From: Bacteroidota bacterium
GTDB lineage: Bacteria; Bacteroidota; Ignavibacteria; UBA10030; UBA8401
DNA length: 64,000 bases
NCBI GenBank assembly: GCA_035506275.1
Contig: DATJPT010000004.1
Location: forward strand, 1 to 64,000
Reading direction: 5' to 3'
Positions 1-64,000 of the stretch are shown here, in pieces. A program made the translations under genes and the position numbers. Under the pieces are notes generated by a model. The model was not told where the DNA came from and did not search any database. It saw nothing but the letters and a program-made list of their open reading frames with translations. Each line of letters opens with the position of its first letter. Position 1 is the stretch's first letter.

Positions 1-26
1 AAGGATCCCTTCGGGGAAAATCGTAA

Positions 27-150
27 CGCGCGGATTCAATCCCAGCCGCACCCCCGCCAATTTCGGTGCGAACAAGTTTTTCGAACATCATCATATGGAA
101 TTTTTGCACCGAAATTGGAACCCTTCGATTGAATCCTTCCCCCCGCGCGC
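27..150. repeat. large imperfect inverted repeat
   Basis: The inner arms are a perfect 13-bp inverted repeat, ccaatttcggtgc at 57-69 and its complement at 106-118. The outer arms are ggattcaat at 32-40 and attgaatcc at 128-136, with cgcg-rich ends. The whole could fold into a long bulged hairpin with an apical loop of about 36 nt. It could be a foldback or MITE-like element, or a structured RNA; the sequence does not decide. Confidence 0.5.
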
Positions 151-239
151 ACCCGACGATTTCGAAACGCAATCAAAAAGCTGGTGAAATTTCAAGCGAG
201 GAATCGGCGGGTATGTGCGTTGGGCGCGATGCGCGCGTT

Positions 240-283
240 AAGAAAACGGCAAGCTGTGAGTTGGCATGAGGGGCCGTTTTCTT
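240..283. repeat. inverted repeat, 11-bp arms
   Basis: The arm aagaaaacggc at 240-250 is complementary to gccgttttctt at 273-283, with a 22-nt loop. No T-run follows, so a terminator role is not clear. Confidence 0.5.
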
Positions 284-383
284 GGGCATGTGCGAAGGAA
301 AGCATCGCGAGGGTTCCGATTCCGAGAGGCTCTTCCCGCTTTCCAAAATTATGAAAGGCGGGATCCCGTAAAGTGGGACTTTG

Positions 384-411
384 CTTCTTTCTCTGGCTAC
401 AGAGAAAGAAG
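384..411. repeat. perfect inverted repeat, 12-bp arms
   Basis: The arm cttctttctctg at 384-395 and its exact complement at 400-411 enclose a 4-nt loop (gcta). This is a strong hairpin on either strand. Its left arm is pyrimidine-only apart from the last base. It may act as a transcript end for the minus-strand gene that stops at 625. Confidence 0.6.
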
Positions 412-500
412 ACGGGTCTGGCAAAATTCAAACTGAGACACTACAGAGTCCTGAGCGCTGATACGGTTCCACATTTGAAGCGTTTGGGTAAGGGTTCTCT

Positions 501-525
501 CGTTCCAAATCTCCGATTGGGAGCG
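501..525. repeat. 25-bp palindrome family, copy 1
   Basis: Two 11-bp arms (cgttccaaatc and gattgggagcg) surround a tcc loop. One position is mismatched and one is a G-T pair. The 11+3+11 layout and the CG ends match the copies at 562-586 and 28278-28302, so this is read as one member of a dispersed extragenic palindrome family. Confidence 0.6.
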
Positions 526-561
526 AAGTGAAAATCTTCCCGAAAGACAAGTTACCGAAGC

Positions 562-586
562 CGCTCCCAAACTGAGTTTGGGAGCG
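562..586. repeat. 25-bp palindrome family, copy 2
   Basis: Two perfectly complementary 11-bp arms (cgctcccaaac and gtttgggagcg) enclose a tga loop. It lies 36 bp after copy 1. Its right half, including the following gRgagg, recurs at 3924-3943 without a left arm. Confidence 0.7.
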
Positions 587-624
587 AGAGGCAAACCGCA
601 ACACTGCCCGGTCCTGCAAAAACC

Positions 625-1758
625 TCATACCCGGAGAAACCATTTCCGTTTCCACAGGATCCACGCGAGGGAAAAAATGAACAGCAGGTAACAGATCGCG
701 AACAGCAGCGATGCGTTCACCGGACTTGCCAGCGGAACGAAAATGGAGTTGAAAATAAATTCCTGAAGCGAAATTTCCGACCCGTCGGGCCGCTTCCAGA
801 CGATGACCGAATCGTACAGTTTTCCGAACCACTCCGAAAAAACGTACACCGCGATCGCATTCATTCCGAATACGATGAACGGCTTCGCCCACCGCGAATA
901 TCCTTTGACGTCGATGAGCCAGTAAAATGTCGCAAAGCAACTCAGCGCCATCCCCGCCATAAAGATACTGTATGAGGAGGTCCAGATGCTCTTGTTGATG
1001 GGAAGCCACATGTCGAGGATCGCGCCGGCAAGAAGAAGAAAATTTCCCGCGACAAACATCCATGCCGCTTTCTCTTCTTTGGAATGTTCCGAGCGGAGCA
1101 ATCGTCCGGTCAGCACTCCGAAGACCGCCGTTGCGATCGCGGGGAGTGTGCTCACGATGCCCTCAGGGTCCCATGATTTTGTCTGCCCCCACATGTGCCC
1201 CGAAAGGACCAGAGAATCAACATAGGCCGATAGGTTTCGCCCCCGCTCTAAAACGCCGGCGCCGATTCCCGGAACAGGAATAAGCTTCATCATCAGCCAG
1301 TACGAGACAAGCAATCCGATCAACCAGTAGAGCTGGACGCGGACGCTTTTTGCATAGAGGACAAGGAGCGAGGCTGCGAAATAACAGATGGCTATGCGCG
1401 GAAGGACGCCTAAAATTCTGATCGTGGAAAGATCAAAATAAGGAAAACCGGCGAGGAACAAGCCGAGGCCCCAGATGATGAGCGCGCGGCGCGTGACCTG
1501 GAGGAGGAGCGATTTTTTCGAATCTCCCCTTTCCTGCCGGCGGCCGAGCGATAGCGTTATTGCAACGCCAACGATCCATAAAAAGAAGGGGAAGATCATA
1601 TCGGTGAACGTCCATCCGTTCCACGCCGAATGTTCGAGCTGCGGATAGATGGCGCCCCACGTTCCGGGGTTGTTGACGAGGATCATTCCGGCGATCGTTG
1701 CCCCGCGAAAAGCGTCGAGAGAGACAAGCCGGTTCTGCTGTGGTACGGTTGTCGTCAT
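625..1758 (-). CDS. NagX/DUF5009-type membrane acyltransferase
   Basis: The protein has 377 residues. It opens with RLVSLDAFRGATIAGMILVN, the signature start of the YeiB/NagX/heparan-glucosaminide acyltransferase-like family (DUF5009), whose members are multi-span membrane proteins thought to acetylate sugars across the membrane. About ten hydrophobic segments are visible, including the motif FPFFLWIVGVAITLS near residues 56-70. It follows the GH13 amylase on the same strand with an 18-bp gap, so the two are probably co-transcribed and may serve glycan use. The substrate cannot be told from sequence. The start has a good family-typical N-terminus. Confidence 0.85.
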   Translation of the reverse strand: MTTTVPQQNRLVSLDAFRGATIAGMILVNNPGTWGAIYPQLEHSAWNGWTFTDMIFPFFLWIVGVAITLSLGRRQERGDSKKSLLLQVTRRALIIWGLGLFLAGFPYFDLSTIRILGVLPRIAICYFAASLLVLYAKSVRVQLYWLIGLLVSYWLMMKLIPVPGIGAGVLERGRNLSAYVDSLVLSGHMWGQTKSWDPEGIVSTLPAIATAVFGVLTGRLLRSEHSKEEKAAWMFVAGNFLLLAGAILDMWLPINKSIWTSSYSIFMAGMALSCFATFYWLIDVKGYSRWAKPFIVFGMNAIAVYVFSEWFGKLYDSVIVWKRPDGSEISLQEFIFNSIFVPLASPVNASLLFAICYLLFIFSLAWILWKRKWFLRV

Positions 1759-1776
1759 AGCGATAGAGGAAAATTC

Positions 1777-3177
1777 TTATTCGATGCGAAAAACGCGAAA
1801 ACCCGTTGCGGGAATTTTGACAGGAATTTCTTTGGATGAAGGGACGGCAGACGTTGTCGCCTGTTTGGTGAAGATGTCGGTCAAGGTGATGCTGCTGCCC
1901 GAAACCGGAACGACCGAAGAAAGATCGAGCGTGCCGGTAAATTCGCTTGCGCCGGCGTTGAAAGCAACGAGCAATCTGCTCGCTCCGGCGATGCGCGTGA
2001 ATGCATAGACGCGCTTTGTCTCGGAAGAAGGAATTCTTGCCATTGCTCCCTCCGTCAACGCAGGTTCTTTCTTCCTGAGGTCGAAAAGCGTCGTGTAAAG
2101 TTCCCTGAACTCTTCGCCGTCCTTCCAGTCGATCGGGATTTTTTCAAACAGCTTCAGCCGCGTCGGGCTGCCGACCTCCTGGCCGTTATACAAAAGCGGA
2201 ATTCCCGGGAGCGTGTTGACGAGCACCGCCGCCAGCTTGGCTCCGCTGACCCCGTATTTGACGACATCGGGAGCGTCCCATGCGTTCTCATCATGGTTCG
2301 AGCTGAATCGCATGCGGAGGGAGCCTCGCGGAAAGCACCGCCGCTCTGTATTGAGCACCGTGTCGAGGGAGAGCACCGATATTTTTCCGCTGATGAGAGG
2401 GCCGAGCAGGCCGTGCGTATTCCATCCGTACGAAGCGTCGAATGCCTTCAGATGATGTTTGGGATACGTTCCCTCGGCGAGCATCATGATCGGTTTGATG
2501 CTGTCGAGTGCGGCGCGCGCGGATTCCCAAAAATCCGTCGGGACCATTTCGGCGACGTCGCAACGGAACCCATCGACGCCGATATCGCGTACCCAATACT
2601 TCATCATGTCGGTCATGTATGTGCGGAGGCCCGGCTGCGAATAGTCGAGGTCGGCAACGTCCGTCCAGTCGGGATTCGGCGGCACGATCTTCCCGGCGCT
2701 GTCTTTTGTGAACCATTCAGGATGTTGTTTGATGAGCTTGCTGTCCCACGCGGTGTGGTTTGCAACCAGGTCGATGATAAGATGGAAACCAAGCTTGTGT
2801 GCGGCGGCGACGAGGCTTTTAAAATCGTCCAGCGTCCCGAATTCCGGGTTGATGCCGTAATAATCCTGCACCGAATACTGGCTGCCGAGAGGTCCCTTGC
2901 GGTTCAGCACGCCGACCGGATGGATCGGCATGATCCACAAAATTGTTACGCCGAGTCTTTTTAGCCCGGGGAGCCCCTTTTCGATGCCGGCGAAAGTTCC
3001 TTCCGGAGAGAACGAGCGGGTATTGATCTCATAAATGATCCCGCTGCGCACCCAGTCTTCGGAGTGCCGGGCTTGCTCGTCGCCGAGCACCTGGCTTCGC
3101 GCCGGGTCGGATGTCTGCGAGTAGGTCAATGAAGGAATTCCAAAAAGAATCAGGAGGATGAAGAAACGTTTATTCAT
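1777..3177 (-). CDS. secreted alpha-amylase family (GH13) glycosidase
   Basis: The protein has 466 residues from the ATG at 3177, chosen because it begins a signal peptide (MNKRFFILLILFGIPSLTYS). A longer frame exists but its extra 35 residues look non-coding. GH13 motifs are visible: DLVANHTAWDS (region I), GFRCDVAEMVP (region II with the nucleophile Asp), the acid Glu in MLAEGTYP, and FSSNHDENAWD (region IV). A small C-terminal beta domain ends in KIPATGFRVFRIE. It should hydrolyse alpha-glucans outside the cytoplasm. It heads a two-gene operon with the acyltransferase downstream. Whether it cuts starch, cyclodextrin or another alpha-glucan is open. Confidence 0.9.
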   Translation of the reverse strand: MNKRFFILLILFGIPSLTYSQTSDPARSQVLGDEQARHSEDWVRSGIIYEINTRSFSPEGTFAGIEKGLPGLKRLGVTILWIMPIHPVGVLNRKGPLGSQYSVQDYYGINPEFGTLDDFKSLVAAAHKLGFHLIIDLVANHTAWDSKLIKQHPEWFTKDSAGKIVPPNPDWTDVADLDYSQPGLRTYMTDMMKYWVRDIGVDGFRCDVAEMVPTDFWESARAALDSIKPIMMLAEGTYPKHHLKAFDASYGWNTHGLLGPLISGKISVLSLDTVLNTERRCFPRGSLRMRFSSNHDENAWDAPDVVKYGVSGAKLAAVLVNTLPGIPLLYNGQEVGSPTRLKLFEKIPIDWKDGEEFRELYTTLFDLRKKEPALTEGAMARIPSSETKRVYAFTRIAGASRLLVAFNAGASEFTGTLDLSSVVPVSGSSITLTDIFTKQATTSAVPSSKEIPVKIPATGFRVFRIE

Positions 3178-3486
3178 AGTGCCGAAACGGAAGATGGTTG
3201 CAGTTGCCCTACGCCGTGCGGGAGGCAAAGTAGTGAAACTCAAAGTAGGATGCAAACAAAATGAAGCGCCGTTCGGGAGCATCCGAACTTGAGAGGGAGA
3301 GTTCTAAATGACTTCGGCGGCCATGTTGGGCAAGCCCTTTTTTCTCTCATTCCCATCGGAGATCCGGAACGAGAGTGGAAATTCTCGGACCGTAACACCG
3401 CCGACCGATTCAATTCCTTGAAACTCTGTCGCGAAATTTTTATTTTGGCATAGACAAACAATAACGCACGAACTTCGCCGCATCTT
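3178..3486. other. divergent intergenic region
   Basis: This 309-bp gap lies between the minus-strand amylase and the plus-strand cytochrome-like gene. It holds a convincing plus-strand promoter at 3418-3446. I see no gene, no tRNA and no strong hairpin in it. Confidence 0.5.
3418..3446 (+). promoter_or_regulatory. sigma70-like promoter for the cytochrome-like lipoprotein
   Basis: TTGAAA at 3418-3423 and TATTTT at 3441-3446 are separated by 17 bp. The predicted start of transcription is about 3453, some 34 nt before the GTG codon. Confidence 0.6.
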
Positions 3487-3912
3487 GTGACCCGGTTTTC
3501 ATCTTTAGTCCGTTTGATCCTCCTTTGTCTAATGACGTTTTCCTGCAGCTCGCGCCGGGGCTCCCAGGACAGACCGATCGAGCCAAAGCTCTCTTCCATC
3601 CAAAAAGAAATATTTGATGAGAGCTGCAACGCTCCGTCGTGTCACGGCAGCGGAAAAAAGGGAAACCTGAGCCTGGTCAAAGGGAATTCATTTACGCAGC
3701 TCGTCGGCGTTGGAAGCACGATGGATAAGAAAAATCTCCCGCAATTTCTCAGGGTGAAACCGGGAAATCCCGATTCAAGCTTCCTGGTTGTAAAGCTCAT
3801 CGCCCCGGATAGCAGTCAGGGGGAGATCATGCCGAAGGGAGCCGACAAGCTGACGCAGAACGAAATAGATGCCATCCGCCGATGGATTCTCAGCGGCGCT
3901 CCGGATAATTGA
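3487..3912 (+). CDS. small c-type cytochrome-like lipoprotein with CX4CH motif
   Basis: The protein has 141 residues and starts at a GTG. A hydrophobic N-terminus ends in a lipobox-like TFSC near residue 20. The only heme-binding candidate is CNAPSCHG (about residues 48-55), which has four residues between the cysteines rather than two. The C-terminal half, with MPKG and a final helix QNEIDAIRRWILSGAPDN, is typical of single-domain cytochromes c in which the Met of MPKG is the distal heme ligand. It is probably an exported electron carrier. No SD sequence is obvious before the GTG; the ATG at 3532 would remove the signal peptide. It stands alone with its own promoter. Confidence 0.65.
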   Translation: MTRFSSLVRLILLCLMTFSCSSRRGSQDRPIEPKLSSIQKEIFDESCNAPSCHGSGKKGNLSLVKGNSFTQLVGVGSTMDKKNLPQFLRVKPGNPDSSFLVVKLIAPDSSQGEIMPKGADKLTQNEIDAIRRWILSGAPDN

Positions 3913-3923
3913 GGGGAATTTTC

Positions 3924-3937
3924 TGAGTTTGGGAGCG
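3924..3937. repeat. half copy of the 25-bp palindrome
   Basis: The loop and right arm (tgagtttgggagcg) match copy 2 at 573-586 exactly, and the following bases gggagg resemble its flank. The left arm is missing. It lies 12 bp after the stop of the cytochrome-like gene. Confidence 0.5.
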
Positions 3938-3975
3938 GGAGGTGAAATTCTCAAACAGCAATGCTCCCCGCCGCC

Positions 3976-4004
3976 TTGGATTCAAGGAAAATTTTCGCTA
4001 TATT
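3976..4004 (+). promoter_or_regulatory. sigma70-like promoter for typA
   Basis: TTGGAT at 3976-3981 and TATATT at 3999-4004 have a 17-bp spacer. The predicted transcript starts near 4011 and carries a 73-nt leader with a perfect hairpin. Confidence 0.65.
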
Positions 4005-4034
4005 AATCAAGAATTAAACGCTTCGAACACTTGC

Positions 4035-4066
4035 AGGGGCGACACATTGTCGCCCCTACGGTTTTT
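4035..4066 (+). repeat. palindromic repeat/hairpin in the typA leader
   Basis: The arm aggggcgaca at 4035-4044 pairs perfectly with tgtcgcccct at 4048-4057 around a cat loop; acggttttt follows. Sequence of this type (GGGGCGAC...GTCGCCCC) is a common dispersed palindrome in many bacteria. Here it lies between promoter and start codon and, with its T-run, might work as a leader attenuator. Confidence 0.6.
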
Positions 4067-4083
4067 AATCAGGGCTTGACCCT

Positions 4084-5931
4084 ATGGCGCAACGAGAAGA
4101 CATACGCAACATCGCGATCATCGCCCACGTGGACCATGGAAAAACCACGCTCGTTGACCAGCTGCTTCGCCAGACCGGAACGTTCCGCGAGAACCAGGTC
4201 GTGGCGACGCGCGTTATGGATTCGAACGACCTTGAGAAAGAGCGGGGCATCACCATCCTGGCGAAGAATACGTCGGTCTTCTACAAGCCGAAAACTTCCA
4301 AGTCGAAGGTAAAGATCAACATCGTCGATACGCCGGGACACTCCGACTTCAGCGGCGAGGTTGAACGCACCTTGAAAATGGTGGACGGCGTACTGCTCCT
4401 CGTCGACGCCGCAGAGGGACCGCTTCCCGGTACAAAATTCGTCCTGAAAAAATCACTCGACCTACACCTTCAACCGATCGTCGTTATTAATAAGATCGAC
4501 CGGAAGGACGCGCGGCCGCATGAAGTGCTGGACGAGGTCTTCGAACTTTTCCTTTCGCTCGGCGCCACCGACAAGCAATTGGATTTCCCGACGATCTATT
4601 CCATATCGAAACAAGGGATCGCGAAAACGGAGCTCGATCAGGAGAGCAACAGCCTCGAGCCGTTGTTCGAAGCGATCATCCAGAAAGTCCCGGCGCCGGA
4701 GGGGGACACCGGCGGCCCATTCCAGATGCTCGTCACCACCATCGACTACAATGATTATCTCGGCCGGCTCGGCATCGGAAAAATTTCGCGGGGAACCATC
4801 AGTTTCGGTTCGCCGATGAAGATCATCCATCGCGACGGCGCGGCGGAAAATGCGCGCGTCACGAAGATCTATACGTTCGAAGGGTTGAAGCGCGTTGAAA
4901 CGCAGCAGGCAAGCGCCGGCGACATCATCGCGATCGCGGGGATGGAGGATGTCGACATCGGTGAAACGATCGCCGATGCGGCCGACCCGACGCCGCTTCC
5001 GTTCGTCGCGATTGAAGAACCGACGATCTCCATGAATTTTGTCGTGAACAATTCCCCCTTTGCCGGACAGGAAGGGAAGTACGTCACGACGAGAAATCTG
5101 GGCGAGCGTCTGGCGCGCGAGCTCCGCTCGAACGTGAGTCTTCGCGTTGAGCTGACCGATTCTCCCGATGTCTTCCGCGTCAGCGGCCGGGGAGAGCTCC
5201 ATCTTTCCGTATTGATCGAGAATATGAGGCGCGAGGGATACGAGATGCAGGTCTCACGTCCCGAGGTCATCTACAAGAATATCGCCGACGTTCTCTGCGA
5301 GCCGATGGAACATGTGATCATCGACGTGCCGGACGAATTCGTCGGCACGGTGATCGAGAATCTCGGCCGCCGCAAGGGAGAGATGAAGAATATGATCTCC
5401 TCGAACGGCAACACGAGGCTGGAATTCTTCGTCCCCTCGCGCGGGCTGATCGGTTTCCGGAACGAGTTCATGACGCAGACGAAAGGCACGGGAATTCTTC
5501 ACCATCTCTTCCACGGCTACGAGCCGTTCAAGGGGGAATTAGAACACCGGACCAAAGGAGCGCTCATCGCGATGGAATCGGGCGAAGCGGTCGCGTACGG
5601 AATGTGGAAACTGCAGGAGCGTTCGACCTTCTTCATCGAGCCGGGGACCCGCGTCTATACCGGAATGGTCGTCGGCGAAAATTCGCGGGAGCACGACATG
5701 ACGGTCAATGTCTGCAAATCGAAACAGCTGACCAATATGCGCGCCTCCGGTTCCGACGAAGCTGTCCGGCTCGAGCCGCCGCACATCATGACGCTGGAGC
5801 AGGCGATCGAATGGATCGGCGACGACGAGTATGTTGAAGTAACGCCGAAGTCTATTCGCCTCCGAAAAAAGATCCTCGATGCCAACGAGCGCAACCGCGC
5901 CTCGAAGAAGAAGGTTGAAACGGAGGAGTAG
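4084..5931 (+). CDS. typA: GTPase TypA/BipA
   Basis: The protein has 615 residues, close to the 607 of E. coli. TypA is a ribosome-binding translational GTPase of the EF-G family involved in stress adaptation and 50S assembly. Visible motifs are the P-loop AHVDHGKT (14-21), switch [14 protein letters not shown] and NKIDR, followed by the beta-barrel domain II, EF-G-like domains III and V, and the TypA-specific C-terminal domain. The tail is strongly charged (KKKVETEE). The gene has its own promoter (3976-4004) and a long leader with a repeat hairpin. The ATG follows gcttgaccct, which is a poor SD, but the N-terminus matches the family exactly. Confidence 0.97.
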
Positions 5932-6009
5932 GCAAACCGATTTCCCGGTGTCACCCCCTGAGCGGAGACAATTCCGGGGGTTAAAAATCACGAAATACCT
6001 CCCAGCTGT

Positions 6010-6038
6010 TTGCGATTCGTTCCCCATTCCCCTATATT
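6010..6038 (+). promoter_or_regulatory. sigma70-like promoter for the SpoIIE-type phosphatase gene
   Basis: TTGCGA at 6010-6015 and TATATT at 6033-6038 are 17 bp apart. The predicted start is about 6045, which gives a leader of some 50 nt. Confidence 0.6.
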
Positions 6039-6094
6039 GCCGCAACAGAATGAGCTCTTCTTCCGTATCTCAACAACGTTAAACGGGTGAAGCC

Positions 6095-7291
6095 ATGCCG
6101 CACAGACCGTCTCCCAGAAATTTTTGGAAAACAATGGAACAAAAAGACCTCCGGCGTCTCGCCATCGCCGTCTTCTTTTTGTTCGGTACGATCGGCCCCC
6201 TCAGCATGCTGATGGACCCCGGGGTTCTACCGGGATCGTGGTTCATGCTTGCCTACCTTACCGTGATGTCGGGGGCCCTCTCCGCGTGCATCATTTTATT
6301 TATCAGGAAGCCCGTGCTCTTTGTCATCACCCTTGTTCTCATCACCGGGGCAATGAGCACCGAGCACCAAGTCGAGCAACTTCTTTTTGGGAGGCTCGAG
6401 GAAGCGAGGATCCTGACCGCAAACCATCTTTTCACGTTCACGCAGCAGGAGATCGACCGCATCGAATTTCGCCGCCCGGTGTACGGCATCATCGCGATCT
6501 TTCTCCTCTCGATTGGCTACAGCTTTTTTATAAGCGCGATCGGCGGGGAGATCATGAAACGGACTCGCCTGGAAACGGAAGTCTCCGTTGCGCGCTCCAT
6601 CCAAAAATCTCTGCAGCCCGAAACGGCGTTCAAGACCGACTGGTGCGAGGCGGCGGGAGTGACGGTGCCGGCCACGGAGGTCGGCGGCGATTACTATGAT
6701 ATGATCAAGCTCTCCGACGACGCGGTCGTCATTGCGATCGCCGACGTCTCGGGGCACGGCGTTGGCGCGGGAATACTTTCTGCGATGACGAAGAGCGCAT
6801 TCCATACCGAGCTCCGCCACACCACAGCGCCGGCGGAGTTGATGTTCAATTTGAACAACGCCGTGTATCAGGTGACCGACAAAAAGATGTTCGTTTCTTT
6901 CGCCCTTCTTGTACTCGACAGGCGGACGATGACGGCGCATGTCACGACGGCCGGACATCCGCCGGTCTTCCTCGTTCAAAAATCGGACGGCGCGATCAAA
7001 GAGCTTCGCACGCCGAATCTTGCGCTGGCGATACAGGCTTCAACGCAATTCACCGAACAAACCGTTCACTGCGGCAGCGGCGATATGTTCGTTCTCTATA
7101 CCGACGGGATCACCGAAGCGGCAAACGATAAAGGGGAACAATTCGGCGCCGACAAGTTGAAAGAGTTGATCAGCAATACCGAACGCGGTTCGTCGGAGGC
7201 GCTGAGCAATTCGATCATCGCATCCGTTCGGACATTCACGGTAAAAAAAGAATTTGCAGATGACGCGACGATCGTCGTTGTCCGCGTCTGA
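6095..7291 (+). CDS. membrane-anchored PP2C (SpoIIE/RsbU-type) serine phosphatase
   Basis: The protein has 398 residues; the start could also be the ATG at 6134. The N-terminal part has about three or four membrane segments, the last (YGIIAIFLLSIGYSFFISAI) near residues 130-150. A SpoIIE catalytic domain follows: SIQKSLQPE, the metal-binding GGDYYDM, ADVSGHGVGAG, YTDGITEA and a final DDATIVVV. Such phosphatases usually dephosphorylate an anti-anti-sigma factor. No anti-sigma kinase or STAS protein is next to it, so its partner must be encoded elsewhere. No extracellular sensor domain is recognisable; the loops between helices are short. Confidence 0.9.
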   Translation: MPHRPSPRNFWKTMEQKDLRRLAIAVFFLFGTIGPLSMLMDPGVLPGSWFMLAYLTVMSGALSACIILFIRKPVLFVITLVLITGAMSTEHQVEQLLFGRLEEARILTANHLFTFTQQEIDRIEFRRPVYGIIAIFLLSIGYSFFISAIGGEIMKRTRLETEVSVARSIQKSLQPETAFKTDWCEAAGVTVPATEVGGDYYDMIKLSDDAVVIAIADVSGHGVGAGILSAMTKSAFHTELRHTTAPAELMFNLNNAVYQVTDKKMFVSFALLVLDRRTMTAHVTTAGHPPVFLVQKSDGAIKELRTPNLALAIQASTQFTEQTVHCGSGDMFVLYTDGITEAANDKGEQFGADKLKELISNTERGSSEALSNSIIASVRTFTVKKEFADDATIVVVRV

Positions 7292-7409
7292 ACCGTAAGC
7301 GTTTTAACCCGCCGCTCTAGAAAAATTCTCCGGTTGTTACCCAAGTCGAGAGATTGTGCAATCATCTTCTTCTAAATCTCCTTGATTTTGCCTCCCAGTT
7401 TACAAATCT

Positions 7410-7438
7410 TTGAGAAGCTCTTTACTCTCGTCTATATT
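7410..7438 (+). promoter_or_regulatory. sigma70-like promoter for the FN3 lipoprotein
   Basis: TTGAGA at 7410-7415 and TATATT at 7433-7438 have a 17-bp spacer. The predicted start of about 7445 leaves a leader of only 13 nt that contains the SD aagga. Confidence 0.6.
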
Positions 7439-7457
7439 TTTTTCCAAGGATACTTGT

Positions 7458-8225
7458 ATGAAACTTAAATTTACGTTTATAGGAGTCGTCGTTGCTGTCT
7501 TTGCAGTTTTCTTTTGGGGATGCAGTTCTGAATCGCAAGACCCGGTCTCAAGCGCCGGCGGCTATGGAGGAGGAAAAGAGAACGCAAAAGTTCTCTATAA
7601 AAGCATTCCTGCTCCTGCGAATGTCACCGCGGCCGTTAACGGTTCGACCGTGACAGTATCGTGGGACACTGTGACGACAGCGATGGACTATCATCTCATC
7701 GTCCTGTCGGGAACGAACACGTATGTTGATACGATCATTGCATCGCCGCAGTTTGTCTTGACGAATGTGCCATCCGGCACGTATACGGTGACCGTGGCAG
7801 CAATTCTTTCAGGGATCCCGGAGGGGACCGCATCGACGCCGATCTCGTTCACGCTGAGTTCAGTGGCTCCGCCCACCGTTACCGTCAAAGCGCTCCCCGT
7901 CCCGTTATGCACGCGAAACGGAGAATGGGTAATGGTGGTCTTTAGCGGCGTCGTCGTGAATTCACAGGGGGGCGCAAGCTACCAGCTGATCGATGAGTTC
8001 GGACAAGTTCATTACACGGGAACAGTTGCCGCCGGACCGTATGCGGTGAAGCTATCGTTGAAGGACAGAAATCCCTGGTTTGACCGCGATGTGCGGCAAT
8101 ATACTTTTATCATCACCGCCGCCAATTCTGCCGGAACGGCGCAGGCGTCAGTCACGGTGAAGATTCCCCTCGACAAAAATTTTCCCGACCGCCGGGATAA
8201 AGACGGCTGGGACGACCGCCGCTGA
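7458..8225 (+). CDS. lipoprotein with fibronectin type III-like domain
   Basis: The protein has 255 residues from the ATG at 7458, which has an SD (aagga) and begins a lipoprotein signal (FFWGCSSES, Cys near residue 22). Residues about 55-140 (APANVTAAVNGSTVTVSWDTV...YTVTVAAI) read as a fibronectin type III fold; a second beta-sandwich follows. The tail is rich in Asp and Arg (FPDRRDKDGWDDRR) and may bind a surface or a metal. No enzymatic motif is seen. It has its own promoter and terminator, so it is a single-gene unit. Function is unknown; a surface or periplasmic binding role is a guess. Confidence 0.75.
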   Translation: MKLKFTFIGVVVAVFAVFFWGCSSESQDPVSSAGGYGGGKENAKVLYKSIPAPANVTAAVNGSTVTVSWDTVTTAMDYHLIVLSGTNTYVDTIIASPQFVLTNVPSGTYTVTVAAILSGIPEGTASTPISFTLSSVAPPTVTVKALPVPLCTRNGEWVMVVFSGVVVNSQGGASYQLIDEFGQVHYTGTVAAGPYAVKLSLKDRNPWFDRDVRQYTFIITAANSAGTAQASVTVKIPLDKNFPDRRDKDGWDDRR

Positions 8226-8247
8226 TCCGCTTACGGAGTATTAAAGA

Positions 8248-8279
8248 AAGGCGGGATCGAAATCGGTCTCGCCTTTTTT
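8248..8279 (+). terminator. rho-independent terminator after the FN3 lipoprotein gene
   Basis: A 9-bp stem (aaggcggga with tctcgcctt, one G-T pair) and a 10-nt loop are followed by a run of six T, two of which also lie in the stem. Confidence 0.8.
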
Positions 8280-8290
8280 CATCTCCCGCC

Positions 8291-8319
8291 TTGAATGTTA
8301 GAGCAAGAAAGCTGATATT
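8291..8319 (+). promoter_or_regulatory. sigma70-like promoter for the M28 peptidase operon
   Basis: TTGAAT at 8291-8296 and GATATT at 8314-8319 are 17 bp apart. The predicted start, about 8326, falls at the edge of the palindromic repeat at 8321-8358. Confidence 0.5.
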
Positions 8320-8320
8320 C

Positions 8321-8358
8321 CCTGTCGCAATGCCGGCATACGCCGGCATTTGCTTCCC
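8321..8358 (+). repeat. GCCGGC palindromic repeat (MPAYAGI type) in a 5' leader
   Basis: The arms aatgccggc (8329-8337) and gccggcatt (8342-8350) enclose atac. Read in frame it gives AMPAYAGIC, the typical translation of a dispersed extragenic palindrome seen in many bacteria. It lies between a promoter and the SD of the M28 peptidase gene, so it is transcribed as a leader hairpin. Confidence 0.7.
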
Positions 8359-8389
8359 GCCGTTTGAAAAATTGTCATTGGAGGAAGGA

Positions 8390-10597
8390 ATGAGGCGCGC
8401 AGTTGTTGCTTTTCTTACTGTTGTTTGCTTTGGCGTTGTCTTTTCTCAAACGGAGCGCGAGTGGGAGGAAAAATTCTGCGCGCTTCCGAAGCCCGAAAAT
8501 ATGCGGGAGTACATGAGAAAACTTTCAGCCCGCCCTCATCACGTCGGCTCCCCGTATGACAAAGAGAATGCTGAATGGATCCTCTCCAAGTTTACAGAGT
8601 GGGGGCTTGACGCACACATTGAAACGTTCGAAGTACTTTTCCCCACCCCGAAAGCGCGCGAGGTCGAGCTCGTTGCGCCGACGAAATTTTCTGCGTTACT
8701 TCGCGAACCGGCCGTCCCTGAAGATCCGACATCGAACCAAAGCGACGAACAGCTTCCGACCTACAACGCGTATTCCATAGACGGCGACGTTACGGCGCCG
8801 CTGGTGTATGTGAACTACGGCGTACCGGACGATTATGAGAAACTCGACCGGATGGGAATTTCCGTGAAGGGCTGCATTGTCATAACCCGTTACGGCGGAT
8901 CGTGGAGGGGGATCAAGCCGAAGGTCGCCGCAGAGCACGGAGCGGTCGGCTGTCTTATCTACTCCGACCCCTCGGGCGACGGTTACAACAACGGCGACAC
9001 ATTTCCGAAAGGGGCATACCGTCCCCCCGACGGCGTTCAGCGGGGAAGCGTCATGGATATGCCGGTCTATCCCGGCGACCCGCTTACTCCCGGCATCGGC
9101 GCAACACCCGGTGCAAAACGTCTCGCGCTGAAGGATGTTCAGGTCTTGACAAAAATTCCCGTACTGCCGATTTCGTACGCCGACGCGCAGCCGCTGCTTG
9201 CAGCGCTGAACGGACCGGTGGCTCCTCCGGAATGGCGCGGCGCTCTTGCGATCACCTACCATGTCGGCCCGGGAGAGGCCAAGGTTCACCTTAAGGCGGA
9301 ATTCAATTGGGATCAAAAAAAGATCTACGATGTCGTCGCAAAGATCCCGGGCGCTGAGTTTCCCGACCAGTGGATCATCAGAGGAAATCACCACGACGCC
9401 TGGGTCAACGGCGCCGACGACCCTCTCTCCGGACAAATATCGCTCCTTGAAGAAGCGCGGGCGTTGGGCGAGCTTTTGAAGGAGGGATGGAAGCCGAAAC
9501 GGACCATCGTCTATTGCGCGTGGGACGGCGAGGAAGAAGGATTGCTCGGGTCGACCGAATGGGTCGAAACGCACGCCGACGAGCTTCAGCAGAAAGGGGT
9601 CGTCTACCTGAACTCCGATTCAAACGAGCGCGGCTACCTTTACGTCGGCGGATCGCATTCCCTTGAAAGATTCATCAACGGCGTCATGCGCGATATCACC
9701 GACCCGGAAAAAAATATTTCTGTCTGGAGGCGCCAGTACCTTGCGCAGATCGCTCACGCGTCTTCGCCGGACGAGCGCCGGGATATCCGTGGGCGCGCGG
9801 ACCTGAAGATCAGCGCGCTCGGGTCCGGTTCCGACTACAGCGCGTTCATCGACCATATCGGCATCGCTTCGCTGAATCTTGGTTTCGGCGGGGAAGACGG
9901 CGGCGGAGTGTACCATTCGGTCTACGATGATTTCTATTATTACACGCATTTTTCCGATACGTCGTTCGTCTACGGACGAGCATTGGCACAGACGGTCGGA
10001 ACGGCCGTCCTTCGATTGGCGGATACGGGCCTGCTCCCGTATGCGTTTACGAATTTTTCCGAGACAGTGAGAAAATATTTGGATGAATTGCAAAAACTCG
10101 CGAGAAGTAAACAGGAAGATATCCGCGAGCGTAACAGGGAAATTGATGAAGGAGTCTTTACGGCAACGGCGGACCCGAAGATCAAATCTGTCCCGCCCGC
10201 AAAAGAAGAACTTCCCCCGTACCTGAATTTCGCCCCCCTGCAAAACGCCGTTGACATCCTGTCGAGATCCGCGGAGCGTTACGATAAAGCGGCAGCCGGG
10301 ATCAATAAAGAAAAATCGGCATCCTTCAAGACGATCAATGATAAACTGATCGTAACCGAGCGGAAGCTGACATCGGCCGACGGTCTCCCCGGACGCCCGT
10401 GGTTCAAGCACCAGATCTACGCCCCCGGACTTTACACCGGATACGGCGTAAAGACGATCCCCGCTGTACGCGAAGCCATCGAACAGCAGCAATGGAAGAT
10501 GGCGGACGAGCAGATCTCAAAGGTCGCGCAGGTCATAGAAGCGGAAGCGTCGGTGATCGATTCGGCGGCGGCAGAACTTGAAAAACTTTCACAATGA
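8390..10597 (+). CDS. M28 peptidase, glutamate carboxypeptidase II-like
   Basis: The protein has 735 residues from the ATG at 8390, chosen for its strong SD (gaggaagg) and the signal peptide MRRAVVAFLTVVCFGVVFS; the longer frame only adds the repeat. The layout follows GCPII: an M28 core split by a PA domain, then a transferrin-receptor-like dimerisation domain. Zinc-ligand motifs are all present: GNHHDAWVNGADDP, WDGEEEGLLGSTEW with the Glu pair, LNSDSN and VYHSVYDDF. It should be a secreted zinc exopeptidase that trims C-terminal residues. It overlaps the amidohydrolase gene by 4 bp, so the two are translationally coupled. Confidence 0.93.
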   Translation: MRRAVVAFLTVVCFGVVFSQTEREWEEKFCALPKPENMREYMRKLSARPHHVGSPYDKENAEWILSKFTEWGLDAHIETFEVLFPTPKAREVELVAPTKFSALLREPAVPEDPTSNQSDEQLPTYNAYSIDGDVTAPLVYVNYGVPDDYEKLDRMGISVKGCIVITRYGGSWRGIKPKVAAEHGAVGCLIYSDPSGDGYNNGDTFPKGAYRPPDGVQRGSVMDMPVYPGDPLTPGIGATPGAKRLALKDVQVLTKIPVLPISYADAQPLLAALNGPVAPPEWRGALAITYHVGPGEAKVHLKAEFNWDQKKIYDVVAKIPGAEFPDQWIIRGNHHDAWVNGADDPLSGQISLLEEARALGELLKEGWKPKRTIVYCAWDGEEEGLLGSTEWVETHADELQQKGVVYLNSDSNERGYLYVGGSHSLERFINGVMRDITDPEKNISVWRRQYLAQIAHASSPDERRDIRGRADLKISALGSGSDYSAFIDHIGIASLNLGFGGEDGGGVYHSVYDDFYYYTHFSDTSFVYGRALAQTVGTAVLRLADTGLLPYAFTNFSETVRKYLDELQKLARSKQEDIRERNREIDEGVFTATADPKIKSVPPAKEELPPYLNFAPLQNAVDILSRSAERYDKAAAGINKEKSASFKTINDKLIVTERKLTSADGLPGRPWFKHQIYAPGLYTGYGVKTIPAVREAIEQQQWKMADEQISKVAQVIEAEASVIDSAAAELEKLSQ

Positions 10598-11925
10598 AGA
10601 ATATTCCTTCAAAGAGCCGCATCTGCGTTCATAAAGCGATTGCATCCATTGCGGTTCTCGCTTTTGTTTTCTCCGCGAAAACCCTCTCCCAACAGGTCAC
10701 CGCCATTCGCTGCGGCAGGCTCATCGACGGCAAGTCCGATGCGCCAATTGATGGCGCAGTGATCCTTGTTGAGGGGAACAAAATCGCGAGGGTTGGGCAA
10801 AACATTTCCATCCCCGGCAATGCGGTCGTCATTGACCTTTCGGGCGCTACCGTCCTTCCCGGACTCATCGATGCGCACACACATGTGCTGTTGCAGGGGG
10901 ATATTACGGAAGAAGACTATGCGGATCAGATCTTGAAGGAATCTGTTCCTTATCGGACGCTTCGGGCGACAGTTTCGTGCAGGACCGCGCTTATGCACGG
11001 ATTCACGACGATCCGCGACCTTGAAAGCGAAGGAGCAATGTACGCCGACGTTGACCTAAAGAAAGCGATCAACAACGGTATTATCGACGGTCCGCGAATG
11101 TTTGTCGCCACGCGCGCTATCAACACCACCGGTCATTATCCGCTGCGCAACAGCGCGTACGCGTGGGAGCTCTCGATGCCCAAAGGAGTACAGGAGATCA
11201 CCGGTGCCGATGAAGCGCGGCGTGCAGTGCGAGAACAAATTTCGTATGGCGCTGACTGGGTCAAGGTGTACGCCGACCGGGGCTATTATCGTTTGCCCGA
11301 CGGAACATTTCGCGGTCTCCCCAATTTTTCTCAGGACGAGATCAACGCCATCGGCGATGAAGTGCGATTGGAACATAAAAAATTTGCGGCGCACGCCGTG
11401 ACCCGCGACGGCATTATCTCTGCGGTGAATGCAGGAGCAAGCTCCATTGAGCACGGGTTTGGAATGGATGATGAATGCATAGCGCTGTTGGCGGCAAAAG
11501 GCGTGTACTGGTGTCCGACCATCTATGTCAACGTTTGGGTCGCCGAAGGAAGAGCTGCGGCTGGAAATCCGATCAACAGATCCTTCAATCAGGCGCTGCC
11601 CGTTGTTTTCGCCAAGGCATTGAAAGCCGGGGTAAAGATCGTGTTCGGCACCGATGTCGGCGGATTTGGGTGGACCGAGAACGAGGCGAAAGAATTCTCT
11701 TACATGGTAAAATTCGGGATGTCGCCGATGCAGGCCATTAAATCTGCGACAACCATGGCTGCCGACCTCCTGGACATGTCCGGCACGCTCGGCGAGATCT
11801 CTCCCGGCGCCTTCGCCGATATCGTCGCCGTGAACGGCGACCCGTTAAAGGATATTTCTCTCCTTGAAAAGGTCTCATTCGTGATGAAGGACGGAAAAGT
11901 GTACAAGAAAGGATCCTCACAATAG
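10594..11925 (+). CDS. exported amidohydrolase (prolidase/imidazolonepropionase-like)
   Basis: The protein has 443 residues, starting at the ATG that overlaps the previous stop (atga). It has a signal-like N-terminus (SIAVLAFVFSAKTLS). Binuclear metal-site motifs of the amidohydrolase superfamily are visible: DAHTHV, the likely carbamylated Lys in ADWVKVYADRG, FAAHAV, SIEHGF and the Asp in VFGTDVGG. Close families include Xaa-Pro dipeptidases and other peptidic amide hydrolases. Coupling to a secreted carboxypeptidase suggests that both act on peptides outside the cytoplasm; the substrate is inferred only. Confidence 0.88.
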   Translation: MKNIPSKSRICVHKAIASIAVLAFVFSAKTLSQQVTAIRCGRLIDGKSDAPIDGAVILVEGNKIARVGQNISIPGNAVVIDLSGATVLPGLIDAHTHVLLQGDITEEDYADQILKESVPYRTLRATVSCRTALMHGFTTIRDLESEGAMYADVDLKKAINNGIIDGPRMFVATRAINTTGHYPLRNSAYAWELSMPKGVQEITGADEARRAVREQISYGADWVKVYADRGYYRLPDGTFRGLPNFSQDEINAIGDEVRLEHKKFAAHAVTRDGIISAVNAGASSIEHGFGMDDECIALLAAKGVYWCPTIYVNVWVAEGRAAAGNPINRSFNQALPVVFAKALKAGVKIVFGTDVGGFGWTENEAKEFSYMVKFGMSPMQAIKSATTMAADLLDMSGTLGEISPGAFADIVAVNGDPLKDISLLEKVSFVMKDGKVYKKGSSQ

Positions 11926-11981
11926 CGGCAAAAAAATCTCATGCGCAGTACACCCGCTGAATATTATCATGGAATTCCTTT

Positions 11982-12611
11982 ATGACCACCCCACAGAAGA
12001 AATCATTCGTCGCCGTTGCGGGCAATATCGGCTCCGGCAAGTCGTCCCTCACCACCATGCTCGGGAAAGAGTTCGCGTGGAAGCCATACTTCGAATCTGT
12101 CGAAGATAATCCGTACCTGGCGGATTTTTACGGGGACATGAAACGGTGGTCGTTTCACCTCCAGATCTATTTTCTCTCGCACCGGTTCACCAACCACAAA
12201 GAGATCGTCGAATCGCCGGACTCGGTGATCCAGGATCGCTCGATCTACGAGGACGCCGAAATTTTCGCGCGCAATCTTCATGAGATCGGGAACATGGATA
12301 AACGCGATTACGAAAATTATGTCGCGCTCTACCATGTCATGACGGAATACCTGCGCCCCCCGGACCTGATGATCTACCTTCGTGCTTCCGTGGACACGCT
12401 GAAGCAGCAGATTCAGAAACGGGGGCGGACCTACGAGCAAAGCATCAAGCGGGAATATCTCGAACAGCTCAACCGCCATTACGAATCGTGGATCGGCAAT
12501 TATAAGCTCGGCCCCCTGCTCGTCGTCGAGAGCGATGACCTTGATTTCGTTCACAATGAGAAAGACTTTCGCTACGTTAAGAAACTTGTCGGCGACAGGC
12601 TTGCAGGGTAG
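11982..12611 (+). CDS. deoxynucleoside kinase
   Basis: The protein has 209 residues of the dNK family (deoxyadenosine/deoxyguanosine kinase-like), which phosphorylates salvaged deoxynucleosides. The P-loop is AGNIGSGKSS (about residues 13-22). The substrate motif QDRSIYEDAEIF (the ERS-type motif, here DRS) and the LID region QKRGRTYEQSI are seen. The C-terminus carries the family's LVVESDDLDFVHNEKDF. It follows the amidohydrolase after 56 bp. Exact base preference cannot be told. Confidence 0.92.
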   Translation: MTTPQKKSFVAVAGNIGSGKSSLTTMLGKEFAWKPYFESVEDNPYLADFYGDMKRWSFHLQIYFLSHRFTNHKEIVESPDSVIQDRSIYEDAEIFARNLHEIGNMDKRDYENYVALYHVMTEYLRPPDLMIYLRASVDTLKQQIQKRGRTYEQSIKREYLEQLNRHYESWIGNYKLGPLLVVESDDLDFVHNEKDFRYVKKLVGDRLAG

Positions 12612-12657
12612 AATTTCCCGGCGCACACCGAATTCGAAGAGGATGGATATTCATTAA

Positions 12658-15384
12658 ATGGAACCGATCACGGAACAGACTGCGCACATCCGTCAGGCCC
12701 TTGCGGAGGAGTTGAAAGCCCGGAGCGTGTTTCCGAAGAAGGCGGTCCTGGCGCACGGCGTTCGCATGCTGCGGCTGGAGGAGAGCGCTGTGTACCGATT
12801 CGAAGCGCCGGAAAATTTTCTCTTTGAACCGGCGCTCACCGCACAATGCACCCTCGGCACGAACCTTCAGCTCTCGTTTCCGGCGGTCATCGCGGAGGTC
12901 CATCATCAATTCGTATTTTTTCTCCTCCCTCTTGATGCGGGGGAATTGATTTCCGAAATGACGTGCGAATGGAATCCCTCCGAGGAGATCGAACTCCTTG
13001 CGAAACGGTACGAAACGATCCAGCCGAAGGAAATCGTCACGCGCCTAATTCACCGCGGGCTTGCGGACAATGTCCGGCCGACACCGAAAGAACCGATCTT
13101 CCCGTCCACCTTTTCCGAGTCCCAGCGAAACGCCGTAAAAAAATCGCTTGCCCGGAAAATCTCGTTCGTCATCGGCGAGCGGAAGCGGGGGAAAACCGGG
13201 GTTGCCTCTTCATTAATGCTCAACGCTCTCCGGGAAGGCAGAAGAGTTTTGTATCTCACCCCTTCATCGGGCGGGCTGCATGACTCCATGGAAGAACTTG
13301 TTGCGCTGAATGCAGCTGTGGCCGAAGAATCGGTCGTTGTGATCGATTCAGGCATCCGTCTCCTTTCGGCGCTGCCGATGCCGCTGTATTCGATGAAGGG
13401 GAGCGGCTCCGGTGTGAACGGCGAAGGAGTGAGAAAGCTCGTCACGATGATCGCCGCCGAGCATGAGTACGACCGGGTTGCCTCTTTGATAAAACGGCGG
13501 GATGAAAAACAACGGCAGATAGAGGATGCGACGGCGGAAGCAGAAGAGCTGAAAATACGGCTGCAGCAGCTCCAGGGGGCATCGATGCTCGAGCGGATGA
13601 AGCAGGGGATTTCGAAGGCCGATATCGATGCGGCGCAGGGGCAGCTTCAGGACAAACTTGCGCTCGTTGTTCGTCTCAGAGAGCACGCGGCAACATTGTT
13701 GAAAGAACAGTACAAGAAGGAAATGCAGCTCCCCGTTTCGCTGAAAGAAAAAAAAGAGGTCGAAAAACTCGCAGCGACAAAACTTTCGCTGCAGCAGACA
13801 TACCCCCCGGACAGTGCATCGGCCCGGTGCCTCGCAACGACGCTTCACGAAGCGCTGAAATTGGAGCGGGGACAGCTCGGGGCGTTCGACGTGGTCTGTA
13901 TCGACGACGCGCATGCGCTGAACCTTGCCGAATTTTTTTGGGCCGCCTCGCTTGCGGAAGGGCAATGCTTCATCCTCGCCGACATTACCGAGCAGCCGCC
14001 CCAGTCGGTCTGCCAGCTCGGGCCGGCGAAAAAATGGCTTCAAAAAAATTATTTTACGTTCTACCAGCAGGAAGAGAGCGAACACAAACGGTTCACCCTC
14101 CAGTCACTGCCGGAAAATACGGCCTGTGAATTGAACGATCCGGCCTATCCGGCGTCGGCGTTTGAAGCATGTCTCGTTTCGGCGCTGAACGGAACGCCGG
14201 TCCCGCAGGGAATGAAAGGGAGAATTTTTTTCATCGGCACCGACGATCAACGCGGCACGTCGCTTCAATACCTGGGGAAAAAGAAAATACTTCCGTACAA
14301 CGACGCCAGCGCAAAGCGCGTCGTCGAATGCATCAAACACGCCCTTGTGAACGGCACGACAACACAGTCGGATATTCTGATCGTCGCGCCCGCCAGCGGA
14401 CAGGTGACCTATTTGCGCGAGGTCCTGAGGGCCAATCAAATGAACGACGTCGAAATTGCGGCGCTCGGGTCCATTCGGCTCTGCACGAAGCGCACCGTTA
14501 TATTCGATACCACCGTAGCCGGCCTTGATTTTACCCTCCGTTCACTCGACGACAAAAAATCAGGGATCGTCCGCGTAGCGGACACATTCAACACGCTTCT
14601 CTCAACCGTCGGCGAGGACCTTTACGTGATCGCCGACCTTCAGCACTTCAGCGCGTTGTATAAGGACCGGTTCATCACAACGCTGCTCGGGATTTTCAAG
14701 GCACGGTCAGAGCCGATCGGCAACATCCTCAACGGCGCGCGCCGCTACGATGAGTTTCCCCCTGAGATCCGAAAAGCAGTGCTGGAGGCGAAGGCGGAGG
14801 AAAAGCAATCGGCGGACTATAAGACGAAGCTTGAGCGGGCAAAGCAGTCGGCCCAGGCCGGAACGCAGCAGTCGATCGCCGTTGCGGAGAGGAAGCTCAA
14901 GAATGATGTCCGCTCGGTCACCCTGCGCGTGCTCGCGAAGCGCGAGGTGATCAATGTTGTCGCGCAGTACCTGGAAGGGTTCCCTCTTTACAAGACAACG
15001 GCCGAGACCGCAAAGTGCTCCGCCCTTTTGCCGGAGGTGGAATGCCAGAATGAGAACGATTTCAAGAGCGTCATGGATATGTGGAATCTTTTGATTTACG
15101 AGTCATCCAGCGCACAGAAGGTGGATCATCCGCTGGCGTCGAAAGCCAAGGTCGACGCAAAGATCTCCAACGACATCCAGGATATTTACATGTACTACCA
15201 TTCTGACGTTGAATTTGTCGTCGAGGTGGGAAAACACAAACTCGCGCAGAGCATCCAGAAGATCTTCAACGATTGCATCGGGAAAAAACCGGTCACGCCG
15301 ACCGACTGGATGAACGCCTACCTTGTCTTTTTGGGGAGGATGGAAAAATACCTCGAGACAGTCAACAACCAAATCAGGGCGTAA
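12658..15384 (+). CDS. UPF1-like superfamily 1 ATPase with decayed helicase motifs
   Basis: The protein has 908 residues with an SD (gaggatgg). An N-terminal beta domain is followed by a Q-motif-like SESQRNAV and a Walker A GERKRGKT near residue 172. A charged coiled coil spans about 275-365. Motif II is VCIDDAHAL (about 411) and motif III LADITEQPPQ (about 440), matching the DEA and GDxxQLPP of UPF1/DNA2-type helicases. The motif V region (CTKRTVIFDTTVAG, about 610) and the motif VI region (RVADTFNTLLS, about 640) have lost the QG and TRA/arginine-finger residues. The last third is helical and charged. It probably still binds ATP, but unwinding is doubtful. Function is unknown. Confidence 0.7.
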   Translation: MEPITEQTAHIRQALAEELKARSVFPKKAVLAHGVRMLRLEESAVYRFEAPENFLFEPALTAQCTLGTNLQLSFPAVIAEVHHQFVFFLLPLDAGELISEMTCEWNPSEEIELLAKRYETIQPKEIVTRLIHRGLADNVRPTPKEPIFPSTFSESQRNAVKKSLARKISFVIGERKRGKTGVASSLMLNALREGRRVLYLTPSSGGLHDSMEELVALNAAVAEESVVVIDSGIRLLSALPMPLYSMKGSGSGVNGEGVRKLVTMIAAEHEYDRVASLIKRRDEKQRQIEDATAEAEELKIRLQQLQGASMLERMKQGISKADIDAAQGQLQDKLALVVRLREHAATLLKEQYKKEMQLPVSLKEKKEVEKLAATKLSLQQTYPPDSASARCLATTLHEALKLERGQLGAFDVVCIDDAHALNLAEFFWAASLAEGQCFILADITEQPPQSVCQLGPAKKWLQKNYFTFYQQEESEHKRFTLQSLPENTACELNDPAYPASAFEACLVSALNGTPVPQGMKGRIFFIGTDDQRGTSLQYLGKKKILPYNDASAKRVVECIKHALVNGTTTQSDILIVAPASGQVTYLREVLRANQMNDVEIAALGSIRLCTKRTVIFDTTVAGLDFTLRSLDDKKSGIVRVADTFNTLLSTVGEDLYVIADLQHFSALYKDRFITTLLGIFKARSEPIGNILNGARRYDEFPPEIRKAVLEAKAEEKQSADYKTKLERAKQSAQAGTQQSIAVAERKLKNDVRSVTLRVLAKREVINVVAQYLEGFPLYKTTAETAKCSALLPEVECQNENDFKSVMDMWNLLIYESSSAQKVDHPLASKAKVDAKISNDIQDIYMYYHSDVEFVVEVGKHKLAQSIQKIFNDCIGKKPVTPTDWMNAYLVFLGRMEKYLETVNNQIRA

Positions 15385-15416
15385 GAGACGCCGGCCTCTT
15401 AACGGTGTTTTTTTTC
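15383..15416 (+). terminator. possible terminator after the UPF1-like gene
   Basis: A short stem (aagag with ctctt around gccggc) is followed after a few bases by eight T. It overlaps the stop codon of the plus-strand gene and the 3' end of the convergent S41 protease gene. Confidence 0.4.
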
Positions 15417-17057
15417 AGGGGCAAGGAGCGCGACGTATACTTTTTTTGAAGCGAGCAGCTTTGCCGCCGCCTGCACCTGGACGTCCGATTCAAGCGATGC
15501 CTTGATCCTTCCTTTATCGCCGGCATACCGGCCGACAATTTCCTCGCGGAGTTCTTCGCGGAGTTCGTCCGCATGCCGCGCGAATGCACTCGCGCGTTCT
15601 TTCTGAAGCTGCTCTCCGACGGCGTCGAGCGAAGGGGTCAGCGCATCCCCGTAATTTTCTTTCGCGACCGCATCCTTCAGCTCCGAAAACTTCTCTTCGG
15701 CATCGTCCTTGAAGTCGAACTTCTTTTCTTTGACATACGACTCGAATTGCCTCAGCAGAGCGTCGTCAACGGTGAAATCTCCGCTGCCGTCGGGATGCTG
15801 GGAGACATAGTGCGTTGCGAACATGAAGAACATCGCCCGCTGGATCAGCTCTTGCGCGAGCGCGCTGTGTTCCGCATCGGGGATCGTCGAGTCGGGGGTG
15901 ATGCCGCCGGCGTCGAGAAATTGCCTGCCGTGTTTTGTGGCGAACTCATGGCGCAGGCTGTCGGGCGTCACAAGAAAGACTCCGTCGCTGTTCTTATGCC
16001 GGTAGTCGATCTCCTGGATGCTTCGTCCGCTCGGCGTGTAATAGCGTGCCGTCGTGATCTTCAGCGACGTGTTGTAGCCGAGCTGCGTCACGGTCTGCAC
16101 CAGCCCCTTGCCAAACGACCGTGTGCCGATCAGAATGCCGCGGTCGAGGTCCTGGATCGCTCCGGCGACGATCTCGCTGGCGCTTGCGCTGTTCTTGTTG
16201 ATGAGGACGGCAAGCGGAATATCGCCGGCGATCGGATCGTCGGGGACGACGTACGTTTTTTCATCGTCGCTTCTCCGTCCCTTCGTCGTGACGATCGTGC
16301 TTCCTTTCGGGTTGAACTGGCTGACGATGTCGACGGCGGCTTCGAGCAATCCTCCCGGGTTGTTGCGCAGGTCGAGGATCACGCCGCGGAGGTCCCCCTT
16401 CGCCTTCAATTCCCGCAATGCTTGATGGACTTCGTCGCCGGCGCGGCGCGAGAACCGTTCGAGACGGATGTACCCGATGCCGTTGCCGATGTACCCGGAA
16501 TAGGTCACGTTGTTGACCTGGATCTCTTCGCGCACAAGGACGAAGTCAAGCGGCTCCTTTTCTCCCTCGCGTTCGACCTTCATCTTTACCTCGGTCCCGG
16601 GCTCACCGCGCACCATGCTCCGCACGGAATCGGGGTTCGTGTTGAAGATTTTCTGCCCGTCGATCTCAATGATCCGGTCGCCGGCGCGGATCCCCTGCTT
16701 CTGCGCGGAATAACCGTCCATGGGAGCGATGACGATGATGTAGCCGTCGCGCGTGCCGATGGAAATGCCAACGCCCCCGTACTCCCCGTGGGTGATGAGA
16801 TCGATCTCTTCCCCCTCTTTGTCTCCGTAGAAAACGGTGTACGGGTCGAGCGTTTCTAGCATGCCGTCGATCCCGGCGTGCATGAATTTTTCGGGGTCTA
16901 TTTCGTCGACATAGTTCATGGTGATTTCTTTGTAGACCTGGGCGAACTCATCCATGTTCTTGTTGATCTTGAGGTAGATGTTGTCGTTGACGAAGAACCC
17001 AAGTCCGAGCCCGGCAATGATGCCGACGAGCATCCACAGCCCAACGTTCTTTTTCAT
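15399..17057 (-). CDS. C-terminal processing peptidase (S41)
   Basis: The protein has 552 residues from the ATG at 17057, which has an SD (aagga) and starts the signal anchor KKNVGLWMLVGIIAGLGLGFF. A PDZ domain spans about 85-165 (GVGISIGTRDGYIIV...GIRAGDRIIEIDG). The S41 core has the catalytic Ser in NKNSASASEIVAG (about 290) and the Lys in RSFGKGLVQT (about 315). After the core comes a helical C-terminal region of about 180 residues. It is a periplasmic, membrane-tethered serine protease that trims or degrades proteins from their C-terminus. It is a single gene, convergent with the UPF1-like ATPase gene. Confidence 0.95.
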   Translation of the reverse strand: MKKNVGLWMLVGIIAGLGLGFFVNDNIYLKINKNMDEFAQVYKEITMNYVDEIDPEKFMHAGIDGMLETLDPYTVFYGDKEGEEIDLITHGEYGGVGISIGTRDGYIIVIAPMDGYSAQKQGIRAGDRIIEIDGQKIFNTNPDSVRSMVRGEPGTEVKMKVEREGEKEPLDFVLVREEIQVNNVTYSGYIGNGIGYIRLERFSRRAGDEVHQALRELKAKGDLRGVILDLRNNPGGLLEAAVDIVSQFNPKGSTIVTTKGRRSDDEKTYVVPDDPIAGDIPLAVLINKNSASASEIVAGAIQDLDRGILIGTRSFGKGLVQTVTQLGYNTSLKITTARYYTPSGRSIQEIDYRHKNSDGVFLVTPDSLRHEFATKHGRQFLDAGGITPDSTIPDAEHSALAQELIQRAMFFMFATHYVSQHPDGSGDFTVDDALLRQFESYVKEKKFDFKDDAEEKFSELKDAVAKENYGDALTPSLDAVGEQLQKERASAFARHADELREELREEIVGRYAGDKGRIKASLESDVQVQAAAKLLASKKVYVALLAPEKKHR

Positions 17058-17226
17058 GCAGCGATCCTTTTGTGGTACGTAATTCTGTTGACGGTAAACG
17101 GCGCCCCTGGTATGAAGTATAACACACGACCGGTCGATAAAGTTTTGACCGCTCTCAATAAAGAGACAAAGCAATATACGAAAAGTTTATTCAATGCCGC
17201 CGTTTTCCAGCGAAAGCCGGCGTCAT

Positions 17227-17255
17227 TTGATTCTCGGTCGAATGATTCATACTTT
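17227..17255 (+). promoter_or_regulatory. sigma70-like promoter directly abutting the VKOR gene
   Basis: TTGATT at 17227-17232 and TACTTT at 17250-17255 are 17 bp apart. The predicted start of transcription, about 17262, coincides with the ATG at 17261, so the mRNA would be leaderless or nearly so. Confidence 0.55.
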
Positions 17256-17260
17256 CAAGC

Positions 17261-17680
17261 ATGGTTGAGATGCTTCTATGTTCGTGTGCACTTGCCGGCC
17301 TCGGAATCTCATCGTACTTTTCACTGGTGTATTATCGTCTGGTTGAAGCGGACAGTAAATGGATCCCCTTGTTTTGCAGAATGGAGCGGACGGCGTGTCT
17401 CCGGATTCTGGACGCGACGGAGGCGAGAGTGCTCGGCATCCCGAACAGCATCCTCGGCATGATCTACTACGGCGCGATTCTTTTCGTCCCAATCCGCGGG
17501 TTTGAGATGCCGTTCCTTATTGCGTCCCTGCTGTCCGTCGGGCTGGGACTGTATCTCGTCCTTGCGCTCGTCTACCGGCTGAAGACACACTGCCCGCTTT
17601 GTTACACGGCGCACGGAATCAATCTCGTGATCGCAAATCTCTTTATCGTACGGACAATGCAGCTCTATTCGATCCTGTAA
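17261..17680 (+). CDS. vitamin K epoxide reductase (VKOR) family protein
   Basis: The protein has 139 residues with four or five membrane helices. The VKOR signature is complete: a Cys pair in CRMERTAC (about 39-46), a Ser/Thr-rich helix SILGMIYYG and the redox motif CPLCY (about 107-110). Bacterial VKORs reoxidise a DsbA-like partner with quinone and so drive disulfide formation in the periplasm. No thioredoxin domain is fused. The gene opens a run with a Tat-exported subunit and a GMC oxidoreductase 16 bp downstream. The ATG at 17261 has no SD; the ATG at 17270 is an alternative. Confidence 0.85.
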   Translation: MVEMLLCSCALAGLGISSYFSLVYYRLVEADSKWIPLFCRMERTACLRILDATEARVLGIPNSILGMIYYGAILFVPIRGFEMPFLIASLLSVGLGLYLVLALVYRLKTHCPLCYTAHGINLVIANLFIVRTMQLYSIL

Positions 17681-17696
17681 CCATCGCCGTCTTCTC

Positions 17697-18248
17697 ATGA
17701 CCGCCAGCGCTTCACGAAGAAGTTTCCTCAAAAAAACGTTGTTCGGCATCGCCGCACTTTCTGCGGCAAAATTTCTTCCTTTCGAAAACGCGTACGCCGC
17801 CGTCTCTGAAACCGGGCAGCCGCTGAAATTCTTCTCGCCGATGGAATTTCTGATCATGAAAAATGTCGCCGCCCGCATCGTCGGTGATCCGGCGGACGGG
17901 CATCCAGGCACCGACGTCATCAACGTTTCCCTCAGGGCGGACGCATTTCTTGCGGATGCCGAGCCGGAAATTCAGGATCAATTTCATCAATTATTGACGG
18001 TCTTCAACGGGGCCCTCTTCGCCTTTCTTTTCGATTTTCGCTTCTCAAGTTTCGTGGAGATGTCCCCCTCCGACCAGGATGCCTATTTGCACAGCTGGAT
18101 GACAAGCACGCTCTCCTTCCGCCGCACGGCATTCCAGGCTCTCAAGCGCGTCAGCCTCAGCTTGTTCTACACCGACAGCCGCTCCTGGGATGAAGTTCAC
18201 TACGACGGAATGTTCCTGCCGTGGGAAAGAGCCGGCGGCAACAAATAG
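17697..18248 (+). CDS. gluconate 2-dehydrogenase subunit 3 family protein, Tat substrate
   Basis: The protein has 183 residues. It starts with a twin-arginine signal (SRRSFLKKTLFGIAALSAAKFLP), so it is exported folded. The rest matches the small subunit 3 family of membrane-bound gluconate/sorbitol-type dehydrogenases: FFSPMEFLIMKNVAARIVG, then helices ending in YTDSRSWDEVHYDGMFLPW. This subunit usually carries the large GMC subunit through the Tat system. The GMC oxidoreductase gene follows after 33 bp, which supports the pairing. The third, multi-heme cytochrome subunit of the classical enzyme is not present here. Confidence 0.85.
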   Translation: MTASASRRSFLKKTLFGIAALSAAKFLPFENAYAAVSETGQPLKFFSPMEFLIMKNVAARIVGDPADGHPGTDVINVSLRADAFLADAEPEIQDQFHQLLTVFNGALFAFLFDFRFSSFVEMSPSDQDAYLHSWMTSTLSFRRTAFQALKRVSLSLFYTDSRSWDEVHYDGMFLPWERAGGNK

Positions 18249-18281
18249 CTATGGAATCTCTGCCGTGAAACGAACGATACG

Positions 18282-19814
18282 ATGATCATCCAATCGAAAG
18301 ATATTTCAAAGCCTGTCCGTGAAAGCGCCGACGTCTGCATCATCGGCTCCGGATGCGGCGGAGGCGCGAGCGCGAAAGTTCTGGCCGAAGCGGGCAAAAA
18401 AGTCATCGTTCTTGAGGAGGGGGGATACTTTACGAGCGGCGATTTCGATATGACGGAACAAACCGCCTATCAGAATCTCTACCGCGAGCGCGCGGGGCAG
18501 GCGACGGGCGACCTTGCCGTGACCGTGCTGCAGGGGAAATGCATCGGCGGAAGCTCTACGGTCAACTGGACGACGTCGCTGCGAACCCCCGATTTTGTCC
18601 TCGAGAAGTGGGCAAAGACATTTGACGTGCGCGGACTTTCGTCGAAGGACCTCGAGCCGTATTTTGAGAGGATCGAAAAATATCTCAACGTGCACGTCGA
18701 ACCGGAGGAATATCACAATCCGAACAACCGCATCATTCTCGACGGCGCGCGGAAGCTCGGTTACCATGCAGAGGCATCCGGCAGGAATACGCGCGACTGT
18801 AAGAGGGCCGGAGCATGCGGGCTCGGCTGTCCGTTCGACGCGAAGCTCTCCGTGAATGTAACATACATCCCCGATGCGGTGAAAGCGGGAGCAGCGGTCT
18901 TTGCAAATTTCTGCGCCGATGAGATCGACGTCAGCGGACGCCTTAAACGGGTATTCGGCTCCGTCGTCGATCAATCCGCCCAGAAAGTAAAAACGGACTT
19001 CATTATCGAAGCGCCGGTTGTCATCGTTGCGGCAAGCGCCATCCATTCGCCGGCGCTGCTGCTCCGCTCGGGACTCGCCAACTCCAGCGGCGAGGTCGGC
19101 AACCATTTGACATTCCATCTCACCTCGGCCGTGCTTGGCGTGTATGACCGCATTATCTATCCGGCTGGCGGCATACCGCAGTCGGCGCTGTGCAGCGAGT
19201 TCCTCAACAAGAATAAGGACGGGGGCGGTTTCTGGATCGAAGCCGTTCCGGTCTACCCGACCCTTGCAAGCCTCGCAATTCCCGGATTCGGCAATGCGCA
19301 CAAAGAATTGATGAGGAAATATCCGAACATAGGAGCTTCGATCGTCCTGGTGAAAGAAATAGATTCGGAGGGATCGGTGACGCTGAATAGCTACGGTCGT
19401 CCGTCTATTTCGTATGAAGCCGGCGGACGGGACCTTGGTTATCTGAAGGAAGGATTGAACGTTGCCGCGAAAATTCACTTTGCTGCGGGAGCAAAACGGG
19501 TCATGACGCTTCATTCACAAAAAATGGAATTTTCGTCCCCCGCAGAAATCGACAGCGCTCTCGCGAACGCTGAATGGGGGGCGAATGAAATCGCGCTTTA
19601 CAGCGCCCATCCGCTCGGCACCTGCCGGATGGCCGAACATCCGCTCCAATCGGTGGTGGACTCTCATTGTGAAACCCACGACGTCAGGGGATTGTTTGTC
19701 ATCGACGGAAGCGTAACGCCGACATCTCTTGGCGTGAACCCGCAGATGACCATCCTCGCGATCGCGGAGAAGAGTGCCGAATGGATCGCCGAGAACAGAT
19801 TGAAGACGATGTAA
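18282..19814 (+). CDS. GMC-family FAD oxidoreductase
   Basis: The protein has 510 residues. The FAD-binding Rossmann motif is CIIGSGCGGGASAKVLAEAGKKVIVLEEG (about residues 15-43), followed by the GMC motif GKCIGGSSTVNW. A Cys-bearing segment CKRAGACGLGCPFDAKLS is typical of the dehydrogenase branch. The C-terminal catalytic region has SAHPLGTCRM (His) and the final VNPQMTILAIAEKSAEWI. It should oxidise a sugar or alcohol hydroxyl in the periplasm as the partner of the Tat subunit upstream. Substrate and electron acceptor are not evident. Confidence 0.9.
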   Translation: MIIQSKDISKPVRESADVCIIGSGCGGGASAKVLAEAGKKVIVLEEGGYFTSGDFDMTEQTAYQNLYRERAGQATGDLAVTVLQGKCIGGSSTVNWTTSLRTPDFVLEKWAKTFDVRGLSSKDLEPYFERIEKYLNVHVEPEEYHNPNNRIILDGARKLGYHAEASGRNTRDCKRAGACGLGCPFDAKLSVNVTYIPDAVKAGAAVFANFCADEIDVSGRLKRVFGSVVDQSAQKVKTDFIIEAPVVIVAASAIHSPALLLRSGLANSSGEVGNHLTFHLTSAVLGVYDRIIYPAGGIPQSALCSEFLNKNKDGGGFWIEAVPVYPTLASLAIPGFGNAHKELMRKYPNIGASIVLVKEIDSEGSVTLNSYGRPSISYEAGGRDLGYLKEGLNVAAKIHFAAGAKRVMTLHSQKMEFSSPAEIDSALANAEWGANEIALYSAHPLGTCRMAEHPLQSVVDSHCETHDVRGLFVIDGSVTPTSLGVNPQMTILAIAEKSAEWIAENRLKTM

Positions 19815-19859
19815 AAAAGCCGCCAGAACCCCTCATATCAGCCAAGAACAAGTTCCTCC

Positions 19860-20735
19860 ATGAAAAACCATACATTCGTCCGGATCGCCTTTTTGTTCCT
19901 CTCAGCTTTTTTCATTCCTCAAAGCGCAGCGTTTGCGCAGGCGACATATTTCGTCGTCCCGCTTTGGGAAAACGGAGCCCCCGGTTTCGAGTCCCGCCGC
20001 AACGAGCCGGAAATCTCGAAAGACTGGTGGGTGAAGAACATCCACAATCCATCGCTCATGGTCTATTTGCCGGAAAAGGAAAAAGCGAACGGCGCTGCGG
20101 TCGTTGTGTGTCCCGGCGGCGGACACAGCCAGCTCGTGATCAATCCCGAAGGGCGCGACCCGGCAATGTACTTGAACGGCCTTGGCGTGACGGCGATTGT
20201 GCTCAAGTACAGGCTGATTCGAGAGGAAAATTCTCCATACACAATGGATCATGTAAAGCAGGACGTGTATAGAGCGATGCGAATGGTGCGGAGCCATGCG
20301 AAGGAGTGGAACATCGACCCATCGCGCATCGGCATCCTCGGCTTCTCTGCCGGCGGAGAGGTTGCCGCGCTTGTCGCATACGCCGGCGGTTCGGGTGACC
20401 CGAACGCTCCCGATCCGGTCGATCGGTTAAATGCAAAACCGAATTTCCAGATGCTCGTCTATCCGGGGCCGAATGGGATCCCCGACGTCGTTCCGCCGGA
20501 TGCTCCCCCTGCGTTCATGGTCGCCGCAAACGACGATGAGTGCTGTTCGGAACCGATCGTAAAACTGATTCAAAGATACAGAGCGGCGAGAGTACCGATG
20601 GAAGCGCATCTCTACGCGCAGGGGAAACATGCGTTCAACATGGGGGATCGTTCGCAGTTGAACTCGATCAAAACGTGGCCGCAGCGGATGGCGGACTGGC
20701 TGAGCGACAACGGCTGGCTGACGGCAAAGAAATAG
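19860..20735 (+). CDS. secreted alpha/beta hydrolase (carbohydrate esterase-like)
   Basis: The protein has 291 residues with a signal peptide (IAFLFLSAFFIPQSAAFA). Visible features of the serine hydrolase fold are the oxyanion-hole sequence VVVCPGGGHSQL, the nucleophile elbow GFSAGGE (about 174-180), an Asp near PPAFMVAANDDE and the His in QGKHAFNMG. Such proteins resemble BD-FAE/acetyl xylan esterase-like enzymes often found near glycan genes. It lies 45 bp after the GMC oxidoreductase and may belong to the same transcript. Confidence 0.88.
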   Translation: MKNHTFVRIAFLFLSAFFIPQSAAFAQATYFVVPLWENGAPGFESRRNEPEISKDWWVKNIHNPSLMVYLPEKEKANGAAVVVCPGGGHSQLVINPEGRDPAMYLNGLGVTAIVLKYRLIREENSPYTMDHVKQDVYRAMRMVRSHAKEWNIDPSRIGILGFSAGGEVAALVAYAGGSGDPNAPDPVDRLNAKPNFQMLVYPGPNGIPDVVPPDAPPAFMVAANDDECCSEPIVKLIQRYRAARVPMEAHLYAQGKHAFNMGDRSQLNSIKTWPQRMADWLSDNGWLTAKK

Positions 20736-20994
20736 ATCGCATTCTTTTTGGCAGAGAGTCCATCGACGCTGTTCTTTCAATGATTTCTGCCGCTTGAATT
20801 TCCAGATGCAGCCGATATGAAGGCGCACGATCCGATCGCGCAGCGTGAAGAACAGCGGCGGATCAAACTCTTCGTTTTACCCGGCAAAAGCCCCGCTTTA
20901 ACATCGTTCTCTCCTTGAATTTCGTCCGGAATCTTGGTATATTTTGAGATAGAAATTCACAACCCAGCAGTGCCTTTCACGCAAGGAGATCTCC
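20736..20994. other. gap before dnaN
   Basis: This 259-bp gap has no convincing gene. It holds the dnaN promoter at 20915-20943. I see no perfect DnaA box (TTATNCACA) in it, so the usual dnaA-dnaN origin arrangement is not supported here. Confidence 0.5.
20915..20943 (+). promoter_or_regulatory. sigma70-like promoter for dnaN
   Basis: TTGAAT at 20915-20920 and TATATT at 20938-20943 are 17 bp apart. The predicted start is about 20950. It probably drives dnaN, recF, the DUF721 gene and perhaps gyrB-gyrA. Confidence 0.7.
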
Positions 20995-22110
20995 ATGAAA
21001 TTTTCCGTTACCAGCAGCGAATTGCAGAAAGCGTTATCGAAGACTATCGGTGTTGTGCCCACGCGTTCGACCCTCCCCATCCTTGAAAATCTCCTGTTTG
21101 AAACTGCCAAAAATGTTCTGAAGATCACGGCGACCGACCTCGAGATCTCGATGACCGTTGCCCTGAACGTGAAAGGGACGGAAGACGGCATCATCGCTAT
21201 TCCCGCAAAGAGAATCGTTGATACGATCCGCGCGCTGCCGGATGTTCAGGTGGTTTTTTCGATCGACACGGAAAACAATAAGATCAAAATGGCGACGGAG
21301 AACGGCGAATATTCGCTCACCGGCGAATCGAGCGAGGAATTTCCGACCGTGCCGCAGTTCAAAGGAGACAATGAGATCGGTATGGACGCAGAAACGCTCC
21401 GCTACCTGATCGGCAAAACATCTTTTGCCGTCAGCACGGACGAGCTGCGGCCGGCGATGATGGGTGTTCTCTTTCAGCTTAAGGAGACGGAAATTCGCGC
21501 CGTGGCGACGGACGGACACCGGCTGGTACGCACCATCAACAGAACGTTTGCCTCGCCGAAATTCAAGAAAGACATTGTCATACCGTCGAAGGCATTGGCG
21601 CTCGTGGCAAAGCTGGCGGAAGAGGGAAAAAGCAAAATTTTGGTGAACGATTCTCATATCATGTTCCAGTTCGACGGCACGACGCTGATCTCGCGCCTCA
21701 TCGAGGAAAATTATCCGAATTACGAGACCGTCATTCCTCTCGACAACGACAAGACGCTCGTCGTGAGCAAGGACCAGATGCTCTCGTCCGTGCGGCGCGT
21801 GTCGCTCTACTCGAGCTCGACGACGCATCAGATCCGCATGTCGCTTGCAAAGAACGAGCTGACGATCGCGGCAGAGGATGTCGATTTCGGGAGCGAGGCG
21901 CGGGAAACGATTCCGTGCGAGTACTCGGCCGGCGAGATGGAGATCGGTTTCAACTCGAGCTACGTTGTCGACGTTCTGGCGCACCTTGAATCGGATGAAG
22001 CAGTCTTCAAATTCAGCTCCCCGACGCGGGCGGGGATCGTTTCCCCGCGGCCGCAGCGGGACAAGGAAGACGTCCTCATGCTCATCATGCCGGTGAGGTT
22101 GAACAATTAA
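20995..22110 (+). CDS. dnaN: DNA polymerase III subunit beta (sliding clamp)
   Basis: The protein has 371 residues, the normal length (about 366-380). It has the three-domain clamp layout: MKFSVTSSELQKALSKTIGVVPTRSTLPILENLL at the start and the typical C-terminus EDVLMLIMPVRL, which forms part of the protein-binding pocket. The clamp holds DNA polymerase III on DNA. An SD (aaggag) precedes the ATG. recF follows after 18 bp, the usual dnaN-recF order, but dnaA is not upstream; an esterase gene is. Confidence 0.98.
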   Translation: MKFSVTSSELQKALSKTIGVVPTRSTLPILENLLFETAKNVLKITATDLEISMTVALNVKGTEDGIIAIPAKRIVDTIRALPDVQVVFSIDTENNKIKMATENGEYSLTGESSEEFPTVPQFKGDNEIGMDAETLRYLIGKTSFAVSTDELRPAMMGVLFQLKETEIRAVATDGHRLVRTINRTFASPKFKKDIVIPSKALALVAKLAEEGKSKILVNDSHIMFQFDGTTLISRLIEENYPNYETVIPLDNDKTLVVSKDQMLSSVRRVSLYSSSTTHQIRMSLAKNELTIAAEDVDFGSEARETIPCEYSAGEMEIGFNSSYVVDVLAHLESDEAVFKFSSPTRAGIVSPRPQRDKEDVLMLIMPVRLNN

Positions 22111-22128
22111 GAGGGCCGCACATACCGT

Positions 22129-23274
22129 ATGAAGATCGTGCGCGCACAGCTCCGCCAGTTCCGGAACCACGACTGCACAGAGCTGGACTTTGGGCTGACG
22201 ACGAACGCATTCATGGGGGACAACGGTCACGGTAAAACGAATGTGCTGGAAGCCCTCTCGTTCCTTTGCCTGACAAAAAGTTTTTACGCAAGTTCCGATA
22301 CCACCGCCCTGCAGCAGGGAAAAGAATTTTTCGAGATCAAGGGGACACTGCTCTCCGACGTCGGCGTTGAGCACGACGTTCGCGTTGCTTTCGACTCCCG
22401 GACGAATCAAAAGAAAGTGTTCATCGACGGAAACGAACCCGAGACGTTCTCATCTGTTATCGGGCAGTTCCCGATCGTCGTCCTTTCGCCGGAGAACAAC
22501 AACATCACCTTCGGGACCCCGTCCGACCGGCGGAGGTTCATGGACCTGGTGATCTCGCAGTCGAGCAAGGTCTATGTCGAAGAGATGCTCGAGTACCGGC
22601 GGGCGCTCCGCCAGCGGAACAAGATTTTGTCGGACGTGAACCGTGGGATCGGGAGCGCCGCGTTGCTCGAGCCCTGGGACGAAACGCTGAGCGCTCACGG
22701 GGCCAAAGTTTTTTTGAAGCGGGCCTCTTTTTTTGAGGAATTTGCGCCGTTCATTACGCGCGCGTACGCGGCGGTCGCGCAGGAGACGGAGACACCGGCC
22801 GTCGAGTACGTTCCGCAGATCGCCCTGTCGGCAAATGAGTCGCACGAAGAGGTCGGCAAACGCATCCGGGCGAAGCTCGGAGAGAAACGGCGCGATGAAT
22901 TGAGGATAGGCACAACGCTTGTCGGTCCGCACAGGGACGAAGCGGTGTTCTCGTTGAACGGACTGCAGCTGCGAGCCTTTGCCTCGCAGGGCCAGCACAA
23001 GACGTTTTTGATCGCGCTGAAGATCGCCGAATTCTTCTACCTCAAGGAACGATGCGCGGAAACGCCGGTGATCTTGCTGGACGATGTGTTCACGGAATTG
23101 GACGATACCCGTTCGCGAAAACTGCTCGCGCTCATCGATTCGCTCGGGCAGTCGTTCATCACGACGACGAACGAGCAGGTATTTCACGGCACGATCCGAT
23201 GGGACGATGCGCGGCGGAAATTCTCGATTCTCAACGGCGCCGCGGCCTATGAGCGGCACGAGGCAGCGGCATGA
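22129..23274 (+). CDS. recF: DNA replication and repair protein RecF
   Basis: The protein has 381 residues. It is an SMC/ABC-type ATPase that loads RecA at gaps with RecO and RecR. Motifs: N-terminal RAQLRQFRNHDCTELDF, Walker A GDNGHGKTN (about 30-38), the ABC signature FASQGQHKTFLIALKIAEF and Walker B PVILLDDVFTELD. It overlaps the DUF721 gene by 4 bp (atga), so the pair is coupled. Confidence 0.97.
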   Translation: MKIVRAQLRQFRNHDCTELDFGLTTNAFMGDNGHGKTNVLEALSFLCLTKSFYASSDTTALQQGKEFFEIKGTLLSDVGVEHDVRVAFDSRTNQKKVFIDGNEPETFSSVIGQFPIVVLSPENNNITFGTPSDRRRFMDLVISQSSKVYVEEMLEYRRALRQRNKILSDVNRGIGSAALLEPWDETLSAHGAKVFLKRASFFEEFAPFITRAYAAVAQETETPAVEYVPQIALSANESHEEVGKRIRAKLGEKRRDELRIGTTLVGPHRDEAVFSLNGLQLRAFASQGQHKTFLIALKIAEFFYLKERCAETPVILLDDVFTELDDTRSRKLLALIDSLGQSFITTTNEQVFHGTIRWDDARRKFSILNGAAAYERHEAAA

Positions 23275-23561
23275 CACAGAGCCCCCCTGAAACGCTCGGA
23301 ACCGTGATCGACGGCCTGATGCGTCAGCTCGGGCTGCAGAAGAAGCTGCAGCAATACGACATTGTACCGCTGTGGCCGTCGATCGTCGGCGAGCAGATTG
23401 CCGGACTGACCAGCGTCGATCGAATTGACAAAGATATCCTCATTGTGAAGGTATCGGCGGCGCCGTGGCGCACAGAACTGACCTTTCGTAAAAAAGAAAT
23501 TTTAGACAAAGTTCATGCAGCAATGAACTCGGATTCCATCAAAGACATACGGTTTCGATAA
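23271..23561 (+). CDS. DUF721/DciA-like protein
   Basis: The protein has 96 residues of the DUF721 family (LYDIVPLWPSIVGEQIAGLTSVDRIDKDILIVKV-type fold; here QQYDIVPLWPSIVGEQIAG). DciA members of this family help load or activate the replicative helicase in bacteria without DnaC or DnaI. The window encodes a DnaB but no DnaC/DnaI, which fits that role. The position between recF and gyrB is common. Function as a helicase loader here is inferred from the family. Confidence 0.85.
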   Translation: MTQSPPETLGTVIDGLMRQLGLQKKLQQYDIVPLWPSIVGEQIAGLTSVDRIDKDILIVKVSAAPWRTELTFRKKEILDKVHAAMNSDSIKDIRFR

Positions 23562-23569
23562 ACAATTGA

Positions 23570-25618
<2,049 letters not shown>

Positions 25619-25643
25619 ATTTAACCACTGAGATCATAAAGGC

Positions 25644-28235
25644 ATGGCAACAGCGAACGAGAAGATCGTCCCCGTAGATATCGAAGATGAAATGCGCGGC
25701 TCGTACATCGATTATTCGATGTCCGTCATCGTTGCGCGCGCGCTCCCCGACGTGCGCGACGGATTGAAACCGGTGCACCGCCGCGTGCTGTACGGGATGA
25801 ACGAGCTCGGACTCGCTTCGAACCGGGCCTACAAAAAAAGCGCCCGCGTCGTCGGAGAAGTGCTCGGCAAGTATCATCCGCACGGCGATTCGGCGGTCTA
25901 CGACACCATCGTCCGCATGGCGCAGGATTTTTCGATGCGCTACATGCTGGTCGACGGACAGGGAAATTTCGGCTCGGTCGACGGCGATTCTCCCGCGGCG
26001 ATGCGGTATACCGAGGTCCGCCTTTCGCGCATCTCCGAAGAGATGCTGCGCGACCTGGAAAAAAACACGGTCGCGTTCACTCCGAACTTTGACGACACGC
26101 TCCAGGAACCGTCGGTTCTCCCCGCGCAGATCCCCAACCTTCTCGTCAACGGCGCCAGCGGCATCGCCGTTGGCATGGCAACGAACATTCCGCCGCACAA
26201 CCTCGGCGAGGTGATCGACGGATGCATCGCGTACATCAAGGACACCGCGATCGACAACGAGAAATTGATGAAGATCGTCAAAGCTCCCGACTTCCCGACG
26301 GGCGGGATCATCTACGGGTATGAGGGAGTCAAGGAGGCCTACACCACCGGCCGCGGAAGGATCATCGTCCGTGCAAAGGCGAACATCGAAACCGGCAAGA
26401 ACGACCGTCAGAGCATCATCATCTCCGAAATTCCGTACCAGGTCAACAAAGCAAGCCTGATCGAAAAGATCGCCGAGCTGATGCGCGAGAAGAAGCTCGA
26501 GGACATTTCGGATATCCGCGACGAATCGGACCGCGACGGCCTGCGGATCGTGGTGGACCTGAAGCGCGACGCCAACGCCGCGGTCATCCTCAACAATCTC
26601 TACAAGCATACGCAGATGCAGACCACCTTCGGCGTCATCATGCTTGCGCTGGTCGACGGCCGGCCGCGCATCCTGACGCTGCGGGAGATGATCCAGAAAT
26701 ACATCGAACACCGGAACGAGGTCATTGTCCGCCGAACGAAATTCGACCTCGACGCGGCCGAAGCCCGGGCGCACATCCTCGAAGGCTACATCATCGCGCT
26801 GGACAACATCGATGCCATCATCAAGCTGATCAAGGCATCGAAGGATGTCGAGACGGCGAAGACCGGGTTGATGAAGAAGTTCAAACTGTCGGAGATCCAG
26901 GCTAAAGCGATCCTCGACATGCGCCTGCAGAAACTGACCGGCCTGGAGCGGAAGAAAGTTGAAGACGAGTACCGAGAGACGATCAAGCTGATCACGAAAC
27001 TCAAGGCGATCCTCGCCAGCAAACAGCTCCAGCTCCAGATCATCAGAGAGGAACTGCTTGCCATGCGGGAAAAATACGCCGACCCGCGCCGGACGGAAAT
27101 TGTCTACGACTTCGAAGAATTCCGCATCGAAGACATGATCGCGCAGGAAGAAGTCGTCATTACGATCAGCCATGGCGGCTTCATCAAACGCTTTCCGGTG
27201 AGCGGCTACCGGCGGCAATCGCGCGGAGGAAAAGGGGTCACCGGCGCCGCTTCCCGCGAAGATGATTTCATCGAACATATGTTCATCGCGAGCACGCATA
27301 ATTATATCCTCTTCTTTACGGATCAGGGGCAATGTTACTGGCTGAAAGTTTTTGAGATCCCCGAGGGAGGCCGCGTCGCGAAAGGAAAATCGATCGTCAA
27401 CCTGATCTCCAAAGACCCGGCGGAAAACATCACGGCGTTCGTCAGCGTCAAAGATTTCAGCGAGAAAAATTTTGTTCTGATGGTGACGGAACAGGGGCTC
27501 GTGAAGAAGACCTCGCTCGCCGAGTTCAGCAATCCCCGCAAGAACGGCATCGCAGCGATCTCGCTGAGGAAAAAGGATCTGCTGAAGGACGTCAAGCTGA
27601 CGGACGGAACGAGCGACATCATCATTGGAACGCATGAAGGACTTGCGATCCGGTTCCACGAAGGGGAGGTCCGCGAAATGGGACGGACGGCTGCCGGCGT
27701 CCGTGCTATCCGCCTCGAAAAAGGAGATTTTGTCATCGGCGCTGTTGCGCTGAAACGGGCAAGCACGACGATTCTTATTGCAACGGAAAACGGCTACGGC
27801 AAGCGCTCGGAAGTATCGGGATACCGCGTGAGCCATCGCGGCGGCAAGGGGATCTACACGGTGAACGCCACCGACAAGACGGGAAAAATGATCGCTATCA
27901 AAGAAGTTCTTGAGACCGACGACATCGTTGTCGTGACCTCCGGCGGGATGGTGATCCGCCAGGATGCGACAGAGATCCGGCTGAGCGGACGGAACACGCA
28001 GGGAGTCCGCCTGATCCGATTGGACGGCGGCGACCGCATCGCCGACGTTGCCGTGGTCACGCCCGAGGATGAAGAACAGAGCGATGCGCCGGAAAAAGAG
28101 GAAAAGCCCGCTTCGCCCGACGCCAACGGCAAGGGAGGATCTTCCCCCGAAAAAGCTTCGGCGGACAAGAAAAAGAAGGGGGCGAAAACGAGTCCGCCCA
28201 AAGCAAAGTCCAAACCGGCAAAAAGGAAAAAATGA
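25644..28235 (+). CDS. gyrA: DNA gyrase subunit A
   Basis: The protein has 863 residues. The catalytic Tyr lies in [11 protein letters not shown] (about residue 122). The quinolone-determining region [17 protein letters not shown] keeps the Ser and Asp of sensitive gyrases. The C-terminal beta-pinwheel follows, with GyrA-box sequence RQSRGGKGV near residue 525. The last 50 or so residues form an acidic then Lys-rich tail (KPAKRKK). Its 3' end is repeated in diverged form 124 bp downstream (see the direct repeat at 28211-28384). Confidence 0.98.
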
Positions 28236-28384
28236 GTTCCGGTTGCCGCGAACCACAGCCGCCGGCAGTCGTTTCCTCGTTCCCGATCTCTGATCGGGAA
28301 CGGAGTTTCAGCGAGAGAGGAAGCCGGCCCATAACCAAACCGGCAAAGAAGAAAAAGTAGGATTCCTTTGCCGCGAATCACAGC
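28211..28384. repeat. diverged direct repeat of the gyrA 3' end
   Basis: The 50 bp at 28211-28260, which include the gyrA stop codon, align without gaps to 28335-28384; by eye 40 of 50 positions match. Both copies encode K-P-A-K-(K/R)-K-K-stop. Copy 4 of the 25-bp palindrome family lies between them. It looks like an old tandem duplication of about 124 bp that embraces the palindrome. Confidence 0.65.
28278..28302. repeat. 25-bp palindrome family, copy after gyrA
   Basis: Perfect 11-bp arms (cgttcccgatc and gatcgggaacg) surround a tct loop. The layout is the same as at 501-525 and 562-586. It lies 42 bp after the gyrA stop and could also end that transcript, although no T-run follows. Confidence 0.7.
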
Positions 28385-28399
28385 AGTGGACCGTTCACC

Positions 28400-28428
28400 T
28401 TGCATCTCAGGGCACGCTTCACTACATT
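28400..28428 (+). promoter_or_regulatory. sigma70-like promoter for the envelope lipoprotein pair
   Basis: TTGCAT at 28400-28405 and TACATT at 28423-28428 are 17 bp apart. The predicted start is about 28435, giving a 61-nt leader that ends in an SD (aaggag). Confidence 0.55.
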
Positions 28429-28495
28429 GGTGGGAATTTATTCATCACCCCTTCGCCAAACTTCATTACCATCTATCAATCAGTAAGGAGCCAGC

Positions 28496-28966
28496 ATGAA
28501 ACCTCTTTTCGTTTTGTCTTGCTTTATCCTTTGCTTCGCGGCGTTCGGCTGCTCGTCGCTGACGCTGGCGCCGGTGCATTACCAATGGCCGGTCGAGAGC
28601 GTTCTTTCCGTTGACGGAAAAGGGAACGTCGAAGAAGCCCGTTATTTCATATCGTTCAACGTCAAACCGCTGTTGTTCGAAGAGACCAAGGACTCGGTGC
28701 ACGTGGAGGGTGTTGAGCTCCGCATGATCCGGGATATGGACGGCTACTACTTCATGACGGCGGCGAAATTCAAGAACGTGTATGTCTTTGCGCCGGATGA
28801 GGGAAAACTGAAGCTGGAAAAGAAAATACCGGTCTCCGAAACGGGGCTGACGTCGCCGGCCTTTAACGCCGCTTCGAAAGGCGGAGCCGCCATCCATCTC
28901 CTCAACGGCAAGGACAAACCGATACTTCTGACAAAGAGCGGCATCGAGCAAGGAGGTCAAAAATGA
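28496..28966 (+). CDS. small lipoprotein of unknown function
   Basis: The protein has 156 residues with an SD (aaggag) and a lipoprotein signal (LSCFILCFAAFGCSS; lipid Cys about 19). I do not recognise the mature part. It is predicted as mostly beta strand (SVLSVDGKGNVEEARYFISFNV, VEGVELRMIRDMDGYYFMTAAKFKNVYVF). It overlaps the next gene by 4 bp (atga), so the two are coupled and probably work together in the envelope. Confidence 0.7.
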   Translation: MKPLFVLSCFILCFAAFGCSSLTLAPVHYQWPVESVLSVDGKGNVEEARYFISFNVKPLLFEETKDSVHVEGVELRMIRDMDGYYFMTAAKFKNVYVFAPDEGKLKLEKKIPVSETGLTSPAFNAASKGGAAIHLLNGKDKPILLTKSGIEQGGQK

Positions 28967-30225
28967 AAACGAAACGACTGAGCGTCATTCTGGCGTTGAC
29001 CGTGGCGATGGCCTGCGCGCTCTCGTTCGCGCAGGAACAATCCGATTATGAGATATCTCAAACGTTCAACAAGAAGTACAAAGAGCTGACAAAGGCCATT
29101 GAAACGGCCCAGACCGTTCAGGAGTGCGCGGAAATCAGCGTGAACATCGACGCGCTCGAAAAAGAATACGAGCCGTACAAAGCCCTCCTCGATAAAACGC
29201 TGTACCCGGACGATTTCCAGAAGAAGGTCGAAATGGTGCACGGCCAGCTGGCGTATGCGCAGAATAAACTCGGCATTATCCAGGAAGCCGTCTCGAAGAT
29301 CGCCGCGCTGGAGACTCAGGTGAAAGAGCTTTCCGCTGAAGTGGAAAAGCTGAGCAACGAGAACGGCTCGCTGCTGAAAGAGATCCAGGAACTGAGAGCG
29401 TCGAAAGTGCAGGATCAAAAAACGGTCGACTCGCTCAACGCCCTCGTGACGAAGCTTCGGTCCAACATTGCCGACAGGGACAAGATGATCTTTGCCATGG
29501 TCGACAGCATCTTCATGCAGTACGACAAAAATGTTGACGCGCTGAAGGACGTCGAAAAGCAGAAAGTGGCTTCGCACATCGAGCGCAATAGCGTGATCGG
29601 CAATATCAAGAAATCGATCGTCGACAACGTTGCATTCCTGGAGTCGACGGCGTTGACGGGTAAAGACCTCGCGACGATCGTCGGCGAGCAGAAGAAATTT
29701 GCGGCGGAATGGAAAGGCCTCGGTCCAAAGCTTGCTGCAATTTATGTCGCGCAAAAAGACCGCGCGAAGGAGATCAATACGATCGACACCATGCTCGCCG
29801 CGTGGGGTTCCAAGGTCGATGCGACGCTGTGGAAGTCACTCAACGGGATCTTTACGAAGCATAACCTGACCGTGAAGCCGTTCAACAACGGCAACGAGTT
29901 CGTCGCGAACGTCATCGGGTTTATCGACGACGAGATCCAGAACAACAATCAGCGGACGGAAGCGACGCGCCACGACATCTACTCGGTATTTGTGGACAGC
30001 GTCTGGAACGGCGAGCTGATGCCGACGTGGGCGCCGCTCCTCCAGAATAATTCCATCGTGACCGACGCGCAGTTCGGCCAGATCAAAGCCAAGGTCGACG
30101 TGTGGCGTTCATCCGTCGAACCCGGACATACGCTGTTGTATATCATCATCGCGCTCGTCGTCCTCGTCGTTCTCCTGCTGTTGTACCGGAGAATGAAACA
30201 GACGCCGAAACCGCCGGTACCATGA
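28963..30225 (+). CDS. exported coiled-coil protein with C-terminal membrane anchor
   Basis: The protein has 420 residues. A signal peptide (SVILALTVAMACALSFA) is followed by heptad-rich helices; the clearest coiled coil is at about 95-170 (AALETQVKELSAEVEKLSNE). A globular helical part follows and one membrane helix (LLYIIIALVVLVVLLLLY, about 390-407) ends in a short basic tail. So most of the protein should face the periplasm, anchored in the inner membrane. The tail would be cytoplasmic. It is coupled to the upstream lipoprotein. No known family is recognised. Confidence 0.7.
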   Translation: MKTKRLSVILALTVAMACALSFAQEQSDYEISQTFNKKYKELTKAIETAQTVQECAEISVNIDALEKEYEPYKALLDKTLYPDDFQKKVEMVHGQLAYAQNKLGIIQEAVSKIAALETQVKELSAEVEKLSNENGSLLKEIQELRASKVQDQKTVDSLNALVTKLRSNIADRDKMIFAMVDSIFMQYDKNVDALKDVEKQKVASHIERNSVIGNIKKSIVDNVAFLESTALTGKDLATIVGEQKKFAAEWKGLGPKLAAIYVAQKDRAKEINTIDTMLAAWGSKVDATLWKSLNGIFTKHNLTVKPFNNGNEFVANVIGFIDDEIQNNNQRTEATRHDIYSVFVDSVWNGELMPTWAPLLQNNSIVTDAQFGQIKAKVDVWRSSVEPGHTLLYIIIALVVLVVLLLLYRRMKQTPKPPVP

Positions 30226-30250
30226 TGAACGTAAAACCGCGGCGGATATC

Positions 30251-30487
30251 ATGATAACAGAAAGCAGACATACACATTCAGCGGTGGAAGCGCCGACACC
30301 GGGGAAGAAATACGAGTGCATCCTGGACGGCACCCCGCTGTACGAAGCGCGCGTGCATAACGTTATGGGATGCTGGGCGACGGTCGAGGTACTCCGGCCG
30401 CTCCCCGGACCGCACGAACACCATTATCGTCCCGGACAAACATTCGATATCCGCGTGAGCTCGTACACGTTCGAGAAAGAGCAATAA
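30251..30487 (+). CDS. small hypothetical protein
   Basis: The frame encodes 78 residues (GKKYECILDGTPLYEARVHNVMGCWATVEVLRP...). The pattern of short strands resembles a small beta-barrel, but no family is recognised and the SD is weak. It sits 25 bp after the coiled-coil gene and ends just before a strong terminator hairpin, which supports it as the last gene of that transcript. Confidence 0.5.
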   Translation: MITESRHTHSAVEAPTPGKKYECILDGTPLYEARVHNVMGCWATVEVLRPLPGPHEHHYRPGQTFDIRVSSYTFEKEQ

Positions 30488-30510
30488 GGCATCGTCAAAA
30501 CGAAAGAACC

Positions 30511-30550
30511 GAAGCGGTGATTGTTCGAAACAATCGCCGCTTCGTTGTTT
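30511..30550 (+). terminator. strong hairpin terminator
   Basis: A 15-bp stem (gaagcggtgattgtt with its complement at 30529-30543, one G-T pair) and a 3-nt loop are followed by gttgttt. The stem is very stable although the T-run is broken. It closes the 28496-30487 transcript. Confidence 0.75.
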
Positions 30551-30562
30551 CTGCCCTTCTCC

Positions 30563-30591
30563 TTGATTTTCACGGGGCATTTTTCAATATT
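30563..30591 (+). promoter_or_regulatory. sigma70-like promoter for the MlaE-F-D-like operon
   Basis: TTGATT at 30563-30568 and AATATT at 30586-30591 are 17 bp apart. It lies directly after the terminator at 30511-30550. The predicted start is about 30598. Confidence 0.6.
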
Positions 30592-30623
30592 TACCGCAGC
30601 ATCAAAGACCTTCCACACTGAGA

Positions 30624-31454
30624 GTGTCATTTTCGACAGCCGCGCACATGGCGGAAATAGATCCCGGAATTGTTGATGACCGCCGCTTTACATTCTTTGC
30701 GTTCATAGGGGAACATAGCAGCAAATTTTTCGGGCACCTCGGCAAGTATTGTGCCCTGATGTGGTGGACGCTTCGCAACATTCACAACGCAAAAGAATAC
30801 TCCAGGAACATCTACCAGCAAATGGTGAGCATCGGAAACGACTCCATCCCGATCGTCGTCTTTGTCAGCGCGTTCGTCGGGATGGTCACCGCCGTCCAGT
30901 CCGCCTACCAGTTATATGACTGGATCCCGCGCGCCGTGGTCGGCAGCCTCGTCGTGAAATCGGTCCTCCTCGAGCTGACGCCGCTCATGACCGCTCTCGT
31001 TCTCGCAGGAAAGGTCGGCGCGACGATCACCGCCGAGCTCGGCACGATGCGCGTGACAGAACAGGTCGATGCGCTGGAAGCGCTGGCGTTCGATTCAATT
31101 TCATACCTCGTTACGCCGCGCGTGATCGCCGGCATGATGATGTTTCCCATTCTGATCATCTTTGGCGATCTTGTTGCGATTCTCGGCGGGTTGATCGGGT
31201 CCGTCGCCGTAGCGAACATCCCCGCGGAGGCGTTCATCAAAGGGATGAAAAATTCTTTTGAAACCTGGGATGCCGTCTTCGGCATTATCAAAGCGAATTT
31301 CTTCGGCTTCACCATCACCTCGGTCGCATGCTATCAGGGATATTTTGTTGAAGGAGGGTCTGAAGGGGTCGGCAAGGCGACGATGCGGACCGTCGTGCTG
31401 ACGTGCCTTGCCGTGGTGGTCATGGATTTCATTCTTGCGTCAGTACTGCTGTGA
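30624..31454 (+). CDS. MlaE-family ABC transporter permease
   Basis: The protein has 276 residues from a GTG (an ATG at 30648 is also possible). The family signature is clear: GNDSIPIVVFVSAFVGMVTAVQSAYQL, then ELTPLMTALVLAGKVGATITAELGTMRVTEQVDALEALAFDSISYLVTPRV. MlaE forms the inner-membrane channel for phospholipid transport between the membranes. The MlaF-like ATPase and MlaD-like MCE protein follow in order, so a full core transporter is encoded. No MlaA, MlaB or MlaC homologue is seen nearby. Confidence 0.92.
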   Translation: MSFSTAAHMAEIDPGIVDDRRFTFFAFIGEHSSKFFGHLGKYCALMWWTLRNIHNAKEYSRNIYQQMVSIGNDSIPIVVFVSAFVGMVTAVQSAYQLYDWIPRAVVGSLVVKSVLLELTPLMTALVLAGKVGATITAELGTMRVTEQVDALEALAFDSISYLVTPRVIAGMMMFPILIIFGDLVAILGGLIGSVAVANIPAEAFIKGMKNSFETWDAVFGIIKANFFGFTITSVACYQGYFVEGGSEGVGKATMRTVVLTCLAVVVMDFILASVLL

Positions 31455-31521
31455 AACTGAGGCAGGCAATGAGAGAGGCACCGATGATTTTTCATTCACA
31501 CGTTCTTCCCCCGTTCGCCGG

Positions 31522-32271
31522 ATGATCCGCATCAAAAATATCTGGAAGAAGTTCGGGGAGAAACAGGTGCTGCGCGGGGTGACGTTCGATGTGTCGAACA
31601 AGGAAACGACCGTGGTGCTGGGACGCAGCGGCGGAGGGAAAAGCGTCCTGCTGAAAATGATCATCGGCCTCATCAAGCCCGATGCGGGATCGATCGAGGT
31701 TGACGGCAAAGATGTAACGACGATGACCTACAAAGAACTGAGGGCGCTGAGGTTCAAGTTCGGGTTTCTGTTCCAAGGAGCCGCGCTGTTCGACTCGATG
31801 ACCGTCGGCGAGAATATCGCACTCTCGCTTCGCCGTCACACCGGATGGACGGACAAGGAAATCAAGGAAAGCCTCCAGTACGCCCTGCATGTCGTCGGGC
31901 TCGATAACGTGGAGCACGTGATGCCGTCATCGTTGAGCGGGGGGATGAAGAAGCGCGTCGGCCTGGCAAGGGCGATCGCATTGACGCCGCGGTACGTCCT
32001 GTACGACGAACCGACCACCGGCCTCGACATGGAAACTGCCGACGGGATCAACCTTCTCATCAAAGACATGAGAATGAAGCTCGGGATCACATCGGTCGTA
32101 GTGACGCACGACATTCACAGCGCGTTTGTCGTGGGGGACCGGTTCGCCGTGCTCGAAAACGGCGCGACACTCATGACCGGTACCCGCGACGACATTCAGA
32201 ACAGCGGGGACGAAGAAGTCCGAAAATACATCAACAGTTCTTTGCCAATGGCAGAAGGACATCGCTCATGA
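31522..32271 (+). CDS. MlaF-like ABC transporter ATP-binding protein
   Basis: The protein has 249 residues from the ATG at 31522 (a longer frame would overlap the permease gene and has non-coding character). Motifs: Walker A GRSGGGKSV (about 34-42), Q-loop FQGAALFDSMTV, ABC signature LSGGMKKRVGLARAIAL and Walker B YVLYDEPTTGLD, then the H-loop VVTHDIHS. It powers the MlaE-type permease upstream. It overlaps the MCE gene by 4 bp. Confidence 0.94.
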   Translation: MIRIKNIWKKFGEKQVLRGVTFDVSNKETTVVLGRSGGGKSVLLKMIIGLIKPDAGSIEVDGKDVTTMTYKELRALRFKFGFLFQGAALFDSMTVGENIALSLRRHTGWTDKEIKESLQYALHVVGLDNVEHVMPSSLSGGMKKRVGLARAIALTPRYVLYDEPTTGLDMETADGINLLIKDMRMKLGITSVVVTHDIHSAFVVGDRFAVLENGATLMTGTRDDIQNSGDEEVRKYINSSLPMAEGHRS

Positions 32272-33179
32272 AGCTCAGCAACGAAATTAAACTCGGCATG
32301 GTGATTTTCGCAGCGGTGGTGGTCTTTGTGGGAGGAGTGATCTATCTTCGCGGCGTCGATTTCCAAAAACGCGAATACACGCTCACGATTTTTTACAACA
32401 ACGTCAACGGCCTTCAGGAAGGGGATCCGATAACGATCGCCGGCCTTTCGGTCGGCAAAGTCGAGGAAATGAAGCTCGTCGGGAATGCCATCGCGGTGAA
32501 AGTACAGATCCAGAACAAAGTGCAGTTTCCCGTCGATTCGAAGGCGTATATCAAGAGCTCCAGCCTGATGGGGGGAAAACTGATCGCGATCACGCCAGGG
32601 TTGGAGCCGGCGGTGCTTCACAGCGGCGACACGCTGACCGGATCGTACGAAGCCGACCTGACCGAGCTGACTTCAACACTTGCGCCGATCTCGTCAAACG
32701 TGCTCGGCATCCTCGAACGGGTCAATACGACATTCGACGAGAAAACACGCGGGAACATCCAGGGCATTCTTGCGGACGTCAATCGTTCATCCGCCGAGCT
32801 TGAGCGGATCATTCACGATGAAGGGCAGCGCCTGGATTTCGCGATCGGAAATTTTGGCGTGTTCTCCGCGAATCTATCCCGATTTGCGGTGAGCCTCGAT
32901 ACCATCGCGCTTGCCCAGCGGAATAATGTCGATACAAGCATGGCGGCGATCCGCGAGGTGACGAATAACCTCCAGCAAGCGTCGGAAAATCTTAAATCGA
33001 CGACACAATCGCTCGACGTTGTCCTTCGTAAAATCGAACGAGGGCAGGGAACGATCGGCAAGCTTGTGCAGGAAGAAAAATTGTATAACGACATCGACAG
33101 CCTCGCGTCGAACCTTAATCTGCTTGTGAAGGATTTGCGTGAAAATCCATCCAAGTATGTCAAAGTGAGCGTGTTCTGA
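32268..33179 (+). CDS. MlaD/MCE-domain lipid-binding protein
   Basis: The protein has 303 residues. One N-terminal membrane helix (KLGMVIFAAVVVFVGGVIYL) is followed by a single MCE domain (about 35-125: TIFYNNVNGLQEGDPITIAGLSVGKVEEM...AYIKSSSLMGGKLIAI). A helical C-terminal part with coiled-coil character follows (NLQQASENLKSTTQSLDVVLRKIERGQGTIGKLVQEE). It should form the periplasmic hexameric ring that passes lipids. The start overlaps the ATPase stop by 4 bp. Confidence 0.93.
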   Translation: MKLSNEIKLGMVIFAAVVVFVGGVIYLRGVDFQKREYTLTIFYNNVNGLQEGDPITIAGLSVGKVEEMKLVGNAIAVKVQIQNKVQFPVDSKAYIKSSSLMGGKLIAITPGLEPAVLHSGDTLTGSYEADLTELTSTLAPISSNVLGILERVNTTFDEKTRGNIQGILADVNRSSAELERIIHDEGQRLDFAIGNFGVFSANLSRFAVSLDTIALAQRNNVDTSMAAIREVTNNLQQASENLKSTTQSLDVVLRKIERGQGTIGKLVQEEKLYNDIDSLASNLNLLVKDLRENPSKYVKVSVF

Positions 33180-33231
33180 GGAGTGTAATTCAAGCGCTGG
33201 ATCCCTATCAACAATCATCAAGGAGAATACT

Positions 33232-33507
33232 GTGAATATTTTTGTTGGAAACCTGTCTCGCGATGCGAGCGAAGACGATGTACGTCAGGCATTTCAGGCG
33301 TTCGGTCAAGTTGAGTCGGTCCATGTTATCATGGACAGGATGACCCGTCAGCCCAAGGGCTTCTGCTTTGTCGAGATGCCGGCGAAAGCTGAAGCTGATG
33401 CGGCCATTGCAGGACTGAACGGCAAGGAACTGAAAGGAAGAAAACTGACGGTGAATGAAGCTCGGCCCAGAGAAGAGCGGGGCGGATCCAGGGGCGGCTA
33501 TCGTTAA
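33232..33507 (+). CDS. RRM-type RNA-binding protein
   Basis: The protein has 91 residues with a GTG start and a strong SD (aaggag). It is a single RNA recognition motif: RNP2 is IFVGNL (3-8) and RNP1 is KGFCFVEM (about 43-50). A short Arg/Gly tail ends the protein (EERGGSRGGYR). Such glycine-tailed RRM proteins, well known in cyanobacteria and found in FCB bacteria, act as small RNA chaperones, often in cold response. It is a stand-alone gene; no clear promoter is read. Confidence 0.93.
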   Translation: MNIFVGNLSRDASEDDVRQAFQAFGQVESVHVIMDRMTRQPKGFCFVEMPAKAEADAAIAGLNGKELKGRKLTVNEARPREERGGSRGGYR

Positions 33508-33710
33508 TTATTGCGCCGATCAGGAACGACGAACCCCCGCAATGAGGCGAGCGCCGCCATGGAAGGAGACTGCGGGGGGAATTTTCTCCCATGCGTCGAC
33601 GTATCGTCGATGACCGTTCTCCGGAAAAACTTCTTCTGTCTACGGCGGCAGCTCCCCTTTCTAAAACCGCACCGCAGAGGTACTAAGAGATTCTTAAAGC
33701 CAGAACAATA

Positions 33711-35621
33711 ATGCAGCGAACGATCCCGCGCCTTTTCGAGACAAGCGTCGAAAAATTTCGCACGAACATTCTCTTATGGGAGAAGAAGGACGATGTCTAT
33801 AAGGGGATGACATACCTTCAAACGCGCAGCCATGTCCATGACTTCGCCGCCGGCTTATTGAGCTTCGGCGTTAAAAAGGGGGACAGGATCGCACTGATCG
33901 CCGAGGGAAGAAACGATTGGGTGATCAGCGAACTCGGCATTCTCTATACCGGCGCGGTGAATGTGCCGCTGTCGGTGAAACTGAACGAGCAGCCGGAGCT
34001 GAAATTTCGGCTCGCCCATTCCGGCTGCCGGATGGCGATCGTATCGGCAACCCAGGCGTGCAAGATCAAACAGCTCAAAAGCGATTTGCCGGACCTTGAG
34101 AAAATAATCCTCCTCGATCAGGCAGAAAAGTACGACGACGATGAGATACCCCTTGAAGAATTGTACGAAACGGGACAACGGTATCTCGATGGGGATGCCG
34201 ATTCCTTCCGGATTGCATGGGAGTCGCTTCTTGAGGGCGATCCCGCAAATATTTGCTACACCTCCGGAACCACCGCCGACCCCAAGGGAATCATCCTCAC
34301 CCACCGCAATTACACATCCAACGTTGAGCAAGCTTCCGGGCTCCTGAAGATTCCCCAGCACTATTGTTCGCTTTTGATCCTTCCGTGGGACCATTGTTTT
34401 GCCCATACTGCAGGGATTTATACGCTGATGAAAAACGGGGCGAGCATGGCCTCGGTGCAGACAGGCAAGACGGCGATGGAGTCGCTGAAAAATATTCCGA
34501 CCAACATCAAAGAATCGAAACCAACGTTCCTTCTGAGCGTGCCGACGCTGGCGAAAAATTTCCGGAAAAATATTGAGAACGGCATCAAAGAAAAGGGGCC
34601 GAAGGTTGAAAAACTCTTTAAGAAAGCGCTGGAGGTCGCGTACGACTATAACGGCAACGGCTGGAACAGGGGAAAAGGTCTGCGCATTTTGAAGAAGCCG
34701 CTGTACATGATCTTCGATAAGATCCTTTTCAGCAGAATACGGGAAAATTTCGGCGGCAGGCTGGAGTTCTTCATCGGAGGGGGAGCGCTTCTCGACATCG
34801 AGCTGCAGCGATTTTTTTACGCGATCGGAATACCGATGTACCAGGGGTACGGACTATCAGAGTCCTCCCCGGTTATTTCCGCGAATGTCCCTCAAAAACA
34901 CAAACTCGGCTCTTCCGGAAGCGTTGTTCCGAACCTCGAATTGAAAATTTGCGACGACAAGGGAAATGCGCTTCCCGTCGGGCAGCGCGGCGAAATCGTC
35001 GTCAAAGGGGAAAACGTCATGGCCGGATACTGGAAGAATGAAAAGGCAACGCGAGAAACGATCCGCGAGGGCTGGCTGTACACCGGCGACCTTGGCTACC
35101 TTGATGAAGACGGTTTCTTGTACGTCCTGGGGCGAAATAAAAGTTTGTTGATCGCGAACGACGGAGAGAAATACAGTCCGGAAGGAATAGAAGAAACGGT
35201 TGCCGGTTATTCGCGCTTCATAGAACAAATCCTTCTTTATAATAACCAATCCCCCTATACCGTCGGACTTGTCGTGCCGAACCGCGACAATTGCCTGCAG
35301 TGGTTGAAGGAGAAACAACTTTCCTGTCGTAGCACTGAAGGACAAGAGGCGGTCCTGCACATGCTTGAATCCGAAATCGATGCGTACCGTGACGGCGGCG
35401 GGCATGCCGGAATGTTTCCGTCGAGGTGGCTTCCGTCGGCGGTCGCAGTGCTGGGGGAGGGGTTCACCGAGCAGAACGGTTTCATGAACAGCACCATGAA
35501 AATGGTCCGCGGACGGATCACCGAGTTTTACAAAAACAGGCTGGATTTTCTCTTCACCCCCGAAGGGCAGACAATCTGCAATCATCAGAATATGACGATC
35601 GTCAAGAGATGGGAAGAGTAG
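33711..35621 (+). CDS. long-chain acyl-CoA ligase (AMP-forming)
   Basis: The protein has 636 residues. The ANL-superfamily motifs are all seen: the P-loop-like ICYTSGTTADPKGIILTHRNY (about 180-200), MYQGYGLSESSPVISAN (motif with the adenine contact), the hinge YTGDLGYLDEDGFLYVLGR and the Lys region near NDGEKYSPEGIEE. Substitution of the usual Leu-rich tail by FTPEGQTICNHQNMTIVKRWEE is typical of FadD15-like ligases. It activates long-chain fatty acids to acyl-CoA at the membrane. A 200-bp gap separates it from the RRM gene. Confidence 0.93.
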   Translation: MQRTIPRLFETSVEKFRTNILLWEKKDDVYKGMTYLQTRSHVHDFAAGLLSFGVKKGDRIALIAEGRNDWVISELGILYTGAVNVPLSVKLNEQPELKFRLAHSGCRMAIVSATQACKIKQLKSDLPDLEKIILLDQAEKYDDDEIPLEELYETGQRYLDGDADSFRIAWESLLEGDPANICYTSGTTADPKGIILTHRNYTSNVEQASGLLKIPQHYCSLLILPWDHCFAHTAGIYTLMKNGASMASVQTGKTAMESLKNIPTNIKESKPTFLLSVPTLAKNFRKNIENGIKEKGPKVEKLFKKALEVAYDYNGNGWNRGKGLRILKKPLYMIFDKILFSRIRENFGGRLEFFIGGGALLDIELQRFFYAIGIPMYQGYGLSESSPVISANVPQKHKLGSSGSVVPNLELKICDDKGNALPVGQRGEIVVKGENVMAGYWKNEKATRETIREGWLYTGDLGYLDEDGFLYVLGRNKSLLIANDGEKYSPEGIEETVAGYSRFIEQILLYNNQSPYTVGLVVPNRDNCLQWLKEKQLSCRSTEGQEAVLHMLESEIDAYRDGGGHAGMFPSRWLPSAVAVLGEGFTEQNGFMNSTMKMVRGRITEFYKNRLDFLFTPEGQTICNHQNMTIVKRWEE

Positions 35622-35696
35622 GGGGGCGTAAAATGGAAGAGGCAACATGGAATATGGACAATCGAACGAAAAGGCCCGTTGTTCATTCCTGGTTAT

Positions 35697-36164
35697 TCAA
35701 GATCGTTTGATAACAAAGTCGATCTCGTAGAGGCCGTAATTCGCTTTCTTCATTCCAAGGCGTTCGTAGGCTTGCATCGCGCGGTTGTTGTTGTGCTCGA
35801 CGTAGAGCCGTATTCCGCAGACGGACTTCTTTTTCCGCGCGGCATTTTCAATATACTGAAAAAGCCGGGTGAAGACTCCGGCGCTGCGAAATTCGGGAGC
35901 AACATAGACACTCTGCACCCACCAGAATGTCGCCGCGCGCCAATCGCTCCATTCAAAGGTGATCATAAGCTGCCCGGCGATCGCACCGTCAACCTCGGCG
36001 AGGATGTAGTACCCCTTTGAAGGGTCGTTCAACAGTGAGAGAACACCGCGCAGCAGCCGCTTGTGCTCCAGTTCCAGATGCTCAGTTTCCAACGCCAGTG
36101 CGGAATTGAACCCCGCGATGGCTTTTGCATCCGCAGCAGTGGCTCGGCGAATTTTAAGGGGCAT
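35697..36164 (-). CDS. GNAT-family N-acetyltransferase
   Basis: The protein has 155 residues. It has the GNAT order: IRRATAADAKAIAGFN at the N-terminus, the strand VYVAPEFRSAGVFTRLFQYIE (motif A; the acetyl-CoA loop is the variant RSAGVF) and YVEHNNNRAMQAYERLGMKK (motif B). An SD-like aggaaagga precedes the ATG. Substrate unknown. It is convergent with the acyl-CoA ligase gene. Confidence 0.9.
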   Translation of the reverse strand: MPLKIRRATAADAKAIAGFNSALALETEHLELEHKRLLRGVLSLLNDPSKGYYILAEVDGAIAGQLMITFEWSDWRAATFWWVQSVYVAPEFRSAGVFTRLFQYIENAARKKKSVCGIRLYVEHNNNRAMQAYERLGMKKANYGLYEIDFVIKRS

Positions 36165-36323
36165 ACATTGTCCTTTCCTGTCGGTCGATACGGTCGTTGA
36201 ATAAATGCTGGACGATGAAGATTTCCAGCGGGAGAATTTATCACGGTCACACTACCATTCGACCGTAAAATCTTTTATATTCAACACAGGGAAACTCATC
36301 GTACCAATCAACACGTTTCTAGA

Positions 36324-37193
36324 GTGAATTCTACGCAACCGCAGATTCTTCTTGGCGCTCATATGTCGATCAGCGGCGGAGTGCATACTGCCGTTGACCG
36401 GGCGACGTCGATCGGATGCACCGCGCTCCAGGTGTTCACAAAGAACAACAACCAGTGGAACGCAAAACCGCTGACGGACGTCGAGGTGGAAAACTACAAA
36501 AGGAAAATTGCGGAAGCAACCATCGCGCCGGTCGTGGCGCATGATTCATACCTCATCAACCTCTGCGCCGTCAACAGCGACACTCTCGCGAGGTCGCGCG
36601 CGGCCTTTGTCGACGAATTGACACGGTGCGAGCAGCTTGGTATCCAGCTTTTGAATTTTCACCCTGGGGCTCATGGCGGTGCGGGGGAAGAAGACGGGCT
36701 CAAAAGGATCATCGAAAGTCTTAACATTGCACACGAAAAAACAAAAGGCTTCAGGGTGTTAAGCGTCGTCGAGACAAGCGCCGGACAGGGGACGGCAGTC
36801 GGGTATAAGTTTGAGCATCTTGAAAAGATCATCAACGGTGTCGATGAGCCGCAACGAATGGCGGCATGCATCGATACGTGCCATATTTTTGCCGCCGGGT
36901 ATGATATCCGTACGGAACATGGGTATGCAAAAACGATGAAAGAGTTCGACGAGACCGTCGGTTTGAAGCGGCTGGCCGCCTTCCATTGCAATGATTCAAA
37001 GAAAGAATTCGGATCTCACGGCGACAGACATGAGCACATCGGCAAAGGGAAGATCGGGCTGGCGGGCTTTTCTTTTTTGATGAACGATGAGCGGTTTCAG
37101 CATATCCCCAAGATCCTCGAAACGCCGAAATCGAAAGACCTTCACGAAGACGTGGAAAATATCGCGACGCTTAAAAGATTGACCGGAAAATAG
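36324..37193 (+). CDS. nfo: endonuclease IV
   Basis: The protein has 289 residues from a GTG that gives the usual short lead into LLGAHMSISGGVHTAVDRA. It is the AP endonuclease of base excision repair, with three metals in a TIM barrel. Metal-site motifs: NFHPGAH, VETSAGQG, IDTCHIFAAGYD, FHCNDSKKEFGSHGDRHEHIGKG and a final ILETP. A TATATT box at 36276-36281 may be its -10, but the -35 is poor. The uracil-DNA glycosylase of the same pathway is encoded 3 kb away on the other strand. Confidence 0.96.
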   Translation: MNSTQPQILLGAHMSISGGVHTAVDRATSIGCTALQVFTKNNNQWNAKPLTDVEVENYKRKIAEATIAPVVAHDSYLINLCAVNSDTLARSRAAFVDELTRCEQLGIQLLNFHPGAHGGAGEEDGLKRIIESLNIAHEKTKGFRVLSVVETSAGQGTAVGYKFEHLEKIINGVDEPQRMAACIDTCHIFAAGYDIRTEHGYAKTMKEFDETVGLKRLAAFHCNDSKKEFGSHGDRHEHIGKGKIGLAGFSFLMNDERFQHIPKILETPKSKDLHEDVENIATLKRLTGK

Positions 37194-37202
37194 CTCGAAC
37201 GT

Positions 37203-38105
37203 CTACCGGGGTTCCAAGGCTTCGGCGACGATGATTCCAGTCTGTTTCGGATGATGGTTCAGGTACTCATGGAGGGGCGATTCCGTGATCTGAACCTGAA
37301 ATCCGACATCGGGGGCGTGCATAAGATGAAGCTCCCCGTTCTCCATCCTCACCGCAATCCCAGTGTGTGAAATGTCGAGCCCCGGCGTTGTCGTTGTCAT
37401 GCCTATCAACGACCCGGTTTTAATCCTCTCCTCACTTATCCGTACATATTCCTTGGGAATGTAAAACGCTTCACGTTTTCCGATCTCTTCTTCGAGACGC
37501 ACCATCTCCTTAAAAAAGGAGTCGTTCGAAAGCTGTCGATACAGTTTTCGGTGAGAGGTCATAAAATTGACCGGTGTCGGAATCGGGCGTAGGCTTTTTT
37601 TGTCTGCCAATTCCTCCGTCACAACCTTTAGAACGCCTTTCTTTTCGTTATCGAACCAATAGTCGACGGTATAGTGAAGCCGGCTCGGGTATCCGTTGAT
37701 GATGCCGCCGCGGTACCTGATGAACTGAAGCTGAGCCTTATAGTCCTCGAAGGAAAATTTTTTCAGCTTGATGCAGCGGGCGAGGGCCAGGGAATTTTCG
37801 TAGAAAGAAACACAGTCAAGGACGCGCATATTGATGACGAGATGTTCTGCCCCTTCCTCTTCGAGCGAATGCGCAGCATAGTCCGTCCCGATGAACGACC
37901 TTCCGATCGCCACGATCACTTCATTGATCGGCTTTTCCACGAGTTCTTCGGAGAGCGCAAGGTCGAATTTTGATTTACAGATGGATTCGTCGGTCTCTTC
38001 GAACATCGACAAGAGCGAGGGGGCGTCCGCCTTGCCGGAATTTGACGGAAGAAGGGGAAGAAGAGCTGAAAGGGCTGTGCGGCTTATGAATTCGCGGCGG
38101 TTCAC
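37203..38105 (-). CDS. DUF1460 protein (NlpC/P60-like amidase family)
   Basis: The protein has 300 residues. A signal-like start (NRREFISRTALSALLPLLPS) is followed by the DUF1460 hallmarks: LDCVSFYENSLALARCI with the likely nucleophile Cys, FIRYRGGIINGYPSRLHYTVDYWFDNEKKGVLK and a C-terminal His in ISHTGIAVRMENGELHLMHA. Members resemble cell-wall amidases. It lies 18 bp downstream of dnaB and ends the minus-strand run. The activity on peptidoglycan is inferred from the family fold. Confidence 0.85.
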   Translation of the reverse strand: MNRREFISRTALSALLPLLPSNSGKADAPSLLSMFEETDESICKSKFDLALSEELVEKPINEVIVAIGRSFIGTDYAAHSLEEEGAEHLVINMRVLDCVSFYENSLALARCIKLKKFSFEDYKAQLQFIRYRGGIINGYPSRLHYTVDYWFDNEKKGVLKVVTEELADKKSLRPIPTPVNFMTSHRKLYRQLSNDSFFKEMVRLEEEIGKREAFYIPKEYVRISEERIKTGSLIGMTTTTPGLDISHTGIAVRMENGELHLMHAPDVGFQVQITESPLHEYLNHHPKQTGIIVAEALEPR

Positions 38106-38123
38106 AAAATTCGGGGAGGCGGG

Positions 38124-39545
38124 TTAAAACGGAGTGTCGCCGGACGGAGCCGGTGCATAGTCATCGAACGTCGTCAGCGCCAGATTTTCAAAACGGGCGT
38201 ATTGTTTGATGAACGAGAGCTGAACATCGCCGGTCGGGCCGTTGCGCTGCTTTCCGATGAGAATGTCCGCAATGTTTTCGACGGATTTGTCCCCCTCGAG
38301 CTTGATGCCGTACATTTCCGGCCGATGCACGAAAAGCACGACGTCGGCGTCCTGTTCGATGGCCCCCGATTCACGGAGGTCGGCGAGGACGGGACGCTTA
38401 TCGCTCCGGGCTTCCACGGCGCGGTTCAGCTGCGAAAGCGCAAGAACGGGGATGTTAAGCTCTTTTGCGAGCGCCTTGAGCGAGCGGGAGATCATGGATA
38501 TTTCCTGCTCGCGGCTCTGGGCGGATTTCGGTCCCTGCATCAGCTGAAGATAATCGACGATGACCATGCCGATGTTGTGTTCGACTTTCAGCCGGCGCGC
38601 TTTTGCGCGAAGCTCAAGAATTCCGAGCGCAGGCGTGTCGTCGATAAAGATTTTCGCCGCGTGAAGCTTGCCGATCTGCGTGCTGAGTTTTCGCCACTGG
38701 TCGTCGGGCAGTCTTCCGGTCCGCACGCTGTGAGCATCGACCCGCGCCTCGGCGCAGATCAACCGGAGCACGAGCTGCTGGGAAGACATTTCGAGGCTGA
38801 AGAAGCCGACCGGGATGTTGTGGTCGATGGCCGCATTACGCGCGACGGAAAGAACGAACGCCGTCTTCCCCATGCTGGGCCTGCCTGCGACGATAACGAG
38901 GTCGGACGGCTGGAACCCTCCGGTAAGATTGTCGAGCAAAGAAAACCCCGACGGCGCCCCTGTGACGCCGCTGTGCTTCCCGTGGATGCTTTCCAGCATC
39001 TCCATGGTATTGTAGACCGCGTCCCGCATGGAGAGAAAACTTTTCTTCATCCTCTTTTCGGAGATCTGAAAGATCTTCTGCTCGGCTTCGTCGAGCAGAT
39101 CGAGCGCGTCCTCCGTTTCGTTGAACGCGCGGCTGGTGACCTCGGAGCTCGCTGAAATGAGGTTGCGAAGGAGGGCCTTTTCAAGGACAATTTTTGCGTG
39201 ATACTCGACGTTCGCGGCGGAGGTGACCCGCATGGTAAGCTCGGAAATGTAAACGGGGCCGCCGATCTCATCGAGTTGTCCGCGGCGGCGCAATTCTTCG
39301 ACGATCGTAATCGAGTCAACCGCCTCATTCTTCTCGAAAAGCGCGATCATCGCCTTGAAGATGCTTTGATGGACCGGCTTGTAGAATGCCGTCTCGTCGA
39401 GTATTTCGACCGTCTTCGAGATCGCCTCTTTCTCCAGAAGCATCGCTCCCAATACCGCCATCTCGATATCCATCGCTTGGGGCGGAACCCTTCCTTCCGA
39501 AGTGGTCTCGGTCGGAGAAGGAGTATGTCGGAGAATTTCAGCCAT
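38124..39545 (-). CDS. dnaB: replicative DNA helicase
   Basis: The protein has 473 residues, the usual length, with no intein. The N-terminal domain (QAMDIEMAVLGAMLLEKEAI) is followed by the RecA-like core: Walker A AGRPSMGKTAF (about 217-227), Walker B MVIVDYLQLMQG, then SQLNRAVEARSDKRP and DLRESGAIEQDADVVLFVHR. DnaB unwinds DNA at the replication fork. The DUF721/DciA-like protein encoded at 23271 may be its loader. The gene is followed closely by DUF1460 and preceded by the uracil-DNA glycosylase gene. Confidence 0.98.
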   Translation of the reverse strand: MAEILRHTPSPTETTSEGRVPPQAMDIEMAVLGAMLLEKEAISKTVEILDETAFYKPVHQSIFKAMIALFEKNEAVDSITIVEELRRRGQLDEIGGPVYISELTMRVTSAANVEYHAKIVLEKALLRNLISASSEVTSRAFNETEDALDLLDEAEQKIFQISEKRMKKSFLSMRDAVYNTMEMLESIHGKHSGVTGAPSGFSLLDNLTGGFQPSDLVIVAGRPSMGKTAFVLSVARNAAIDHNIPVGFFSLEMSSQQLVLRLICAEARVDAHSVRTGRLPDDQWRKLSTQIGKLHAAKIFIDDTPALGILELRAKARRLKVEHNIGMVIVDYLQLMQGPKSAQSREQEISMISRSLKALAKELNIPVLALSQLNRAVEARSDKRPVLADLRESGAIEQDADVVLFVHRPEMYGIKLEGDKSVENIADILIGKQRNGPTGDVQLSFIKQYARFENLALTTFDDYAPAPSGDTPF

Positions 39546-39651
39546 GGAAAAGATTAAGAATGAAAAGGGAACAATGAAAAGATAAAATCAAAAAACTCTA
39601 CGGAGCGCTTGCAAAACTTCATCTCGTAAATCAAAAGTCTACAACGCCTGA

Positions 39652-40419
39652 TTATTTTTTCAGTTCATCATACATTTTTCGCAACCGCTGCACGTCTTCC
39701 CACGTCGGTCGCTTCCAGTTGGGATTGCGGAGCAATGCGGCCGGATGGTACGTTACCATCAACGGAATACCACGGTAGTCGTGCACGTTCGCCCGGAGCG
39801 AGGTCAGCGAATCGGTCGTCTTCAGCAGCACCTGCGCGGAGATGCGTCCCAGGCACAGGATGATCTTCGGCTTAATGATCTCGAGCTGTTTCCAGAGATA
39901 CGGTTCGCATTCGCGGACCTCTTCCGGCAGCGGATCGCGGTTGTTCGGCGGACGGCACTTGAGGATATTGCAGATGTAGACGTCCTCGCGCTTGAAGTGG
40001 ACCGCTTCGAGGATCTTGTTCAGCAGCTGGCCTGCGCGCCCGACAAACGGTTCTCCCTTTGCGTCTTCATCGGCTCCCGGCGCCTCGCCGATCAAAACAA
40101 GTTCTGCGTTTGGATTGCCGACGCCAAAGACGAACTTGGTCCGTGTGGCGCCGAGAGGGCATTTTTGGCATTCGCAGATCATCGAGTTCAAATCGTTCAG
40201 CGACGATGCGTTCGCCCATGGTTCGGCAGGATAACCGCCGAGCGACCTCTCCTTCCCCTCCTTGGAGTGAGCTCCCTGCTCAGCCGACGGATATATGGTA
40301 TTTCCGAAGAGGTCCTGCTCTTGCATAAGGAAGTTTCGAATGCCGGAAATAAGCCGGGAAATTTCTTGAGCTACAGGCTCATCCCCTTGCCGGGGAGATG
40401 AGGGATGAAGATCGGACAT
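39652..40419 (-). CDS. uracil-DNA glycosylase, family 4 (Fe-S)
   Basis: The protein has 255 residues. The first 80 or so are a low-conservation extension. The catalytic domain has the Cys pair [16 protein letters not shown], motif [24 protein letters not shown], two more cysteines around [14 protein letters not shown] for a 4Fe-4S cluster, and the C-terminal motif [12 protein letters not shown]. It removes uracil from DNA. It lies in the coaBC-to-dnaB run, and nfo for the next repair step is nearby. Confidence 0.94.
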
Positions 40420-40481
40420 GACAGGATTCGATTGAAAGGGACGCTTACCAACAGAAGCATCCCCCTTTTTTGAAAAATTCG

Positions 40482-41693
40482 TTAGAACAATGCTGCTACC
40501 CGGTTGAGAATTTCAACCGCAACATCAAACTTCGCCATCTTGGGAAGCTTCTGCGTCCTGCCGTCTTTGCCGATGATGGTGACGACATTTGTATCCGCAC
40601 CGAACGCCGAACCCTCGTCCCGCGTGCTGTTGAGAACGATGAGGTCGAGGTTTTTCTTTCGGAGTTTTTCCGTGGCGTTTTTGACCTCATTCTCTGTTTC
40701 CAGCGCGAACCCGACCAGCACCGCGCCGTTCTTTTTTGCCCCCAGTGTTTGAAGAATATCGGCGTTTTGCCGCAGTTCAAGCGTCAAGCCCCCCGCAGCA
40801 TCGCTCTTTTTGATTTTGTTCGCGGCCGGATTTTTTGGAGCATAATCTGCAACGGCGGCGGACATGATGACCGCGTCCGATTTTTTTGCAAGTTTCGTGA
40901 CCGCCTCGAGCATTTGTGAAGCAGTTTCTACGTCAATGCGGGAAACATTTTTCGGCGTGCCGAGCGATACCGGTCCGCTGATAAGCGTGACCTCGGCTCC
41001 CCGCTGCGCAGCCGCGTTGGCGATCGCGAACCCCATTTTGCCGGAGGACCGGTTGCCGATGAAGCGAACCGGGTCGATCGGTTCATGGGTCGGCCCCGCG
41101 GTGACGAGGATTCTTTTCTTTTTAAGGTCGAGCGGAGTTTTCTCGATGACCGACTCGACAAACGCCATGATCGCCTCGGGCTCCGGCAATCGTCCGGGCC
41201 CGACGAGTCCGCTTGCCAGCTCTCCTTCAACCGGGTTCAGAATATGATGTCCCCGCTCGCGAAGCGTCGTTAAATTTTTCTGTGTTGCCTCGTTGAGGTA
41301 CATGTCGACGTCCATTGCCGGTGCAATGAGCAGCGGCGAGCGGAGAGCGAGCACGGTCGACGAGACGACATCGTCGGCGATGCCGTGGGCGATTTTAGCG
41401 ACGATGTTTGCCGTCGCCGGGGCGATGAGCATCGCATCGGCCCACAGGCCGAGGTTGATGTGCTCGACGCCGGCATGCGTTGACGCGCCGGTGCTTTCCG
41501 GCCATAACGAGGTGATCACCTCTTCCTGCGACAGTGTTGAAAAGGTCAGCGGAGCGACGAACTGCGTTGCCGACCGCGTCATCAGCACACGGACGCCGGC
41601 GCCGGCTCTTTTCATGAGGCGGACAACGGTGCACATCTTGTACGCCGAAATCCCCCCCGTCACGCCGAGCAGTATTTTTTTATTTTTGAGCAC
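40482..41693 (-). CDS. coaBC: bifunctional phosphopantothenoylcysteine decarboxylase/synthetase
   Basis: The protein has 403 residues from a GTG at 41693, chosen because KNKKILLGVTGGISAYK is the family's start; a longer frame would run into rpoZ. The CoaC half has APATANIVAKIAHGIADD (FMN) and APAMDVDMYLNEAT, where Asp replaces the Asn of the usual PAMN motif, as is common in Bacteroidota. The CoaB half has ILVTAGPTHEPIDPVRFIGNRSSGKMG. It makes 4'-phosphopantetheine in coenzyme A synthesis. It belongs to the yicC-gmk-rpoZ-coaBC run. Confidence 0.96.
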   Translation of the reverse strand: MLKNKKILLGVTGGISAYKMCTVVRLMKRAGAGVRVLMTRSATQFVAPLTFSTLSQEEVITSLWPESTGASTHAGVEHINLGLWADAMLIAPATANIVAKIAHGIADDVVSSTVLALRSPLLIAPAMDVDMYLNEATQKNLTTLRERGHHILNPVEGELASGLVGPGRLPEPEAIMAFVESVIEKTPLDLKKKRILVTAGPTHEPIDPVRFIGNRSSGKMGFAIANAAAQRGAEVTLISGPVSLGTPKNVSRIDVETASQMLEAVTKLAKKSDAVIMSAAVADYAPKNPAANKIKKSDAAGGLTLELRQNADILQTLGAKKNGAVLVGFALETENEVKNATEKLRKKNLDLIVLNSTRDEGSAFGADTNVVTIIGKDGRTQKLPKMAKFDVAVEILNRVAALF

Positions 41694-41709
41694 GGGGTCC
41701 TGCGCCTGC

Positions 41710-42036
41710 TTAGGCTGCCGGTTCTTTCTTTTCCTCTTCCTCTTTATACCTGAACTCCAGCTTGTCCGACAACAACTCGCCGATCGCCTGCTCCGTCGGT
41801 TTCGCACGTTTCTCGAACTCGAGGCTGATTTTCAGCTGGTCCGGATTTGCATCCATCTCTTCTTCGTCGCCGTTGGTCGTCGTCGGGATAGCGGCGATCG
41901 TTTCAATGCGTTGATTGAACTCGAGCTTCGTCTCTTCGTTGATCTGGCGCGCACGCTTCGAGAGGACGACGATCGCCTCGTAGACGTTCGCCGCTTTCGA
42001 CTCAAGCGTGTGTATTTCCAGCGGTTTGATTGCCAT
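41710..42036 (-). CDS. rpoZ: RNA polymerase omega subunit
   Basis: The protein has 108 residues. The conserved N-terminal omega fold is seen in KAANVYEAIVVLSKRARQINEETKLEFNQRIE; the C-terminus is a charged low-complexity tail (KYKEEEEKKEPAA type). Omega helps assemble RNA polymerase. It sits 9 bp after gmk and 16 bp before coaBC, the classic order, which supports the call. Confidence 0.92.
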   Translation of the reverse strand: MAIKPLEIHTLESKAANVYEAIVVLSKRARQINEETKLEFNQRIETIAAIPTTTNGDEEEMDANPDQLKISLEFEKRAKPTEQAIGELLSDKLEFRYKEEEEKKEPAA

Positions 42037-42045
42037 GAAATCCTC

Positions 42046-42618
42046 TTATGGTGATTGTGTAAGTTGCTTTAGAATAATTTCTTCGACCTCGCCGATCGCC
42101 CTCGGGAGTTCGTCGTTGACGACCCTGTAGTCAAATTGTTTGCCGATCTCCAGCTCCGTTGCGACGCGGGCCATCCGCTTTTGGAACGCTCGTTCGTCTT
42201 CGGTCTTTCTGTCCCGCAGCCGCTGTTCGAGGACGGCGATGCTCGGCGGCTCGATAAAGATCAGCGCCGACTCCGGGCCGTATAATCTTTTTATCGACAG
42301 CCCTCCTTTGACATCCACATCGAAAACCATGCAACGGCCGTTTGTGAGCGCACGGTCGACCTCGCTCTTCAGCGTGCCGTAGTAATTGCCGTAGATCTGC
42401 TCGTGTTCGACAAGCGCGCCCTTCTGGATCAATCGTTCAAATTCTTCCTTGCGAAGGAAGAAATAGTCTTTGCCGTGCTCCTCGTTTGCGCGCTTCGGCC
42501 TTGTCGTTGCCGAGACCGAGAACTCGAACTCGGGATGGTGCTCCAGAATCGCTTTGACGATCGTTGTCTTGCCGCCGCCGCTCGGGGCCGAGACGACAAA
42601 AAGTTTCGGATTTTTCAT
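42046..42618 (-). CDS. gmk: guanylate kinase
   Basis: The protein has 190 residues. P-loop APSGGGKTTIVKAIL (about 10-24), the GMP-binding SATTRPKRANEEHGKDYFFL and the segment EHEQIYGNYYGTLKSEVD are typical. It converts GMP to GDP. Note the P-loop has GGGKT in place of the usual GAGKS/T. It lies 25 bp after yicC. Confidence 0.97.
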   Translation of the reverse strand: MKNPKLFVVSAPSGGGKTTIVKAILEHHPEFEFSVSATTRPKRANEEHGKDYFFLRKEEFERLIQKGALVEHEQIYGNYYGTLKSEVDRALTNGRCMVFDVDVKGGLSIKRLYGPESALIFIEPPSIAVLEQRLRDRKTEDERAFQKRMARVATELEIGKQFDYRVVNDELPRAIGEVEEIILKQLTQSP

Positions 42619-42643
42619 TCAACAATGATGCGGCAGGCGAACA

Positions 42644-43525
42644 TTATTCGATATTCTGCAGCTGCTCCCGGATCTTTTCCAGCTCTTCCTTGATCGCGAC
42701 GATATGATGCGCGATGCCGGTGTCGTTCGATTTTGATCCGATCGTGTTGGCTTCCCGGTTCATTTCCTGGATCAAAAAATTAAGCTTGCGGCCGGCCGCC
42801 TCGTCGTTTCGGAGGGCGTCGAGAAAAAATTTATTGTGCGAACGGAAGCGGACGCATTCCTCCGTCACATCGAGCTTGTCTGCCAGGAGCGCTATTTCAA
42901 GCTCAAGGCGCTGGGAATCGACAATATTTTTGTCTCCCAGCAATTGCGCAATGCGTTCGTGCAGGCGCGTACGCTCCTCGGGTATCCTTTCCCTGGAACT
43001 TGCTTCAATGCTCTCCAGCCGCTGCTGGATCTGCCCGACGCGGGCGATCATGTCTTTGGAGATTTCTTCCCCCTCGTTGACCCGCATCGTTTGGAGCTCT
43101 TTGAGGGCGCGCTGCAGCGCGTCCTGGAATGCTTCCCATTCGAAGCTCGCCGCCTCTTCATCGACCCCTCCTTCAAAGATCTCCGAGAATTTCAGGATGT
43201 GGTCGAGGCCGACTTTTTCTTTGAGCTTGAGCGATTTGCGAAGCTGGCTCAGCAGTTTATAGTACGATCTCGCCGCGGCGACATTGACGGTGAGCGGGAA
43301 CTTGCCGTTCGCATCGTTCTGAAGCGTTGCTGTGAGCGAAATTTTTCCACGCACCACTTTTGCCCGGACGACCTCCTTGATCTCGCTTTCCCGCAGCGAA
43401 AGCGAACGGGGGAGACGAGCATTCAATTCAAAAAAACGGCTGTTGACGCTTCTCAGTTCTACCAGCGCGGATACGCCATTGAGAGAACACTCCCCCCTGC
43501 CGTATCCTGTCATACTTTGGATCAT
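42644..43525 (-). CDS. YicC family endoribonuclease
   Basis: The protein has 293 residues. The family start IQSMTGYGRGE and the C-terminal block EMNREANTIGSKSNDTGIAHHIVAIKEELEKIREQLQNIE are both clear, with the DUF1732 region ERIPEERTRLHERIAQLLGD between. YicC proteins are endoribonucleases involved in RNA decay. It heads the operon yicC-gmk-rpoZ-coaBC, with a promoter at 43561-43589. The ATG at 43513 is an alternative start. Confidence 0.93.
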   Translation of the reverse strand: MIQSMTGYGRGECSLNGVSALVELRSVNSRFFELNARLPRSLSLRESEIKEVVRAKVVRGKISLTATLQNDANGKFPLTVNVAAARSYYKLLSQLRKSLKLKEKVGLDHILKFSEIFEGGVDEEAASFEWEAFQDALQRALKELQTMRVNEGEEISKDMIARVGQIQQRLESIEASSRERIPEERTRLHERIAQLLGDKNIVDSQRLELEIALLADKLDVTEECVRFRSHNKFFLDALRNDEAAGRKLNFLIQEMNREANTIGSKSNDTGIAHHIVAIKEELEKIREQLQNIE

Positions 43526-43560
43526 CTGCGTCCGGGCGATAAATTTGTGGTTTCACACTC

Positions 43561-43589
43561 AAAGTACGAAAAATCGCTCTGGCAGGCAA
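43561..43589 (-). promoter_or_regulatory. sigma70-like promoter for the yicC-gmk-rpoZ-coaBC operon
   Basis: Read on the minus strand, TTGCCT (43589-43584) and TACTTT (43566-43561) are 17 bp apart. The predicted start, about 43554, lies 29 nt before the yicC ATG. Confidence 0.6.
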
Positions 43590-43619
43590 GGAAAAGTTCT
43601 CGACAGATTAAGCACGTAC

Positions 43620-43693
43620 TTATCCACAAGTTATTCAGCACAATTTTGCTTTTGCAGCGTTTTTTGATATATTTTTGCACAACATGTGGATAA
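43620..43693. promoter_or_regulatory. inverted pair of perfect DnaA boxes around an AT-rich core
   Basis: TTATCCACA at 43620-43628 and its exact complement TGTGGATAA at 43685-43693 match the strict DnaA-box consensus. The 56 bp between them contain 17 G or C (about 30 percent, counted by eye), far below the surrounding DNA. The site lies at the divergence of a minus-strand and a plus-strand gene run and overlaps the NFACT promoter. It could be a DnaA-regulated promoter, a DnaA-titration site or part of an origin. Confidence 0.65.
43646..43673 (+). promoter_or_regulatory. promoter for the RqcH/NFACT gene, inside the DnaA-box pair
   Basis: TTGCTT at 43646-43651 and TATATT at 43668-43673 have a 16-bp spacer. 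The predicted start, about 43680, means that the second DnaA box (43685-43693) is in the 5' leader, just before the ATG at 43700. Confidence 0.55.
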
Positions 43694-43699
43694 CCGGAA

Positions 43700-45418
43700 A
43701 TGCTCAGTAATTACTTTACCCTTCTCAATGTATCTCGGTTGATCCACCAGCAAAGTGTCGGCCGCCGCATCTCCGAAATTTACTCACAGCACAAACAACA
43801 ACTGTGCATTGCCGTTGACGTACCGACGGTCACGACGATCATCGTCTCATGCGTGCCGTCCGAAAATTATCTCTCTGCTCGTGAAGGAAATTTCCGAGCG
43901 CGAAAAAACTCGATCGATCTATTTCCGGATGCGTCGGGAAAAAAAATACTCGACGTCGCATGCGATCATGACGATAGAATTATTTTCATCGTTCTTGAAG
44001 GAGGCCTGAGCTTGATGTGCGAGATGTTCGGCTCCCGTGCCAACGTCCTTTTGTTGAAGGAAGAGAAGGCATCATCCGCCGCATCCGAAATCGTCATCGA
44101 TGCGTTCTTGAAAAAAAAAGAGCTGGCGGGGAACCGGATCAACCGCCGGGAAGCGCATGGAACGCCGGAATATCAGCGGTTCATGAAAGACGAGAATACC
44201 TTTGTCGAAGCTCTCCGCACGGCGAACGGAGAGAGCATTTTCCAATCCTTGAAAAGAGGGGTGCCGGTACTCGGTTCGACGCTGGCAAAAGAAATCCTGT
44301 TCAGGGCGAACGTTGCCCCCTCCGCATCCTTGTCTCTGGTCACAGACCGTGAACTGAAAAAAGTGTTTAGTGAATCATCCAGGATCATTGAAGATGCCGC
44401 CGCACCAACGGCAAGCGGACAGGCGCGAATCTATTACGAACATGAAGCTCCGGTCTGCTTTTCGCTGATCCCCTTGCGGAGCTATGAAGAGCACGAATAT
44501 GAATCGTTTCCGACCGTCACGGCGGCCATTCAGCGGTTTGTAGGCACGGTGAGGGCCTCATCGGCGTTCATCAAAGAGAAGGAGGAGATCTCCTCCTGGC
44601 TCGAAAAGGAAGAGAAAAAAGCGGCGCAAACGCAGGCAAAAATCACCATCGATCTTGCGGAACAGGACCGGAGAAAAGAGTACGAATTGTTCGGGAAGCT
44701 GATCACGGCACATCTGCACGAGCTCCGCAAAGGGATGAAAACTGCGGCGCTGGAGGATACGGTATCATTCGACTCGTCTTCCTCAAAAATTTCCGTTCCG
44801 CTGGACCCGTCGTTAAGTCCCGCAGGAAATGCCGAACGGTATTTTGAGAAAGCGAAGAAAGCAAAAGAAGCGCATCTGGAATCTCTCACCCGGTCGAAAA
44901 GTCTTGAGGGACGCTTGTCAAGCCTGCGGATGTTGATTGCCGAGGTGTCGGAGATTTCCTCGGGCGAATCGCTGAAGGAATTTCATCAGACGTACAAAAC
45001 GTATCTTCAACGGCTTGGCTATGCGACAGCAAAAGAAAAAGAGAACCTTCCCCCGTTTCGCATTTTCACGGTCGAAGGGGGGTTTCAGGTGCTTGCGGGA
45101 AAAAGCAGCGAGAACAACGATATGCTGACGACGAAGTATGCAAAGCCCGACGACCTCTGGTTCCATTGCCGCGGCTCCAGCGGTTCTCATGTCGTGTTAA
45201 AGGTGCACAGCGCGCACGGCGAGCCGTCTAAAACGGCTATCCATCAGGCGGCGTCGATCGCGGCATACTACAGCAAAATGAAAAATGCCTCCTCGGTTCC
45301 GGTTGCCATGGCGGAAAAGAAATTCGTCCGGAAACCGAAAGGGGCGCCGGCCGGGACGGTAATTCTCGAAAGAGAAAAAGTCATTTTCGTCGAGCCGAAA
45401 CTTCCGTTTGCGGTGTAG
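43700..45418 (+). CDS. NFACT/RqcH-family ribosome quality control protein
   Basis: The protein has 572 residues. The NFACT-N domain starts MLSNYFTLLNVSRLIHQQSVGRRISEIY and holds the DR motif (CDHDDRIIFIV, near residues 89-99) needed for tRNA binding in RqcH. A long charged coiled-coil middle follows (about 285-430), then NFACT-R: KYAKPDDLWFHCRGSSGSHVVLK (about 475-497) and a Lys-rich end. RqcH/Rqc2 proteins recruit tRNA-Ala and add alanine tails to stalled nascent chains on 50S subunits. The gene is followed after 15 bp by a response-regulator gene. Confidence 0.9.
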   Translation: MLSNYFTLLNVSRLIHQQSVGRRISEIYSQHKQQLCIAVDVPTVTTIIVSCVPSENYLSAREGNFRARKNSIDLFPDASGKKILDVACDHDDRIIFIVLEGGLSLMCEMFGSRANVLLLKEEKASSAASEIVIDAFLKKKELAGNRINRREAHGTPEYQRFMKDENTFVEALRTANGESIFQSLKRGVPVLGSTLAKEILFRANVAPSASLSLVTDRELKKVFSESSRIIEDAAAPTASGQARIYYEHEAPVCFSLIPLRSYEEHEYESFPTVTAAIQRFVGTVRASSAFIKEKEEISSWLEKEEKKAAQTQAKITIDLAEQDRRKEYELFGKLITAHLHELRKGMKTAALEDTVSFDSSSSKISVPLDPSLSPAGNAERYFEKAKKAKEAHLESLTRSKSLEGRLSSLRMLIAEVSEISSGESLKEFHQTYKTYLQRLGYATAKEKENLPPFRIFTVEGGFQVLAGKSSENNDMLTTKYAKPDDLWFHCRGSSGSHVVLKVHSAHGEPSKTAIHQAASIAAYYSKMKNASSVPVAMAEKKFVRKPKGAPAGTVILEREKVIFVEPKLPFAV

Positions 45419-45433
45419 GGAGCGAAAACGACT

Positions 45434-46108
45434 ATGGCCGAAAAGATCCTCATCGTTGACGACGACCGGTACATCCGGCTGATCCTTCAGAAAAAATTTT
45501 CATCGCAGGGCTACACCGTTTTTGTCGCCGACGACGGTGAGAGCGGCCTCGAGCTGGCAAAAAGGGAAGCTCCGGACCTGATCATCTCCGACTGGATGAT
45601 GCCGAAAATGGACGGCCTGGAATTCTGCAAGCTTGCCAAGCAGGATGATAAACTGCGCTTTACCTATTTCATCATCCTCACGGCGCGCGATACGCAGGAC
45701 GATAAAATCGAAGGCATCGAGACCGGCGCGGACGATTTCGTCACCAAACCCTTCAACGACCGGGAGCTGCTTACCCGCGTAAAGGCGGGATTGCGCATCA
45801 ACGCTCTTCAAAAAGAGATCGTCGAACTCCAGCATCAAAAGGCGATTACGGAACTTGCGCTGACGCTCGGCCACGAGATCAACAATCCGCTCGGCATCAT
45901 GATGCTGGTCCTGCAGGTGCTTCAGAAGAAGGACGACAACGATACGATCGCCGGCATCCGTAAAGAGCTGAGAACCGTAACGGAAAATGGAAACAGAATT
46001 GCGGAGATCGTCAAGAAACTGTCAAGCCTCGACAACCCGCAGCTGAAGCCGTATCTGAAGGATTCCGACACCAACATGGTGGACCTGTCGGGAACCCCCC
46101 AGGGATAA
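45434..46108 (+). CDS. response regulator with DHp (HisKA-like) domain but no kinase domain
   Basis: The protein has 224 residues. The receiver domain (1-120) has the acidic pair VDDDR (8-12), the phospho-acceptor Asp in ISDWMMPKMDG, the Thr in ILTARD and the Lys in VTKPFND. After a coiled linker (LQKEIVELQHQKA) comes an H-box TLGHEINNPLGIMMLVLQVL (about 148-167) like a histidine-kinase dimerisation domain. The protein then ends at SGTPQG without any HATPase domain. It may pass phosphate between its own His and Asp or bind a separate kinase. It may be co-transcribed with the NFACT gene. Confidence 0.85.
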   Translation: MAEKILIVDDDRYIRLILQKKFSSQGYTVFVADDGESGLELAKREAPDLIISDWMMPKMDGLEFCKLAKQDDKLRFTYFIILTARDTQDDKIEGIETGADDFVTKPFNDRELLTRVKAGLRINALQKEIVELQHQKAITELALTLGHEINNPLGIMMLVLQVLQKKDDNDTIAGIRKELRTVTENGNRIAEIVKKLSSLDNPQLKPYLKDSDTNMVDLSGTPQG

Positions 46109-46144
46109 ACCAGGCTTCCATTATCTCATTCGTAAAGGAGCACT

Positions 46145-46669
46145 ATGCCAGACCCGCGTTATCCGATCGGAAAGCTGCAAGCGATAGAGCACCCCGACGA
46201 CAGCATGCGGAAGGAATTCATTCAGCGCATTGCCGACACGCCGGCGGCGTTGGCCGCGGCGGTGAAAGGGTTGTCCGAGCAGCAATTAGATACGCCGTAC
46301 CGCGACGGCGGCTGGACCGTCCGCCAGGTTGTCCACCACATGCCCGACAGCCACATGAACTCATACATCCGGCTGCGGCTGGCGCTCACGGAAAACGAAC
46401 CGACGATCAAACCGTACGAAGAGGACCTGTGGGCCGAGCTTGTCGATGCGCGGACCGCCCCCATCACAGTGTCGCTGACCATGCTCGAAGCGCTTCATCA
46501 GCGGTGGGTGATGCTTCTTCGTTCGCTGAAGCCTGCCGATTTTTCGCGCACGTTCCGCCATCCGGAAAACGGCGTCCGCACCATCGATTGGCTCCTTCAA
46601 CTGTATGCATGGCACGGACGTCATCATGTCGCGCATATCACGTCCCTCAGGGAAAGAATGAAATGGTAG
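46145..46669 (+). CDS. DinB/YfiT-type metal-dependent transferase
   Basis: The protein has 174 residues with an SD (aaggag). It starts DPRYPIGKLQAIEHPDD, typical of the YfiT/BstA subfamily, and keeps the three metal-binding His: VVHHMPDSH (about 60-67) and WHGRHHVAHI (about 156-165). In Bacillus relatives these are bacillithiol S-transferases or putative hydrolases. The thiol used here is not known. It lies 36 bp after the receiver-DHp gene. Confidence 0.88.
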   Translation: MPDPRYPIGKLQAIEHPDDSMRKEFIQRIADTPAALAAAVKGLSEQQLDTPYRDGGWTVRQVVHHMPDSHMNSYIRLRLALTENEPTIKPYEEDLWAELVDARTAPITVSLTMLEALHQRWVMLLRSLKPADFSRTFRHPENGVRTIDWLLQLYAWHGRHHVAHITSLRERMKW

Positions 46670-46702
46670 CTGTTGACCCATAACCCTTAATTGACAACGA
46701 CA

Positions 46703-47488
46703 ATGTACTCCTTGAAAAGTAAGATCGTTTTTATTACCGGCGCCAGCAGCGGCATCGGAAGTTCGTGCGCGGATCGTTTCGCACATGAAGGGGCGAAGCT
46801 GCTCCTTGCCGCCCGCCGAAAGGACCGGCTTGACGCAATAGCCGAAAAACTCCAAAAAAAATATTCAGTTGAGATCCGCCCATTCCAGCTTGACGTGAGA
46901 AATAGAGGAGAGGTTGAATCGGCGCTGAACGCTCTGCCGGAGCAATGGAAAAATATCTCGGTGCTCGTCAACAACGCCGGACTCGCCAGCGGATTGTCGG
47001 CCATTCAGGACGGGGATGTCGAGGACTGGGAGAAGATGATCGACACGAACATCAAAGGGCTGCTCTATGTCACCCGCGCTCTCGCCAAGGGAATGATCGA
47101 ACGGAGGGAGGGGCATATCATCAACATCGGCTCGATCGCGGGCTTTGAATTTTATCCGAACGGAAATGTTTACTGCGCGACGAAAGCGGCGGTGAATGCG
47201 CTGACGAACACCATGCGCATGGATTTTCACGGAGCCGGCGTTCGCGTCAGCACAGTCGACCCGGGATTGGTCGAAACGGAATTCAGCGTCGTTCGCTTTC
47301 ACGGCGACAGTTCGCGGGCAGGCAAAACGTACGAGGGGATGACCCCGCTTACCCCGGACGACGTTGCCGATGCCGTCCTCTATTGCGCCACGCGCCCGCC
47401 CCATGTCAACATCCAGCAAGTCGTTCTTACGCCCACCGACCAGGCATCAACAACGATGGTCAATAGAAGAAAAGAGCTGCGAAAATAA
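46703..47488 (+). CDS. short-chain dehydrogenase/reductase
   Basis: The protein has 261 residues from the ATG at 46703 (a TTG at 46691 is possible). It has the classical SDR elements: the NAD(P)-binding ITGASSGIGSSCA (about 11-23), NNAGLASG, the catalytic Ser in INIGSIAGFEFYPNG and the YxxxK in YCATKAAV. An Arg pair (AARRKDR) after strand 2 points to NADPH use. It resembles YdfG-like serine/3-hydroxy acid dehydrogenases. It is the last gene before a two-way terminator. Confidence 0.93.
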   Translation: MYSLKSKIVFITGASSGIGSSCADRFAHEGAKLLLAARRKDRLDAIAEKLQKKYSVEIRPFQLDVRNRGEVESALNALPEQWKNISVLVNNAGLASGLSAIQDGDVEDWEKMIDTNIKGLLYVTRALAKGMIERREGHIINIGSIAGFEFYPNGNVYCATKAAVNALTNTMRMDFHGAGVRVSTVDPGLVETEFSVVRFHGDSSRAGKTYEGMTPLTPDDVADAVLYCATRPPHVNIQQVVLTPTDQASTTMVNRRKELRK

Positions 47489-47489
47489 A

Positions 47490-47521
47490 AAGGACGAAGC
47501 ACGCTTCGTCCTTCTGTTTTT
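47490..47521. terminator. bidirectional terminator between SDR and lipoprotein genes
   Basis: A perfect 11-bp stem (aaggacgaagc with gcttcgtcctt) encloses 2 nt; a hairpin with a 4-nt loop and a 10-bp stem is more realistic. Plus-strand exit is ctgttttt, and the minus-strand exit is ttttattttc. It separates the convergent genes ending at 47488 and 47543. Confidence 0.85.
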
Positions 47522-47542
47522 CAGCGGCAGTTGTTGAGGAAA

Positions 47543-48448
47543 TCAATGCACTCCTGTTGCCAGGTCGGAAACGAATTTTGTTCCTTCGATGGAAAATGTC
47601 GCATTGCCTCCGCCGAGCTCGATAGAAAACGATTCGTTGACCTGGTACGGCGCCTTGCCCGGGACAAGAACGGTCGCAGTATAGACGACATCAATGGTAC
47701 CGCTTGTTTCAGCCGAACGGGCAACGCGAGGTCCGCGGGGACCTTTCACGTTGCTGAATGTCAGCGCGATCGTGCGGTTCAGGACTCTCCCGGCACGGCC
47801 GGTCGTCTTAATGGTGTCGATACCAGACCATGTGTAGGTGCCGTTAATTGTCACGGTATCGGTGTTGGTCCCGGAGGCGATCCAATCGCTGCTGATACCC
47901 GCAAGGTGATGAACAAGACGCGGCGTCCAGAAGTGGCCGCTGCCGCCAAGGGTCTGATGATGGATCGTATCGGCGGCAACGTTGTTCGTTTTCCTGAATT
48001 CCTGCGGTGCGCCGTTCGCTCGGAATTGGAGCCAGTAGATACGCGTCCAGTAACCGTAGTACGCAGGATACAACAGAGAATCGCCTTTGACGACCGTTTT
48101 CTCCCACGACATCGTGGTCGAATTGTACACTGCTCCGTTGATCGTCGTATCGGCGTCAGTTTTTCCTAACACGCCTCCGCCGACCGCCACTTCGTCGGCA
48201 ATTTCAAAAACGTCGTTGACCTGGTCCATAGCGCCGCCGTTGTTGCTCGCGAGGGCGTCGGAGACGGCGTCTGCCGCGTCCGAAACGTCTGCCGAAGGTG
48301 CAGCCGTTGAACCGGTTCCCAGCGGGCCGTTGTCATTCTTCTTGCAGCCGGAGACAAGCGCTGCCGCCAGGGCGACCATACCAAAAATAACGACGGCGGA
48401 GAATTTGTTTTTCACAAGATCACGGAGCCCCATCTTTCCGATCCTCAT
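47543..48448 (-). CDS. lipoprotein of unknown function
   Basis: The protein has 301 residues; the ATG at 48433 is an equally good start because it has an SD (agga). The lipobox is ALVSGCKK. A Thr/Ala/Asp-rich stretch follows (STAAPSADVSDAADAVSDAL), then a mostly beta-strand region with paired statements such as DTVTINGTYTWSGIDTIKTTGRAG and a GTIDVVYTATVLVPGK block. No family is recognised. It probably sits in the outer or inner membrane facing the periplasm. It is a single-gene unit. Confidence 0.72.
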   Translation of the reverse strand: MRIGKMGLRDLVKNKFSAVVIFGMVALAAALVSGCKKNDNGPLGTGSTAAPSADVSDAADAVSDALASNNGGAMDQVNDVFEIADEVAVGGGVLGKTDADTTINGAVYNSTTMSWEKTVVKGDSLLYPAYYGYWTRIYWLQFRANGAPQEFRKTNNVAADTIHHQTLGGSGHFWTPRLVHHLAGISSDWIASGTNTDTVTINGTYTWSGIDTIKTTGRAGRVLNRTIALTFSNVKGPRGPRVARSAETSGTIDVVYTATVLVPGKAPYQVNESFSIELGGGNATFSIEGTKFVSDLATGVH

Positions 48449-48635
48449 TTAATGAATGATAATTTGATTTTCACTTCTGAACTTTCGCGTGATCAAGCCG
48501 GACAACCGGCTGCTCGGGATTGACAGTACGACAACGATAAGCCTCATTGGTTTAAGGCTTGGTAAAAATACCCGAGCACGGTGCCGCGTTTGGTGATATG
48601 GATCATATGTTGTATCTTTAAGCCACCACCGAGAA
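48449..48635. other. divergent gap before the Nudix gene
   Basis: The 187-bp gap holds the Nudix promoter at 48590-48618 and a few weak hairpins (gccgg-acaa-ccggc near 48502). No gene is supported in it. Confidence 0.4.
48590..48618 (+). promoter_or_regulatory. sigma70-like promoter for the Nudix gene
   Basis: TTGGTG at 48590-48595 and TATCTT at 48613-48618 are 17 bp apart. The predicted start is about 48625, only 11 nt before the ATG at 48636. Confidence 0.45.
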
Positions 48636-49235
48636 ATGCCAAATCATGATTGTGCGATGAACCAGCGTTCCCCCCTTACCATTGCATTTATTCAAGAGAA
48701 GCTGGCGGGCTACCGCCGCCGGGCGATCGAAAAGAGTCCGTTTACCAGATCGGCGGTGCTGATGCCGATCGTGCAAAGAGACAACGGCCTCGATCTCCTC
48801 TTTACCAAGCGGAGCGACGCAGTCGAGCACCATAAAGGGCAGATCTCTTTTCCAGGCGGAGCCGCCGACCCGGCAGACACATCCGCGTCCGATACCGCAT
48901 TGCGCGAATCGTTCGAGGAAATAGGTTTGCCTCCGTCGGCGGTCAAGATCATCGGAACGGTGGATGACCTGCAAACGCCGAGCAGGTTCGTCGTAACGCC
49001 GATCGTCGGCGCCGTAGAATATCTTCCCCCTCTTCACATTAACAGGGACGAAGTGGCGCAAGTTATTTTGATCCCCCTCGAAAAATTTTTTGATGAATCG
49101 CTCCGGCGCTCGGAATTCCGGGAACGGGATGGTGTGAAGGTGGAAGTCTTTTCGTATGATGTTTGGGAAGAGCCGGTATGGGGAGCGACGGCCTTCTTTG
49201 TGAAACAGCTCGTCGGCCTCCTGAAAGGAGGCTAG
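48636..49235 (+). CDS. Nudix hydrolase, CoA pyrophosphatase-like
   Basis: The protein has 199 residues; an ATG at 48657 is an alternative start. The subfamily motif LLFTKRSDAVEHHKGQISFP runs into the Nudix box GGAADPADTSASDTALRESF-EEIGL (about 68-93), with the metal-binding REx2EE intact. Such CoA-type Nudix enzymes cleave coenzyme A or related dinucleotide diphosphates. It is followed by the foldase genes, which have their own promoter. Confidence 0.9.
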   Translation: MPNHDCAMNQRSPLTIAFIQEKLAGYRRRAIEKSPFTRSAVLMPIVQRDNGLDLLFTKRSDAVEHHKGQISFPGGAADPADTSASDTALRESFEEIGLPPSAVKIIGTVDDLQTPSRFVVTPIVGAVEYLPPLHINRDEVAQVILIPLEKFFDESLRRSEFRERDGVKVEVFSYDVWEEPVWGATAFFVKQLVGLLKGG

Positions 49236-49293
49236 ACCTCCGCAAGAAACCCGATTTCCATCCAAACTTGCGGGATCCAGTCTGATAAATCCA

Positions 49294-49322
49294 TTGATTG
49301 TAAGAGGATTTATCGCTATTTT
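49294..49322 (+). promoter_or_regulatory. sigma70-like promoter for the foldase operon
   Basis: TTGATT at 49294-49299 and TATTTT at 49317-49322 are 17 bp apart. The predicted start is about 49329. The 50-nt leader contains an SD-like gaggag. Confidence 0.65.
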
Positions 49323-49378
49323 CTAAGGTTACCACCGAATTTTTTCACCAATGCTCGTCATTAGAGGAGTCTCTACCA

Positions 49379-51385
49379 ATGCGTTATCGTTTTCAGCCGT
49401 ATTTATTTGCAGCGGGATTCGCGCTTGCAGCGATTTTAGGAGGATGCGCCTCACAGCAGAACGTTGTCGTTGCCACGGTCGGCGGGGACAATATCATGCT
49501 TGATGAATTCAACACGATGTTTGCAAAAAGCAACGGCGGAAAGGACAGCAGCCAAAAAGCGACCGCCGACGACCGGGAGAAATTCCTGGATCTGTATGTG
49601 AAATTCAAACTCAAAGTCAAGGACGCATACGCCAAAGGGTACCAAAATTCTCCGGACGTACAGAGCGAGCTTCAGGATTACAAGAAAAATTTGGCGGTGA
49701 CAATGTTGATCGAGAACAAGATCACACAGCCCGCGATCCGCCGCATGTATGACCGCCGGCTCTATGAAGTACGCTCCAGCCACATTCTTCTGCAGATGGC
49801 GCCGAAGGCGACCCCGGCGGACACGCTCAAACTCTACGAGAAGGCGATGAAAATCATCGACTCGTTGAAGGCCGGGGTTCCGTTCGAGACGCTCGCGCTG
49901 AACAACTCCCAGGATCCGGCCGTTGCGATCAATAAAGGAGACCTGAACTTTACGGTGGCCGGACGGATGGTGCCGGAATTTGAAGATGCAATTTTTAACG
50001 CGCCGGCCGGCACGGTCATCCCATATCCTATCCGCACGCAATTCGGCTACCATATCATCAAGGTCACGGACCGGCAGCCCAACCCGGGCTCGGTTCATGT
50101 CAGCCATATTTTTAAGCGGCTGACGCCGAAATCGACGCCGCAGGACTCCGCAAAAGCAATGAAGGATATGGAAACTGTCGTCGATTCGTTGAAGCATGGC
50201 GGGAAGTTTGCCGACCTGGCCCGGGCTTTTTCAGAGGACAGGGCGAAAGACCGCGGCGGCGATATCGGGTTCATTGATCGGGGAAGGACGGTCAAGGAAT
50301 TTGACGATGCGGCGTTCAAACTGAAGCCGGGAGAAGTATCTCCCATCGTGAAATCCCAGTTCGGCCTCCACCTGATCTATGTCACGGAGGTGAAGCCGGT
50401 TCCGTCGTTCGAAAACAGCGAGAAGGACCTCAGAAATACGTTTCAGCAGCGTTTCTTCCAGCCTGAGTATAATGCGTATGTCGAGAAGCTGAAGAAAGAA
50501 TATAATTTTGCCGAACTGGTCGCAGGGAATGATGCTTGGACGTCGTCGCTCGATTCAACGAAGACCACAATGAGCGACACGTGGGACAGCTCGTTCAGCG
50601 CATCTGCCAGGGGAAAGGTCTGGTTCACTTTTGCGGGGCAGAAAATAACCGTCGATTCGGTCATCCATCTTGTCAAAGAAGACAAGACGCTGCAGGGACT
50701 CTCGCTTGGCGTTCATGCCACCACCACGCGAATCATCGACAAGATATCGAGCGACCTCCTCATTGCGTACAAGGCCGAGAGCCTGGAACCGGAATATCCG
50801 GAATTCGAAAAAACGATCAAAGAGTACGAGGAAGGAAGCGTTCTTTTTAAGGCGGAGCAGAACGAAGTGTGGAACAAGATCACACTCGGCGATTCGGCCC
50901 TGCACGTATTTTTCAACAACAATCGCTCCATGTTCACATGGCCGGACAGAGTGAGCTTCCAGGAGATTTTTGTTCCCACGGACAGCGTTTCAAAGGTTGT
51001 CTCCTTCCTGCTGAAGAAGGAAAAGCTCCCCTTCGACTCCGTTGCCGCGAACTTCAACGCACGGCAGGCGACCAAACAAAAGAACGGTGTCTGGGGATTG
51101 ACGGCGGTAACGACGAACGCTCTTTCGCAAAAAGCCTGGACCATGAACGTCGGCGAAATGTCGGAGTTCTTCCCGTACGAGAACGGCTTCTCGATCGTGA
51201 AGGTCCTGGAGAAGGTCCCGGCGGGGGAGAAGACGTTCAGCGAGGCAGGGTCAGAGCTCGCGAGCGCTTACCAAGATTCCGAATCGAAACGCCTGGAAAA
51301 TGAATGGTACGAGTCGCTGCTCAAGAAATATCCGGTGGTGGTTCATAAAGAACTTGTGAATCCGGAGCAATCGCCCAAAAAATAA
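49379..51385 (+). CDS. lipoprotein peptidyl-prolyl isomerase with two parvulin domains
   Basis: The protein has 668 residues with a lipobox (AAILGGCAS; Cys about 23). A SurA-like N-terminal helical part is followed by two parvulin domains: VRSSHILLQMAPKATPADT...GYHIIKVTDRQ (about 130-240) and VHVSHIFKRLTPKS...FGLHLIYVTEV (about 240-340). The C-terminal third contains a further degenerate copy (FQEIFVPTDSVSKVVSFLLKKEKLPFDSVAA). It should help outer-membrane or secreted proteins fold in the periplasm. It is the first of three foldase genes with gaps of only 5 and 4 bp. Confidence 0.9.
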   Translation: MRYRFQPYLFAAGFALAAILGGCASQQNVVVATVGGDNIMLDEFNTMFAKSNGGKDSSQKATADDREKFLDLYVKFKLKVKDAYAKGYQNSPDVQSELQDYKKNLAVTMLIENKITQPAIRRMYDRRLYEVRSSHILLQMAPKATPADTLKLYEKAMKIIDSLKAGVPFETLALNNSQDPAVAINKGDLNFTVAGRMVPEFEDAIFNAPAGTVIPYPIRTQFGYHIIKVTDRQPNPGSVHVSHIFKRLTPKSTPQDSAKAMKDMETVVDSLKHGGKFADLARAFSEDRAKDRGGDIGFIDRGRTVKEFDDAAFKLKPGEVSPIVKSQFGLHLIYVTEVKPVPSFENSEKDLRNTFQQRFFQPEYNAYVEKLKKEYNFAELVAGNDAWTSSLDSTKTTMSDTWDSSFSASARGKVWFTFAGQKITVDSVIHLVKEDKTLQGLSLGVHATTTRIIDKISSDLLIAYKAESLEPEYPEFEKTIKEYEEGSVLFKAEQNEVWNKITLGDSALHVFFNNNRSMFTWPDRVSFQEIFVPTDSVSKVVSFLLKKEKLPFDSVAANFNARQATKQKNGVWGLTAVTTNALSQKAWTMNVGEMSEFFPYENGFSIVKVLEKVPAGEKTFSEAGSELASAYQDSESKRLENEWYESLLKKYPVVVHKELVNPEQSPKK

Positions 51386-51390
51386 ATGCA

Positions 51391-52257
51391 ATGCCGAATC
51401 GAATCGGTTTCGCGGCTGCGGCCGTCGTTTCATTGATATTTGCGTCGTGTTCACGCCCGGCGGAGAACGCGCAGGAAGTGGCCCGGGTAGATGATCAGGC
51501 GCTGACGACAGAGATGATCCGCCGGCAGCTTGATACGGCCGGCGGCGTATCCGAGATGCAGATACGGATGTTCGCCCGCCAATGGGTGAATGAGGAACTC
51601 CTCTACCAAGAAGCGCAGCGGCAAGGACTCGACCGTTCCGACGAGGTACTGAGAAGCCTGGAAAGCGCAAAGCGGGAGCTCACGATCAACGCGCTGCTCG
51701 AGAAGAATGTTTATAACGAAACGCCCCAATCCGTGTCAAAAGAGGAGATCGCGGAGTACTTTAAAACCCACAGCGAAGAATTCGTTCTGCGCGACGACCT
51801 CGTTGAGATCTCAATGGCCGTGTTTTCCGACCGTGAACCTGCGGCCGCATTTCGTGAGACCGCGCTGGAGGGCGGGGGATGGGAAGCTGCGATGGCCGAG
51901 GCAAAATCCGGACATTCTCCGCTTGTCACAAGAACCGATTCCGCTTTCTACAGTCAATCGACCTTGATTCCCGCAAAGCTCTGGAAGGTCGCGTCGGCGC
52001 TCGGTCCGGGAGAAGTTTCGTTCCCCGTGAAGACGACGGCGGGATATTTTGTCATCCTCTCGATCGGAACCTATCAGCGCGGAGCGACCCCTCCGGTCGA
52101 CTATGTCGAGGATGCCATCCGCGGAAGGGTTCTTATGCAGCATCGCCAGGAACGATTCACGCAATACCTGGAAGGGATGAGAAAGAAACATTCGGTGCAG
52201 GTCAATTTGCCGGGGCTTCCGGCCGACCACGACAGCACTCAGCATACCGGCGAGTAA
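51391..52257 (+). CDS. SurA-like lipoprotein with degenerate parvulin domain
   Basis: The protein has 288 residues and a lipoprotein signal (VVSLIFASCSRP). The SurA-type N-terminal helices are seen (VARVDDQALTTEMIRRQLD...ARQWVNEELLYQEAQRQGLDRSDEVLRSLE). The parvulin region keeps the end motif LGPGEVSFPVKTTAGYFVILSI but lacks the HIL start motif of active domains. It probably acts as a chaperone rather than an isomerase. It lies 5 bp after the first foldase gene and 4 bp before the third. Confidence 0.85.
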   Translation: MPNRIGFAAAAVVSLIFASCSRPAENAQEVARVDDQALTTEMIRRQLDTAGGVSEMQIRMFARQWVNEELLYQEAQRQGLDRSDEVLRSLESAKRELTINALLEKNVYNETPQSVSKEEIAEYFKTHSEEFVLRDDLVEISMAVFSDREPAAAFRETALEGGGWEAAMAEAKSGHSPLVTRTDSAFYSQSTLIPAKLWKVASALGPGEVSFPVKTTAGYFVILSIGTYQRGATPPVDYVEDAIRGRVLMQHRQERFTQYLEGMRKKHSVQVNLPGLPADHDSTQHTGE

Positions 52258-52261
52258 AAAA

Positions 52262-53557
52262 ATGAAGATGAGGATGACGAACAAACGAAACACCGCTGCG
52301 CTCATCATGGCGATGGCGATGCTCTTCTGCAGCTTTGCCCCGGGCCAGACGGTGATCGACAAGATCGTTGCCATTGTCGGAAAAGAGATCATTACGCAGT
52401 CCGATTTGAATTTGACGATTCAGTCGATGGCAATGCAGAATAAACTCGACCCCGATTCTCCCGAGTTGCGAAACCGGGTGCTCGACGGATTGATCAATGA
52501 AAAGCTGATCCTTGCGCAAGCGATCGAAGACAGTGTGGTTGTGACGAACGACGAAGTGACGGACAGGCTTGATCGGCAGATCAAGATGCTTGCGCAGCAA
52601 GCGGGTTCGGAACAGCGCCTGGAAGAGATCTACAACATGCCGATCAGCAGGATGAAACGAGATTTCCGCGACCTGATCCGCAACCAGCTGATGGTGGAGA
52701 AGGTCCGCCAAACGCGCCAGGCGTCCATTACCGTGACGCGCCGTGAGGTGGAACAGTTTTTTGAAGCGCATAAAGACAGTCTTCCGACCATCCCGAAGGA
52801 GTACGAGCTCAGCCACATTTTCATCAAACCGAAACCCGATACGTCCGTTGTCGAAGCTGTCTACACCAAAGCGTTGAAGGTGATGGATAGCCTCAAGGCC
52901 GGCGGAGACTTTGCCGATTTTGCAAAACGCTACTCTTCCGACCCGGGTTCGGCGCGCGGCGGCGGCGACCTCGGCTGGTTCCGGCGCGGCGTCTTCGAGA
53001 AAGGGTTTGAGGAGTCTGCGTTCTCGCTGAAGGACAGCGAAATTTCGAAACCGGTGAGAACGTCGTACGGCTACCATATCATTCAGCTTATCGAGCGCCG
53101 CGGCGAGTCGGTCCATACCCGCCATATTCTTTTCTCGATCCAACAGTCTTCCGCTGACGACGATTCAACCATCGCGCTGCTCAACCGCCTTCGCGACAGC
53201 GCTTTGGCCGGGGCGAATTTTGCCGCGCTGGCCGGAAAATATTCGGAAGACCCGGATTCGAAAGATGTCGGCGGCGACCTTGGGAAGATCGGGATCGATC
53301 AGATTGAACCGTCATTTTTGGATATTCTCAAGAACATGAAGGCGGGAGAAATCAGCACCCCCGTGAAAGTGCCGCTCGGAACGTCGTACGGGTATCACAT
53401 TATCTGGGTCCGTTCGATCACGCCGGAACATAAGCTCAACCTCGACCAGGATTATCACAGGATAGAGCGGCTTACGCTGCAGTTCAAGACCGAGGAAGAT
53501 TTTCAGCGCTGGGTGGATGATATGAGGAAAAATATTTACTGGGAGAAGAAATTATAG
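52262..53557 (+). CDS. SurA-like periplasmic peptidyl-prolyl isomerase
   Basis: The protein has 431 residues with a cleavable signal peptide (TAALIMAMAMLFCSFAPG). The order is that of SurA: an N-terminal domain (VIDKIVAIVGKEIITQSDLNLTI), then two parvulin domains, LSHIFIKPKPDTS...YGYHIIQLIERR (about 180-283) and VHTRHILFSIQQSS...YGYHIIWVRSI (about 284-385), and a C-terminal helix. It should chaperone outer-membrane proteins. It closes the foldase trio; rpsT downstream has its own promoter. Confidence 0.94.
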   Translation: MKMRMTNKRNTAALIMAMAMLFCSFAPGQTVIDKIVAIVGKEIITQSDLNLTIQSMAMQNKLDPDSPELRNRVLDGLINEKLILAQAIEDSVVVTNDEVTDRLDRQIKMLAQQAGSEQRLEEIYNMPISRMKRDFRDLIRNQLMVEKVRQTRQASITVTRREVEQFFEAHKDSLPTIPKEYELSHIFIKPKPDTSVVEAVYTKALKVMDSLKAGGDFADFAKRYSSDPGSARGGGDLGWFRRGVFEKGFEESAFSLKDSEISKPVRTSYGYHIIQLIERRGESVHTRHILFSIQQSSADDDSTIALLNRLRDSALAGANFAALAGKYSEDPDSKDVGGDLGKIGIDQIEPSFLDILKNMKAGEISTPVKVPLGTSYGYHIIWVRSITPEHKLNLDQDYHRIERLTLQFKTEEDFQRWVDDMRKNIYWEKKL

Positions 53558-53571
53558 CCGCGAAGAGTGTC

Positions 53572-53600
53572 TTGCGGCTGAAGTGCAATTTGCGTATATT
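53572..53600 (+). promoter_or_regulatory. sigma70-like promoter for rpsT
   Basis: TTGCGG at 53572-53577 and TATATT at 53595-53600 are 17 bp apart. The predicted start, about 53607, gives a 30-nt leader with an SD (aaagga). Confidence 0.65.
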
Positions 53601-53636
53601 GAGAAAAATAAAAACCGAGGACAACAAAGGAAGACA

Positions 53637-53891
53637 ATGGCACAGCACAAATCGGCAATCAAACGGATTCGTTCCTCAGAGCGCAGAAAAGTACACAATA
53701 CCGCCCAAGAATCCGCGATGAAAACAGTGATCAAGAAGGTCCGGCAGGAGAAAGACAAGAAAAAAGCTGAGGCCGCACTGAAAGAAGCCGTTTCTCTTCT
53801 CGACAAATTTGCCCAGAAGAGGATCATCCATCCGAACAAAGCATCGAATCAAAAATCCAAACTGACCAGGCTGGTCAACGCGCTGAAGTAA
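53637..53891 (+). CDS. rpsT: 30S ribosomal protein S20
   Basis: The protein has 84 residues, the normal S20 length, from the ATG at 53637; the longer frame covers the promoter. It is strongly basic and helical: AQHKSAIKRIRSSERRKVHN at the N-terminus and KRIIHPNKASNQKSKLTRLV at the C-terminus are family hallmarks. S20 binds 16S rRNA early in 30S assembly. It is convergent with the TPR gene, with a gap of only 7 bp. Confidence 0.97.
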   Translation: MAQHKSAIKRIRSSERRKVHNTAQESAMKTVIKKVRQEKDKKKAEAALKEAVSLLDKFAQKRIIHPNKASNQKSKLTRLVNALK

Positions 53892-53898
53892 CGTTTCT

Positions 53899-54807
53899 CT
53901 ACAGCCCCTCGTTCATCTTTGCCTGCAATTCACTGATCCGCTTTTCAAACCGTTCGCGCTCGTTAGGCTTCGAGTAGATCAGGATCTCGTACGCCTGGAT
54001 CGCCGCGCCGTATTCCCCCTGCGAAACGTAAATTTCCGCAAGCGTCGGAGTGATGACGACCGAATCCATCGGTGCGCTCTCCTCCTGGGCCGGCTCGGGT
54101 TCAGGCTCCGGCTGTTCCGGAACGATCCGCCCCGCATTTTCAAGCTTTGTCGCCAGAGAATCGAGTTCTGCCGTCTCCGGGGCGGGGGGTTCAGCCTGTC
54201 CGGCTAAATACTCATCGAGCGTTACGGCCTTTTCGTTTCCCGTTTGCGCACTCTGCTGCTGGATGTAGTCGTCTACTCCGGGAAGTTCTCCGGGTTCGGC
54301 GGCGGGCGGCGGGGGAATTTCCGGCTCCGGCTGCTGTGCAAATTCCTGAACGGGTTCTTCCGCCGGCAGGGAGAGCGGTTCGGGGCTCATGCTGGCAGGC
54401 GGTTCTTCTATTACCGGAGACGGCTCTTCCTGAATAGCGGGTTCGACGGCAACGGGTTCCGGCTCGGCGAGAGGCGTTTCTTGCACTGGCACCGGCTCTT
54501 CAGCGCTGAAGGGGGTTTCGTCAAGCAGTTTGCGCGCGAGCTGGTTGAACGGGGCGAAATGGAGGGCCTGGGCAAACGCAAGACGCGCTTTGGAGTTTTC
54601 ATTCAACGCCGTGTAACATTTCCCCAGAATGACATATCCGGTGGAGTACGAGGGGTAGGTCTGCACCCCTGCCTCGCAAAGCTTCAGCGCTTCCGCCGGC
54701 TGATTTTTTGAGAGGTAAAGATCGGCGAGGCGGGCAAAGAGAGGGGACTGCGGATTGTCCGATAATTTTTGAGAGAGAAAATCGATGTCGAATTCTGAGA
54801 GATCCAT
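53899..54807 (-). CDS. TPR protein with Pro/Glu-rich linker
   Basis: The protein has 302 residues. Two or three TPR-like repeats are at the N-terminus (SPLFARLADLYLSKNQPAEALKLCEAG, TGYVILGKCYTALNENSKARLAFAQAL) and another near the C-terminus (PTLAEIYVSQGEYGAAIQAYEILI). Between them lies a linker of about 150 residues rich in Pro and Glu (PVPVQETPLAEPEPVAVEP type). No signal peptide is seen, so it is probably cytoplasmic. It likely acts as an adaptor. It has its own transcript after the terminator at 54822-54850. Confidence 0.82.
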   Translation of the reverse strand: MDLSEFDIDFLSQKLSDNPQSPLFARLADLYLSKNQPAEALKLCEAGVQTYPSYSTGYVILGKCYTALNENSKARLAFAQALHFAPFNQLARKLLDETPFSAEEPVPVQETPLAEPEPVAVEPAIQEEPSPVIEEPPASMSPEPLSLPAEEPVQEFAQQPEPEIPPPPAAEPGELPGVDDYIQQQSAQTGNEKAVTLDEYLAGQAEPPAPETAELDSLATKLENAGRIVPEQPEPEPEPAQEESAPMDSVVITPTLAEIYVSQGEYGAAIQAYEILIYSKPNERERFEKRISELQAKMNEGL

Positions 54808-54821
54808 TGCACCGAGATAAT

Positions 54822-54850
54822 AAAAAAAGCCGGCTGAGATGCCGGCTTTA
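54822..54850 (-). terminator. rho-independent terminator after the GT2 gene
   Basis: On the minus strand the stem aaagccggc/gccggcttt with a 6-nt loop is followed by a long T-run (complement of 54822-54828). It separates the GT2 gene from the TPR gene on the same strand. Confidence 0.85.
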
Positions 54851-54874
54851 TTATAAGAGAAGAACGGGTTAAAA

Positions 54875-56362
54875 TCAAGCCTGCGACGCGTGGGCCCGCA
54901 TCTTCAAACGCCTGGCCTGGAGAGCCTGCTGAATGGAAAGATACGAAACAAACCCGAAGCCGATCAGGAAGAGGAGCTGAAAAGGAACCGCCGCAATTTC
55001 CAGATAATAGAGGGATGAGGCAACGCCGAAGAGACAGTACAGGGCGAGCGCAATTTCGACCATGACCGTCCAGTTGAACTTGACCGGGACGTACTTTTTA
55101 TCCAGCCACGAATCGCCCTTCTCTTTGATGCTGTATTTTGGCGTTCGGACAAAATCGCTTTTGCGTTTGAATAGTCCTTCGATCACCGCCTTGCTGTTGT
55201 TCACCGCAAAGCCCATGCTTCCCGCCATAAAAAGCGGAAAGAGGAAAAGCCGCCGCCGCCAGTCGGCATAGACGTCCTTTTGCGAGTACATGTAAAACAA
55301 AAACGAACTGATGAACGCAAAGACAAAGACCGACATGATTTCAAAGTAGGTTTCGTATCCGCCTTCATGTTTGATGTACATCAGCGGTATGTTGAGAATG
55401 CCGGCGATGAGGATGAACGGGAAGACGATGTTGTTCGTCAAATGGAATGTTGAATGCCATTTGATCTTAAACGGGAGGTCGGACTTCCACACCGCGGGAA
55501 GCATTTTCCGCGCCGTTTCGATCGCCCCTTTTGTCCACCGGAATTGCTGTGTTTTCAGGGCGTTGATCTCCGACGGCAGCTCTGCCGGCGACGTCACGTT
55601 CTTGAGGAACTTAAACTTCCATCCCCGCAATTGCGCCCGGTAGCTGAGGTCGAGGTCCTCGGTCAACGTATCCGAATGCCAGTTGCCCGCGTCTTCGATG
55701 CAAGCTTTTCTCCACACGCCCCCCGTGCCGTTGAAGTTGATGAAGAACCCTGCCTTGTTGCGGATCGCCTGCTCGATGACGAAGTGTCCGTCGAGCGCCA
55801 TTGCCTGCGTCCGGGTGAGCAGCGAGTATTCGCTGTTCAGATGTTCCCAGCGGGTCTGCACCATGCCGATCTTCTTGTCGGCGTAAAAATACGGCAGGGT
55901 TTTCATGAGGAATTCTTCCCGCGGAATGAAGTCTGCGTCGAAGATCGCGATGAACTCTCCAGCCGCCCGTTCAAGGCCCTCTTTCAACGCGCCGGCCTTG
56001 AAGCCGCTGCGCGTACTCCTCCGCACGTGGTGGATATTGTGTCCGTGCCGTTTCATTTCGCCGACGATCGTTTCGACGAGGTTCACAGTCTCATCGGTCG
56101 AGTCGTCGAGGACTTGGATCTCCAGCTTGTCCGCCGGATACTTGATGGCGCAGGATGCTTCGATCAACCGCCGCACGACGTACAGCTCATTGTATATCGG
56201 GAGCTGGATGGTGACCATCGGATATTCGGTGAGCGGCTGCGTGTCCGCCTCTTCCTGATCGCGGTGTTTGAAATAATGGAAAATCATCACGAACCCGTGC
56301 GACCCAAACGCGAAGAGGATGAGAAGCGAGATGAAATAGATTGCTAAAATGATATCATTCAT
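54875..56362 (-). CDS. family 2 glycosyltransferase, processive beta-glycan synthase-like
   Basis: The protein has 495 residues. One N-terminal membrane helix is followed by the GT2 domain: TIQLPIYNELYVVRRLIE, VLDDSTDET, the DxD in IFDADFIP, the catalytic TEDLDLSYRAQLRGW and QQFRWTKG (the QxxRW motif of processive synthases). Four or so C-terminal membrane helices follow. It resembles cellulose synthase-like/CslA-type enzymes that make and extrude a beta-glycan. No PilZ domain is seen. It ends the miaB-SPOR-sigma54-lptE-GT2 run. Confidence 0.93.
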   Translation of the reverse strand: MNDIILAIYFISLLILFAFGSHGFVMIFHYFKHRDQEEADTQPLTEYPMVTIQLPIYNELYVVRRLIEASCAIKYPADKLEIQVLDDSTDETVNLVETIVGEMKRHGHNIHHVRRSTRSGFKAGALKEGLERAAGEFIAIFDADFIPREEFLMKTLPYFYADKKIGMVQTRWEHLNSEYSLLTRTQAMALDGHFVIEQAIRNKAGFFINFNGTGGVWRKACIEDAGNWHSDTLTEDLDLSYRAQLRGWKFKFLKNVTSPAELPSEINALKTQQFRWTKGAIETARKMLPAVWKSDLPFKIKWHSTFHLTNNIVFPFILIAGILNIPLMYIKHEGGYETYFEIMSVFVFAFISSFLFYMYSQKDVYADWRRRLFLFPLFMAGSMGFAVNNSKAVIEGLFKRKSDFVRTPKYSIKEKGDSWLDKKYVPVKFNWTVMVEIALALYCLFGVASSLYYLEIAAVPFQLLFLIGFGFVSYLSIQQALQARRLKMRAHASQA

Positions 56363-56408
56363 TGTTGTTGTTTTTCAACCTCGTAGAATTGAGTTGTTCA
56401 ATGTTCTT

Positions 56409-56951
56409 TTACCATCCCGAAACAGTTTCGATCAGGATATCCTGCGTGACTTTGCTGACAGCGTCGGTGAGCGCTGTCGCGCGCGTGTCGCCGCTCGTGT
56501 TATATTCTCCCCAGTTTGAAAAATTTTTGTCCCACATCTTCTTCCGCAGCTTGAGGTCCTGGAACGTGACATGAACGGTGATCGTCACCCGGCGCACGCT
56601 CACTTGCCCTCCCCCCCCGGGTGAAATGACCGACGGAGCATCCTGGACCGATACAATCGAGCCCTCAAGGATCGAATCCGCCGTATTTCGTTCTGCAACC
56701 TCCAGACTGTTGTCGTTGATGAACAGATTGATCAGGCTTGTCGTAAAATTCTCTTTCAAATTCGGCTCGCCGAATCCGCTCTGGTCTTCGAACAGCGGGA
56801 TGGCGATCGTCTTCAGGTGTTTCGGAACCGAAGAGCCGGAAAACGAATAGACACATCCGGCAAGAAACAGTACGAATGAAACATTAAGAGTGAAAAGTAA
56901 CGCGCAAACGGCGGCACTGCGGAAGCGGCTCTTTCCCTGAACGGTTTCCAT
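56409..56951 (-). CDS. LptE-family LPS assembly lipoprotein
   Basis: The protein has 180 residues with a lipobox (VLFLAGCVYSFSG). The start of the mature part, CVYSFSGSSVPKHLKTIAIPLFEDQSGFGEPNLKENFTTSLINLF, is typical of Bacteroidota LptE. The C-terminus follows the family (VTITVHVTFQDLKLRKKMWDKNFSNWGEY). LptE plugs the LptD barrel that inserts LPS into the outer membrane. The gene starts 2 bp after the sigma54-activator gene ends. An lptD gene is not in the window. Confidence 0.88.
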   Translation of the reverse strand: METVQGKSRFRSAAVCALLFTLNVSFVLFLAGCVYSFSGSSVPKHLKTIAIPLFEDQSGFGEPNLKENFTTSLINLFINDNSLEVAERNTADSILEGSIVSVQDAPSVISPGGGGQVSVRRVTITVHVTFQDLKLRKKMWDKNFSNWGEYNTSGDTRATALTDAVSKVTQDILIETVSGW

Positions 56952-56953
56952 CG

Positions 56954-58135
56954 CTACTGCAGTCCGTACTCTTTTATTTTTCTGTACAAGGTCCGCTCGC
57001 TGATCTTCAGCGCTTGCGCGGCAAGCCTGCGGTTGCCTTCGTATTTCTGCAGCGAGCCGACGATCATTCTCCGTTCCATTTCCTCCAGTGAGACGTTCTC
57101 CTCCGCGGATGCGCGGGGATGAACGATCGCATTGTCGTGGACCTCGGTGCCGGCCACAGCATCGGCGTCGCGCCGCACCAGGGCTGAAGAGCCGGAGGCG
57201 TTCATCAGCAGATTTTTCATGTCGAGGATGTCGGTTTTGAGGTCGACGAGGGCGCGGTAAATGAGTTCGCGTTCGGCGAACTCCGCCGTCTTCGGGATGT
57301 ACACCGGCAAATTCCGTTCTTCGCCGTTGGTATGAGAACCCTTCAGATATTTCCGGACATCCTCGTCGGTGATCCGTTTTCCGTTTTCAATGACGAGCAT
57401 GCTCTCGACCACGTTGCGGAGCTCGCGGACGTTCCCGGGCCAATAGTACTGTGTCAGGACCTCCATTGCATCGTCATTGATGCCGAGGAAGGTGATATTG
57501 TTCTTCTCGGAAAATTCTTTCGCGAACCTGGCGAAGAATTCGGGAATATCTTCTCTCCGGTCTCTCAGCGGCGGGATGCGGATGTTCACCGACCGCAGCC
57601 GGTAAAAGAGGTCCGGACGAAAATGCTTGCTGCTCACCTCGCGCTCGAGGTCTTTGTTGGTCGCCGCAATGACGCGGACGTCGACCTTCTTTGCCGTCGA
57701 CGACCCGACGCGCATGAACTCGCCGTTCTCAAGGATGCGGAGAAACTTGACCTGGGTTGAGAGAGGAAGCTCTCCGATCTCGTCCAAAAAAATCGTCCCG
57801 CCGTCGGCGATTTCGAAGTAGCCCTTGCGCTGGTCGCTGGCCCCGGTAAACGACCCCTTTTCATGCCCGAACAGTTCGCTCTCCATGATGCCTTCGGGGA
57901 TCGCACCGCAGTTCACTGTCACGATCGGCTTGTTCGCCCGCTTGCTCGCTGCATGGATCGCCTGGCCGATCACTTCCTTTCCCACGCCGCTCTCGCCGGT
58001 GATCAGCACGGTAATATCCGTCGGGGCAACCTGCTGGACCACCTCTACGATCTCCTGCATCTCCAGCGATTTGCCGATGATATTGTATTCGTCCTGGAAC
58101 GACTTTCTTTCCACGCTTTCGTCTCCGTCTCTCAC
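56954..58135 (-). CDS. sigma54-dependent transcriptional activator without receiver domain
   Basis: The protein has 393 residues from a GTG at 58135, one base after the upstream stop; a longer frame would overlap that gene by 32 bp. The AAA+ domain fills most of it: Walker A TGESGVGKEV, the sigma54-contact loop GSFTGA (normally GAFTGA), Walker B GGTIFLDEIGELP, and the arginine-finger region FRPDLFYRLRSVNIRIPPLRDR. The C-terminal Fis-type helix-turn-helix is RRLAAQALKISERTLYRKIKEYGL. No receiver or sensor domain is present, so control must be by a partner or by abundance. It lies in an envelope operon. Confidence 0.92.
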   Translation of the reverse strand: MRDGDESVERKSFQDEYNIIGKSLEMQEIVEVVQQVAPTDITVLITGESGVGKEVIGQAIHAASKRANKPIVTVNCGAIPEGIMESELFGHEKGSFTGASDQRKGYFEIADGGTIFLDEIGELPLSTQVKFLRILENGEFMRVGSSTAKKVDVRVIAATNKDLEREVSSKHFRPDLFYRLRSVNIRIPPLRDRREDIPEFFARFAKEFSEKNNITFLGINDDAMEVLTQYYWPGNVRELRNVVESMLVIENGKRITDEDVRKYLKGSHTNGEERNLPVYIPKTAEFAERELIYRALVDLKTDILDMKNLLMNASGSSALVRRDADAVAGTEVHDNAIVHPRASAEENVSLEEMERRMIVGSLQKYEGNRRLAAQALKISERTLYRKIKEYGLQ

Positions 58136-58136
58136 G

Positions 58137-58937
58137 TTATCTCGCGACGATGATTGAATCCATGCCATACTTCAATTTCAGCTCCGCAATGAAATCCCGG
58201 GCGTCCTGCTCGGTTGAAAATCCCTCCACGGTGACGACATACAGTTTCTTATCGCCGCTTATTTTTTTCGTGATGACCGCACTTCTGTTGATCGATGAAA
58301 GGAAATCAACCTGTTTCTGGGCTTTTCTCCGGGTTGAATACGCCCCCGCTTGCACGGCGAACGTATGGGACACGATTGCGGCAGGCGTGACCGCCGTCGA
58401 ATCCTGTGCGGGTTGTACAGCCGGCTGGGCAACAACAGCCGGTGTTTCGACCGGTTTTTGCGCGGTCGTATCCGGCGGTTTGACTTCCGGGGCAGGTTGC
58501 CGCTCGGCCGGCGCCGGCTTTTGTTCCTTTGCCCCTCCCGTAACATACAACGAATTGGGATACTGCTGTTTCAACTGCGCAAATTTTTGATCGGCAGTCT
58601 TGTACAGGCCGACCGAATAATAATATTGATAGACCTTATAGAGCGCGGCATCCGCCCACTCGCTTTGCGGGAACAGATCCACGATCGCCTGAAATTTTTT
58701 AACGGCCGTTTCGCCGTCAGTGGTCAAAATCGCATCAAGATATGCGACGCCGGCATCGTTCGGGTACTGCTTCTCGAGGCTGGGCAGCTCGATGCGCACG
58801 CGTTCGGCCTGGCCGCTGTAGATGAAGTCCAGCCGTTTGCGCACCTCCGTTCCGGGGAGCTGACCGAAGGCGGCCGCTGCGGCGAGAAAATTCAGCGCGA
58901 GATAGATGCTTCGAAAATTCTTCAGTGAGGGGGTCAT
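58137..58937 (-). CDS. SPOR-domain protein with TPR-like repeats
   Basis: The protein has 266 residues. A signal peptide (IYLALNFLAAAAAFG) is followed by TPR-like helices (about 20-135: PLEKQYPNDAGVAYLDAIL type repeats) and a Pro/Ala/Thr-rich linker. The C-terminal 75 residues are a SPOR domain (HTFAVQAGAYSTRRKAQKQVDFL...YVVTVEGFSTEQDARDFIAELK), which binds denuded peptidoglycan at septa. It is probably periplasmic. It lies between miaB (15 bp upstream) and the sigma54-activator gene. Confidence 0.88.
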   Translation of the reverse strand: MTPSLKNFRSIYLALNFLAAAAAFGQLPGTEVRKRLDFIYSGQAERVRIELPSLEKQYPNDAGVAYLDAILTTDGETAVKKFQAIVDLFPQSEWADAALYKVYQYYYSVGLYKTADQKFAQLKQQYPNSLYVTGGAKEQKPAPAERQPAPEVKPPDTTAQKPVETPAVVAQPAVQPAQDSTAVTPAAIVSHTFAVQAGAYSTRRKAQKQVDFLSSINRSAVITKKISGDKKLYVVTVEGFSTEQDARDFIAELKLKYGMDSIIVAR

Positions 58938-58952
58938 AGGGGTTTGTGTTTA

Positions 58953-60302
58953 TCAACTGTTCACTGCAATGCGGTAGTTGCCTGCCGATCCCGCTTTCGT
59001 TGAGATAGTACCAAACAATGTCGCCGAATTGCACCGGTCGACGGCAACAGTGACGAGGTCGCCGACGAGTGCGTTCCCTTTCGGGAAAACGGTGACCTTG
59101 TTGGTGTCGGTCCGCCCCATCCACTCATCGCGCGATTTTGCGCTTTCCCGCTCGACGAGGACCTCGACCGCCGACCCGACGAGTTGTTGATTTTTCTTAA
59201 GAGAGATGCTTTGCTGCAGCTCGATGATTTCGTTTAAACGCTCGACCTTGACTTCTTCGGGAACGTCGTCGTTCATCTCCCACGCTTTCGTGTGTTCGCG
59301 CGGAGAATATTTGAACGTAAATGCCCCGTCGTAGCCGACATGCCGGATGACGTCGAGGGTTGCCCGATGATCGCCGTCCGTTTCCGTGGGGAAACCCGCG
59401 ATGATATCCGTTGAAAGAGTGACTCCTGGAATTGTCGTCCGGATTTTTTCCGTGAGCGCGTAATATTGTCCGACGGTGTACGTTCTGTTCATCAACTGTA
59501 AAATCCTGTCCGACCCGGACTGAAGCGGAAGATGAATTGATTTGCAGGCGTTCTCATTCTCCGCGATGGCATCGATCAGCTTTCCGGACATATCCTGGGG
59601 ATGAGGCGTCATGAACCGTATCCGGATCGACCGGTCGACGTGACTGGCTCGCCGGATCAAATCCGCAAAATCGAATTCACCATCGTGGTAGGAGTTCACA
59701 TTCTGTCCGAGGAACGTAATCTCCTTAAACCCTCTTTCGCTCAGCCGCTCCACTTCCGCGACGATGTTCTGCAGCTTCCGGCTTCGCTCCCTTCCGCGGG
59801 TAAAGGGAACGACGCAGAACGTACAAAACTTGTCGCAGCCGCGCATCACCGAGATCCATGCGTTGACCCCCTCTGTGCGCAGCGGCAGAATGTCGTCGTA
59901 ATTTTCAACCCGCGACAGCTTCACCGCAATGCCCCGTTCTCCGTTGAAAGCGTTCTCCACCAGCTCCGGCAGCTTTCTGTATTCGTCGGGGCCGACAACC
60001 ATGTCCACCACATTCCCTTTGTCAATCAACTCGCTCCGGAGCCGCTCGGCCATACAGCCCAGAACGCCGATGAGGACCCCCGGATTCGACCGTTTGTAAT
60101 TCTTAAGGGTGCTGATCCGCTGCCGCACCCGCTGCTCCGCATTATCTCGAACGCTGCACGTGTTGACAAAAATGACATCCGCAGCCTCGGGGCTTCCGGT
60201 GACACCGAACCCGTTGTCGTTCATGATGCTCAGGACGACCTCCGAATCGGCCACGTTCATTTGGCAGCCGTACGTTTCAATGTAAACTTGTTTCTTCTCC
60301 AT
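58953..60302 (-). CDS. miaB: tRNA-2-methylthio-N6-dimethylallyladenosine synthase
   Basis: The protein has 449 residues from the ATG at 60302. It is a radical-SAM methylthiotransferase that modifies A37 of tRNAs reading UNN codons. The N-terminal cluster-binding cysteines are in ETYGCQMN, NTCSVRDNAEQRV and GVLGCMAERL; the radical-SAM CxxxCxxC is CDKFCTFCVVPF (about 155-166). A TRAM domain ends the protein. It heads the minus-strand operon and has a consensus promoter at 60324-60352. Confidence 0.97.
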   Translation of the reverse strand: MEKKQVYIETYGCQMNVADSEVVLSIMNDNGFGVTGSPEAADVIFVNTCSVRDNAEQRVRQRISTLKNYKRSNPGVLIGVLGCMAERLRSELIDKGNVVDMVVGPDEYRKLPELVENAFNGERGIAVKLSRVENYDDILPLRTEGVNAWISVMRGCDKFCTFCVVPFTRGRERSRKLQNIVAEVERLSERGFKEITFLGQNVNSYHDGEFDFADLIRRASHVDRSIRIRFMTPHPQDMSGKLIDAIAENENACKSIHLPLQSGSDRILQLMNRTYTVGQYYALTEKIRTTIPGVTLSTDIIAGFPTETDGDHRATLDVIRHVGYDGAFTFKYSPREHTKAWEMNDDVPEEVKVERLNEIIELQQSISLKKNQQLVGSAVEVLVERESAKSRDEWMGRTDTNKVTVFPKGNALVGDLVTVAVDRCNSATLFGTISTKAGSAGNYRIAVNS

Positions 60303-60323
60303 GGGAACCAATTTTCCGCATCA

Positions 60324-60352
60324 AATATATTCTTTACCTGACAGATAGTCAA
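60324..60352 (-). promoter_or_regulatory. sigma70-like promoter for miaB operon
   Basis: On the minus strand TTGACT (60352-60347) and TATATT (60329-60324) are 17 bp apart, the closest match to the E. coli consensus in the window. The predicted start is about 60317. Confidence 0.75.
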
Positions 60353-60454
60353 CGGAGTCGTCGTTCATTAATGAAAATTAATAAAATAAAGGGGTTTTTT
60401 GCTGAAAACCCGCCGATTTTTGTTGACAATTCGTCACACATATATCCCGATCCA

Positions 60455-60483
60455 TTGAATCTAAAGCAATGATGGGCTATATT
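60455..60483 (+). promoter_or_regulatory. sigma70-like promoter for pta
   Basis: TTGAAT at 60455-60460 and TATATT at 60478-60483 are 17 bp apart; the same hexamers precede dnaN. The predicted start is about 60490. Confidence 0.7.
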
Positions 60484-60490
60484 GAAAATA

Positions 60491-60528
60491 AAGGGGCCAG
60501 GCAATAAAGTCAGGTCACTATTTTTTTT
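60491..60528 (+). repeat. GGGGCCAGG/GTCAGGTCAC repeat-like element in the pta leader
   Basis: The stretch has aaggggccagg, then aaagtcaggtcac and a run of eight T. From memory, sequence of this style flanks REP-associated (RAYT) tyrosine transposases in many genomes. No transposase gene is present here. It starts at the predicted transcription start of pta. The identification is by resemblance only. Confidence 0.35.
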
Positions 60529-60554
60529 CATCTATTATCAAATTACACAGAACA

Positions 60555-61541
60555 ATGAATCCTAAAAATTTTATATCTGATATCCATCAAAAAGCGAAGC
60601 AGCTCCACAAGACAGTCGTTTTACCCGATGCGCTTGACCCGCGGGCAATTAAGGCGGCGAGAATACTCATAGACAAAGAACTTGCCGTTCCGATACTCGT
60701 AGGCGACGAAGGCCAGATCCGTTCGAAGGCGGAATCGGAATCGGTATCGCTGCAAGGGGTGCGCGTTGTGGATCCGGCAAAATCGGACAGGCTCTCGGAT
60801 TTCTCCCATCTCTATTTTAATCTCCGGAAGGAAAAGGGGATACAATTTACCGAAGCGCAGGAGGTGATGAAAAAGCCTCTCTTCTTCGGAGCGATGATGG
60901 TTCGGGAAGGACTCGCCGATGGAAGCGTCGCAGGTTCGCTATCGACGACGGGGGATGTATTGCGGGCCGGCCTGCAGATCATCGGAGTGCAAACGGGCAT
61001 CAGCGTGGTCTCGAGCTTTTTTGTGATGGTGTTCCCGCTTCATATTTATACGTTCGCGGATTGTGCGGTCGTGCCCGATCCCACTCCCGAGCAGCTTGCC
61101 GACATTGCATTGACGACCGCTGAGAACCATCGGAAACTGACGGGCGAAGAGCCGCGTGTGGCGATGCTGTCATTCTCCACGAAAGGGAGCGCGTCGCACC
61201 CGCTGGTCGAGAAGGTCCAGCGTGCTACCGAGCTTGCGAAGAAAAAAAATCCGGACCTCAAGCTGGACGGAGAGCTTCAACTTGACGCGGCGATCGTCGC
61301 ATCGGTGGGAAAGCAAAAAGCCCCTCAGAGCGGAGTTGCGGGGACTGCGAATGTTCTTGTCTTTCCGGATTTGAATGCGGGGAACATCGGTTACAAGCTT
61401 GCCCAGCGGCTTGGCGGCGCCGAAGCGGTCGGCCCGATCGTTCAAGGGCTGAAGCGGCCTGCGTTCGACCTTTCACGCGGGTGCAGCGTTGACGATATTG
61501 TGAACGTGGTCGCCATCAACGCGGTCATCGGAGCGGTCTAA
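60555..61541 (+). CDS. pta: phosphate acetyltransferase
   Basis: The protein has 328 residues, the short single-domain form. It starts [34 protein letters not shown] and has [42 protein letters not shown] (catalytic Ser/Lys region) and [33 protein letters not shown], all typical of Pta. It converts acetyl-CoA and phosphate to acetyl phosphate and CoA. No ackA gene is adjacent. Phosphate butyryltransferase is related, but this sequence fits Pta better. Confidence 0.95.
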
Positions 61542-61548
61542 TGAAGAA

Positions 61549-61583
61549 GCGTGCGGCTCATTGATACGTAATGAGCCGCACGC
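61549..61583. terminator. perfect 14-bp hairpin between convergent genes
   Basis: The arms gcgtgcggctcatt (61549-61562) and its exact complement (61570-61583) enclose gatacgt. It lies between the ends of pta and the DUF2911 gene. No T-run follows on either strand, so it may work as a two-way stop that also protects the 3' ends, or it may be a repeat. Confidence 0.6.
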
Positions 61584-61591
61584 GGAAGCTG

Positions 61592-62437
61592 CTATCGTCT
61601 CTTCCATTGGTCGAGGAGCTCGTCGATCTCACTCGGGTCAAAATGGGGGTTTGCAGCCTTTCCGACGGTGATCGCTTTTTGAGCGGTCGCGATCGCATCG
61701 TCGACCTTGCCGCTTTGCGCGAGCAGTTCCGCTTTCATGCGGAGGTTGGAGGCATTTTCGCTGATGGCGATCGACTTCTCAACCGCTTCCAGCCCTTTGT
61801 CGAGATTTGATTTTGAGTTGAGACAGAAAAGTCCGTAGTTGTTGTACGCCTGCCACGACATCGAAACGGCGTTCTTGCTCGCCTTCGCAAGAGCCGCCTC
61901 GGTGTTCACTTCGATCGGAACCGCGACCGACATTTTTTCCCAGTGCAGCACAAGTTTCACAGAGCTCGCCGTCAGATCGCTGAAGCTGTACGACAGCCAT
62001 TCCTCATGCCAGGTCGTTTGCGGTTTGACCGAGCAGCGGAGCGCATCTTTTGTGGAATCGTACCGGAATGCCCCCCACTGGGGCTGAGCGTTGAAGATGA
62101 CCGTCCAGTCTCCGTGAGTCGGAATCACAAAGAAACTGTACGATCCCGCTTTCAAGACAGTACCGGCTACAGTAACGTCATCGCTGAACGTCACCATGGT
62201 CGCTTCGTTCGCTCCCGCCCGCCAAACTTTATCGTACGGAACCAATCCTCCCCAGATAACCCTTCCTTTGACTCCGGGACGATGGTACACCACCGTCATG
62301 TCCGTTACGCCGACGGTCTGCATCACCGTTGCGGCCGGACTGATTTGAAACGATTTCTGCTGCCCGATGGCGCTTCCGCAGAGAAGAAGAACAGCGGCGG
62401 AAACACAGAGACAGAAAGTTCTGAAAGTGTTTTTCAT
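61592..62437 (-). CDS. DUF2911 domain protein with TPR-like tail
   Basis: The protein has 281 residues from the ATG at 62437, which has a near-perfect SD (ggaggt) and a signal peptide (FCLCVSAAVLLLCGSAIG). The DUF2911 domain is clear: SPAATVMQTVGVTDMTVVYHRPGVKGRVIWGGLVPYDKVWRAGANEATMVTFSDDVTVAG (about 25-95). The C-terminal part has TPR-like helices (AYNNYGLFCLNSKSNLDKGLEAVEKSI). It is exported; function unknown. This family is common in Bacteroidota and related phyla. Confidence 0.9.
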   Translation of the reverse strand: MKNTFRTFCLCVSAAVLLLCGSAIGQQKSFQISPAATVMQTVGVTDMTVVYHRPGVKGRVIWGGLVPYDKVWRAGANEATMVTFSDDVTVAGTVLKAGSYSFFVIPTHGDWTVIFNAQPQWGAFRYDSTKDALRCSVKPQTTWHEEWLSYSFSDLTASSVKLVLHWEKMSVAVPIEVNTEAALAKASKNAVSMSWQAYNNYGLFCLNSKSNLDKGLEAVEKSIAISENASNLRMKAELLAQSGKVDDAIATAQKAITVGKAANPHFDPSEIDELLDQWKRR

Positions 62438-62495
62438 AAGAGACCTCCGTAGATGAATGATGAATGAATAAACCTGCTGTAGGTACGATCGCGAT

Positions 62496-62876
62496 TCACT
62501 GGACACTCTTCCACACGCTCCATGCCAGCCAGCCCCAGCCGATGAGAAATGAGAGCCCGCCGAACGGCGTGATCGCTCCGAGCCATCTCACGTCGGTGAG
62601 CGCGAGCGCATAGAGGCTTCCTGAAAAGAGAACGATGCCTGCGGTGAACCACCAGCCGGCAGCTCCAGCGCTGGCGACATTCCACGAAGACATCGCCCAC
62701 GAGACAGCAAACAGCGCGAAGGCATGGTACATCTGATACCTCACGCCGGTCTCAAATACCTGGAGCAATTCAGGTGATAGTTTCTGCTTCAGCGCGTGGG
62801 CTCCGAACGCGCCGAATGCGACTCCAAGCAGAGAAAAGATACAACCGAGAAGAAAAAAGGTTTTGGGTGTAGTCAT
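62496..62876 (-). CDS. DUF423 membrane protein
   Basis: The protein has 126 residues with four membrane helices. Family features are LGVAFGAFGAHALKQKLSPELLQVFETGVRYQMYHAFAL (about 18-56), the glycine-rich FSGSLYALALTDVRWLGAITPFGG and a final helix. The function of DUF423 (YgdD-like) proteins is not known. It lies 58 bp upstream of the DUF2911 gene on the same strand. Confidence 0.92.
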   Translation of the reverse strand: MTTPKTFFLLGCIFSLLGVAFGAFGAHALKQKLSPELLQVFETGVRYQMYHAFALFAVSWAMSSWNVASAGAAGWWFTAGIVLFSGSLYALALTDVRWLGAITPFGGLSFLIGWGWLAWSVWKSVQ

Positions 62877-62920
62877 CGCAACGAGTAATTAGAATTAAAG
62901 GGTCACTTCGAAGCACGGTA

Positions 62921-64000
62921 TCAGAGCATGCCGCTTCGCTTGCGGACGAACCACTCTGTTCCGAATAGCGCAACAATAACCGAAAGAAGGGATGGAAGGT
63001 TCCACACTTCGATCTCGCTCGTGGTTACCGCCTCTTCCGGTGTCATCGATGGACGGGACGCGAGATCACGGACAAGCCGGTCGAACTCCTTTCCGTCGGC
63101 ATATTCCCCCCCGGAGACCGCGGCGATCTGCTGCAGGAGGGGCTTGTTCATTTTTGTATCGGAAAATTCGATGGACTGTTCCCCCACAGAAAACCGTCCT
63201 TCCAAGGTACCGAGGTCTGCGCCTCCGGCTTTTGCCGTCGCGGTAAACGAGTAATCGCTTTCCGGCAGGGATTCAATTTCGCCATCGTAGCGGCCGTTGT
63301 CAAGGGGGCGAAGAATTGTTTCAAACCGCTGCCGCGACGGCATGGCGGTGATCTCAACATGAATATCCGCATCGTTGACCGGATCGTAATTGGCATTATA
63401 GGCCTGCCCGAGGAACTCGATCGGTTCCCCCTGGGAAAAAATTTCCTTCAGCGGTTCAACCTTCAGCTGTTTGTTGTCCTCGCGGGTAACGAGCCAACGG
63501 ACAATACGAGAAAACCACGGGTCAAAAAAATCTTCCGTTTCCGGGCTTGCGCCGGCAAGCAGCCTCCACCTCCATACGCCGTACCCGAGGATGGCGAACG
63601 ACTTGAAGCGGGGGACGCTCCGCGAAGCGAGCAGCGGCGCATTGAGGGGAACGCCCTGGAACGTGACGGTTGCAAGGACAACAGCCTCCGGTTTCGCTTT
63701 GAATGTTCCGATCGAGGAATAAATGGGGGGGAGCTTACTCCAGTCGAAAGAAGAATTTTCTGACAATTGCGCAAGAATGTTGTAGCGTTGTTCCGCAGGG
63801 ATGTTCGGGAACACCGTTCGTTCGTCGATGGTACCGGATGAAATTGTGAAAGGGAGAACCGGCTCGAGTTCTTTCAGTTTGCGAATATCTATGGTCCGGC
63901 TTCCGATGAACAACAGCGGTGTTCCGCGAGCGGCTACTGCGTTCGCGATCGCTTGGATCGCACCGGGGGAGGTACGTTCTGTCGGGAAACCAATGAGCAC
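62921..64000 (-). CDS. C-terminal part of a large membrane protein (5' end beyond window)
   Basis: At least 359 residues are present; the frame is open at the window edge, so the N-terminus is missing. The visible part has a GATase1-like segment (GTPLLFIGSRTIDIRKLKELEPVLPF), a beta-sandwich (about 240-310 of the fragment) and one C-terminal membrane helix (LPSLLSVIVALFGTEWFVRKRSGML). This pattern is like the C-terminus of FCB proteins with membrane helices and von Willebrand/GATase regions found near BatA-type genes. That link is an inference. Confidence 0.7.
   Translation of the reverse strand: MLIGFPTERTSPGAIQAIANAVAARGTPLLFIGSRTIDIRKLKELEPVLPFTISSGTIDERTVFPNIPAEQRYNILAQLSENSSFDWSKLPPIYSSIGTFKAKPEAVVLATVTFQGVPLNAPLLASRSVPRFKSFAILGYGVWRWRLLAGASPETEDFFDPWFSRIVRWLVTREDNKQLKVEPLKEIFSQGEPIEFLGQAYNANYDPVNDADIHVEITAMPSRQRFETILRPLDNGRYDGEIESLPESDYSFTATAKAGGADLGTLEGRFSVGEQSIEFSDTKMNKPLLQQIAAVSGGEYADGKEFDRLVRDLASRPSMTPEEAVTTSEIEVWNLPSLLSVIVALFGTEWFVRKRSGML

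Follow-up and report, generated by a model that had tools for sequence, protein, structure and literature searches.

Conserved double DnaA boxes between yicC and rqcH as a predicted DnaA-binding regulatory element in Ignavibacteria-type Bacteroidota

Introduction

Most of what is known about DnaA targets outside the replication origin comes from a few model bacteria. In Escherichia coli, the promoters of the DnaA regulon include those of nrdA, polA, purH, nrdD, rne and rpoH, and in vivo binding by DnaA is almost confined to double boxes with gaps of 2-3 bp, often a perfect box together with a weak one (PMC11317965). In Bacillus subtilis, DnaA activates sda and represses ywlC, yyzF-yydD and trmE-noc (PMC4447404). 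Like these B. subtilis targets, the locus described here carries DnaA boxes away from oriC as putative promoter regulatory sites; the target genes differ, and a text search of PMC4447404 found no ylo genes (the yicC/rqcH region). The order in which we found these boxes to be conserved consists largely of uncultured bacteria, and it is solely from the conservation of this element that a DnaA target is predicted in Ignavibacteria-type Bacteroidota.

Results

The window is a 64,000-nucleotide stretch of contig C4 in a Bacteroidota genome of 3.7 Mb and 20 contigs. Its only two matches to TTATNCACA are exact, inverted copies of TTATCCACA, box 1 at 43620-43628 (plus strand) and box 2 at 43685-43693 (minus strand). 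Box 2 coincides with the predicted start of rqcH transcription and is 6 bp upstream of the ATG of that gene. A sequence-only reading of this DNA had reported the pair with a spacer of 56 bp and 17 G or C, and our recount agrees; only 0.3% of the 56-bp windows here are equally AT-rich. Within the window, 0.47 matches were expected and at least two occurred in 7 of 100 shuffles. The genome has 17 perfect TTATCCACA copies; at that number, the expectation for pairs within 100 bp is about 0.007. The two perfect boxes are real and far from chance.

Each perfect box is flanked by weaker boxes that had been overlooked in that reading, each matching at 7 of 9 positions. Box 1, the core of the array, has its double-box partner TTAAGCACG (43608-43616, plus strand; 7/9 to TTATNCACA) 3 bp away. 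A third array member, TTCTCGACA (43597-43605, plus strand), stands at an offset of -23 that is enriched across species, and on the rqcH side of box 1, after a gap of 2 bp, comes TTATTCAGC (43631-43639, plus strand), which is also present in the nearest genera. Together these boxes give TTCTCGACA-ga-TTAAGCACG-tac-TTATCCACA-ag-TTATTCAGC. The partner of box 2, TTGTGCAAA (43674-43682, minus strand), is 2 bp from it, overlaps the rqcH -7 element and is not conserved in the sister species. Given these weaker neighbours 2-3 bp off, boxes 1 and 2 are both double DnaA boxes. Among the 17 perfect boxes of the genome, a partner reaches at least 7/9 only at these two, and the pattern TTATCCACAN{2,3}TTNTNCA matches exactly twice in the whole 3.7 Mb, at boxes 1 and 2.

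As had been described, genes diverge here, with seven minus-strand genes to the left and a plus-strand run starting with rqcH and a response regulator to the right; the proposed gene identities are borne out by Pfam matches. The leftward row begins with yicC of the endoribonuclease YicC family (42644-43525; PF03755, PF08340). It is followed on the same minus strand, with mostly short gaps, by gmk (guanylate kinase; 42046-42618; PF00625), rpoZ (RNA polymerase omega; 41710-42036; PF01192), coaBC, also called dfp (40482-41807, with a true start probably later than the ORF start; PF04127, PF02441), a uracil-DNA glycosylase (UDG) family gene (39652-40419; PF03167) and dnaB (replicative helicase; 38124-39545; PF03796, PF00772). 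The seventh minus-strand gene is AmiA-like. On the plus strand, rqcH encodes an NFACT family protein of ribosome quality control (43700-45418; PF05833, PF05670); some rqcH matches contain an in-frame stop, which in the one case checked is the normal gene end. In all 53 genomes with both genes on one contig, dnaB lies downstream of yicC on the same strand, at most 8 kb away in 51 of them. We infer that the row from yicC to dnaB is one transcript.

A plain sigma-70 scan found no relevant promoter at yicC/rqcH, and the promoters were therefore predicted by consensus only, with the Bacteroidota-type TTG...TAnnTTTG pattern. The predicted yicC promoter (43560-43591, minus strand) has a -33 TTG within 43585-43591 and a -7 TACTTTG at 43560-43566, and its spacing is conserved in almost all relatives with box 1. 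For rqcH, the predicted promoter (43642-43677, plus strand) consists of a -33 TTTTG and a -7 TATTTTTG at 43670-43677. The array spans about -44 to -86 relative to the predicted yicC start, with box 1 itself at about -67 to -75; activators typically bind at such a position. At rqcH, box 2 and its partner span about -10 to +10 relative to the predicted start, where bound proteins typically repress.

We then compared the yicC upstream regions of 59 species from six families of the order, in which TTATCCACA was sought within 250 bp. The named relatives closest to this genome are metagenome genomes of Ignavibacteria-type Bacteroidota. The comparison in relatives, proposed as a check in the sequence-only reading, favours the boxes: exact TTATCCACA stands upstream of yicC in 32 of the 59 species (shuffles: mean 0.13, maximum 1; control strings: 0-3), although species counts and helical phasing share ancestry and are not phylogenetically independent. 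By family, the counts are 18/22 (f1), 6/10 (f6), 5/10 (f5), 3/10 (f3), 0/5 (f2) and 0/2 (f4). The remainder of the spacer has diverged while the boxes stay conserved across several families. Families f2 and f4 have no boxes, though most f2 members retain the rqcH-yicC adjacency, and none were found at the outgroup loci (Chlorobia, KSB1, Zixibacteria, Calditrichaeota and Clostridia), which points to lineage-specific control.

Once box variants were allowed, 39 sites could be anchored. In 37 of these 39 sites, box 1 is preceded by a partner box, defined as at least 6/9 to TTATNCACA in the same orientation, whose start lies 11 or 12 bp ahead of that of box 1 (a gap of 2-3 bp); the average at control offsets is 7%. 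A third box is often present at -21 or -23. A family-wide left-hand double-box pattern proved too strict, with five matches in 22 genomes, four of them at yicC. The distance between box 1 and box 2 is 53-55, 64-67, 76 or 97 bp, or 63-64 bp with degenerate second boxes, and its periodicity near 10.5-11 bp has a p of about 5e-5 (one genome per genus, null with ±10 bp jitter). Box 1 lies 28-32, 41 or 59-61 bp from the yicC -33 TTG. Box-box and box-promoter distances both shift by about whole helical turns, the steps expected for proteins bound so as to keep to one DNA face.

Genomes in which yicC and rqcH are separated bear on the question of which gene is the target. In 11 f1 genomes (genera g3, g4, g5 and g7), rqcH has moved elsewhere. 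The relocated rqcH has no boxes in any of them, and box 1 stays with yicC in 10 of the 11, the exception being G005. The main target is thus probably the yicC-gmk-rpoZ-coaBC-UDG-dnaB row, to which rqcH is added where adjacent. Of 60 genomes, 11 have an exact inverted pair spaced by 42-68 bp, none has more than one, and each of these pairs lies at yicC/rqcH or at rqcH. In G039 (L178), the exact pair stands before rqcH, about 14 kb from a yicC without boxes, and in G053 it stands in front of rqcH at a contig end. These pairs at rqcH, together with box 1 at yicC, suggest that both genes can be targets, of which yicC is the more constant. The earlier idea that DnaA regulates a ribosome-rescue gene therefore holds in part: conservation, double boxes and helical phasing speak for regulation, and the main target appears to be the yicC row rather than rqcH. 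In genus g3 (L038, L042, L043, L065, L068, L072, L074 and L077), a degenerate inverted box 2, GTTGATAAC, has been conserved at about 64 bp past box 1 although rqcH is no longer adjacent; in one named relative (L102), yicC and the start of the next divergent gene are about 460 bp apart.

The replication origin lies next to dnaA on contig C7, not in the window. There, dnaA is located beside rpmH-rnpA-yidC, and seven TTATN(C/A)ACA boxes, almost all in one orientation, fall within 244 bp upstream of dnaA, facing rpmH-rnpA-yidC (predicted oriC, G000:C7:119972-120215; L001 about 2892-3135). Relatives share this layout, and all 30 dnaA loci examined have boxes upstream, mostly several and at similar positions. 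Across the order, the boxes of the predicted oriC (L184-L213) are mostly TTATCAACA and TTATCCACA, again almost all in one orientation. GC skew is noisy in this group and serves only as support for the box evidence. The cumulative skew of C7 is lowest at the dnaA end, whereas that of C4 rises weakly, so that the skew check suggested in the sequence-only reading gave no minimum at 43.6 kb. Two relatives have dnaA and yicC on one contig; their skew minima lie 17 kb from dnaA versus 77 kb from yicC (G003) and 59 kb versus 140 kb (G023). The same reading had noted a dnaN-gyrA group without dnaA, and we indeed found dnaN-recF-gyrB-gyrA at 20995-28235, about 20 kb from the boxes, with dnaA separated to its rpmH-rnpA-yidC setting on the other contig. 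An origin beside dnaN-gyrA was rejected, as no DnaA-box cluster is present there. An origin at the yicC/rqcH boxes was rejected as well, given dnaA and the seven-box cluster on C7 and the lack of a skew minimum on C4.

Discussion

We consider it probable that the boxes form a conserved regulatory element to which DnaA binds, placed within the divergent promoter of the yicC-gmk-rpoZ-coaBC-UDG-dnaB row and rqcH. The locus has TTATNCACA boxes in a promoter region, doubled at 2-3 bp and held at a conserved, phased position. DnaA is the likely binder, because the box words are identical to those at the dnaA origins of these species and the geometry is that of double boxes; domain IV of the DnaA protein contains the usual GGRDHSTVIHAY stretch. 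DnaA, probably ATP-bound, would begin to assemble at box 1 and spread through the same-facing array in the direction of the yicC promoter; bound on one helix face, it would tune transcription of yicC and of the genes that follow, with activation the more likely effect. The second double box, inverted and in phase, would cover the rqcH start, where bound DnaA would block transcription. The assemblies at boxes 1 and 2 may contact each other. DnaA activity, and hence the replication cycle, would in this way be coupled to genes of nucleotide supply, RNA turnover, DNA repair and the helicase. The sign of regulation at yicC and rqcH is a guess. More speculatively, and with the odds against it, the two inverted, phased assemblies could act as a switch that turns the yicC-to-dnaB row on and rqcH off in opposite phases of the replication cycle; if true, it would link DnaA directly to ribosome rescue and helicase supply, a circuit without earlier description.

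Other explanations have to be weighed against this proposal. An unlikely one, though ahead of the others, is that the locus modulates or titrates DnaA, in the manner of DARS, datA or the DnaA-box clusters of Bacillus, and acts on replication timing from within a promoter by happenstance. E. coli DARS1/2 and datA have the same type of double box beside genes, and g3 keeps the inverted pair with a degenerate box 2 (GTTGATAA at +63/64) after rqcH has left. Against this, the boxes keep their distances in phase with the yicC -33 element, box 2 falls on the rqcH start, and where yicC and rqcH are apart in G039, the pair is found at the rqcH promoter; for titration, the boxes are also few. We regard it as improbable that a different regulator reads a motif resembling the DnaA box. 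The words TTATCCACA, TTATCAACA and TTATTCACA also make up the dnaA-linked origin of the same genomes, and the tandem arrangement at 2-3 bp is the one that DnaA itself uses.

The relocated origin put forward in the sequence-only reading, or a second origin at the boxes, ranks below both and is very improbable. Inverted perfect boxes, an AT-rich spacer, divergent genes and dnaN-gyrA about 20 kb off all fit an origin, yet the classical rpmH/dnaA cluster, with seven boxes in 244 bp, is on another contig, and boxes precede dnaA in 30/30 loci. No box cluster beside dnaA exists at yicC/rqcH; the skew minimum is at the dnaA end of C7, with none on C4 at 43.6 kb, and the minima of G003 and G023 are nearer to dnaA. 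Chance, or sequence left over without function, has next to no weight: two boxes in 64 kb are only mildly unusual (7/100 shuffles), but conservation of the boxes across several families, where the rest of the spacer has diverged, already refutes this reading.

The predicted element would connect the initiator with a row that includes the genes for guanylate kinase and the replicative helicase, and with a gene of ribosome quality control. The literature searched, which included few subscription papers and is weak evidence in this respect, gave no DnaA boxes linked to rqcH or yicC, and the published E. coli target table does not contain yicC, gmk, dnaB or rqcH (PMC11317965). Like the oriC of the dnaA-rpmH type, the locus has DnaA boxes beside an AT-rich stretch, whereas the species' own oriC lies elsewhere, beside dnaA, with more boxes in one orientation. 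It shares double DnaA boxes in intergenic DNA with DARS1, DARS2 and datA, a class marked also by an IHF or Fis site and by an influence on the nucleotide state of DnaA, and differs from them in that its box positions are tied to promoters. The E. coli regulon is the closest in kind. There, too, a perfect or near-perfect TTATCCACA is accompanied at 2-3 bp by a weaker box of the same orientation. The genes downstream serve nucleotide synthesis, replication and RNA turnover, and rne, like yicC here, encodes an endoribonuclease. This suggests that the E. coli double-box rule holds in sequence far outside the proteobacteria. The best reading of the yicC/rqcH site is thus a new, putatively DnaA-controlled divergent promoter of an already known kind, which differs from the E. 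coli regulon in that its regulation is predicted and in that a single divergent promoter holds two inverted double boxes.
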